Shown: in pieces, positions 1 through 31,357 of the stretch | Layout of the letters: every line of letters starts with the position of its first letter | How positions within the stretch are numbered: the stretch's first letter is position 1 | From: a virus | Reading direction: 5' to 3' (one strand) | Virus record (IMG/VR): IMGVR_UViG_3300045996_000998 | Span: 1-31,357 of that record | DNA: 31,357 nt | Position numbers and translations under genes: made by a program | The notes under the pieces: model-generated | Seen by the model: only the letters and a program-made list of their open reading frames with translations | Told to the model about the DNA's origin: nothing | The model's database searches: none

Positions 1-42
1 GTGGACAAAATCTTTTAGATTAGAGGGGTCTAGAAAGCTAAA

Positions 43-89
43 AGCCACCGCATCGAGTCTGTTAAGACAGACTCTCATTTGCGGTAGCT
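43..89 (-). promoter_or_regulatory. Structured 5' leader hairpin of a left-going operon
   Basis: A ten-base-pair outer stem (43-52 with 80-89, one G-U in the minus-strand RNA) encloses a seven-base-pair inner stem (56-62 with 67-73) capped by a 4-nt loop. It lies just downstream of the minus-strand promoter at 102-110, so it would fold at the 5' end of an mRNA running off the left edge, presumably towards portal/capsid genes. The 5' half (ACAGCTAC, then GAGAGTCTGT) recurs in the leader at 25105-25169 at the same distance from the -10 box. No start codon for the downstream gene lies within the window. Confidence 0.7.
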
Positions 90-101
90 GTACTGGGTCC
101 T

Positions 102-110
102 ATTATACCA
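102..110 (-). promoter_or_regulatory. Extended -10 promoter TGGTATAAT
   Basis: The minus strand reads TGGTATAAT, a perfect extended -10. No TTGACA-like -35 is visible 17 nt upstream, as is usual for extended -10 promoters. Transcription would start near position 95 and run leftwards out of the window. The same nine bases occur upstream of the 221-aa virion gene (25161-25169). Confidence 0.7.
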
Positions 111-124
111 TATCGGTACCTGAA

Positions 125-150
125 AGAAAAAATCCCCTCGATGGGGGTAT
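125..150 (-). terminator. Rho-independent terminator
   Basis: The minus strand has a short CCCC/GGGG hairpin followed by an uninterrupted T tract (complement of the A run at 127-132). It follows the last gene of the terminase-side operon (ending at 212) and precedes the promoter at 102-110, so it separates two left-going transcription units. The stem is short but GC-only. Confidence 0.6.
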
Positions 151-211
151 TTTCCTAACCACACCTGCTCGGTGGCAGTAGTAATTGAGCTACATTATAT
201 CAGGGTAGTGG

Positions 212-397
212 TTATTTGTCTAAGGACTTGGTGCGCCAGGCTGTAACTTGCTTGACTATATCGCGCCAGTTGTCAGGAATTGCCTCCTTGCCCGCAATCA
301 TGGCCTCAAGCTGAGACTCATTTAGTACGCCGGCAAGTACAAGGGTAGCCAACTGTATTTGCCGATTTTCATTTAGAAACCTCTGTGTTGCATCCAT
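212..397 (-). CDS. Hypothetical protein, 61 aa
   Basis: Small soluble, mostly helical protein of unknown function, last gene of the left-going terminase operon. The start ATG is preceded by a clear Shine-Dalgarno AAAGGAGA with about 5 nt spacing. The stop lies about 60 nt before the terminator at 125-150, which supports a genuine 3'-terminal gene. No cysteines, signal peptide or recognisable motif. Function cannot be assigned. Confidence 0.6.
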   Translation of the reverse strand: MDATQRFLNENRQIQLATLVLAGVLNESQLEAMIAGKEAIPDNWRDIVKQVTAWRTKSLDK

Positions 398-408
398 ACA
401 TCTCTCCT

Positions 409-537
409 TTATTTATTCCTCGGGTAGCAACGAAGACAGCTGTATTTTGTGCAGTGTCCATCAACGTAATCATGCCCGAATAGGAAGCATTTAGCTCGCC
501 CTATCGCTCTTGTTAGTATGGTTTGTCGGTCAGTCAT
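409..537 (-). CDS. Cys-rich microprotein, 42 aa
   Basis: A 42-aa basic protein with cysteines at 17, 33, 36 and 39... spaced CX15-CX5-CX2C near the C-terminus (the pattern ...GHCTKYSCLRC...) plus a histidine, which resembles a small zinc-binding module. The ATG overlaps the stop of the 68-aa gene at 530-736 by 8 nt, and the next gene starts 12 nt beyond its stop, fitting the tight spacing of this operon. Function unknown; zinc binding is inferred only from residue spacing. It is one of several short Cys-rich proteins in this genome. Confidence 0.55.
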   Translation of the reverse strand: MTDRQTILTRAIGRAKCFLFGHDYVDGHCTKYSCLRCYPRNK

Positions 538-736
538 CGAATGTAATCTCGTATAGTTTACCTTTAGCTAGGGCGACGCATTTAGTACTGTACTTAGGCT
601 TCCACAGTTCGTACCATCTGCGTTGCGTATGATGCTCAAATATTGTGTCAATCTCACTGAAGAATGGCAGCTCAGACACACTAATATTGCGCCACTTCAT
701 AGGAGGGCGGGGCTGTATGGTTTGTTTATTGGTCAT
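530..736 (-). CDS. Hypothetical protein, 68 aa
   Basis: Unrecognised small protein, basic and aromatic in the middle (RRWYELWKPKY), with an acidic C-terminal end. The start sits after GGGGCGGC, a weak ribosome site, and lies inside the 3' end of the upstream 50-aa ORF, so translation may be coupled. It is collinear with its neighbours in the minus-strand operon. No domain, membrane segment or catalytic motif is visible. Confidence 0.6.
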   Translation of the reverse strand: MTNKQTIQPRPPMKWRNISVSELPFFSEIDTIFEHHTQRRWYELWKPKYSTKCVALAKGKLYEITFDD

Positions 737-878
737 GCCGCCCCATAGAGTGGTCTCTGTTTAGTAGTACTTGCAGATGGTGGTATGCCTGCTCGCGACC
801 AATAGTAAGGCCGATAGACAGGGTGCACACCATTGGACAACCTATGTAGATGCAGGGCAGGGTAATATGCTTGTCCAT
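726..878 (-). CDS. Hypothetical protein, 50 aa
   Basis: Small ORF filling the gap between two neighbouring genes: it starts 1 nt past the TAG stop of the 85-aa gene at 880-1137 and overlaps the start of the 68-aa gene by 11 nt. AGAGGAA lies upstream of the ATG at a suitable distance. The N-terminal half is hydrophobic with two Cys (LPCIYIGCPMVC) and could be a short membrane segment; the C-terminal half is His/Arg rich. Function unknown. Support comes from position and ribosome site only. Confidence 0.45.
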   Translation of the reverse strand: MDKHITLPCIYIGCPMVCTLSIGLTIGREQAYHHLQVLLNRDHSMGRHDQ

Positions 879-879
879 A

Positions 880-1137
880 CTATTCCTCTGTAGCCTCAGC
901 CCAGTATCTGGCCGTTATTGCTTCGACAAAACCCATTTGATACTGAATGAGTAAGTACTGCTTTATGAATCCAGAGTCGATACTGTCAATATAGCTAATA
1001 GCCCGATCTATACGTACCCTTTCGTCTGAATGATCTTCCGGGCTTTTATTGAAGTTGCTAGTCCAGGCAACCATATACTTCTTAAAGTCAGGGTACTTAT
1101 ACTCTATCCACCACTGAAATAACTTGTCGTTGCTCAT
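880..1137 (-). CDS. Hypothetical protein, 85 aa
   Basis: Acidic, Trp/Tyr-rich soluble protein with no recognised family. The start ATG is preceded by GGGGGAG about 10 nt upstream and lies 6 nt after the stop of the 126-aa gene. It ends with TAG. The gene sits in the run of small accessory genes downstream of the large terminase. No motif was found that suggests a role. Confidence 0.65.
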   Translation of the reverse strand: MSNDKLFQWWIEYKYPDFKKYMVAWTSNFNKSPEDHSDERVRIDRAISYIDSIDSGFIKQYLLIQYQMGFVEAITARYWAEATEE

Positions 1138-1143
1138 ATCTAT

Positions 1144-1524
1144 TTACTCCCCCTTACTTAATCCAGCAGCTCGGCGAGCGGCTTCAAAAACCTTCCAAGG
1201 CGGTAGCAAAACCTCTTTGGTTACTTCATCGTCAAACCGATCGTACCACTCCTGCCCTGTCATAACCCGATTACCAAGCATAGTATATGCGATTGCCGCT
1301 TGTGTCTCCTGGCTGGCGCTTACGTGTACCCATCCTGCATCTATAAAAGCTTGCCTGATAGCTGCATGGGCAAGCCTCTTCCTTGCCTGCATTGGGCTTT
1401 TATCATGCTCAGGATCGAACCGCTCGGTTATGTATATCAGAAACTCTTTAGAACCAACGAATTGGCCGCCTTCTATCAACTTGTCTAACGCTCGATCTAG
1501 CTTCTCATCTAATACATCACTCAT
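1144..1524 (-). CDS. Hypothetical protein, 126 aa
   Basis: Soluble helical protein of unknown function, one of the longer genes downstream of TerL. It begins with an acidic amphipathic helix and contains a central Ala/Arg-rich region (QARKRLAHAAIRQAF). The start overlaps the stop of the 94-aa gene by one base (TAATG), so the two are likely translationally coupled. No catalytic or metal-binding signature is visible. Confidence 0.65.
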   Translation of the reverse strand: MSDVLDEKLDRALDKLIEGGQFVGSKEFLIYITERFDPEHDKSPMQARKRLAHAAIRQAFIDAGWVHVSASQETQAAIAYTMLGNRVMTGQEWYDRFDDEVTKEVLLPPWKVFEAARRAAGLSKGE

Positions 1525-1808
1525 TACTTCACCCGCCTCATACTACACACATTGATGGTGCTGCATGTATTGGGCCGCTTAGGGTCTGTGAAAAGCTCTA
1601 CAGCTATATATTCACTCTTACCGGCATAGATAGCCTTAACAGCCTCTATGACGGTTCTAAGCGCCTCAGGCTCATCCATAGGCTTACTAGATTCCGCATG
1701 TTTCGCTACAGACCCGTGGGACTGCCCGAACAGATACTTATCCCTTTGTGACACGATCTCTGTCATGCTCAGTGGTCGGATGACTTCCTCGAAACCAAAT
1801 GCTGTCAT
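1524..1808 (-). CDS. Hypothetical protein, 94 aa
   Basis: Unrecognised protein with a helical centre (PEALRTVIEAVKAIYAGKSEY) followed by a short strand-rich, Cys-containing, basic tail. GGAGGG lies about 10 nt before the ATG. The start overlaps the stop of the upstream 93-aa gene by 4 nt (ATGA). Small accessory gene of the terminase operon; function unknown. Confidence 0.62.
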   Translation of the reverse strand: MTAFGFEEVIRPLSMTEIVSQRDKYLFGQSHGSVAKHAESSKPMDEPEALRTVIEAVKAIYAGKSEYIAVELFTDPKRPNTCSTINVCSMRRVK

Positions 1809-2086
1809 TGTATGAATCCCTCCCTCTTAACTGCTTTATTCTCTTTGATGTCCCACATGTATTGCTTCTCTACTACACGGGTGAACCTGATCTTGTGTGT
1901 ACAGTCGTATTTGTCCTTGAACCGCTGCCTCAGCTCTCGCTTGTGGCCTACATGCATGGCGGATGGGGTAGCATTGGGTATACGGTAGAACCACAGGACC
2001 TTGTCCAGCCCATGTTCTGTACATTGAGCGCGTGTTCCGTATATAGTTCGTAGGTTAGATCTCACCAAGGCGTATGTTCTCCTCAT
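1805..2086 (-). CDS. Basic hypothetical protein, 93 aa
   Basis: Strongly basic protein with alternating strand-like and Lys/Arg segments (KRELRQRFKDKYDCTHKIRF), which suggests nucleic-acid contact, though no family is recognised. The ATG at 2086 has little ribosome site. An alternative GTG at 2065, preceded by GAGGAG about 13 nt upstream, would give 86 aa and reduce the overlap with the upstream gene. The 3' end overlaps the next gene by 4 nt. Confidence 0.55.
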   Translation of the reverse strand: MRRTYALVRSNLRTIYGTRAQCTEHGLDKVLWFYRIPNATPSAMHVGHKRELRQRFKDKYDCTHKIRFTRVVEKQYMWDIKENKAVKREGFIQ

Positions 2087-2222
2087 TGGTATCAGGCTTG
2101 TAGTCGATAGACGCAGGCATAGGGCCTTGTATGGGTGCGTTACAGCGTCTGCAGAGCAGGGGATTCGCCATGCTAGGTGTGTGGTAGGACTGGCCTTGGC
2201 ACTCTTTAGGGTTACGCATCAT
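2055..2222 (-). CDS. Small zinc-ribbon-like protein, 55 aa
   Basis: The sequence has Cys at position 8 (KECQGQ) and a CRRC pair at 24-27, consistent with a small zinc-binding phage protein. The start was placed at tandem ATG codons overlapping the stop of the 68-aa gene by 11 nt; an earlier ATG at 2267 would give 70 aa with one more Cys but a 56-nt overlap. Function unknown, metal binding inferred from Cys pairs only. Confidence 0.5.
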   Translation of the reverse strand: MMRNPKECQGQSYHTPSMANPLLCRRCNAPIQGPMPASIDYKPDTNEENIRLGEI

Positions 2223-2418
2223 CTCGCACTTGCTCAATACGCCATTTATATTCCGTCTCATGCTCATGCTTTGGGAATGTACGCTTTTGGTTTGCTATAA
2301 ACTCCTCTAGCTTGTCGCCAACTATTTCAGGCGGAAGCTTAAAGCTGTTTACACGATCAAAGCCACAATCTTCTTTACAAACCATTCTGGTGTCTAATAC
2401 TCTCATACCTAACTCCAA
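2212..2418 (-). CDS. Hypothetical protein, 68 aa
   Basis: Begins 10 nt inside the 3' end of the large terminase gene, so it is probably translated by coupling. It has a CKEDC pair near residue 14-18 and a charged helical C-terminal half (KHEHETEYKWRIEQVRDD). No family recognised. Its position straight after TerL, where portal genes are often found, is taken here by a run of small accessory ORFs. Confidence 0.6.
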   Translation of the reverse strand: MELGMRVLDTRMVCKEDCGFDRVNSFKLPPEIVGDKLEEFIANQKRTFPKHEHETEYKWRIEQVRDDA

Positions 2419-3611
2419 TACTCACTTACGTTTCCTGTTTGCTGGTACACATTCTCCTCCTCTGTTGGCATAAATGATTCAAGGGCGTATCTAAGCGGGT
2501 CTAATAAATGGTTGTCCACATCTGGTGCCTTGTTAATGAACTGCCCTGTAAGGCGGTCTGTAAGCCATATATATCGTTCATGCTCGCGTTTGAGGTTAGT
2601 GCTCCGTTTGGTAGCTGATATGCGCTGGCCTTGTACAAACTGAATACCTTGATTGATGCTATCTGCACCTTTCTTGGCGCCTATGATGTTGATCCCCAGT
2701 TGCTGCAGCTCTGCTATGCTCTTTGGTTCGCTAGAGTCCCCGATTACTAACATGCGCCAGTCTGTGAGGCTTTTAATATGGTTGGCTATAGCCGCGTTGA
2801 CCATACCATACTGATACATCTCCTCGTCTAAGATAAAGCCGCCATTGTGTTGGTATATGGATAGCAGGCCCGAGGGGTCGTTAGTATACCCAAAGTCGAG
2901 GCCACGCTTAACGAGTCGGGCCTCATGTGGGATCTCGTCTATCCACTGCCAGCCTTTGTATATGCGGCCCTCGATCTCACCTAGCTGACCAAGGCCATAC
3001 ACTTGCCACCACATCTTATTGTTTTGGTGCGCTTCAATACGCTGTACGACTACAGGGTCTAAGGCTTCATTGTCCTTGTACGTGAGGGTAATGAAGTCAT
3101 ACTTACCCGCATACGCTGGGTTCTGCATGATCTCGTGGTATGCCCAAAACTCACTGGACGGGTTCCAGTCTACGAATACTACAGACTTGGTACGTACCAT
3201 CAAGTGGTCTGCAATAGGCCAGGGGATGTTGTTACCCTCGTTGATATACAGTATCCACCTACGGGGCCCGTGTACTTTGCTTGGAGCGTCTGCGCTAAAG
3301 AAGTGCATCTTGATGCCGGTCTCGAACGTGTATTCACTCAGTGTCTTGTTCCATCGTGCATCATCCCAGTAGTTGTGAGACTTCATGATGTTCTCAAAGT
3401 CTGCCATTGCACCGCCGCGCATGTGGGGCATAGTCTCTGATACTACATCTATTGGTAGGCCCTGACAGTCTGCTAGCGTGCTGGACTGGGCTATGTCTAT
3501 AAGTACTTGGAGGATACCTATAGTCTTAGAAGCGGATGTGCCCCCAGCAACTAAACGTATGTTCTTCCTAAGCGCTAGTATCTTGCGCGTCGCCGTTGTC
3601 AGCTGAAACAC
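2409..3611 (-). CDS. terL: Terminase large subunit
   Basis: ATP-driven DNA packaging motor and nuclease acting at the capsid portal. Visible motifs: Walker A GGTSASKT (23-30), Walker B ILYINEGNN (about 120-127) with the catalytic Glu at 125, a coupling-motif-like DWNPSS (148-153), then the RNase H-like nuclease with GLDFGY (Asp239), GDSSEP (Asp292) and DNHLLDPLRY (Asp366/Asp371). Length (400 aa) suits the PBSX/terminase-3 type. It overlaps the small subunit gene by 44 nt and ends at TAG. Identification is firm at family level; the packaging mode (cos or headful) cannot be told from this alone. Confidence 0.95.
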   Translation of the reverse strand: MFQLTTATRKILALRKNIRLVAGGTSASKTIGILQVLIDIAQSSTLADCQGLPIDVVSETMPHMRGGAMADFENIMKSHNYWDDARWNKTLSEYTFETGIKMHFFSADAPSKVHGPRRWILYINEGNNIPWPIADHLMVRTKSVVFVDWNPSSEFWAYHEIMQNPAYAGKYDFITLTYKDNEALDPVVVQRIEAHQNNKMWWQVYGLGQLGEIEGRIYKGWQWIDEIPHEARLVKRGLDFGYTNDPSGLLSIYQHNGGFILDEEMYQYGMVNAAIANHIKSLTDWRMLVIGDSSEPKSIAELQQLGINIIGAKKGADSINQGIQFVQGQRISATKRSTNLKREHERYIWLTDRLTGQFINKAPDVDNHLLDPLRYALESFMPTEEENVYQQTGNVSEYWS

Positions 3612-4041
3612 TACTACCCCCTAGTAATGGAACGGGCAAATCTTTGCCATTAGTTGTATGGTCGATCTTGTCGCCATACTTCTTTGGTTTCATCTTAGCC
3701 ATGAGCCACTTACGTGCATCTACTTGCAACCTACGGTGGCCTAGCATCTCATCTTGCTTGATCTCTACAGTGCCGTCTGGCTTGATAGTCTTTATCTCAC
3801 CCATAACTGGTGTATCCGCGATATATAGCAAGTCTTCCGCCATTGCATCCGCGGATTCTTCCTTGGCTTTCGCGTACTGCTCTGAAAATTCCTTATGTTC
3901 ACGAAGCCACTTAAAGACCGATGCCATAGCGGGCATATCCGGTTCTTTGCATACAGTCCTCATGGATTCACCCATTGCGAGATGTTCACAAATAGCGTCT
4001 GCTAGGTCTTGTGAATAGAGGGTGGGCCTACCTGCTGGCAT
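3568..4041 (-). CDS. terS: Terminase small subunit
   Basis: DNA-recognition subunit that recruits TerL to the packaging start. The N-terminus (GRPTLYSQDLADAICEHLAMGESMRTVCKEP) looks like a helix-turn-helix DNA-binding domain. The centre is helical, and the C-terminal segment VDARKWLMAKMKPKKYGDK is characteristic of Sf6/phage small terminases. Length (157 aa) is typical. It directly precedes and overlaps terL. The stop of the upstream reading touches its ATG through a 1-nt overlap with the following 74-aa gene. pac/cos sequence is usually in or near this gene but is not identifiable by eye. Confidence 0.9.
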   Translation of the reverse strand: MPAGRPTLYSQDLADAICEHLAMGESMRTVCKEPDMPAMASVFKWLREHKEFSEQYAKAKEESADAMAEDLLYIADTPVMGEIKTIKPDGTVEIKQDEMLGHRRLQVDARKWLMAKMKPKKYGDKIDHTTNGKDLPVPLLGGSSVSADNGDAQDTSA

Positions 4042-4265
4042 TACTGCTTGCTCCTAACGTCAGATGTAGCGAGTATGTCTACAGCCTGGAATATAGGAGC
4101 GATCCAAGAAAGTATCAGTGTGATGAGAATAAGCGTCTCGCTATCTATGACCTTGAATAGGTATAGTGCTACGTTTACTACCATTAGGGCGGCACAAACT
4201 ATGATTAAACATATTGCCGCTTTGATTCGGTTCTTTGGAATCTTTATCCATGCAATGCTAGGCAT
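4041..4265 (-). CDS. Small membrane protein, 74 aa, two TM segments
   Basis: Two predicted transmembrane helices (about 14-37 and 43-62) with a basic N-terminus and a short acidic/basic tail. Role unknown; its position between an accessory gene and terS is not where lysis genes sit in this genome (those are at 18.8-20.3 kb), so a superinfection or membrane role is only a guess. It overlaps the upstream gene by 8 nt. Confidence 0.65.
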   Translation of the reverse strand: MPSIAWIKIPKNRIKAAICLIIVCAALMVVNVALYLFKVIDSETLILITLILSWIAPIFQAVDILATSDVRSKQ

Positions 4266-4569
4266 CCTTCAAACTCCTCCGTACCGTGTCCAACAGTACT
4301 TCCTTTACCCAATCGTCTGCTTCATGGTCGTGATTATGTCTAATAGCAGATAGGTCTAGGGCTTGGAGGCGGGTTTCTAGTTCTTTCATGAATGCTTTGC
4401 TATCTCTAAAGCCGCATCTATGGAACTGGGCTTTGATCTGGGCAATCACTACATAGTCGTTTAGCATCTCGCGCTTTATGCCCGTATCGCGAATATGATT
4501 GAGAATAGGCTTGAGCCGGTCGTCAAGCGTTGCTTCAATCGGTGGTTCGAAATGAACGCTACTACTCAT
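4258..4569 (-). CDS. Hypothetical protein, 103 aa
   Basis: Soluble helical protein of unknown function with a His-rich patch (RHNHDHEADDW) near residue 80. It is the first gene after the structured non-coding block at 4579-5034 and so is the probable first cistron of the terminase operon driven from the promoter near 5069. No catalytic motif recognised. Confidence 0.6.
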   Translation of the reverse strand: MSSSVHFEPPIEATLDDRLKPILNHIRDTGIKREMLNDYVVIAQIKAQFHRCGFRDSKAFMKELETRLQALDLSAIRHNHDHEADDWVKEVLLDTVRRSLKDA

Positions 4570-4578
4570 GAGTAATAT

Positions 4579-5034
4579 ATAGTCCTGTTTGCACGAGGAA
4601 TACGCCCCGTAGGTGGCCGTTGCCCGGGGACTATGTGTACTGTACTGATGTTCTGAGAATCCATAGGGAAGCCCACAAAAGTTGCGTGATTCTAAATCAA
4701 ATGATCGAGAGACTTGTAGTGTACTTTGGTGGTCACTTTTTGGGAGTGAAGAAGTTTAGGGCTTCCCTTAGACTGAGTCTGTATCTATCGTGTGGATACA
4801 AGGTGCCAGGCTATAACAGCGTTATAGGCCTCCCTATAGATTCGGTGTTCCACGATAGAATGCGTTCCCAGTTTCTAGGTGCATTGTATCATGGTTGTGG
4901 TTGTTTGTCGAGGTATGAGGGCATCAAAAAACCACCGGCTAAAGCTCTCCTCTCGGAAATCCCGTACGTGAGAACTCCCAAATAATCCTTGGGTGTTCTC
5001 AACGGTGAAGTGCTCTAGTGTATCGGTGGTTTTG
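4579..5034 (-). ncRNA. Structured non-coding block upstream of the terminase operon
   Basis: This 450-bp stretch has no convincing gene but contains four successive closed inverted repeats: 4579-4585/4628-4634 (7 bp), 4665-4674/4759-4768 (10 bp, AGGGAAGCCC), 4784-4792/4851-4859 (9 bp, with an inner 7-bp hairpin 4811-4827), and 4928-4937/5024-5033 (10 bp, AAAACCACCG) enclosing a further 6+5 bp arm at 4970-5000. On the minus strand the last element is followed by six T residues, so it could also end a short RNA started at the TATAAT near 5069. Strand is inferred from that promoter and the flanking genes. It could be a long 5' leader, an independent RNA, or several elements; no known RNA family was recognised. 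Confidence 0.5.
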
Positions 5035-5068
5035 CTCGCCCGGAATACTAGCTTTCGCTAATAGCTAT

Positions 5069-5074
5069 ATTATA
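5069..5074 (-). promoter_or_regulatory. Putative -10 box TATAAT
   Basis: A perfect TATAAT on the minus strand lies just upstream of the structured block and the terminase operon. It lacks the TG of the extended -10 used elsewhere in this genome and no good -35 is seen, so it is a weaker call. A second candidate, TGATACAAT, lies near 4885-4893 on the same strand. Confidence 0.4.
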
Positions 5075-5102
5075 ACCCAGCAGCCTCAGCCCTGCATAGA
5101 TG

Positions 5103-5205
5103 GCACCAGCCTGGCCTGAACTGGTGCATGCAGTAATGCTCGGGATCATGAGTAGATTGGGGGATACAACAGCCTGACATTAGGGCTTTAGTATAGCATG
5201 TCAGG
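5103..5205. repeat. Two hairpins in a gene-free stretch
   Basis: A perfect 7-bp inverted repeat GCACCAG/CTGGTGC (5103-5109 with 5121-5127) is followed by an 8-bp one CCTGACAT/ATGTCAGG (5173-5180 with 5198-5205). Neither has a good T tract. They continue the structured region 4579-5034 towards the small interrupted gene at 5216-5392. Confidence 0.5.
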
Positions 5206-5215
5206 GCAGGCGTAT

Positions 5216-5392
5216 TTAGTTACTCCCCCTAGGTTCAGATAGCTTGCTTACTATGTAATTACAGGCAAGTAGCACCTCTGATTTGTGTTGCTCTGCCTGG
5301 CGCGCAAGCTAGTTGATAAGCGCAATATCCAAGTCGCCGTTTGGTTCAATGACAAATTCCATTTTGATAGGCTCGTATTTAGGATCGCTCAT
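5216..5392 (-). pseudogene. Small gene interrupted by an in-frame TAG (27 + 30 codons)
   Basis: The ATG at 5392 follows a strong ribosome site (AGAGGAGA) and touches the stop of the next gene upstream. The first part (5309-5392, 27 aa) has the form ...KMEFVIEPNGDLDIALIN, like the start of small DUF2997-type proteins (weak resemblance), then TAG at 5309-5311. The same frame stays open for 30 more codons with normal-looking protein sequence (LARQAEQHKSEVLLACNYIV...) to TAA at 5216. Either the 27-aa protein is complete, or the gene carries a nonsense mutation or read-through codon. TAG is used as an ordinary stop elsewhere (terL). Confidence 0.5.
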
Positions 5393-5599
5393 TTAGTCTG
5401 TCTCCTCTTTAGGGTTAGCAGGGCCTAGCTTTACATCAAACTTAATGCGGGTAAGGCCCATAGGTGCATTGTCTCTGTGTAACACAAAGATGTTCCCTCC
5501 ATCCGGGTATACTGCAATCTCGAACGTAACGCATCCGTCTTTTAGTTTTGCGTTATTAAACTCGCTAAGTGATTTTTCTATGAATTGCTGGAGGTGCAT
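5393..5599 (-). CDS. Hypothetical protein, 68 aa
   Basis: The start was set at the ATG at 5599 because it follows GGGAGA and lies next to the stop of the 118-aa gene; the longer frame upstream is antisense-like and lacks a ribosome site. The protein has a short N-terminal helix then two strand-rich parts (VTFEIAVYPDGGNIFVLHRD, IKFDVKL), suggesting a small beta fold. No family recognised. Confidence 0.6.
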   Translation of the reverse strand: MHLQQFIEKSLSEFNNAKLKDGCVTFEIAVYPDGGNIFVLHRDNAPMGLTRIKFDVKLGPANPKEETD

Positions 5600-5600
5600 A

Positions 5601-5957
5601 TTATTCTCCCTTACTATCCCGAGCCTCAAGCTCAGCAATACGATTATGTACGTTATGTGAGACGGCTTCTCCGTATGCTCTGTGGTAACCGTCCATGTTA
5701 TGAGCCGCGTAGACACCTTGGCGCTTAGCTTCAGCGTGTCCCATATCCTCTATACGTTTCAGTGTTCTCAACTCGATACCGTCTATATACGCAGCTATAC
5801 GAGCTTTAGCGTCCTTGTAGTTAGGTGAGTGTTTGAAGCTGGCAATGTAGTGCTGCTGTTCTTCTTTGGGCCAGGTTTCCCACATCGTTCCCCATACTGC
5901 GCACATTGCGAGTAAGTCGCCTACCGGGTCCTCTGGGTCTTTAGGTATATTAGGCAT
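5601..5957 (-). CDS. Hypothetical protein, 118 aa
   Basis: Soluble, Trp/His-rich N-terminal half and long charged helices at the C-terminus (IDGIELRTLKRIEDMGHAEAKRQ). No domain recognised. It starts 2 nt after the stop of the 77-aa gene, in the tightly packed early operon. Confidence 0.62.
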   Translation of the reverse strand: MPNIPKDPEDPVGDLLAMCAVWGTMWETWPKEEQQHYIASFKHSPNYKDAKARIAAYIDGIELRTLKRIEDMGHAEAKRQGVYAAHNMDGYHRAYGEAVSHNVHNRIAELEARDSKGE

Positions 5958-5959
5958 GG

Positions 5960-6193
5960 CTAGTCTTCTTTGATCATGCCCACTAAAGCAATAGCCACGG
6001 CAAATTTAATATTCTTTTGTCCTGCTGTCGTCGTCTCGGTCGCTCCGGCTCGATCAGCATTTTGCGTCCAGTACCTGCATTGATACGCACCCATATGAGC
6101 ATCATATTTTACTGTTACGCCTTGCCGGGCGGCCATGCCCATAACTACTTCAAAAGGCTGTTCCATGAGCAGGTCAATCATTTCTTCACGCAT
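5960..6193 (-). CDS. Hypothetical protein, 77 aa
   Basis: The start at 6193 (MREEMIDLL...) was chosen because AGGAGA lies 7 nt upstream; a longer frame from 6229 would overlap the previous gene by 44 nt. N-terminal helix, central Tyr-rich segment, C-terminal hydrophobic helix (FAVAIALVGMI) too short and weak to call a membrane segment. Function unknown. Confidence 0.6.
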   Translation of the reverse strand: MREEMIDLLMEQPFEVVMGMAARQGVTVKYDAHMGAYQCRYWTQNADRAGATETTTAGQKNIKFAVAIALVGMIKED

Positions 6194-6572
6194 CTGTCTT
6201 CTCCTCTGTATTAGGTGACGTCGAGTCACCCCTGTTGTTTAGTGTCGCCGGGGTGGGTAGTGGGGATGTGAGGCGCGCCGCCCCGTATGTATCAGGCTTT
6301 AATTCTTTGACCTTGTACCAAGCTTCACGAACTCTCGGCGTTGTATCGTCAAAGTTAGCAATTGTGTCCAGCGAAGCTTGTACGCCCCTGTCAAAGGCTT
6401 TCGCTTCCCGCTCCTCTGCATATTGGCGGGCTGCAATTAGTATTGCATCTGCCTGTTCTTGAACTTTTGCTGAAACATTCTTGCCTTGTATCTCTTCAGC
6501 AAAATCGTTGCCATACTTGAGCAGGCTATGTACTACCACTTTCTTTAATTGGTCCTCACTTAGTTGTGCCAT
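6186..6572 (-). CDS. Hypothetical protein, 128 aa
   Basis: Helical, acidic protein with a Pro/Thr/Ser-rich disordered tail (SPLPTPATLNNRGDSTSPNTEE). Start supported by GGAGGG 6 nt upstream. It overlaps the next gene by 8 nt. No motif indicates function; general appearance is of a phage early protein. Confidence 0.6.
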   Translation of the reverse strand: MAQLSEDQLKKVVVHSLLKYGNDFAEEIQGKNVSAKVQEQADAILIAARQYAEEREAKAFDRGVQASLDTIANFDDTTPRVREAWYKVKELKPDTYGAARLTSPLPTPATLNNRGDSTSPNTEEKTDA

Positions 6573-6636
6573 TACTGACCCTCCGTTTCATGAATTGACA
6601 AAATACACAGTCTTTCAATCCGCCACAATCAGGCAT
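6556..6636 (-). CDS. Cys-rich microprotein, 26 aa
   Basis: Short basic protein with Cys at 4, 10 and 13 (DCGGLKDCVFC), a possible partial zinc site. A clear ribosome site AAAGGA lies 6 nt before the ATG, which overlaps the end of the 98-aa gene by 8 nt; its 3' end overlaps the next gene by 17 nt. Such chained overlaps are the rule in this operon and argue for translation. Function unknown. Confidence 0.5.
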   Translation of the reverse strand: MPDCGGLKDCVFCQFMKRRVSNGTTK

Positions 6637-6925
6637 CTGGCGTCCTTTCTTCTAGGTTAAGGCGCTGGCGGATAGCATATGCCATATCAGAAGCGGCGGC
6701 TTGCCCCTCTGACCGTTTCTGCCTGCTCCACACATCTCGTCGGGCTTGGTGTATTGCTCCCCGTACAGCCTCTTTAGATATGTAGTTGGCTTGGATGTGA
6801 TCGGCTAAGTTCTTCGCGTATTCCAGTGCCTCTTGCTCTGACTGACACTTGAAATGCAGAGATAGGCAGAATTGGTCCAAGAATACCTGCAATGCGTCAT
6901 CCTCTGTATTGTCAGGCTTGGTCAT
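6629..6925 (-). CDS. Hypothetical protein, 98 aa
   Basis: Start placed at 6925 (MTKPDNTEDD...) after AAGGA; the longer frame from 7021 is the shadow of the small GTG-start gene at 6912-7043. Helical protein with an acidic N-terminus, CLSLHFKC in the middle and a basic stretch (RRDVWSRQKR). No recognised family. Confidence 0.58.
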   Translation of the reverse strand: MTKPDNTEDDALQVFLDQFCLSLHFKCQSEQEALEYAKNLADHIQANYISKEAVRGAIHQARRDVWSRQKRSEGQAAASDMAYAIRQRLNLEERTPDA

Positions 6926-7043
6926 CTTGTATCCTTGTGAGCCCTCTGCCATTGTCGAATAAACCATGCCCGAGCTCAGGATTCCAAAGACGGCCATCTG
7001 GACACAATAACCATAGAACACCGTATTTATCCTTAAACTTCAC
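6912..7043 (-). CDS. Hypothetical protein, 43 aa, GTG start
   Basis: Starts at GTG preceded by an excellent AAAGGAGG with 5 nt spacing, inside the 3' end of the 102-aa gene (11-nt overlap). Compact sequence rich in Gly, Trp and Leu (GVLWLLCPDGRLWNPELGHG) that looks like a beta-hairpin-containing small domain. It ends 14 nt inside the next gene. No family recognised, but the ribosome site makes it one of the better-supported small genes here. Confidence 0.62.
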   Translation of the reverse strand: MKFKDKYGVLWLLCPDGRLWNPELGHGLFDNGRGLTRIQDDQA

Positions 7044-7341
7044 GGTTGCCTCCTTTTAGGGTTTTTATTTCCGCCTCTAATGATTCCCGAATTTGCTTAA
7101 CAACTAGGGGGTCTAATGCGTCTGATAGGTCATCCAGGATAGCTAGTTTCCCCTCTAGCTCTGCCCGCTTTATGGCTTGGCGGACTACATCTAAGATTTC
7201 GTCTATGTAGGGGTCTGCCTGTGCGTCATGCTCACTTGTGTAGCCAATACGGGTATGGTTTAACGCACCGATTGCGCTTCGTACTATAGGTGCAATCTCT
7301 TTACCTAATGAGTGTAGGTCATCTGTATTCTCGGTAGTCAT
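7033..7341 (-). CDS. Hypothetical protein, 102 aa
   Basis: Helical acidic protein (IDEILDVVRQAIKRAELEGKLAILDDLSDAL...) of unknown function. AAGGAG precedes the ATG, which overlaps the upstream stop by 4 nt. No metal, nucleotide or membrane motif. Confidence 0.62.
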   Translation of the reverse strand: MTTENTDDLHSLGKEIAPIVRSAIGALNHTRIGYTSEHDAQADPYIDEILDVVRQAIKRAELEGKLAILDDLSDALDPLVVKQIRESLEAEIKTLKGGNREV

Positions 7342-7508
7342 TCTTTACTCCTTAAATGTTGCTCATAAAAAAGCCGCGCCGTCCCTCGTGGTATAAAACG
7401 TCCTTGTCCGTCTGGATAAATAACCCAGAAGCCCTTGCCGTTATGCCGGAAGCAGCCGAGCGACCTCATCCAAGCGGACAGCTCATCTTCCTGTGGTGTA
7501 GCGCTCAT
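7338..7508 (-). CDS. Hypothetical protein, 56 aa
   Basis: Start set at 7508 (MSATPQEDE...), giving an ATGA overlap with the Cys-rich microgene upstream; GGAG lies 7 nt before. Small aromatic protein (GKGFWVIYPDGQGRFI) whose middle is similar in flavour to the 43-aa protein at 6912-7043 (strand, PDG turn, strand). Function unknown. Confidence 0.55.
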   Translation of the reverse strand: MSATPQEDELSAWMRSLGCFRHNGKGFWVIYPDGQGRFIPRGTARLFYEQHLRSKE

Positions 7509-7582
7509 GATTGCTCCATCCTGCAACTACGACAGCCGGGCTCGTAGTAGAAGTGCATCTTGCAGGGTTTTCTATCACTCAT
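7505..7582 (-). CDS. Cys-rich microprotein, 25 aa
   Basis: A 25-aa peptide with Cys at 7, 17 and 20 plus His at 10 (CKMHFYYEPGCRSC), a plausible CX2H...CX2C zinc site. Ribosome site GGAGAG is well placed, and both ends overlap neighbours by 4 nt (ATGA type). Function unknown; zinc binding inferred. Confidence 0.52.
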   Translation of the reverse strand: MSDRKPCKMHFYYEPGCRSCRMEQS

Positions 7583-7821
7583 GACTTCTCTCCAAAGAAC
7601 TTATGAATGGCATCCCTTGAGTTCTGTAAACCAGAATCATAGCCATACTGTCCTGTGTGTTCGGGTAGGACTTCATCTATTGCGGTGAGGAGGGCTTGCA
7701 ATGCCTCGTCTATCATTGTGTCGTCAATATGGAAGCTGCCGCCTTCGGGATGGTTTGAGGCCAGGGCATTTGCTCCATATTCAAAAAGTACTTGTCTGGG
7801 GTCTATTGTCTTATCTGCCAT
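7579..7821 (-). CDS. Hypothetical protein, 80 aa
   Basis: Acidic helical protein with central IDEALQALLTAIDEVL. Start supported by AAGGGA; 1 nt separates it from the upstream gene. The stop overlaps the start of the 25-aa Cys-rich gene. Unrecognised. Confidence 0.6.
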   Translation of the reverse strand: MADKTIDPRQVLFEYGANALASNHPEGGSFHIDDTMIDEALQALLTAIDEVLPEHTGQYGYDSGLQNSRDAIHKFFGEKS

Positions 7822-7822
7822 G

Positions 7823-8110
7823 CTAATCAGTCCCTTTCATATACCGCGCTAGGGCATCGTCAACGGCAGCTAGCGCATCGTTAAAGCCTATTGCTTGGTG
7901 CATTTCCCAGGATTCGAGTTTAGGGTTATTCTGATCTTTGGCTTTCGGTATCAGCCCCTCTACGTCTGCTGCTATGTGGGAGGCGACTTCGGAGAGCTGA
8001 GCTCGCTGCTGGTCAAGCACTCCATTGGCAATTGCTGATACCGAGGGTGTCCCCGTATTAGAATCAGGCCCGATAAGTTCGTCTTGTAGTCTAGACTTGA
8101 GGCTGCTCAT
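7823..8110 (-). CDS. Hypothetical protein, 95 aa
   Basis: Helical protein (MSSLKSRLQDELIG...). The start at 8110 keeps a 20-nt overlap with the upstream gene; ATG at 8116 (two codons longer) is equally possible, while the frame to 8182 is antisense-like. The second half (FNDALAAVDDALARYM) resembles the 80-aa neighbour's style of short acidic helices. Function unknown. Confidence 0.55.
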   Translation of the reverse strand: MSSLKSRLQDELIGPDSNTGTPSVSAIANGVLDQQRAQLSEVASHIAADVEGLIPKAKDQNNPKLESWEMHQAIGFNDALAAVDDALARYMKGTD

Positions 8111-8411
8111 CGTCATGCTTCGCTTCTGCTTTTTCGATAAGATCATCCAGTTCTTTCTCTTGCTCGGGCGTGTATTCAACATCTGGAAACTCTTCGCCTA
8201 ATATGGCCATACGGTAGAGTTTGGTTACACCAGTACTGAACAGCCGAACATAGGGGCGTCTGATGCTGATACCTTTCTGTGACCCGTCTTCGTTCATTAG
8301 GTCTTTTGAATGACCGAAGCAGATCGTATAGTCCTGGGAGTACGTAAGTTTACGAATCATCCCGTTGAACCATTCCTCGGCCTTAGTATCAATTTCGTCT
8401 TGTGGTGCCAT
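8091..8411 (-). CDS. Hypothetical protein, 106 aa
   Basis: Start at 8411 (MAPQDEID...) is preceded by AAAGGAGAG; the longer frame from 8552 is rejected. Mixed strand/helix protein with a conserved-looking core (DYTICFGHSKDL, RRPYVRLFSTG) and an acidic helical tail ending HDDEQPQV. Function unknown. Confidence 0.58.
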   Translation of the reverse strand: MAPQDEIDTKAEEWFNGMIRKLTYSQDYTICFGHSKDLMNEDGSQKGISIRRPYVRLFSTGVTKLYRMAILGEEFPDVEYTPEQEKELDDLIEKAEAKHDDEQPQV

Positions 8412-8415
8412 ACTA

Positions 8416-8733
8416 TTAGCTCTCCTTTCCTTGGATATTATTTGGTTGGCGGTCTGTTTCCATGAGCTTGTCGAGTTCGGCAATACGGTCGCTGAGGAAT
8501 ATGGCGAATCCCACCGAGAAATATCCACCGTAGCTTGACCTGATTCTTTCAATCTCGTTCTTCTGTGCCTGTAGGGATGCTAGGTATAGCGATTCGGCCG
8601 CTTCAGCACTCATCATGCCAAAGCCAGGTTTGCCAGCTTGGAATCCTGACCGCACATAGCTGCCACTTGTTTTGCCTAGCTTCCAGCCGATTGATTCCAT
8701 ATACTCTCGTACACGTTCGTTAAGAGGGGTCAT
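8416..8733 (-). CDS. Hypothetical protein, 105 aa
   Basis: Start at 8733 overlaps the upstream stop by 4 nt (ATGA); AGGAATGG lies upstream. Contains a Gly/Ser-rich segment then a helix (AAESLYLASLQAQKNEIERIRSSYGGYFSVGFAIFL) and a coiled-coil-like tail. No family recognised. Confidence 0.57.
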   Translation of the reverse strand: MTPLNERVREYMESIGWKLGKTSGSYVRSGFQAGKPGFGMMSAEAAESLYLASLQAQKNEIERIRSSYGGYFSVGFAIFLSDRIAELDKLMETDRQPNNIQGKES

Positions 8734-8975
8734 GCTGCTACCATTCCTGCAACAAGCCGCTGCACTTCTTTGTTGACCTTTGAGGTGCAGTCGGGACATA
8801 GAGCGACCGACTTTCCACTCACTACCTCGCCGGCAGTATCGTGTAGATCCAAATGGAACCACTCCCACTTTTCGGGTAACCAACTGCCTTCGTGCGGGCG
8901 TTCAGTGTAGTGATTTACGGGACTGCGCTTCTCTGTTTTGCATGCATCGCAAGTTGAAACTATTTGACTGCTCAT
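8730..8975 (-). CDS. Zinc-ribbon-like protein, 81 aa
   Basis: Two cysteine pairs, CDAC (9-12) and CPDC (60-63), separated by about 47 residues, form a typical treble-clef/zinc-ribbon layout. AAAGGAAAG precedes the ATG. Likely a small DNA- or protein-binding early protein, but the partner is unknown. Fold inferred from Cys spacing only. Confidence 0.62.
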   Translation of the reverse strand: MSSQIVSTCDACKTEKRSPVNHYTERPHEGSWLPEKWEWFHLDLHDTAGEVVSGKSVALCPDCTSKVNKEVQRLVAGMVAA

Positions 8976-8976
8976 A

Positions 8977-9189
8977 TCAATCTTTCCTTTCTATAGTGGC
9001 GGCGAGTTCCAAACCTTTTTGGTAGTTAGCTTCGGCTTCAGCAACTTTTTTAGGATCGCCGTTGGCAAGGTACCAGATCATGCCATACATTTCTTCGACG
9101 GCTTCATATGTGTCACCACTATTCCCAAGTAGTTCTACGCCGATAAATTGGCCTTTGTCGTTTGTAATATGTCCATATGAACCTGCCAT
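8977..9189 (-). CDS. Hypothetical protein, 70 aa
   Basis: Start at 9189 (MAGSYGHITNDKG...) follows GGAGGG at 8 nt; the longer frame overlaps the upstream gene. N-terminal beta-like part then a helix (YEAVEEMYGMIWYLANGDPKKVAEAE). Unrecognised small early gene. Confidence 0.57.
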   Translation of the reverse strand: MAGSYGHITNDKGQFIGVELLGNSGDTYEAVEEMYGMIWYLANGDPKKVAEAEANYQKGLELAATIERKD

Positions 9190-9190
9190 A

Positions 9191-10009
9191 CTATTCGCCC
9201 TCCTTATTGACTGTACTGTCTTGTGAGGTGGCGGCAAAGGGGCTAAGGTCAGTGCTCCACGTCGTAAGGCTGCCCATCATCTTAGGCCCCTCATGGGCTA
9301 CGGTCCCAGTAGGCTCATAGCGATGAACGGTGCCATCAGCAGTTACTTTGCAGTAGTCTCTGATTTCAACCCACGGAACTATGTTCCCATTAGATAGGCG
9401 GACAATATCGCGTGCACGATCGTATATACCCGTAACTATCCCCTTGGGTTCGTTGCCCTTAGGGCAATCGGCCACAGTATGCGCACGATCACCAAGCCAC
9501 GGACATTGCGGGTTTGTACAGCGGTCGGTGCTCTTAGGAGCCTCATCCTCGTCTGGTGTTTCGTATGCAGTCTTTATAGCAGGGTCTTTCAGTAGATCGG
9601 CTTTCACATCTGCCCATTTACGGCCCTTGGGGGTGCTCTTAGGGGTAAGGGCGGCCAGCTCTTTTTTGAGCTTATTTATGCGCCTATCTATACCGCCGTG
9701 TAATGGTCGACCATAATACCGCTTAGACTTTTGCAGCTGCTCTATAGCACCGTCAAGCCGAGCAACACTTACAATACGAGCCTCTCGCGCTCTGAGAGCG
9801 TTTGCTGCACTGTTTACCTTGGCTCTATCTTCTTCGCATGTACATGGTAGAAGTGACAGTAATATCTCGTCCAGCTCTCCATCATCACTACGAGGGGTAG
9901 GGGCGCTGCAATGTCCTAATGCCTTACAATCTTGTTTTGTTAAACCACAGTTGCTCCATATGCTGCTTGTGTCGGGTTCATCGTTTAGTGGGGTGTATTC
10001 GTGGGTCAT
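9191..10009 (-). CDS. Multidomain protein with zinc knuckle, 272 aa
   Basis: The longest unassigned early gene. Cys-rich N-terminus (CGLTKQDC...HC, CTC near 56-58), a coiled-coil/basic region (about 80-125), the segment KWADVKADLLKDPAIKTAYE at 131-150, which resembles the N-terminal stretch of many antitoxin/XRE-family proteins, and a C-x4-C-x7-H-x4-C site at 164-182 like a zinc knuckle. The C-terminal region is strand-rich, with GIYDRARDIVRLSNGNIVPW. Possibly nucleic-acid binding or regulatory; no firm family. Confidence 0.6.
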   Translation of the reverse strand: MTHEYTPLNDEPDTSSIWSNCGLTKQDCKALGHCSAPTPRSDDGELDEILLSLLPCTCEEDRAKVNSAANALRAREARIVSVARLDGAIEQLQKSKRYYGRPLHGGIDRRINKLKKELAALTPKSTPKGRKWADVKADLLKDPAIKTAYETPDEDEAPKSTDRCTNPQCPWLGDRAHTVADCPKGNEPKGIVTGIYDRARDIVRLSNGNIVPWVEIRDYCKVTADGTVHRYEPTGTVAHEGPKMMGSLTTWSTDLSPFAATSQDSTVNKEGE

Positions 10010-10236
10010 AGCTGTGCACCGTCAATTGCATCTAAAATCGCTTGGTAGATCGTGCGAATATCTTTAGGAGCCCAGCCGTCATAGCTCCTAATGCCGTCTT
10101 TACCTGTGACGGTGATATAGAACAGTTGAGTGTCGTGGAAATCCTTTTGGATCTCGATAACGCTGTCCTTGTACTGCCCATGGAAGCTAGTCGGTACTTT
10201 GTGGTAGATAATCAAGCCTTTGGGTAGTGTGCTCAT
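10006..10236 (-). CDS. Hypothetical protein, 76 aa
   Basis: Strand-rich protein (LIIYHKVPTSFHGQYKDSVIEIQKDF, LFYITVTGKDG) with a C-terminal helix. Ribosome site CGGAG. It overlaps both neighbours by 4 nt. Function unknown. Confidence 0.6.
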   Translation of the reverse strand: MSTLPKGLIIYHKVPTSFHGQYKDSVIEIQKDFHDTQLFYITVTGKDGIRSYDGWAPKDIRTIYQAILDAIDGAQL

Positions 10237-10436
10237 CTCTTACTCCGTTCCACACGGCTCTGTATATACAGCTCCATGTTGTTTAATGTTTCACAGTAGG
10301 GACATGCATGATCGCAGCCTACGTATCCGTGGACACTGTGCCATGCTGCATGACCTGCAAAGTAGTCAGCGAAGATGTGTATGATCGCTTGCTGCTCCGT
10401 GGTGAAGTTGGGTAAGGGTCCTACGCGTTCTGCCAT
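10233..10436 (-). CDS. Zinc-finger-like protein, 67 aa
   Basis: Contains a dense Cys/His cluster HSVHGYVGCDHACPYC (about 38-48), suitable for a small zinc site, between an N-terminal helix and a C-terminal helix ending in ERSKR. Weak ribosome site; the 26-aa Cys-rich gene overlaps its start by 16 nt, so coupling is likely. Function unknown. Confidence 0.57.
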   Translation of the reverse strand: MAERVGPLPNFTTEQQAIIHIFADYFAGHAAWHSVHGYVGCDHACPYCETLNNMELYIQSRVERSKR

Positions 10437-10501
10437 GGCCTAATACAGTGCAGGCATTTGCCGTTGTATAGTTGTTGGTTGTGTATGGTGCATTTAGGCA
10501 T
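10421..10501 (-). CDS. Cys-rich microprotein, 26 aa
   Basis: Cys at 4, 15 and 18 and His at 7 and 17 (KCTIHNQ...GKCLHC) form a plausible CX2H...CX2C site. The ATG lies 5 nt after the upstream stop; the nearest GGAG is about 15 nt away, so the ribosome site is weak. Called because of residue pattern and operon position; function unknown. Confidence 0.42.
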   Translation of the reverse strand: MPKCTIHNQQLYNGKCLHCIRPWQNA

Positions 10502-10505
10502 AGGT

Positions 10506-10730
10506 TTAATCGTCTTTCTCCAGCTCCTTGAGCTTTTTGTAGTTAGCTGCGCGACCGATTGAGAACATAAAGAATGCAATGCCTAGAACAACGTCTAGCG
10601 CGTCATTGCCACCAATGAACCTATAATTGAACCAAAATGCAGCCACGATCGTGCCGAAACTAAACAGGTCGCTAATCATGCTCTGCGATGTCGTTTCCCG
10701 TAGATAAACAATCTTTTGTTCCTTACTCAT
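10506..10730 (-). CDS. Small membrane protein, 74 aa, two TM segments
   Basis: Hydrophobic helices at about 21-38 and 43-58 with a Lys/Glu-rich C-terminal tail. Start set at 10730 after GGCGAGG, overlapping the upstream gene by 8 nt; a longer frame from 10781 is possible. Its place in the early operon suggests a host-takeover or exclusion role rather than lysis, but this is a guess. Confidence 0.58.
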   Translation of the reverse strand: MSKEQKIVYLRETTSQSMISDLFSFGTIVAAFWFNYRFIGGNDALDVVLGIAFFMFSIGRAANYKKLKELEKDD

Positions 10731-10986
10731 CCTCGCCTCTCTTTCTTCGCTTAGGTGCCTGATCTGTCCGATCAAACTCACTCTTTACATCCCAGAACCT
10801 TGCAAAGGTAGTAGGGGATTCATAAATCTCGCTCATACCTTTAACAGGTAAGTCATCGTAGCCATGTACTACTTCTACCTTTACGTGTGTACCTAGGTAA
10901 TAGTGGGTTACACGGGCTACATAGAGGGTGCCGTGTTTGAATTGAGGGGCATGGCCCTTGTACCTCATCTGGCAAAATGTACGCAT
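10723..10986 (-). CDS. Hypothetical protein, 87 aa
   Basis: Strand-rich N-terminal half (TLYVARVTHYYLGTHVKVEVVHGY), possibly a small SH3-like barrel, then a helix and a strongly basic/acidic end (KRRKRGEDE). Start overlaps the upstream stop by 1 nt (TAATG). No family recognised. Confidence 0.6.
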   Translation of the reverse strand: MRTFCQMRYKGHAPQFKHGTLYVARVTHYYLGTHVKVEVVHGYDDLPVKGMSEIYESPTTFARFWDVKSEFDRTDQAPKRRKRGEDE

Positions 10987-11198
10987 TACTTAACCCCTAA
11001 AACCCTGCTATAAAAGCCTCTAACAGCTTGTCTAGCTTGTAATTTAATATTGCCCAGCTTATTGCTAGGAGCACCACGGCTAATGATGCTATGCACGCTA
11101 AGCCGACGTGCGACACCGTGCCAGTCAATGTGATCTGTCTGTTTTTCTTCGCAAAGTACACGCCAAAATTCTCTTTCCACCTTTTGTTTAACTATCAT
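10986..11198 (-). CDS. Basic hypothetical protein, 70 aa
   Basis: Basic helical protein (DWHGVARRLSVHSIISRGAPSNKLGNIKLQARQAVRGFY) that could bind nucleic acid. It overlaps the KGG-repeat gene by 4 nt. No recognised domain. Confidence 0.58.
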   Translation of the reverse strand: MIVKQKVEREFWRVLCEEKQTDHIDWHGVARRLSVHSIISRGAPSNKLGNIKLQARQAVRGFYSRVLGVK

Positions 11199-11467
11199 GA
11201 CTTCTTAGTCCTCGGTTTTCTGTTTGCAAATGCGCCCTCGGCCCATCGCTTTCGCATTGCCTCGGCGCGTTTCGCACGGCCCTCGGGTGTGGATGCTTGT
11301 TGCCCTCCTTTTTGTCCTGCAAGTCGCGCGAGTTCTCGATTCGAGTAAAAGCCACCCTCACGGCTGTTTTTACCGCCCATGGCTCCAATAGTTTTGTAGA
11401 AGTCTTCGCCATGTCTTTCCTTATTAGTAGATGCAGCACGTAGGCCGCCGTCTTTAGTTCCCGCCAT
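11195..11467 (-). CDS. KGG-repeat (Con-10/GsiB-like) protein, 90 aa
   Basis: Glycine- and charge-rich, disordered-looking protein with repeats of the form ...GAMGGKNSREGGFYSNRELARLAGQKGG..., followed by a basic helix (RAKRAEAMRKRW). This matches the short KGG/stress-induced repeat family, whose members are hydrophilic and often DNA-associated; their exact function in phages is not known. The start lies 13 nt inside the frameshifted HNH gene. Confidence 0.65.
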   Translation of the reverse strand: MAGTKDGGLRAASTNKERHGEDFYKTIGAMGGKNSREGGFYSNRELARLAGQKGGQQASTPEGRAKRAEAMRKRWAEGAFANRKPRTKKS

Positions 11468-11881
11468 TCAATACCTTTCGTTTCTGTAAAATCAGTAAAT
11501 AATTTTCTATATCTAGTGAGCCCTTTTCCTCGTTGTGCGCGGGACAGGAGACAATTAATTTGTCGTAGTCAAAGCGCATGTCTGGGTGTCTAGCCTTGCT
11601 ATATGGGTGCTCCACGTTGTAGTCGTCTATAAGGCCATATATGCCTAGAAACCCACAGTAAAAACACTGCTGCGGCCCTGGGTGTTCTCTGCGGAACTTT
11701 GTGGCTTGCCAACCTTGCCCACTTTGCGCATAGGCTTTTTACTAACAAGCCCCTTACGTGATTGCAGGGGCTTTCGTTTCTTTTGGGGGCACTGCCAGGC
11801 TGTATGACCTAGGCCAAGGCATTCTTTGCAGGTCGGTATCTTTACGGGCTTAGACTGTGTTAGTTTAGGCCTTTGTATCAC
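11454..11881 (-). pseudogene. Frameshifted zinc-knuckle/HNH endonuclease
   Basis: Frame one (11645-11881) starts at ATG 11881 and encodes a CX2CX4HX4C zinc knuckle (KECLGLGHTAWQC) and a basic linker, then goes off in a low-complexity tail. The overlapping frame (open from about 11735 to TAA at 11454) encodes WQATKFRREHP, CFYCG, then VEHPYSKARHPDMRFDYDKL and CPAHNEEKGS, i.e. a complete HNH nuclease core with its CX2C pair, but no start codon. Joining the two by a -1 shift near the KVGKV coding region gives one coherent protein of about 140 aa. Either a real disruption, a sequencing error, or programmed frameshifting; an AAAAAG run lies just upstream near 11740. Confidence 0.65.
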
Positions 11882-12308
11882 CGAGTAGCTCCGGGTGTTC
11901 CCAATTATTCCCGATGACTTCGAATTCGCTCAAGTCCCATGCGAGTTCCCCTGTATGCTCGGGGTCATCATCTGGGTTGTACAGGGGCTTGAACCCCTCA
12001 TCCTCAGGTTGTCTAGGCGGGAGCCAGCGTATACCGCATGTAGAATGTTCTATAACTACTAGGGCATCAGCGTGATCATCCTCCCCAGCAGACGTTTTCC
12101 AACCCCAAGTCTTACGGACAATATCACCCTCGTATATTTCCTTGCCGTTCTTGTCTTTTAGGCCTGTGTATTGCATAAACTCCAGCCTATCTAAGCCTGT
12201 ACGCCACATTTTGCCCATGGCATCTTTCAAGGTGAATGACTCTCCGTAATTGCCATACCAGAGACCGGTTTCTTTATCCCAAGCCCTGAACTTAATCTCC
12301 CTACTCAT
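11865..12308 (-). CDS. YopX family protein
   Basis: Begins SREIKFRAWDKETGLW and contains MQYTGLKDKNGKEIYEGDIV and FEVIGNNWEHPELL, the hallmark segments of the YopX domain found in many phages and prophages; length 147 aa is typical. YopX proteins are small beta-rich oligomers of unknown biochemical role, usually in early operons, as here. It overlaps both neighbours (8 nt upstream, 17 nt into the next). Confidence 0.9.
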   Translation of the reverse strand: MSREIKFRAWDKETGLWYGNYGESFTLKDAMGKMWRTGLDRLEFMQYTGLKDKNGKEIYEGDIVRKTWGWKTSAGEDDHADALVVIEHSTCGIRWLPPRQPEDEGFKPLYNPDDDPEHTGELAWDLSEFEVIGNNWEHPELLGDTKA

Positions 12309-12621
12309 CGCTTCCGACCTCCTCCAAGTTCGCCCGTCGCACTCTACGCATACTCTTTGGCGCTTCCTGCTTTACGGGTCGCCAGTAGATAACACGTTTG
12401 CCGGTAACATCCATGTCCTGATGGGCCATCTCTACTAAGCCTTTCTTCCGTAGTTCCAGTACACGTGGTGTTACTGAGTTAATCGGTAGGCTAGACCACA
12501 GTGATAGCTCGCGGTTGCAAGCAGGGTAGTGTTCTTCCAGCACGATTAGTATTTGTTGCTGTCTTTCGGTTATCTTTTCAGCGCCTAACGAATGGTAGGC
12601 GTCTATACTTGTTTGCTGCAT
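12301..12621 (-). CDS. Winged-helix DNA-binding protein, 106 aa
   Basis: The pattern ITERQQQILIVLEEHYPACNRELSLWSSLPINSVTPRVLELRKKGLVE (helix, turn, recognition helix) followed by the wing strands and a Tyr/Trp-containing end is typical of a MarR/winged-helix fold used in small phage regulators. Start at 12621 follows GGGAGA; the TTG at 12627 is less likely. It is the first gene after the terminator at 12645-12681, so it may head its own unit. Likely transcriptional regulator, target unknown. Confidence 0.68.
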   Translation of the reverse strand: MQQTSIDAYHSLGAEKITERQQQILIVLEEHYPACNRELSLWSSLPINSVTPRVLELRKKGLVEMAHQDMDVTGKRVIYWRPVKQEAPKSMRRVRRANLEEVGSDE

Positions 12622-12644
12622 CTTCAATATCTCCCATTACCCCT

Positions 12645-12681
12645 AATAGAAAAGAGAGCTGGTCTCGGATGCCAGCTCTCT
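12645..12681 (-). terminator. Strong Rho-independent terminator
   Basis: Perfect 10-bp stem AGAGAGCTGG/CCAGCTCTCT (12653-12662 with 12672-12681) with a 9-nt loop, followed on the minus strand by TTTCTAT. It sits directly after the ERF gene and ends the recombination sub-operon. It may leave partial read-through into the following genes. Confidence 0.85.
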
Positions 12682-12698
12682 AGGTTTTTGTTTATTGG

Positions 12699-13394
12699 TT
12701 AGCCCTCGCCAAGTTCTCCGCCCGTCGTTCCGTCATCCGCCAGAAAGACCTGCTTTCCAGCCTTGATCTTGTCGATAGCAGCAGCCACTTTAGACTTTGG
12801 TAGCTTAGCCAGCGGCCATTCCAGCGTTTCCTCAATCCATGCCACGAGTTCTACATCATCGCTGAGCCCGGTTACCTTGCGGGCTGCAATCTTGATGTTG
12901 TTTATGTCCCATGTCTTAGCGAGTTCGACTTCTTGTTTGGGCTTTGTTGAGCCTACGCCAGCCTTTACCTGGTCGGCAATCTTGCTGACAGTGGCTGACT
13001 TTTGCTTAGATGCCGCATTCCCGTCGTCATCCTCGTCAGCTACGATTCCCAGTGCGGCCATAGCTGCATAACGTTTAGCATAGGTAAGGGCAGAGCCTTG
13101 GCCTTGTGCATCGTTCTTTGTAAGATGGAGCTTCATGCAAGAGCGCATCCATTGGCCGGACGTATGCGACAGCTGTGTGTAAAGCACCTCAGCACCCTCG
13201 GCAAGGCCGGGGAACTGTACGATCGAGATACCCTCCTTAGAAGTTAGAGGCATAGCCTGTTTCATCACACTTGCAAGGTCTGCATATTTGGATCTGAAAA
13301 ATGGGTTATCGGCTGATTTCTCAACCGGGGTCATAGCCGCCTGGAATGCTGCAATAGCCTTAGCCAGTTCGGTAATATCTGCTGATTGCTCCAT
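12699..13394 (-). CDS. erf: ERF-family single-strand annealing protein
   Basis: Recombinase that anneals complementary single strands during phage replication/circularisation. Diagnostic segments: NPFFRSKYADLASV (about 30-43), and DAQGQGSALTYAKRYAAMAALGIVADEDDDGN (about 95-125), the signature of the ERF superfamily. The C-terminal third is a separate charged domain (residues 150-230). AAAGG precedes the ATG. The partner exonuclease and SSB usually found with ERF are not recognisable nearby. Confidence 0.92.
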   Translation of the reverse strand: MEQSADITELAKAIAAFQAAMTPVEKSADNPFFRSKYADLASVMKQAMPLTSKEGISIVQFPGLAEGAEVLYTQLSHTSGQWMRSCMKLHLTKNDAQGQGSALTYAKRYAAMAALGIVADEDDDGNAASKQKSATVSKIADQVKAGVGSTKPKQEVELAKTWDINNIKIAARKVTGLSDDVELVAWIEETLEWPLAKLPKSKVAAAIDKIKAGKQVFLADDGTTGGELGEG

Positions 13395-13396
13395 AG

Positions 13397-13663
13397 CTAA
13401 CCTTTCTGCACCTTACGCGCACTTAGTTTCATGAACCTATTTCGGTACAGCTCAACAAGGTGTGTACCCGGCCTCGTGAGTGATTCATCGTCCGTGTAAT
13501 ACCAATTGGGCTGTTCGTTACCAACGTATGCCAGGAGCACCCACCATTTGTGCTTTTCGTTCTTTGGGTCGATCCAGGACACATCGGCTACGCGGACAGT
13601 GAGGGGCACACTCTTGCGGCCCCTCATGAGCTTTTCTCCTGCCTGCTTTTCCCAGAGCATCAT
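13397..13663 (-). CDS. Hypothetical protein, 88 aa
   Basis: Small beta-rich protein (VPLTVRVADVSWIDPKNEKHKWWVLLAYVGNEQPNWYYTDDESL) with a basic tail. It starts on the last base of the 32-aa gene's stop (TAATG) and ends 3 nt before ERF, so it probably belongs to the recombination operon. No family recognised. Confidence 0.6.
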   Translation of the reverse strand: MMLWEKQAGEKLMRGRKSVPLTVRVADVSWIDPKNEKHKWWVLLAYVGNEQPNWYYTDDESLTRPGTHLVELYRNRFMKLSARKVQKG

Positions 13664-13761
13664 TACTCGTCTTCTCCAGACAGGTCGTTGATTTCAGGTG
13701 GTTCAATAGGACCCATACCCAATACTTCATCTTCGTATTCTTCGCGTGACATGTTTGCCAT
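13663..13761 (-). CDS. Acidic microprotein, 32 aa
   Basis: Very acidic 32-aa peptide (about ten Asp/Glu) linking two genes by 1-nt TAATG overlaps at both ends. AGGAG lies about 10 nt upstream of the ATG. DNA-mimic or regulatory peptides can look like this, but nothing specific is visible. Confidence 0.5.
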   Translation of the reverse strand: MANMSREEYEDEVLGMGPIEPPEINDLSGEDE

Positions 13762-14048
13762 TATTTCTTTACTCCTGCCTCTAGTTCACCGAGTGCCTTT
13801 AGATAGTTCTTAAACTCCCAAGCCATGCGGTAGGCTACCGACAGTACGGCGAACCATACAGCGTACAGTTGCATGTCGCTTAGGACCATTGCGCCTTGGT
13901 ATGTGCGGTACAGAATCGCCGTAGCGATAGCCAGTAGGATAAGCCACGCCACTGTTTCCCCGACTGCTACGAGTACGTCCCATACTTTCTTAATGCCACG
14001 GCCAGTTGCGATTAAGTCGGCCTTTACTTGCTTAGTGTTAATTCCCAT
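13761..14048 (-). CDS. Small membrane protein, 95 aa, two TM segments
   Basis: Two hydrophobic segments (about 23-47 and 60-74) between charged ends. AAGGGGGAAACGA precedes the ATG. Located between the HNH gene and the recombination genes; possible superinfection-exclusion protein, but no family was recognised. Confidence 0.6.
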   Translation of the reverse strand: MGINTKQVKADLIATGRGIKKVWDVLVAVGETVAWLILLAIATAILYRTYQGAMVLSDMQLYAVWFAVLSVAYRMAWEFKNYLKALGELEAGVKK

Positions 14049-14101
14049 TTCGTTTCCCCCTTAAAAGCCCGGTTAACTTTATAAACACAGGCTAGATTGA
14101 T

Positions 14102-14650
14102 TCATATTATGTTCTCGTACTTCTTTTCGGCAGCGGCGCGCGCTGTTTTTGCCTCATCAAGACTTCTATATCTACCTAGATAAACGTAGGTATTGTTAAC
14201 AGACATTCCTACTTCCCAAACTCTGCTTTTCTTTCTGTAGTAAACGCCCTTTACGCCCGACGTGTTACGCTTGGATATTCCTTGGTTGACACTTTGTTGT
14301 CGTTTAGTAGCCCAGCGGCAATTCTCTGGAGTGTAGTCTCCATTAACGTTTATCCGATCGATAGAATAACTTGAGTTCGGCCTTATGCCCATGTCGTTGG
14401 CGAAACACTCATATGCGGTCTTTCCATCCTCCCCAAGCCTCCACCGGTCACATACCCTAATACCCTTTCCGCCATAGTGAGCATAATTTGGTGTATTAGG
14501 GTTATAGCAACGTGACATCATAGCAGCACGCACCGTCGTGAGTGGGTGAAGACGCCTTTGCCACGCAGAATAGTGCTTGCTACATAGCCCTGCTGCAAAG
14601 ACAATGTTTTCGCAGGAACTGCATCGACATGTATTCATTTGCTTCTCCAA
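14102..14650 (-). CDS. HNH homing endonuclease with AP2 domain
   Basis: Free-standing homing endonuclease. N-terminal Cys/His zinc site (CRCSSC at 8-13, CSKH at 23-26), HNH-type core YSIDRINVNGDYTPENCRWAT (95-115), in which the usual first His is Ser/Ile-Asp-Arg as in the AP2-linked subfamily, and a C-terminal AP2 DNA-binding domain (SGVKGVYYRKKSRVWEVGM... about 131-178). Its ATG lies only 1 nt after a strong terminator (14651-14688), which suggests insertion between transcription units, as expected for a mobile gene. Confidence 0.9.
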   Translation of the reverse strand: MEKQMNTCRCSSCENIVFAAGLCSKHYSAWQRRLHPLTTVRAAMMSRCYNPNTPNYAHYGGKGIRVCDRWRLGEDGKTAYECFANDMGIRPNSSYSIDRINVNGDYTPENCRWATKRQQSVNQGISKRNTSGVKGVYYRKKSRVWEVGMSVNNTYVYLGRYRSLDEAKTARAAAEKKYENII

Positions 14651-14688
14651 TTAAAAAGAGAGGCCGGGCACGATGCCGGTCACTCTCT
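14651..14688 (-). terminator. Rho-independent terminator
   Basis: Stem AGAGAG/CTCTCT plus an inner CCGG/CCGG pairing (14657-14688), followed on the minus strand by five T residues (14653-14657). It ends the unit carrying the 32-aa zinc microgene and abuts the start of the HNH gene. Confidence 0.8.
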
Positions 14689-14693
14689 CGTGC

Positions 14694-14755
14694 ATCAGCA
14701 CGTATACCCGCCTTGAGGAACCCTCCACTTAAATGAGGCAGGCGTATATGCTGAT
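14694..14755 (-). repeat. Long imperfect hairpin in a 3' UTR
   Basis: Paired blocks ATCAGCA/TGCTGAT (14694-14700/14749-14755), TATAC/GTATA and GCCT/AGGC form a 16-bp stem with two small internal loops and a 26-nt head. It lies 15 nt after the stop of the 32-aa gene and directly before the terminator, so it would be the 3' UTR of that mRNA. Confidence 0.6.
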
Positions 14756-14769
14756 GGATTGGCTGTTAT

Positions 14770-14868
14770 TTACCAGTAGTACAGAAAACATGCAGCGCAC
14801 ATATCGGTGTGCTCGGGATTCTCTACTATTCGCGTGCAATTAGGTACAGCGCATATAGTAACTGCCAT
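14770..14868 (-). CDS. Zinc-finger microprotein, 32 aa
   Basis: Cys at 6, 11, 24 and 27 (CX4C-X12-CX2C; ICAVPNC ... MCAACF) give a complete four-ligand zinc site in only 32 residues. An excellent AAAGGAGA sits 6 nt before the ATG. A -10-like TATAAA at 14888-14893 would give a 13-nt leader, and the gene is followed by the 14694-14755 hairpin and a terminator. It thus appears to be a monocistronic transcription unit, unusual in this packed genome. Confidence 0.6.
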   Translation of the reverse strand: MAVTICAVPNCTRIVENPEHTDMCAACFLYYW

Positions 14869-14968
14869 ACGTTCTCCTTTCCTTATATTTATAGTAGGGC
14901 TGCACGTTCGGGGAGTTTCGCTCCCATGTAGCCCCGATAGTATGCAGACACTTATGCAGCCCTATAGC

Positions 14969-15043
14969 TGGGAGAACTAGGATTCGATACCTAGATCACA
15001 TCGGCCTCAACCGCCGTCGCTCTGTCTTGAGCTATCTCTCCCA
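14969..15043 (-). tRNA. tRNA-like element, non-canonical
   Basis: On the minus strand a 7-bp acceptor-like stem (15043-15037 with 14975-14969) closes three arms: a 4-bp D-like arm with a 6-nt loop (15032-15019), a 4-bp anticodon-like arm with the 7-nt loop GGTTGAG (15016-15002), and a 5-bp T-like arm CTAGG/CCTAG (14994-14977). It differs from a normal tRNA: the T loop TATCGAAT has 8 nt, the D loop lacks GG, there is no U33 before the presumed anticodon, and no CCA is encoded. Could be a decayed tRNA or a domain of a larger RNA. Confidence 0.35.
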
Positions 15044-15231
15044 TAATCAGGCCATACTACAAGGCTCGGGATTTAATCCTATTTCTAGGGAGCACCTCCG
15101 CATTCACAAAGGAACTTGTATGGCCATTCTCAGCCCCGCAAACAGGTGCCACAATAAGTAGCTGCTTATTGCGCTATCAGCGTTGCTACGCTTCTTCGTT
15201 TGTAGGGGCAGTTGAATAGAGAAGACTTGAG

Positions 15232-15314
15232 CGGCAGCGGTATATTGCTTGGGCGCCTATCCCAGCCAGTCCTATGGGCTGTGCAGAATCGAACTGCTTG
15301 GTCAACCGCTGCCG
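15232..15314 (-). ncRNA. Cloverleaf-like element with canonical T-loop
   Basis: A perfect 10-bp outer stem (CGGCAGCGGT/ACCGCTGCCG) encloses three arms: GCAG-TTCGATT-CTGC (minus strand, an exact tRNA T-loop, 15283-15297), CAGCC/GGCTG and TGGG/CCCA. An additional outer pairing TAGAGA/TCTCTA may extend it. The T-like arm comes first in the minus direction rather than last, so it is not an ordinary tRNA. Confidence 0.45.
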
Positions 15315-15504
15315 ATGTATCCTCTCTATACATTTCTCTCGCTTCTATACCAGTTGCGACAGTACTGATGGAATCTAGGTAAACCGCGCCATGCTCTGCC
15401 TTGCTTAAGAACTATTCACCGCCACTAAGACGGATTACGACAATATGGTAGGGGCCTATTTTTTCAGTACTGCCACATTAGATATAGAAGTTTGCGTTTC
15501 CTTT

Positions 15505-15563
15505 TGGTAGAATAAATAAGTCCGACCAAGGAAGTTGCAGGAGCCTCTTACGGGGCTCCTTTT
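15505..15563 (+). ncRNA. Candidate very short plus-strand RNA unit
   Basis: Extended -10 TGGTAGAAT (15505-15513) is followed, about 25 nt after the expected start near 15520, by a 7-bp hairpin AGGAGCC/GGCTCCT (15539-15545/15554-15560) and TTTT. This makes a promoter-terminator unit of about 45 nt with no ORF. It may be a small RNA, a decoy, or an isolated terminator with a chance -10. Confidence 0.4.
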
Positions 15564-15569
15564 CCTATG

Positions 15570-15646
15570 CCAACGCCGCCACTTACTGCCGCAATCGGTA
15601 TAGAAGCCCTCTATGCGCTTTTGGCTAGCAGTTAAGCTAGCGTTGG
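15570..15646. repeat. Closed inverted repeat after the 87-aa gene
   Basis: CCAACGC (15570-15576) pairs with GCGTTGG (15640-15646), enclosing a GCTAGC/GCTAGC hairpin (15624-15641). It starts directly at the stop codon of the gene at 15647-15910 (minus strand) and would form its 3' UTR. Confidence 0.5.
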
Positions 15647-15910
15647 TTAAAGCAGCTCGATACGTGCGAGCAGCTTTTTAACATCGCTCCATTCGAGGTG
15701 GCCCTCGACATCTGATGTTATTTCTGTGTCATAGCAAAGGCTAAAGCTATCGTTTGCTTCGTCATCGAACTGAATAACAGCGAGCTCCCATAGACCCTCT
15801 TCGCCACCATATGTATATGGGCCGGAGACGACGCTTGCGCCGTAACCATTTTTAAAGCGATAGATTTTCTGTGTTCCGCCGTTCATAGACCGATCAATTA
15901 CTGGTTTCAT
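15647..15910 (-). CDS. Hypothetical protein, 87 aa
   Basis: Strand-rich small protein (QKIYRFKNGYGASVVSGPYTYGGEEGLWELAVIQFDDEANDSFSLCYDTEI) ending in a helix (DVKKLLARIELL); the style is that of small phage proteins annotated as hypothetical. AAGGGAT precedes the ATG. It is flanked by structured elements on both sides (15570-15646 and 15950-16114) and seems to be a stand-alone gene. Function unknown. Confidence 0.6.
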   Translation of the reverse strand: MKPVIDRSMNGGTQKIYRFKNGYGASVVSGPYTYGGEEGLWELAVIQFDDEANDSFSLCYDTEITSDVEGHLEWSDVKKLLARIELL

Positions 15911-15949
15911 ATGTATCCCTTAATTTACCAACCAAAAGCGCATAGAAGT

Positions 15950-16114
15950 GGATTAAGGGCATGGCGCTGGCTATAAGCTGGGTTACTTGGCCGATCAAGC
16001 CCACTACCTCATACGTCATTTACCCGTTGCGGGGTCGCATAGGTGATTCACCATTCGTCAGAGTCTGCGTCGCATATCAACGGCACTCATAGCCAGCGCT
16101 ACTGCCCTTAATCC
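15950..16114 (-). ncRNA. 165-nt element closed by a 23-bp stem
   Basis: GGATTAAGGGCA (15950-15961) pairs with TGCCCTTAATCC (16103-16114), and after a 2/3-nt internal loop GCGCTGGCTAT (15964-15974) pairs with ATAGCCAGCGC (16089-16099). Inside are further hairpins, such as ACCC/GGGT and GGTGA/TCACC near 16028-16053. It begins right next to the stop codon of the lytic transglycosylase gene and ends 40 nt before the next start, so it lies between two minus-strand genes. No T tract; not a simple terminator. RNA family not recognised. Confidence 0.6.
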
Positions 16115-16714
16115 TTATCCACACCGAACTTTGTACTTACACGTAGTAGCACCCCAGGGGTTCCACCCTTGGTCACTCCACATAATATGCGCGACTGCTA
16201 CGTTGTTCTTGGCGTTCTTCAACCACGTTTCTAAGCCTGAAACCGTCTTAGCTCCCGTATAGCCAGCGCGAACTGAATCGCGGTATTTGGCGTTTAGGTT
16301 GCTAGTACCTTTCAGGTTGATTTGGAAACATCCAATAGAGTAGTCGCCTGTAGATGGAGTGTCATTGTGGTTATCTGGGTTGTTATTGCTTTCTGCCATC
16401 ATAACCGCGTGGGCTACTGATTTGTTCCAGCTATAACGTTGTACTTCGTTTGCACAGGTCGGTGTGTTTGCTGCAACTGTTTTACTTTCAGTTACAGCCT
16501 CCGGCTCAACTTCCTTAGCATTTTGCACTGCAACAACCTCGTCTTGTTTGGTCACTTGGGGTGTCGCTCGTGATTGCATTTCTTGCTCCGCAGACGAAAG
16601 AGTTAGACTTTCATGCCGTGCCAGCGGGGAAGTTGAATTGTTAATTTGCTTAGCCGGAGTTGGTACTAAGAGAAGCAAGGCCGCACTTAATACCGCTGCG
16701 ATGAGTATTCTCAT
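16115..16714 (-). CDS. Secreted lytic transglycosylase (SLT-like)
   Basis: Cleaves peptidoglycan glycan strands. Start at 16714 follows a perfect AAAGGAG (5 nt spacing) and gives a signal peptide MRILIAAVLSAALLLLVPTPA. After a low-complexity linker (about 25-85) comes a lysozyme-like domain: catalytic Glu108 in MMAESN, GDYSIGCFQIN (123-133) and VAVAHIMWSDQGWNPWG (173-189). Cys87, 129, 192 and 198 could form disulfides. It stands apart from the holin/M23 cassette, in the RNA-rich lysogeny region, and could act in lysis, DNA entry, or as a lysogenic factor. Confidence 0.8.
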   Translation of the reverse strand: MRILIAAVLSAALLLLVPTPAKQINNSTSPLARHESLTLSSAEQEMQSRATPQVTKQDEVVAVQNAKEVEPEAVTESKTVAANTPTCANEVQRYSWNKSVAHAVMMAESNNNPDNHNDTPSTGDYSIGCFQINLKGTSNLNAKYRDSVRAGYTGAKTVSGLETWLKNAKNNVAVAHIMWSDQGWNPWGATTCKYKVRCG

Positions 16715-16852
16715 GGCAACTCCTTTGTTTAGTTGTGTGTTCCACCTCTGGAACAAATCTCCCAAGCGCTAATTGTTACTCCGGGCTAAGTAATATGACC
16801 GCCCTTGGTACGTTCGCTGCTTGAACTGCGAGGATAGTTTCTCGTCATCCTG

Positions 16853-16890
16853 CCCTCGTGGCTACAAGTCAAATGTCGTGGCCAAGAGGG
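16853..16890 (+). repeat. Hairpin with a GTCAAAT loop (copy 1)
   Basis: CCCTCgTGGC pairs with GCCAaGAGGG (16853-16862/16881-16890), loop containing ACAAGTCAAATG. The same core, GCTACAAGTCAAATG then GTGGCC, recurs at 17183-17207 in the plus-strand small RNA, where a second hairpin has GTCAAA in its loop. The strand shown is that of the copy in the small RNA. Confidence 0.5.
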
Positions 16891-16925
16891 TAAATAAAAA
16901 GAATCTTCCGGTGAAAGAAGATTCT
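16891..16925 (-). terminator. Rho-independent terminator of the tRNA-like unit
   Basis: 9-bp stem AGAATCTTC/GAAGATTCT (16900-16908 with 16917-16925), followed on the minus strand by TTTTTATTTA. It lies 17 nt beyond the CCA end of the tRNA-like element. Confidence 0.85.
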
Positions 16926-16941
16926 CTTACAATTAACATCT

Positions 16942-17009
16942 TGGCTGGGGATGAGGGATTCGAACCCCCGATACGGGTTCCCAGCGTTATCTGTTAATTA
17001 CGTTCCCCA
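16942..17009 (-). tRNA. tRNA-like RNA with canonical 3' half; probable attP core
   Basis: On the minus strand the 3' half is fully tRNA-like: T arm GGGGG-TTCGAAT-CCCTC (16969-16953), acceptor strand ATCCCCA (16952-16946), discriminator G and encoded CCA (16944-16942). Six of seven bases of TGGGGAA (17009-17003) pair with it. The middle is only 33 nt, with no normal D arm and a GATAaCG/CGTATC stem carrying the loop CTGGGAACC, so it is shorter than any standard tRNA. It has its own promoter (17087-17115) and terminator. Phages with tyrosine integrases commonly carry the 3' end of the target tRNA as attP; int lies 0.9 kb away. A functional mini-tRNA is the alternative. Confidence 0.55.
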
Positions 17010-17086
17010 TATTGGTCGCTGTAGTGCGGGGTAGGAATCTTCTTCCTCGTAATCTGTGATTGAAAGTGCGTCGGTTAACTGTTTAC

Positions 17087-17115
17087 ATAGTAACATAAGG
17101 GCTTTTCTAAGTCAA
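17087..17115 (-). promoter_or_regulatory. Strong promoter for the tRNA-like RNA
   Basis: Minus strand: -35 TTGACT (17110-17115), 17-nt spacer, extended -10 TGTTACTAT (TACTAT at 17087-17092). Expected start near 17080, about 70 nt ahead of the tRNA-like element. It is divergent from the plus-strand promoter at 17147-17174, with 31 nt between the two -35 boxes. Confidence 0.75.
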
Positions 17116-17146
17116 CAGTATTATCGTGCTTAAGGTGAGTTACTGA

Positions 17147-17174
17147 TTGAATAATACGCCTAATCTGCTATAAT
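17147..17174 (+). promoter_or_regulatory. Strong promoter for the small RNA
   Basis: Plus strand: -35 TTGAAT (17147-17152), 16-nt spacer, extended -10 TGCTATAAT (TATAAT at 17169-17174). Predicted start near 17181. Confidence 0.75.
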
Positions 17175-17180
17175 GACTAT

Positions 17181-17277
17181 AGCTACAAGTCAAATGCTGT
17201 GGCCTAGAGTCAAATCTAGGTCCGGTAAGTCGTGGCAGAAACAAGACTTTCGGATAAAACCGGGAGTCTTTTTCTTT
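17181..17277 (+). ncRNA. Plus-strand small RNA, about 97 nt
   Basis: Bounded by a near-consensus promoter and an 11-bp terminator stem (17243-17253 with 17260-17270) followed by TTTCTTT. It contains no ORF. Folding shows a hairpin GCTACA/TGTGGC with loop AGTCAAATGC, then CCTAGA-GTCAAA-TCTAGG, then a single-stranded AAGTCGTGGC-rich part and the terminator. The repeated GTCAAA loops suggest a binding site for a protein or for other RNAs. Possible roles include control of lysogeny or of the adjacent integrase. No known RNA family recognised. Confidence 0.7.
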
Positions 17278-17379
17278 CCAAGTCAAGTACTTTCTCTAGG
17301 TTTGCTCTATGTCACGGGACTAACAAATACCTGAATGGGGCGGGTCTTTTTGGGTAACCCGTACAAACTAACCAACAAA

Positions 17380-17592
17380 CACTCCTGTCCATGCACAGGC
17401 TCTTGCAAAACGACACGTCGCACTGTTTTTCGGCATTACAACGGCGGAACTATGGTATCCATCCTGTGACCCTACCGGGGCAGGATTAAGCAGAGAGCCC
17501 AGGAGTGAAAATTGATAATAGGGAACAAGATACAGCTGACTGCCGTTAACCCCTCCGTCAGCGCGGGCGTGTACCCCTACGCACCATCTTGT
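17380..17592 (-). ncRNA. Two adjacent multibranch elements
   Basis: First element 17380-17507: CACTCCTG/CAGGAGTG and GGCTCT/AGAGCC stems around inner hairpins (ATCCTG/CAGGAT near 17461-17486). Second element 17525-17592: ACAAGAT/ATCTTGT closing a Y with arms GCTGAC/GTCAGC (17535-17562) and GCGT/ACGC (17567-17582). A minus-strand promoter (TTGTTT, 17 nt, TATAAT; 17658-17686) lies just upstream, suggesting a structured minus-strand RNA, but no clear 3' end was seen. The surrounding 17282-17800 stretch has no supported gene. Confidence 0.45.
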
Positions 17593-17657
17593 CCACTCTA
17601 TTACTCCTGAGGGTAAACCAGTTCTTAGAAATAGAGGCTTCTTATGGATACCCCTAG

Positions 17658-17686
17658 ATTATAAGGAGGGGAGTTAGTGTAAACAA
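17658..17686 (-). promoter_or_regulatory. Minus-strand promoter TTGTTT-17-TATAAT
   Basis: -35 TTGTTT (17681-17686), 17-nt spacer, -10 TATAAT (17658-17663), no extended TG. It points away from the integrase, into the structured elements at 17592-17380. Confidence 0.55.
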
Positions 17687-17793
17687 ACATATCCAAACAC
17701 AAATATGTACTAATTATTAACTAATACCGCGTACTAACAGAGGTAGTGATGCTAATCACACTCTAGGACAACTACACTCGTCTAAGCAGAGAA

Positions 17794-17844
17794 AGTAAGC
17801 AAGGTGTGCTACAGATTGCGCATGTGCTTACTCTTTTTGTTTTT
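17794..17844 (+). terminator. Plus-strand terminator upstream of int
   Basis: AGTAAGC (17794-17800) pairs with GCTTACT (17826-17832), with an inner GCGCA/TGTGC-like pairing, followed by CTTTTTGTTTTT. It ends some plus-strand transcript from the 17282-17790 region, whose promoter I could not identify, and insulates int from it. Confidence 0.7.
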
Positions 17845-17860
17845 ACACTAAGCTTTTACT

Positions 17861-17899
17861 CTACCACATTTGTCAAAGGCATCTAACTGCTTGTGGTAG
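17861..17899 (+). repeat. Hairpin ahead of the integrase
   Basis: CTACCAC (17861-17867) and GTGGTAG (17893-17899) form a 7-bp stem with a 25-nt loop that again contains GTCAAA. A second hairpin, CTACACC/GGTGTAG (17940-17958), lies just before the integrase ribosome site. These may be arm-binding sites or translational control elements. Confidence 0.4.
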
Positions 17900-17972
17900 G
17901 GCTATTGCGTTCAATACGTAAGGAATGATACATAATCGCTACACCTTGGTGGGTGTAGTGGGAGAGGAACCT

Positions 17973-18815
17973 ATGACAATAACCCAAGCTTATGAATTGT
18001 ACGAGCAGCAAGCGCTCTTAAACAGGGCAGAGGCAACAAAAAGAAACCATCGAAGCGCTATTAGATCGTTTGTACGGGCTGTTGGTGATGTACCAGTGCT
18101 GATCATCAGTAAGCAAACGGTAGCTAACTGGGAATGGGATATGAGGCAGAGAGGCGACAGTGGTACCAACATGCGGGACTATATGGCTAAGCTCCGCCGC
18201 ATACTACGGTTCTTGCGTGACTACGACATAAAAGTAATGAACCCAAGGGAGATAGACCTCCCGAAGAACGATACTAGAGAAAGCGTCTGGCTACTACCTG
18301 ACGAAGTCATGAGGATGTTTCAGGCTTGCGCCAATGACCGCGAACGCGCACTTATGGCGGCATTCTGGGCTGTAGGGGGGAGACCAGGCGAGGTATTGAA
18401 CTTGGACCGTTCGGACATTGAAAAAGAGTACATAACCATTTGTGGTAAAGGTGGTAGATACAGAGAGATAACGATTGACCCATGGGCCAGGGCACACATA
18501 TACACATACCTGGCTAGCCGAAAGGATAACTACCCGCCCGTGTTCTTGTCTGCACAACGCCGCCGCCTCAGCGTCCAGAGGGCAGAGCAGATATTCCACG
18601 AAATAGCTATGAGAGCTGGTATAGAGAAGAACGTCACGCCGTATACACTTCGCCATTCGTTTGTAGCCGACATGCTAGGCAATGGTGCCCCACTAAAAGA
18701 AGTGAGCCAGCTTGTTGGGCATACGCTCACTTCTACAACCTTAAATACCTATCACCACGTTCTACCCACACAAAAGTGGGATGTGAAGAAGAAGTACCAT
18801 ACACCGCTGTCTTAA
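17973..18815 (+). CDS. int: Tyrosine-type site-specific integrase
   Basis: Catalyses recombination between phage and host att sites. Start at 17973 (MTITQAYELY...) follows GAGAGGA; the ATG at 17925 has no usable ribosome spacing. N-terminal SAM-like core-binding domain (about 1-95), catalytic domain with Arg137 (GGRPGE), Lys159 (GKGGRYREI), YxxR at 224-227 (TPYTLRHSF; the usual His is Tyr), His250 (LVGH) and nucleophile Tyr260 (NTYHH). No arm-binding domain: 280 aa is short, like simple XerC/D-sized integrases. Its stop overlaps a convergent small gene by 4 nt. Confidence 0.95.
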   Translation: MTITQAYELYEQQALLNRAEATKRNHRSAIRSFVRAVGDVPVLIISKQTVANWEWDMRQRGDSGTNMRDYMAKLRRILRFLRDYDIKVMNPREIDLPKNDTRESVWLLPDEVMRMFQACANDRERALMAAFWAVGGRPGEVLNLDRSDIEKEYITICGKGGRYREITIDPWARAHIYTYLASRKDNYPPVFLSAQRRRLSVQRAEQIFHEIAMRAGIEKNVTPYTLRHSFVADMLGNGAPLKEVSQLVGHTLTSTTLNTYHHVLPTQKWDVKKKYHTPLS

Positions 18816-18958
18816 CGACGAGCGATAAAGGGACGCGTGACCAAAATCCCGGCAAGTATTGCTATGATAGCGACGACTAAAGCAGCGGTAACTATCTCAA
18901 GTGCAAATACCTGTGCGAGCAACCAAAACAATAAGAACGCTGCACCAATTTCTAACAT
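18812..18958 (-). CDS. Small membrane protein, 48 aa
   Basis: Almost wholly hydrophobic, two short transmembrane helices (about 2-20 and 22-41) and a basic C-terminus (TRPFIARR). Excellent AAGGAGA upstream of the ATG. It is the last gene of the lysis cassette and could be a holin partner or spanin-like helper. Tail-to-tail overlap with int. Confidence 0.6.
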   Translation of the reverse strand: MLEIGAAFLLFWLLAQVFALEIVTAALVVAIIAILAGILVTRPFIARR

Positions 18959-18968
18959 ATGATTCTCC

Positions 18969-19025
18969 TTATACGATTAATGCTATGACTAGTAAGATGA
19001 GGATTACCCAAGCCCACCACGGCAT
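18969..19025 (-). CDS. 18-aa transmembrane peptide
   Basis: A single hydrophobic helix starting MPWWAWV, between the holin and the 48-aa membrane protein. GGAAG lies about 12 nt before the ATG, a weak signal. Very short hydrophobic peptides are known in phage lysis regions, but this call rests on composition and position only. Confidence 0.35.
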   Translation of the reverse strand: MPWWAWVILILLVIALIV

Positions 19026-19029
19026 ACTG

Positions 19030-19266
19030 TTACCGGACTTCCTTTGTATCGACAGTGAATGATGCGGAGTTATTGTTGCTTGTGCCTGATGCAACGATAC
19101 TCATGAGAACGGATACTACACCGGCAGTAAGCCCTACGGCAGCCATAGCCTTAAGATCGGCGTTTAGTAGGTTCGTGCCACTTACAGTAAGGACAGCAAG
19201 CCATGCCTGTGCTACGGTGCGGATTGCACGCTCTACAGCGTCTTTCCAGAATAGTTTGGTGTACAT
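19030..19266 (-). CDS. Holin, r1t-like
   Basis: Forms membrane lesions at lysis. The N-terminus FWKDAVERAIRTVAQAWLAVLTVSG and the GLTAGVVSVLMSIVASGTSN segment match the r1t-type holin pattern (two TM helices, about 18-33 and 38-59). Length 78 aa is typical. Its start overlaps the M23 lysin stop by 1 nt, the classic lysin-holin pairing. Confidence 0.8.
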   Translation of the reverse strand: MYTKLFWKDAVERAIRTVAQAWLAVLTVSGTNLLNADLKAMAAVGLTAGVVSVLMSIVASGTSNNNSASFTVDTKEVR

Positions 19267-19934
19267 TACTTTATCTCCTTTGCTGCTTCTACGGCCTGTA
19301 TAATCCGCTCAGCAGCCCTAATCTTATCTTCGTCCTTGCGGACGCTCTTTTTAAATGTGAAGAAGTCTAAGCCTTTATCTGCATAGAACTTCTTAATCTC
19401 CTCCATCACGGTGATGTAGTCCTTACCCGATTTGAGGTAGGAATCAACTTCATCCTTGGATGGCTCAATGCCGCCTACTAGCTTGTATTGCCAGTAGATT
19501 TCATCCTTAGTGGGTTTGCGCATGTCTTCTCCCTTATTAATTACATGGCCCTTAAGTACCAAAATGTCTGATAGATGGAAGTATGACCACCGTACTCCCT
19601 TTGCATCCAGTACGCGGACATAGTTACCAACGTCTACCTTTGCGCCGGTCTCAATGACTGTTGCAGGAAATGCTATCGTGTTGGCTAGCCCAAGGCCCAT
19701 AGGCGAGGCATACCGGCCATTCATCCACTTCTGTATGTGCAGGTGCGGGCCGGTCGATTGTCCTGAGCCTGGAGCGCCCGCAGCGCCACCCGATAGGCCA
19801 ATGACACTGTCACCGACGTTTACATCCGTGCCCACGGGCATCTTGCGATCTTCGCCGGTATGGGGGTGCTCTTTAGAGTAGGGCTTCGTTGTGGCTCCGT
19901 ACACGAACGATACGGGGTATTCTGAGGCTTGCAT
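19266..19934 (-). CDS. M23 metallopeptidase endolysin, rearranged order
   Basis: Zinc endopeptidase expected to cut peptidoglycan crosslinks. HTGED (His25, Asp29) and STGPHLH (His64, His66) are the LytM/M23 zinc and catalytic motifs, but they are only 35 residues apart instead of about 75. The missing middle, GNYVRVLDAKGVRWSYFHLSDILVLKG, with the third His (His120), follows after the HLH motif, so the domain looks circularly permuted or rearranged. The C-terminal 90 residues are charged helices (about 140-222), possibly a wall-binding or regulatory part. No signal peptide; release by the adjacent holin. Confidence 0.8.
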   Translation of the reverse strand: MQASEYPVSFVYGATTKPYSKEHPHTGEDRKMPVGTDVNVGDSVIGLSGGAAGAPGSGQSTGPHLHIQKWMNGRYASPMGLGLANTIAFPATVIETGAKVDVGNYVRVLDAKGVRWSYFHLSDILVLKGHVINKGEDMRKPTKDEIYWQYKLVGGIEPSKDEVDSYLKSGKDYITVMEEIKKFYADKGLDFFTFKKSVRKDEDKIRAAERIIQAVEAAKEIK

Positions 19935-19937
19935 GAG

Positions 19938-20264
19938 CTACCTTTTCTTTCTTGTTACGTAGAACAGTAGGAACGTGATCGATATAGTCAGGCGGCTGAG
20001 CTGGCCGGATACCGCCGCAAGGTTTTGCAGTGATGCATCTTCAACCCCTATGGTCCGGTAGTACAGGTACATAACAACGGGAACGAGAGTTACAATTGTA
20101 ACCACTTCGAAGACTAAGACTAGCCATCTGTAGGGTGTTACCCAATCCTTGACGCTGTTGGTTATCTCAATAATCTGTTCCTTGGTAATATAGGCAAATA
20201 TCATCAGGCACACCACCACAAGGATGAGCGCCCAAAATGCCGAACCATTAACGATCTCCATCAC
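19938..20264 (-). CDS. Membrane protein, 108 aa, three TM segments
   Basis: Hydrophobic helices at about 9-26, 46-68 and 85-103 and a basic end (TRKKR). Placed immediately before the lysin, so it may be part of the lysis or superinfection-immunity machinery. No family recognised. Confidence 0.65.
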   Translation of the reverse strand: MMEIVNGSAFWALILVVVCLMIFAYITKEQIIEITNSVKDWVTPYRWLVLVFEVVTIVTLVPVVMYLYYRTIGVEDASLQNLAAVSGQLSRLTISITFLLFYVTRKKR

Positions 20265-20454
20265 GTCTCCTTACACCACCTATTGCACGGTAGAAAATCA
20301 TAGTTGCATCTTTGCGGTCTAACTTTTCATTTAGCTTCTTTGTTTTCTCTATAGCTTCATCAAGCCTCTCATCTCGAAGCTTGCTATTTGCACGAATTTC
20401 CGCCATTATCCGCGCCTCATCTTCTTTATTCTTGCGTCGGCCAAATAACCACAT
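20248..20454 (-). CDS. Charged coiled-coil protein, 68 aa
   Basis: Start placed at 20454 (MWLFGRRKNKEDE...), directly after the stop of the previous gene. The Lys/Glu/Arg-rich helix (ARIMAEIRANSKLRDERLDEAIEKTKKLNEKL) is a coiled coil. Overlaps the next gene by 17 nt. Function unknown. Confidence 0.58.
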   Translation of the reverse strand: MWLFGRRKNKEDEARIMAEIRANSKLRDERLDEAIEKTKKLNEKLDRKDATMIFYRAIGGVRRRDGDR

Positions 20455-20455
20455 G

Positions 20456-20746
20456 CTACTTACCCCGCTTACCAATTGGCTGCTCATGGAATCTCTCTGT
20501 TAATCGAACGGCTTGATCTGATAGTTCAACCTGCTTGTCTCGTGAAGCGTTGGAATCCTTACGCCATTCGTCTTGTAAGGTGTTTATCTTATCGATCAAT
20601 TTGAGGATGTACCGAACCGCAAAGACTAGGGCAATAGCCAGAGCGACAACGCAGCCCGCAAGAATCTTATTAGCATCATTACTAAAAAACGCTGATTCTA
20701 GGTTCGTTGTTGTAGCCGAAAAGTGACTAATCCAAAGTGATACCAT
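20456..20746 (-). CDS. Single-TM coiled-coil protein, 96 aa
   Basis: N-terminal TM helix (about 27-49) followed by a long charged helix (about 50-90). AAGGAAAG precedes the ATG, which overlaps the collagen-like gene by 20 nt. Similar layouts are seen in small phage membrane proteins near lysis genes; specific function unknown. Confidence 0.6.
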   Translation of the reverse strand: MVSLWISHFSATTTNLESAFFSNDANKILAGCVVALAIALVFAVRYILKLIDKINTLQDEWRKDSNASRDKQVELSDQAVRLTERFHEQPIGKRGK

Positions 20747-21176
20747 CGAGTACTTTCCTTGTTATCTGCCATTCTTCGTCGTCTACGTACTTCCAAATCA
20801 TCGAACCGGTGGAAACGTCTTCACCTATTTCAATCTCCCGCCCTGGCTCTCCTGGTAAACCCTGAGGACCCGGCTCGCCTGGGTCGCCCTTTACACCGGG
20901 TACAGGGACATTGGTTTGAATGGTGACTGTTTCTTGTATGACGGTAGGCGTAGCGTTCTGGCCGTTCCTACCATCCTGCCCATTGATTCCATCAACACCG
21001 TTAAGACCACTCTTTCCATCAATGCCCTCAATTACTTCAGGCTCATGCTGGGCAGTCAGGGCTATACTCTTAGCGTTCTTCACTTCGATGCTAATCCACC
21101 AAGCGAACGAGACCAGAGCGATGACAAGTGCGGCTATACCGAATGTAATGATACGGCCAAGGCGTTTACTGTCCAT
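20727..21176 (-). CDS. Membrane-anchored collagen-like protein, 149 aa
   Basis: N-terminal basic residues and one TM helix (about 9-29), then two Gly-X-Y stretches (51-74, GIDGKSGLNGVDG...; 94-112, GVKGDPGEPGPQGLPGEPG) separated by a beta-like linker, then a small C-terminal domain with Trp/Tyr. Start set at 21176; the longer frame has no ribosome site. Phage collagen-like proteins are usually fibre/trimeric stalks; the TM anchor makes this one unusual. Confidence 0.72.
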   Translation of the reverse strand: MDSKRLGRIITFGIAALVIALVSFAWWISIEVKNAKSIALTAQHEPEVIEGIDGKSGLNGVDGINGQDGRNGQNATPTVIQETVTIQTNVPVPGVKGDPGEPGPQGLPGEPGREIEIGEDVSTGSMIWKYVDDEEWQITRKVLDGITLD

Positions 21177-21177
21177 G

Positions 21178-21555
21178 CTAGCCCCATATCTCCACATGGA
21201 ATTGGTAGTTAGCATCCGCTGTATCAACTACGAACTGAATGTCTGTCGCAGACCAGGGCGCTGCTACGGTGTCTATGCGTGCTACAACCTTTTCTGTAAG
21301 GACACCAGCAACCCGCTCATAGTGGCTAACGATCTTATTTGTTCCACTCTTAGTCTGATGTGACGTACCGTCACTAAACGTGCTGTGATATGACTGAGTT
21401 GTTCCGTTACTATTGCCGATAGACAGGTGGTTGCATGGGTCGGTCGCGTTCACTTTACTGCCCAGAGTAATCCGGCATCCAACCGGCACAAAAGGCGAGG
21501 AGACACTCTTTACACCCGTGGTACCGAAACTGATCGTAGTTCGTTTGTATGCCAT
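21178..21555 (-). CDS. Probable virion/tail protein, 125 aa
   Basis: Beta-rich, Ser/Thr/Gly-rich (SFGTTGVKSVSSPFVPVGCRITLGSK...), like fibre tips or decoration proteins. Lies 2 nt after the 283-aa fibre-like protein and just before the collagen-like gene, so a receptor-binding or fibre role is likely. No family recognised. Confidence 0.62.
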   Translation of the reverse strand: MAYKRTTISFGTTGVKSVSSPFVPVGCRITLGSKVNATDPCNHLSIGNSNGTTQSYHSTFSDGTSHQTKSGTNKIVSHYERVAGVLTEKVVARIDTVAAPWSATDIQFVVDTADANYQFHVEIWG

Positions 21556-21557
21556 AG

Positions 21558-22409
21558 CTAGAGGGGTATCACCGTTATAGTTCGGTTCAGGAATCCAGCG
21601 GTACCGGAATCGGCTCGATATTTCACCGTGAATGTAGTCGAACCTGGGTTGAGCCCCGTCAAAGGGAACATCTTGCTATCATCTTGACCTGAGGGACCGG
21701 AGGAAGACTTACAACGGACGTCGTCGGCTGAGATTGTATTCGCGCCACTGGCCGTGAAGCTCATGCGCGAATCATCCGAACCGCTGTTAAATGTTGCTCC
21801 ACCAACGAACACAAGCGCTACCCCGTTGTTGCCAATCGTTACCGTCACAGCAGGGCCTACCGTTGCTAAATCTGTGTAAGTTATGGAAGTTGTAGTCTGC
21901 TGGGTGGCTACGGCAGCAGTTTGCACGCCTAGGTTAAGTTTATCCGGAGTAACCGAAGCGTTCGCGTGCTTTGCAGTTGTAATTGCGCTGTCTTGGATAG
22001 CTGCAGTTGGGACTGCGTTTGCCTTGAGTGCGCCTGTCTGCTCGTGGGCGACTAATAAGCCAGTAACAAGATCGTCACTCCAAGCGGCAGTCGGAGTCGC
22101 AATGACGACCGACTGTTCACCTGCAGGATACCCTGCTACAGGAACGGTGCCAGCCTCAAGAACGAGGTTATTAAGGGTTGTGCCCGATACTGTGCATTTC
22201 CATGTTGTACGTGTTCCAGAGACTTCAAGATTAGTCGTAGCGTCCTTAAGGAAGATGATAAAGTCTGTTCCTGTGTCAGTGGCCCAACCTGTAGCCGTAC
22301 TGACGGATGCCGTTGTTGCTCCGGCTGTAAGCGGGCTCGTAAGGTAGGCGTTTTGTGGCCGCCCGCTGGACCGGCCCCGCCTAAATTTATCGTTTGTTGA
22401 TGCTGCCAT
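21558..22409 (-). CDS. Tail fibre/spike-like protein, 283 aa
   Basis: Low-complexity, Thr/Ala/Gly/Val-rich beta sequence with short helices (AIQDSAITTAKHANASVTPDKLNLG), resembling the phage tail-fibre linker motifs found in short- and long-tailed phages. N-terminal KFRRGRSSGRP may dock to the tail. The C-terminal part reads as a compact beta domain. Function inferred from composition and position after the tail gene. Confidence 0.7.
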   Translation of the reverse strand: MAASTNDKFRRGRSSGRPQNAYLTSPLTAGATTASVSTATGWATDTGTDFIIFLKDATTNLEVSGTRTTWKCTVSGTTLNNLVLEAGTVPVAGYPAGEQSVVIATPTAAWSDDLVTGLLVAHEQTGALKANAVPTAAIQDSAITTAKHANASVTPDKLNLGVQTAAVATQQTTTSITYTDLATVGPAVTVTIGNNGVALVFVGGATFNSGSDDSRMSFTASGANTISADDVRCKSSSGPSGQDDSKMFPLTGLNPGSTTFTVKYRADSGTAGFLNRTITVIPL

Positions 22410-22417
22410 GACGTCTC

Positions 22418-24448
22418 CTATAAGTTGCTTTTAGTGCCAGTAGTGATGTATTCAACGATGATGTCGCTGAGCTCGTAATCAACGCCGGCTGCTACGGTGT
22501 CTAACGCACAGCTAAGCCAGTTCAGTTCCTCGTCGATTTCAAGTTCAATCTCAGTGCGCTCCACACCGAACGATGTGGGGATGTGGTCAACGCCATCCCA
22601 GCCATAGATGGAATCCCAAGTTATTGCGTCCCAACCTACGACATCCTCTGTAGGGGTAAACGTGCTATTACCCAGTGACGAGATTGGCGTATCTTCGGTC
22701 TTACCCGTCACACCAACGTTGATAATTCCGCGCGGGTTTTGCAGCACGAATACGACACGGGTAACCTTTGCCCATATCTGGCCGTCTTCGGAGAACTTGA
22801 GAATACCCGTAGCCATGCCCGTAGGGAACGCAACACCGTCATCTTGGGTGGCAACGGAATAGGTGAACTCGTATATCTGGTTGTTGGAAAGCGTGCAGAA
22901 GTGCGTGTTACCATCGTTGTCGTTGTATAACCACATCCAGTCCGCATTGATATTCCACGGGCGCATCCACGCACCTTTACGGAGGTCGTTAAGGTCGAGT
23001 ACCCATATTTCGTTGTTGCCTGAGGAACCGACAGGGAGCGCCCAATATAAGCGGTCTTCAAAGGGGAGGCCGCAGCACATCTCCATGCTTTGCGTGTTCA
23101 GGCGGGAGATGTCGGGCTGGATAAGGTCGGAGACACCCTCTGTGCTTAGGATGGTCTGCACTTGTGCCTTGGTAAGGGTTGTTTTGAAACCGTCACGTGA
23201 TGGGTACCATAACTGGTCTTTGTAGAAGATAACGCCATCGGGGGAGTCGGTACCGTCTGTGCTGTTCTCCTCGCGCACCGCAAAGTAACTGATGATCGTA
23301 TTACCGATAGTCGTTGATTGCGGGCTGAATATGTACCGCTTACCCGTACCGTTCGTACCAGAGCAGAGGATAGTGATTGCCGGAGCCCCTGAGTTGTCAC
23401 GGAATGATGTTACCTTGGTAGGAATCTCTTTGTTACCGCCGACGGGCTGGAAGCCACCCCCGCCGTATGGTGAGAAGTCTAAGATGCTGTTACCCGTTCC
23501 ACCGAAACGTACGTATTTCGGTTTGTTAGGGTCGCGTACCAAGAACAGTTGCCCGTTAATAAATGCGCCGTCTTCGGCTATAGGACCAACTGTAGTGTCG
23601 CCACTTGGCGCGATTCGATAAGGGTCAGGGCTTATAGCTCCTGTGTCACGCCAGGTGACGGTAGTTCCCGAACCAGGGTCGTCGACAGAGAATAGGTATT
23701 CTTCTTCACCTTGGATGTTCCCGTAATAAATGTGGTAACGCTCTGCACCAGTGACACGGGTTATAACGACATCTACGTACTCAGTAGCGCCAGCCCAGGA
23801 GCTACGTATCTTGGATGTAGTAGCTGTTGCCGCTACGGATGCGGCTGTTTCGCCACGGTTAGAAGCAGTTATACGGTACCGATTCGTAAAGTTGGCTCCT
23901 GTTAAACCAGCACCAACAGCAAGCGTAGGCGTGCTAGCAGGGGACAGGGCCACGAATGGAACGACTGTTAAGGTATTAATGTCGAGGTAGGAAAAGTAAT
24001 CTACGCCATTGAGGATAATTACCTTATCTTCATCGTCACCGTCTTCATCAGTGTCACGGATAGGTACAAAGTGGGCACGGGCGGATGTATCAAACGTCTT
24101 GCCAGTGCAGAGCGTCCAGTCTCCGCCGTCTTTCTGTACGTATATCTGGGCCACTCCGTCGACTACCTGCATGGTAATCACATAGGTTTCGGAGATAACG
24201 CTGGTGCGCTTTACAAACTCTACTGGCGCACCGATTATCTCGCCGACAGGTTGTACACCGTACAGGATGCGAGAGGGGCGGGGGCCAATAGTACCGTCTT
24301 GGCGGAGGATAGTATTAAGCGCGGTACGTAGACCATCAGAGGGAGTGCGGTTACTAGCCTGTGTAGAGACATACCCTTTCTGCCAGTCGCGTATACTGAG
24401 GCGCTGAATCTTCGGGGGTTTGACACGGTTGCGAGCAGCCGTTAGCAT
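22418..24448 (-). CDS. Large tail protein (tail tubular B/stabilisation type), 676 aa
   Basis: The N-terminus RDWQKGYVSTQASNRTPSDGLRTALNTILRQDGTIGPRPSRILYG is typical of the large tail hub/needle-stabilising proteins of short-tailed phages. The rest is beta-rich with repeating blades (IYVQKDGGDW..., QLFLVRDPNKPKYVRFGG..., LWYPSRDGFKTTL) that fit a beta-propeller. It follows the 221-aa adaptor gene with an 8-nt overlap, as expected of a tail cassette. Exact equivalent (gp10-like or gp12-like) not certain. Confidence 0.75.
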   Translation of the reverse strand: MLTAARNRVKPPKIQRLSIRDWQKGYVSTQASNRTPSDGLRTALNTILRQDGTIGPRPSRILYGVQPVGEIIGAPVEFVKRTSVISETYVITMQVVDGVAQIYVQKDGGDWTLCTGKTFDTSARAHFVPIRDTDEDGDDEDKVIILNGVDYFSYLDINTLTVVPFVALSPASTPTLAVGAGLTGANFTNRYRITASNRGETAASVAATATTSKIRSSWAGATEYVDVVITRVTGAERYHIYYGNIQGEEEYLFSVDDPGSGTTVTWRDTGAISPDPYRIAPSGDTTVGPIAEDGAFINGQLFLVRDPNKPKYVRFGGTGNSILDFSPYGGGGFQPVGGNKEIPTKVTSFRDNSGAPAITILCSGTNGTGKRYIFSPQSTTIGNTIISYFAVREENSTDGTDSPDGVIFYKDQLWYPSRDGFKTTLTKAQVQTILSTEGVSDLIQPDISRLNTQSMEMCCGLPFEDRLYWALPVGSSGNNEIWVLDLNDLRKGAWMRPWNINADWMWLYNDNDGNTHFCTLSNNQIYEFTYSVATQDDGVAFPTGMATGILKFSEDGQIWAKVTRVVFVLQNPRGIINVGVTGKTEDTPISSLGNSTFTPTEDVVGWDAITWDSIYGWDGVDHIPTSFGVERTEIELEIDEELNWLSCALDTVAAGVDYELSDIIVEYITTGTKSNL

Positions 24449-25107
24449 TCATCGCTCCCATTGTCGAAGTGGCTGTAATCGTCGTCATACGTTTCATCCT
24501 GCGGATCATTAGCCAGCTTCATCCCGTTCATCAGGTCTTGGGCCTGGCTCAGTAGATCAGGGTATTGGTACTGGAGCTGTGCGTCACTAAGGACATACTG
24601 AGCGGCCACGACTACAGGGAGCCATGCAGGGTTGTCTATGAGTATGTCATCAGAGGTACTAGTCAGATCGTCTAACCGAACATAGCAGGGAACAAGGAGC
24701 GTACCGCCAATATGCGGGTCGGTAGAGATAAATGCTTTACTGAATACGAGCGAGTTACCGACTCTTGCAACTGCATGGTCATAGCGATTACTGTTTAGCC
24801 GTGACGCATTAATCGTCTTGTAGTAGTAGGTGTTACTCGTGGTGACGATCCGGACATAATCGCCCTTACGCTGGCTAAGCTTAATAATATCTTCGTCAAT
24901 ATCAAACGTGTCGGTAGCGGTAATAGCCCCAGCATCAAGCGTCTGGTATAAGCTGTTCCAGTCAACGCCGGGTTCAGTTTGCCAGTCCTTATAGAACTTA
25001 AGGACAAGGTTATAGAGTCGGTTGTATTTAGAAGATGATGAGTCGGGGAGAGTACTTTTCCCCGTGGCAAGCAGGTACGCTTGCTGCATAGCTTCGAGCA
25101 CATTCAT
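24442..25107 (-). CDS. Head-tail adaptor-like protein, 221 aa
   Basis: N-terminal helices (MNVLEAMQQAYLLATGKSTLPD...YNLVLKFYKDWQ), a beta-rich middle (IVTTSNTYYYKTINA) and a C-terminal helical region with WLPVVVAAQYVLSDAQLQYQYPDLLSQAQDLMNGMK, the layout of the tail tubular A/gp4-like adaptor proteins. No Shine-Dalgarno is present; the ATG is base-paired in a 9-bp stem of its leader (25105-25140). The gene has its own promoter at 25161-25169. Confidence 0.7.
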   Translation of the reverse strand: MNVLEAMQQAYLLATGKSTLPDSSSSKYNRLYNLVLKFYKDWQTEPGVDWNSLYQTLDAGAITATDTFDIDEDIIKLSQRKGDYVRIVTTSNTYYYKTINASRLNSNRYDHAVARVGNSLVFSKAFISTDPHIGGTLLVPCYVRLDDLTSTSDDILIDNPAWLPVVVAAQYVLSDAQLQYQYPDLLSQAQDLMNGMKLANDPQDETYDDDYSHFDNGSDEC

Positions 25108-25169
25108 ACGAGATTTGTCTTTCTAACAGACTCTCGTATGCAGTAGCTGTCTTACGTGTTATTATACCA
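25105..25169 (-). promoter_or_regulatory. Extended -10 promoter and leader that sequesters the start codon
   Basis: TGGTATAAT at 25161-25169, then a leader whose CATACGAGA (25132-25140, minus strand) pairs with TCTCGTATG (25105-25113), with an inner GTCT/AGAC pairing. The ATG of the 221-aa gene is the last three bases of the stem. The 5' part (ACAGCTAC, GAGAGTCTGT) matches the leader at 43-110. Confidence 0.75.
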
Positions 25170-25176
25170 TGTTTCA

Positions 25177-28100
25177 TTACTGGAGCCGTGCGCTTGCTGC
25201 GAGGTTAGCGCCCTTAATTCCGTACTGTGTTATGAAGTCGGGGAGCTTGAAATCAGATGGCGTAAGCTTGCCGCCCTTACCCCCGCCGGAACCTGATGGG
25301 CTGGGCGCATCGTCGTAGCCGAACTCGCGGCGTATCTTGTTGCTGATCTTTGGTGTAGCCTGGAGGCCCCAGCTGATGAGTTGGTTATCGAGTTGCAGCG
25401 CCTTTTCAAAGTCGTCAGGGCTGATAGTCCCGGACATAAGTGCACTAATCTTATCCTCGGCTGAGTAGCTAGAGCTATAGAGCTCCTTAGCGTTATCGCT
25501 AACCTGGGATGAGTATGCCGCTTTGAGGAAGTCTTTTTTGGCATCGTTGAGTTTAAGCTCACTAGGCTTCCCGTCGCGCACCTTGAGATAATCGGCATAA
25601 GCCTTGAGTGCCTTATTGGTCTTTGGGATCGCTGGCATGTCATCGGTTTTTATCTGGTTAGCACGGTCGATAAGGTCAGCGTACTTTTCGTCAAAATCTT
25701 GAGTTTCCCACTGCTTCTTTTGGTCGTCGTTCATCGTGCTGACCTTATCCAGGAGGGCAGTGCCGCGATCATCGTTTTTGAGCACTTTCCGGTTACTAGA
25801 GTCGCCCTTTGTCGCATATGCAGAGGCGTCAAAGTTGCCATTTTCGATTGCGGTTTGGCGGGCAGATAGCTTGTTTTGGTCGCCTTTGTAATCCTGGGCA
25901 TATATGCCGATGTTGTTTTCTGCCTGGTACTTACGGCTTTCTATTTCGGTGACGTCTTTCTTGATTGCTTCCAATCCTCGTTTGCGATCGTTGGGGGATA
26001 GGCTTTTGTACTCGGCGCTATTTAGGAATTGGTTCTGAGCTTCACTTACTAGGCCGCCAGCACGTTTTTGTACTTCTTTGTTTTGGCCCTCTGTCAGCAG
26101 CTCGTTCTTAACCTCTTGCTTCTTGGCAGCGTCAAGTTCCTGGTCAATTGGGTTTACACCACGATCATCGGTTACCTTGAACGGGATGAAGCTGTTTAGC
26201 ACTGGGTTGTTAGCGGGGATAGCCTCGCCCCTGTAAGTACGTTCATCGACTTGTTGTCGTAGGCCAGGGTAGTTGAGCATGAGTGACTGAACTTGCTTGT
26301 CTATGTAACTCTTGTCGGTGTTTATCTTTCTGTCAGTATCATCAGTCATGCGGGCGATCCAACCTGTGAGTGCGCGGAATGGTATTACCTGCTGAGGGTA
26401 GTTTGACACTGCTTGCACTGCCTTTTCAGGATCGCCTTTAACAAGAGCGAGTGTATCGCCAATCTGTTTTAGATATGACTGATCGCCAAGGAATTGGCCC
26501 CATTTTGCAACACCCTGCATGATAGCGTCGGCGGTACTGGTGTCCATCTTTTTGTTGTTTATCGCATCATCTATAGCCGCCGTTAGAGCGAATGGGAATG
26601 CAACGCCTGGAGGCAGTTTAGAGAAGTTAACGTTTGCACCGTTAATGCGCATACTGTAAGGTTGTTTCCCTTCAGCACGCCATCTGGCCTTTTCCTCAGG
26701 GTTGATAGGCTCAGACCAGGTTAGGTCGCCTGCTGCTAACATAGCTGCACTCGCACCAAATACAGCTGTTCCTATAGATGCCCTTGTTATAGCCGTAAGT
26801 TTGTCATCTACGCCTGGTAAGTTAGCAAAACCTAGTGGGCTATACTCTACACCTTGTTTAAGGATGTTCGTTGGCGTCTTCACGAATGGAAAGATAAATC
26901 CAAACACGCGATTCTTTTTTCTTAGCGTCTGGATCGCGTTTGCTACCTGGTCAATTGTCTTGAGGATCGCTCCTTGCCCATCTAAGTCGGTACCTTGCTG
27001 GTAAAGCCGGTAGGATGCTTCAGATTCCTTGAGAGCCTCTCGATTGCCACCAAGCTTGATACCTGCTTTTTCACGAGCAGTTAGCGCGCCCTCCTCGCCA
27101 GCCTCTGCTATTGTCCTAAAGAACTTATCAGATGCACCGAGCAGTTTCATAGGGAACGAAAGAGTGTCGTATGTAGCGCCTTTAACGCCCCCGACGGCCA
27201 GGGGAGTAGATATATCGGTAATGTCTGGAGTCTGGTTCTCTCCTGTACGCATAGCGTTTAAGAAACTGTCTGCTGCATCCTTAAGGCTACGAGCAGCACC
27301 TGATGCGTAAGCAGCGCCCTCACCAGCGGCGAACCGGCGCTCTTTACCAAATAGGCCTCCGGTAGCATCTGCCACACCCCGTAGCGTCTTTTCGATTGGT
27401 GCGAGTACACCAACGTTTATAGCGTTGCTACCGATGTTCACGATATGGGTGAGGGGGCTAGATAGCATTGAGTTATATCGAACGACATCGAGCCAATCGC
27501 CGAACTTAGGCGGCACTAATTCGCGGTATGCTGCAACTACATCACTTGAATTGTTGAAGTCTACACCGGCAAAGCGTTTCGTGTATACGTCAGGGTCTAC
27601 GCCAGCATTGTCCAATAGCTTGAATATCTTTTGTGGAGGTGTGTCCAGCTCATTGGCTATGATCTTCCGCGCCTGGAGTTGTCTTGCTATATCCGTACCT
27701 TGCGTTCGGCTGGCACGGCCTGCTTCTGCCGATTCCTTGAGTAGTTGTGCGGCACGATCTAGGTCACCAGCTTGGCGGGCTGCCTCGGCCTCGTTTTGGA
27801 GTCGTACCGTATCTTTACGGAGGTTTAACTGTTCGGCAATTTTCTGCCGTGTCTTTTCAGGTGTATATGACTTGGTATCAATCCCCGCGCTTTTGGCTGC
27901 TCGCTGTACCTCATCGTTTGAAAGCCTGTTGATTACCTCAGCGGTATCATCGTCTAACTTCTGGCGAGCTTCATCGGGCAGATTAAGCCTTTGAGTGTTT
28001 AGCTGCACTCTTGTGGTACGTGGTATAGTTGGAGGTAATGAAGCTGATTGAACGCGTAGATCAGAGGGTGTGGCGGTCAAAAGGTTATTGGAAGTGGACG

Positions 28101-29235
28101 TACTTTTGGCTGTTTTATCTGCTTGTTGGGAAACCCCGGCGGCTACTTCGTCGGGTATTCCACCGACGTAACCGCCCTCTTTAAATCTGCTTAGCTCTTG
28201 CCGGGTGGCGGTCTTGGCGGGTATGTTCTTAATGCCTAGATCTTTATAAGCCTGCAGGCGATGTTTCCCATCCTCTACGTATGTTTTTCCGTTATCTGCT
28301 TTAACAGCGAGAATAGGTTCTGGCTTACGACCAGACAGTATCTCACGTTTGTAGAATGCTACGCGCTCGGGGTCAATGTCTGCATAGCCCTCAATGTCGG
28401 TTGCTTCCAATTTGCTTGTCGGTATATTCTCCGGGGCAGCCTTACTCAGGGCACCCTCAAGAACTCGTTGGCGTTGTGCTCTTTGAGCCTTGCTCACTGC
28501 GCTACTTATTACAGGCTGTGCTTTCTGGTAGCCAGCACGCGCTGCAGCACCGACGATGGGTAAGGCCGCTCCTCCAACAGCACCAAATTGAGCGCCTTGC
28601 TTGGCTGCGTTTTCAAAACCTTGGCGGGTTAGTGGGTCCTCACTAGAAAGGTAGCGCCCAACGTTCTCTGCCGCCCCCGCTGGCGCACCTACTGCTGCAG
28701 TCGAGATGGCACGGGGTACTAATTTAGGTACAGCCTTTGGGAGCACTCTCGTGGCGGCAGCTGACACTACCTTGCTCGAACCAGGTGCAAATGCAGTCGT
28801 AGCAATACTTACCGCATCACCAGCAATTTGTCTTAGTTGCCCATTGGGGTTAGCTATCTGGGTAGCGCGGGAAGTGAGAGGGTCTTTGAACTGTTGCTGT
28901 GGTGTTTGCTGTGGTGTTTGCGCTCCACCAATACCTGCCGCACCAGGACGTATAACAGGCGTTGCATTTGCTGCTCGGTGAGCAAGGTTAGCCGAAGCAT
29001 TTGATATGTTTAACGGAAGCCGTACTACTGGCTTGGCTATGTCACCAGCGACGTTCGTTACGCCATTGTGTGTTAACTGCTGAAACGCCGACCGATTCTT
29101 TGTAGGTGTGCGCTGCTTGTATGTTCGGCCATTATCTAGGGGGTTTACTTGGTCAACGGTGCGGCTAGCGACATTGGCTATCCGTTTGCGGCGTTTATCT
29201 GCCTCGTTTATGAAGTTCTCAAAAAAATTGCCCAT
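25177..29235 (-). CDS. Large polyvalent internal virion protein, 1352 aa
   Basis: Ala/Pro/Gln-rich N-terminus, then a ParB/sulfiredoxin-like segment at about 270-346 (IPTSKLEATDIEGYADIDPERVAFYK..., VEDGKHRLQAYKDLGIKNIPA), a charged coiled-coil zone (about 430-540), and a long region with amphipathic/hydrophobic stretches typical of large ejected internal proteins (LPPGVAFPFALTAAIDDAI, AVFGASAAMLAAGDL). Very long helical, Lys/Asp-rich C-terminal third. The ParB-like part lacks obvious DNA-partition partners, so a polyvalent injected effector or internal core role is inferred. It directly follows the 367-aa virion gene. Confidence 0.7.
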   Translation of the reverse strand: MGNFFENFINEADKRRKRIANVASRTVDQVNPLDNGRTYKQRTPTKNRSAFQQLTHNGVTNVAGDIAKPVVRLPLNISNASANLAHRAANATPVIRPGAAGIGGAQTPQQTPQQQFKDPLTSRATQIANPNGQLRQIAGDAVSIATTAFAPGSSKVVSAAATRVLPKAVPKLVPRAISTAAVGAPAGAAENVGRYLSSEDPLTRQGFENAAKQGAQFGAVGGAALPIVGAAARAGYQKAQPVISSAVSKAQRAQRQRVLEGALSKAAPENIPTSKLEATDIEGYADIDPERVAFYKREILSGRKPEPILAVKADNGKTYVEDGKHRLQAYKDLGIKNIPAKTATRQELSRFKEGGYVGGIPDEVAAGVSQQADKTAKSTSTSNNLLTATPSDLRVQSASLPPTIPRTTRVQLNTQRLNLPDEARQKLDDDTAEVINRLSNDEVQRAAKSAGIDTKSYTPEKTRQKIAEQLNLRKDTVRLQNEAEAARQAGDLDRAAQLLKESAEAGRASRTQGTDIARQLQARKIIANELDTPPQKIFKLLDNAGVDPDVYTKRFAGVDFNNSSDVVAAYRELVPPKFGDWLDVVRYNSMLSSPLTHIVNIGSNAINVGVLAPIEKTLRGVADATGGLFGKERRFAAGEGAAYASGAARSLKDAADSFLNAMRTGENQTPDITDISTPLAVGGVKGATYDTLSFPMKLLGASDKFFRTIAEAGEEGALTAREKAGIKLGGNREALKESEASYRLYQQGTDLDGQGAILKTIDQVANAIQTLRKKNRVFGFIFPFVKTPTNILKQGVEYSPLGFANLPGVDDKLTAITRASIGTAVFGASAAMLAAGDLTWSEPINPEEKARWRAEGKQPYSMRINGANVNFSKLPPGVAFPFALTAAIDDAINNKKMDTSTADAIMQGVAKWGQFLGDQSYLKQIGDTLALVKGDPEKAVQAVSNYPQQVIPFRALTGWIARMTDDTDRKINTDKSYIDKQVQSLMLNYPGLRQQVDERTYRGEAIPANNPVLNSFIPFKVTDDRGVNPIDQELDAAKKQEVKNELLTEGQNKEVQKRAGGLVSEAQNQFLNSAEYKSLSPNDRKRGLEAIKKDVTEIESRKYQAENNIGIYAQDYKGDQNKLSARQTAIENGNFDASAYATKGDSSNRKVLKNDDRGTALLDKVSTMNDDQKKQWETQDFDEKYADLIDRANQIKTDDMPAIPKTNKALKAYADYLKVRDGKPSELKLNDAKKDFLKAAYSSQVSDNAKELYSSSYSAEDKISALMSGTISPDDFEKALQLDNQLISWGLQATPKISNKIRREFGYDDAPSPSGSGGGKGGKLTPSDFKLPDFITQYGIKGANLAASARLQ
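28894..28917. repeat. Two 12-bp tandem units in the polyvalent gene
   Basis: Two exact copies of TTGCTGTGGTGT encode the Thr-Pro-Gln-Gln repeat (QTPQQTPQQQ, around residue 106-115) of the 1352-aa protein. A slippage-prone, in-frame microsatellite in a linker. Confidence 0.6.
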
Positions 29236-29247
29236 TTGCTTAGGCTC

Positions 29248-30351
29248 CTAAACTGCTACTTGTTCACGCTGGTCATCAAGGCCGAGGAGCAAGCGAGCGT
29301 TCGGGCTGTATAGCGTTGGGTCTTGCCGTGCTACAGCTGGAGCGTCATAGCGCTGGATGCCGTACTGTGCGAGGTCAGGGCGGGCAAGGTTAACGTTCTG
29401 AGGATTGAGTGCCGCGGTGCGAGAAGACAGGCCGTTTATGGTGTTCAAGATGCTACTAACGCGGTCACTGATAGGACGGGCAACGGCCATAGCGTCCTGA
29501 TAGCTGCCGCCCTGTGCGATGCGCTGTTGCCCTGTTAGTTGGGCGATGTTACTCAGTAGGTCTGCGCGGGAGGCCTCTACCTTACCCCGGTAGTCGTCCT
29601 CACCAGTACGGCGCTTCACAGCGAGGTCTGCGAAGCTGTTCTCAAAGTTCCTTTCATTATCGTCGCGGGCCGTCATTAAGGCACCGAGGTTACGCGAGTT
29701 TACGTTCTGGGCGGTGGCGTTAGCATTTGCTGCCTCATTCTGGGCAGCAAGGGGGGCAGCGTACATATCAGCAGAGCCACCACCTGCACCTGCTTGCCCA
29801 AGAAGTCGGCGGGTGCCGAATAGGAGGTTGCGAGCGTTCTGGTTATTGGCTGAGCGAGTATTGTCATATTCTCCTAGTTGGTTATTTGTGGCAGTCTCGT
29901 TATCTCTCAAGGCGGCTTGGCGCTGTCCTGATAGGCGACCAAATGCACTGTCGTATTCCCGAGCAATGTTCCCAAGGCCGATGCCTAGTTGTGAATCAAG
30001 CCGGCCCAATGCGTCATTGGCAGAACCTAGTCCCTGTTCTATTTGGAGGCGAGCCATTTGCGCGTCGGCTCCGCCGCCAGAGCCACCTGCACCATTATTG
30101 AGAAGTACAGGCGTTTCTGGATTGCCGTCAGGACTAGTGTCCATGCCCTGAACCTGAGGCTTGGTCGCTCCACCTGTTTGTGATGAGCCATTATTACGGA
30201 ATGGGTTGGATATGTTAAATCCTGGAGTAGGGTCAAAACCTAGAAGATCGCCGACAGCGTTGCCAAATCCCTGGCGTTTAGGATCGTTAGGATTTTTGTT
30301 AGAGCGGTTCTGGTTCGTTACATTTTGGGGCGGCTGAGAAAATGCGGCCAT
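29248..30351 (-). CDS. Probable virion structural protein, 367 aa
   Basis: Asn/Gly/Ser-rich disordered N-terminus, then long Ala/Gln/Arg/Asn-rich helical coiled-coil regions (GSANDALGRLDSQLG..., NATAQNVNSRNLGALMTARDDNERNFENSFADLAV). It looks like an internal core or scaffold-associated virion protein of short-tailed phages. It is the first gene of the virion operon, driven from the promoter at 30541-30549, with its Shine-Dalgarno inside a hairpin. Assignment to virion is from position. Confidence 0.62.
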   Translation of the reverse strand: MAAFSQPPQNVTNQNRSNKNPNDPKRQGFGNAVGDLLGFDPTPGFNISNPFRNNGSSQTGGATKPQVQGMDTSPDGNPETPVLLNNGAGGSGGGADAQMARLQIEQGLGSANDALGRLDSQLGIGLGNIAREYDSAFGRLSGQRQAALRDNETATNNQLGEYDNTRSANNQNARNLLFGTRRLLGQAGAGGGSADMYAAPLAAQNEAANANATAQNVNSRNLGALMTARDDNERNFENSFADLAVKRRTGEDDYRGKVEASRADLLSNIAQLTGQQRIAQGGSYQDAMAVARPISDRVSSILNTINGLSSRTAALNPQNVNLARPDLAQYGIQRYDAPAVARQDPTLYSPNARLLLGLDDQREQVAV

Positions 30352-30549
30352 AGAAAAAATACCTCAATAGATTTATAGAGAGGTAGTCTTTTCCTGTACC
30401 CGTCAGATGCACTAGGCTGGTCGAAAATACTGTACCGCGACAGTCCGGAGGTGATCAATCCGCCTTATGTCTACAAGAGATAACTACTGCACATTGGCTA
30501 CCATAGTCAGATGCACTTTATGTAGTATTTGCTAGTACTTATTATAACA
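30352..30549 (-). promoter_or_regulatory. Promoter and 185-nt structured leader
   Basis: Extended -10 TGTTATAAT at 30541-30549, then an ORF-free leader. It contains two exact 12-bp repeats (GTCAGATGCACT on the plus strand, 30402-30413 and 30506-30517), hairpins near 30425-30460, the anti-Shine-Dalgarno sequence GATCACCTCC in the transcript (30456-30447), and a 6-bp hairpin TACCTC/GAGGTA (30380-30385 with 30360-30365) that covers the GAGGT ribosome site. Regulation at the translation level is likely. Confidence 0.65.
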
Positions 30550-30551
30550 CG

Positions 30552-31103
30552 TTATCGCTTAATGAAGTGCTGGACAACGATGGTTTGTTTTCCATGCCCT
30601 TGAAAGTTATCCGATGTACATACCCCGAAACCAACATCATCATATTTTGTCGAAAGGAGATTTGCTTTATGACCTGGGCTTGTCATCCATCCTCCGACGA
30701 CATCTGCAGACTTGGTATAGCCATATGCCTGATTCTCCCCTGCTTCAGTGTAGGTAATTTTCTGACTTTGAATGAACACCCACGGCTCAGTTCCGTCTGG
30801 CGCAACATGGCTCCAATAGTCCCTATTTGCCATGTCCTGACATTTGGAAAGTGCCGACTCCTCGAGGCGAGGATTATAGTTTAATACTGGGACACCCGCG
30901 TTGATGCGTTCTTTATTCGTGTATTCGTATAAGGTAGCAGAGGTGACTTGCTCAGGAGCAACTGAGCTCGATGCCTCAGGATCAATATTTGATTCTTTAT
31001 TAAATGCGACTGTATACCCTACCATGAATGCGAACGCATTACTAATAAGGAAAATAACCGCCGCAACAGATAGGATTATAACTCTTTTACGAGTCAGCTT
31101 CAT
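30552..31103 (-). CDS. Membrane-anchored CAP/SCP-domain protein, 183 aa
   Basis: N-terminal signal anchor (residues 8-29), then a CAP domain: NKERINAGVPVLNYNPRLEESA, YWSHVAPDG (His99), AGENQAYG (about 121-128), GGWMTSPGHKANLLSTKYDDVGFGV (His145). Cys88 and Cys162 may bond. CAP proteins are secreted and have varied or unknown roles in bacteria. Their abundance in Patescibacteria is one reason to suspect such a host. It could be phage-borne or the first host gene at a phage boundary. Confidence 0.85.
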   Translation of the reverse strand: MKLTRKRVIILSVAAVIFLISNAFAFMVGYTVAFNKESNIDPEASSSVAPEQVTSATLYEYTNKERINAGVPVLNYNPRLEESALSKCQDMANRDYWSHVAPDGTEPWVFIQSQKITYTEAGENQAYGYTKSADVVGGWMTSPGHKANLLSTKYDDVGFGVCTSDNFQGHGKQTIVVQHFIKR

Positions 31104-31109
31104 TTTCGC

Positions 31110-31138
31110 ATTGTAACATTTGCAACATTGTTTGTCAA
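31110..31138 (-). promoter_or_regulatory. Promoter TTGACA-17-TGTTACAAT for the CAP gene
   Basis: -35 TTGACA (31133-31138), 17-nt spacer, extended -10 TGTTACAAT (TACAAT at 31110-31115). The ATG begins 6 nt after the -10, so the mRNA should be leaderless. The best consensus promoter in the window. Confidence 0.85.
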
Positions 31139-31142
31139 GCTA

Positions 31143-31151
31143 TGCTACTAT
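31143..31151 (+). promoter_or_regulatory. Promoter TGCTACTAT for the plus-strand gene
   Basis: Extended -10 TGCTACTAT (TACTAT at 31146-31151) lies 6 nt ahead of the ATG at 31158, again predicting a leaderless mRNA. It lies just beside the -35 of the divergent CAP promoter, so the two promoters probably interfere. Confidence 0.6.
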
Positions 31152-31157
31152 TGCCGT

Positions 31158-31357
31158 ATGAGCAAGCTTTGGGACAAGGAGATCATATGGATTCTTCTTT
31201 TTTTCGTTGCGCCAGTTCTATTTGCCATTGGTCACTCAATTTATACTGATAACAAAGTAACGTGCCATGGTTCAACGACTCTATATAAAGAGATAACTAA
31301 AGAAGATCCGAGTCTAACATACTCACAGAGTTATTTTGAATCAAAGGGCGTTAATGG
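31158..31357 (+). CDS. Membrane protein, 3' truncated by the window
   Basis: Starts MSKLWDKEIIWILLFFVAPVLFAIGH, a single N-terminal TM helix, followed by an extracytoplasmic part (CHGSTTLYKEITKEDPSLTYSQSYF). 66 codons are visible. No Shine-Dalgarno precedes the ATG, which agrees with leaderless expression from TGCTACTAT. Function unknown; paired divergently with the CAP gene. Confidence 0.6.
   Translation, partial: MSKLWDKEIIWILLFFVAPVLFAIGHSIYTDNKVTCHGSTTLYKEITKEDPSLTYSQSYFESKGVN

What the first reader, a model, noticed from the sequence alone, without database searches (positions are those of the whole stretch)
14895..15472. Tandem array of 70-113-nt cloverleaf-like units
Six neighbouring units each begin and end with long complementary strands (TAGGGCTGCA, TGGGAGA, GGCCATAC-CAAG, GCCCC-AAAC, CGGCAGCGGT, CAGTACTGA). 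The first four are 70-77 nt with 4-7 nt gaps, the geometry of a tRNA array, yet only one resembles a tRNA and even this has an 8-nt T loop and no U33. One unit has a canonical T loop (TTCGATT) but in the wrong order. They may be highly diverged tRNAs, domains of one ornate phage RNA, or a new class of structured elements.
Basis: partly seen in the sequence, partly recalled or inferred. Interest (0 to 1): 0.8.

Follow-up and report, generated by a model that had tools for sequence, protein, structure and literature searches.

The report
Phage array of tRNA-like hairpin modules
A virus that probably infects ultra-small bacteria (Patescibacteria) carries two tandem arrays of small folded RNA modules; relatives show that such modules are structurally conserved, can replace a tRNA in the same genomic slot and belong to at least two RNA families absent from the Rfam catalogue, but what they do is unknown.

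Summary
On the minus (gene) strand six adjacent units, each closed by a 7-10 bp helix, lie in a non-coding stretch. The two arrays and the rod unit 15950-16114 are among the most structured minus-strand stretches of the phage. A second array lies at 4665-5311. One unit (14969-15043) is a degenerate tRNA-Gln(UUG)-like element: full-length Rfam tRNA match, 22.5 bits, below the cut-off of 29.

No homologue of the six units was found, so their covariation is untested. Homologues exist for the rod. It has counterparts in four related phages with strong compensatory changes, and in one of them three copies with unrelated sequences stand head to tail. At one orthologous slot with conserved flanks the rod is replaced by an Rfam-positive tRNA inside the same outer helix. 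The same arrays hold a second family found in about 30 viral contigs: tRNA-Leu-like, with a 12-bp covarying acceptor helix, a hypervariable anticodon region and a split T loop. ARAGORN and Rfam miss it, and the window lacks it.

Best reading: a fast-evolving array of tRNA-derived RNAs that do not decode, perhaps tRNA decoys or competitors. The class is fairly well supported; the function is inferred.

The parts
14895..14964 (-). Unit 1: 70 nt, closing helix of 10-11 bp, two inner hairpins
   Evidence: Fold z -3.5 on minus, -2.3 on plus
14969..15043 (-). Unit 2: degenerate tRNA-Gln(UUG)-like cloverleaf; U1-A72, G73, anticodon UUG, but G33, an 8-nt T loop and no GG in the D loop
   Evidence: Rfam tRNA 22.5 bits over positions 1-71, below the cut-off of 29; no ARAGORN call; relaxed tRNA scan
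15050..15125 (-). Unit 3: 76 nt, closing helix of 8 bp
   Evidence: Fold z -3.2 minus, -1.8 plus
15133..15209 (-). Unit 4: 77 nt, closing helix 5+6 bp, two inner hairpins
   Evidence: Fold z -2.1
15232..15314 (-). Unit 5: 83 nt, closing helix of 10 bp, canonical T arm as first of three arms; an outer 9-11 bp helix (about 15214-15331) gives it a rod-like two-helix stem
   Evidence: Fold z -3.0; T-arm motif; outer helix in the fold; non-significant match to rod model, E 8
15360..15472 (-). Unit 6: 113 nt, closing helix of 9 bp, weakest unit
   Evidence: Fold z -1.3
15950..16114 (-). Rod: member of covarying family R1; outer helix 12 bp, internal loop GUAG/CCA, inner helix 13 bp, variable head; starts right after the stop of the lysozyme-like gene and ends 40 nt before the 87-aa gene
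14690..14760 (-). 71-nt hairpin unit downstream of the array
   Evidence: Fold z -4.4
14654..14690 (-). GC-rich hairpin followed by UUUUU, probable end of the transcript
   Evidence: Sequence and fold; not listed by the consensus scan
14770..14868 (-). 32-aa CxxC-type ORF with an AGGAGA site, between array and terminator hairpin
   Evidence: Translation
4665..5311 (-). Second array (units 4665-4768, 4784-4859, 4928-5033, about 5070-5235, 5240-5311) in a non-coding gap
   Evidence: most structured tile of the phage, z -6.3 minus against -3.4 plus; no Rfam match at E 2

Best explanation
The array is a transcribed tandem set of tRNA-derived or tRNA-like RNA modules of a temperate phage of Patescibacteria. 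Each module keeps a long closing (acceptor-like) helix while its interior changes quickly and can be swapped, including for a real tRNA. Shown here: strong folding biased to the gene strand; one tRNA-like unit; covarying families in equivalent arrays of relatives; exchange of a rod and a tRNA at one slot. Inferred: the units are made as one polycistronic RNA and cut into small stable RNAs by the tRNA-processing machinery; because anticodon parts are missing, broken or hypervariable, they do not decode but act as decoys or competitors for a host tRNA-binding factor, most likely a tRNA-targeting defence nuclease or a processing enzyme.
For: Structure. tRNA kinship: unit 2, Rfam tRNA 22.5 bits; 2 of 7 T-arm motifs in 925 kb lie in this array. 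Rod family R1, to which the window's 15950-16114 belongs: 12 of 24 pairs with double-sided changes, covariation score 0.48 against 0.25 shuffled (0/500) and at most 0.15 when slid; 16 of 24 pairs on seven copies; an independent copy found by the model, E 3e-5, in a three-unit tandem array of phage G001 whose other two units match at E 3e-4 and 0.08 with filters off. The copies lie on the strand of their genes and score far higher on it. Slot exchange: in G012 the flanks of the G009 rods are 83-92% identical, the interior is no more alike than shuffled sequence, and it holds an Rfam tRNA of 38 bits inside a 17-bp outer helix. Second family R2 beside it in the same arrays: acceptor helix of 12 bp paired in 93% of cells, all four pair types, whole-structure score 0.51 against 0.13. 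Temperate phage of Patescibacteria: attP shares 27-35 nt exactly with tRNA genes, called tRNA-Gln(CUG) in 9 of 10 genomes looked at.
Against: No homologue of units 1-6 was found, so their own covariation is untested. Unit 6 folds hardly better than chance. R2 is absent from the window, and the R1 match of unit 5 is not significant. The arm-chain statistic is not significant in this phage. There are no expression data. Decoy function rests on analogy only; no defence-related protein was found among ten window proteins scanned.
Confidence: 0.5

Rival explanations
1. A decaying phage tRNA cluster: once functional tRNA genes that drift, with unit 2 the least decayed.
For: Unit 2 and the T arm of unit 5; an intact tRNA sits in the orthologous slot of a relative; tRNA-array-like spacing.
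Against: Decay would break helices, yet closing helices are perfect and in the relatives covary strongly; rods show a conserved GUAG/CCA loop that tRNAs lack.
Confidence: 0.2
2. Cis-acting mRNA elements: stable hairpins between genes that protect, terminate or regulate neighbouring messages.
For: The window rod begins at a stop codon and ends 40 nt before a gene; a G009 copy ends 41 nt before the ERF gene; the last 8 nt of the rod stem (CCCTTAAT) can pair with the ribosome site ATTAAGGG of the 87-aa gene.
Against: Other copies lie far from gene starts or in tandem without genes between; a tRNA can replace a rod.
Confidence: 0.2
3. One large ornate RNA (GOLLD/ROOL-like) whose domains are the six units.
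For: Length of about 600-1000 nt, very structured, phage-borne.
Against: No Rfam match; modules with homologues occur alone and in different orders.
Confidence: 0.06
4. DNA-level elements: folded single-strand recombination sites like integron attC, or miniature inverted-repeat transposons.
For: attC sites also have two helix boxes, an unpaired spacer and a variable terminal structure (own knowledge); interiors are exchanged between copies.
Against: Helices change by compensation instead of keeping recombinase boxes; folding favours the gene strand; R2 and unit 2 are oriented as tRNAs.
Confidence: 0.04

Closest known systems
Phage tRNA gene arrays, including tRNAs with altered anticodon loops thought to evade host nucleases (PMC10264068, PMC11555353)
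   Same: Tandem units of 70-80 nt with short gaps on the gene strand; unit 2 fits the tRNA profile at 22.5 bits; a relative has a real tRNA in such an array
   Different: Most units are not cloverleaves; closing helices of 8-12 bp; anticodon arm absent, broken or hypervariable; ARAGORN finds none
GOLLD, ROOL and OLE ornate RNAs (PMC12286853)
   Same: Large structured phage or mobile-element RNA near tRNA-like sequence
   Different: No Rfam match; independent modules, not one conserved fold
Permuted or interrupted tRNA genes of archaea and algae; group I introns in bacterial tRNA genes (own knowledge)
   Same: In family R2 of relatives the T loop (TTCAAAT) is split after T54 by an insert of variable length; unit 5 has its T arm first
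   Different: Inserts are too short for a group I ribozyme and begin with a conserved GACTATACGAGTA; no splicing evidence
Rfam tRNA family RF00005
   Same: Unit 2 and L015:743-839 match it
   Different: Unit 2 is below the curated cut-off; the other units do not match

Membership tests
Canonical tRNA (RF00005) | Covariance-model score at or above the gathering score of 29 | tested here: not met
   Unit 2: 22.5 bits; other units: no match. L015:743-839 in a relative scores 38
Canonical tRNA (RF00005) | Called by ARAGORN | tested here: not met
   0 genes in the window and in the close relatives' loci
Canonical tRNA (RF00005) | U33, 7-nt T loop, G18G19 in the D loop | tested here: not met
   Unit 2 has G33, TATCGAAT and D loop AAGACA
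tRNA-Gln identity | U1-A72, G73, UUG or CUG anticodon | tested here: met
   Unit 2: TGGGAGA/TCTCCCA, G73, UUG in the seven-base loop; charging not testable
GOLLD / ROOL / OLE | Match to the Rfam model | tested here: not met
R1 rod family (new here) | Two stacked helices with a GUAG/CCA-type loop; model match | tested here: met
   15950-16114 minus, 97 bits (it is one of the five training sequences)
R1 rod family (new here) | Model match for units 1-6 | tested here: not met
   Only 15214-15331 at E 8
R2 split-T-loop tRNA-Leu-like family (new here) | Model match or GCAAGGTRACTATACGAGTA | tested here: not met
   None in the window
Group I intron | Rfam intron model match in the R2 insert | tested here: not met
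   No match in L015:660-1260 and L047:600-1260
Integron attC | Conserved R/L boxes in all copies | tested here: not met
   Stem sequences differ by compensation among R1 copies; the window's units share no box

The most novel reading that the evidence does not exclude
Phages of Patescibacteria make arrays of a new superfamily of tRNA-derived RNAs with a constant acceptor-like scaffold and hypervariable, exchangeable interiors (rods, split-T-loop tRNA-Leu-like RNAs, degenerate cloverleaves). They evolve under an arms race and act as decoys or inhibitors of host tRNA-binding or tRNA-cleaving factors.
Probability: 0.3. Interest if true: 0.9.

Novelty: new variant of a known kind. Interest (0 to 1): 0.68.

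Why it matters
Phage RNAs of hosts that can hardly be cultured are almost unknown. Standard tRNA finders and Rfam pass over these arrays. Two covarying RNA families are found here, one in about 30 viral contigs, built on a tRNA scaffold but with no recognisable anticodon part and, in one family, a split T loop. If they are made and bind host factors, they give a direct handle on non-decoding roles of phage tRNA genes, an old open question.

Tried and rejected
BLAST of the array against relatives, INPHARED phages and its own other units: no homologues. Lysozyme-like protein and large structural protein as baits: no relatives; the 87-aa protein finds only unrelated phages. DNA pattern for the rod's 3' strand in viral contigs: apart from G009 itself and one near-identical contig, chance hits. 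R1 in 47 related virus records: only G001 and G013 (G009 and G022 were not in that set). R1 and the R2 pattern in 380 Patescibacteria genomes: none, though the R1 scan used strict filters. Perfect-arm chain statistic: not significant for the window. Local 120-nt folding scan: units not resolved. Stems conserved by BLAST among relatives: mostly chance stems in coding DNA. Unit 5 as a circularly permuted tRNA: the arm order T, acceptor-like, D-like can be drawn, but the joining lengths and the 10-bp 'anticodon' helix do not fit; left as unproven (fold). R1 is not found beside R2 in the other R2 phages, and closed units are not denser near R2 than elsewhere, so the mixed arrays are shown only for the G009/G012/G022 group.

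Full report
What was checked. The window is a 31.4-kb virus record with nearly all genes on the minus strand: ERF, YopX, TerL, a lysozyme-like protein, HNH/AP2 and an integrase (HNH also by PHROGs). The region holds no ORF of 60 aa or more. ARAGORN finds no tRNA and Rfam finds nothing at gathering level. Read on the minus strand the units fold with z between -2.1 and -3.5, except unit 6 with -1.3. Over 590-nt tiles the second array (4721-5310, z -6.7), the reported array (14751-15340, -4.2), the rod region (15931-16520, -4.2) and the attP region (16521-17110, -4.2) are the four most structured minus-strand tiles of 53; for both arrays the plus strand folds much less well against its own shuffles. 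A test on perfect tandem arms alone is not significant for this phage, so the claim rests on folding, on tRNA traits and on relatives.

tRNA kinship in the window. Unit 2 gives a full-length Rfam tRNA match of 22.5 bits, E 0.006, when searched alone, below the cut-off of 29. It keeps the glutamine traits U1-A72, G73 and UUG but has G33, an 8-nt T loop and a D loop without GG. Unit 5 has a canonical T arm as its first arm. T arms of this strict kind (one inserted base allowed) occur 7 times in 925 kb of strand sequence of this phage group; two lie within 322 nt here, on one strand. This figure is post hoc.

Host. The attP region carries the 3' end of a tRNA. The 24-mer is found exactly in many of 380 Patescibacteria genomes. 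In ten inspected ones the exact match spans 27-35 nt, and in nine ARAGORN calls the gene tRNA-Gln(CUG). The phage is therefore most likely a temperate phage of Patescibacteria (inference).

Relatives. TerL relatives of 69-79% identity were fetched whole. None has sequence similar to units 1-6. They do hold helix-closed units of their own. One such unit is shared with the window: the rod 15950-16114. Three copies in G009, one in G013 and the window copy align with outer helix, loop GUAG/CCA and inner helix; 12 of 24 pairs show changes on both sides, covariation score 0.483 against 0.250 shuffled, 0 of 500, and at most 0.142 for slid structures. The model R1 then found a copy in G001 (E 3e-5). 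There it is the first of three units in tandem with gaps of 1 and 4 nt, and the other two also match (E 3e-4 and 0.08, filters off). With seven copies 16 of 24 pairs are compensated. This shows directly that tandem, sequence-unrelated, helix-closed units in these phages can be diverged copies of one structured RNA. R1 is found only in this clade, and not in 380 Patescibacteria genomes.

Link to tRNAs. In phage G012 (L015) the slot of the G009 rods has the same flanks (83-92% identity), but the interior is no more similar than shuffled sequence. It contains a tRNA (Rfam 38 bits) inside a 17-bp outer helix that begins with the same GATTGAGT. Directly beside it, in G012 and G009, lies a second RNA, R2: acceptor-like helix, the exact D arm of a leucine tRNA (GTGGCGGAATAGGTAGACGC), a hypervariable stretch, GCAAGGT-GACTATACGAGTA, a second hypervariable stretch, CTCG-TCAAATCCTTGC, acceptor 3' strand. 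Without the insert the T arm would be a canonical GCAAGG-TTCAAAT-CCTTGC. A pattern scan finds 34 stretches in IMG/VR. In 31 of them the helix of 12 bp is paired at 90% of positions, and its first seven pairs at 94% against 54% shuffled; on a 20-sequence alignment the covariation score is 0.51 against 0.13. Rfam does not match the R2 element in the two loci searched, ARAGORN called none in the loci scanned, and a distant BLAST of one copy against INPHARED phages gave only short, weak matches. R2 is not in the window.

Interpretation. Shown: the window's arrays are real, folded and strand-biased; one unit is tRNA-like; one neighbouring unit belongs to a covarying family; equivalent arrays of relatives mix rods, tRNA-like RNAs and other closed units, with exchange at one slot. 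Not shown: that units 1, 3, 4 and 6 are of the same origin, that any unit is transcribed or processed, or what it does. In six of the nine R1-type copies inspected the inner helix is followed by N-CCA, and it is 12-13 bp long like the acceptor/T minihelix; this would suit tRNA-processing enzymes, but it is inference. Published phage tRNAs that evade host nucleases (PMC10264068, PMC11555353; titles and abstracts seen, papers not read in full) make a decoy or competitor role the most attractive function, without direct evidence here. Cis-regulation is the strongest functional rival: two rods lie about 40 nt before a gene start.

Verdict. Confirmed observation, interpretation partly supported. 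New variant of a known kind (phage tRNA array), with a fair chance of a genuinely new class of tRNA-derived phage RNA.

Noticed in passing
L015:869-1043 +, L045:412-681 -, L047:1031-1213 -, L176:5870-6045 - and L239-L269: R2: tRNA-Leu-like RNA with a split T loop and a hypervariable anticodon region, in about 30 viral contigs, not called by Rfam or ARAGORN where searched.
   Followed up: partly
window 4665-5311: Second array of helix-closed units upstream of the terminase genes, the most structured stretch of the phage.
   Followed up: partly
window 16915-17044: attP: 3' end of a tRNA-Gln(CUG) of Patescibacteria in an inverted repeat; conserved in phage G001 (L034:10994-11210).
   Followed up: yes
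window 15917-15959: The 3' strand of the rod stem (CCCTTAAT in transcript sense) can pair with ATTAAGGG at the ribosome site of the 87-aa gene, a possible on/off switch.
   Followed up: no
window 16861-16888 and 17182-17209: 28-nt direct repeat (89% identical) flanking the attP region, in a structured non-coding stretch beside the integrase.
   Followed up: no
L019:1075-1205: Inverted repeat with perfect 24-bp arms spanning 131 nt in a TerL relative, function unknown.
   Followed up: no
L240:5259-5383: Shortest R2 element: split T loop with only about 10 variable nt, a good candidate for structure work.
   Followed up: no
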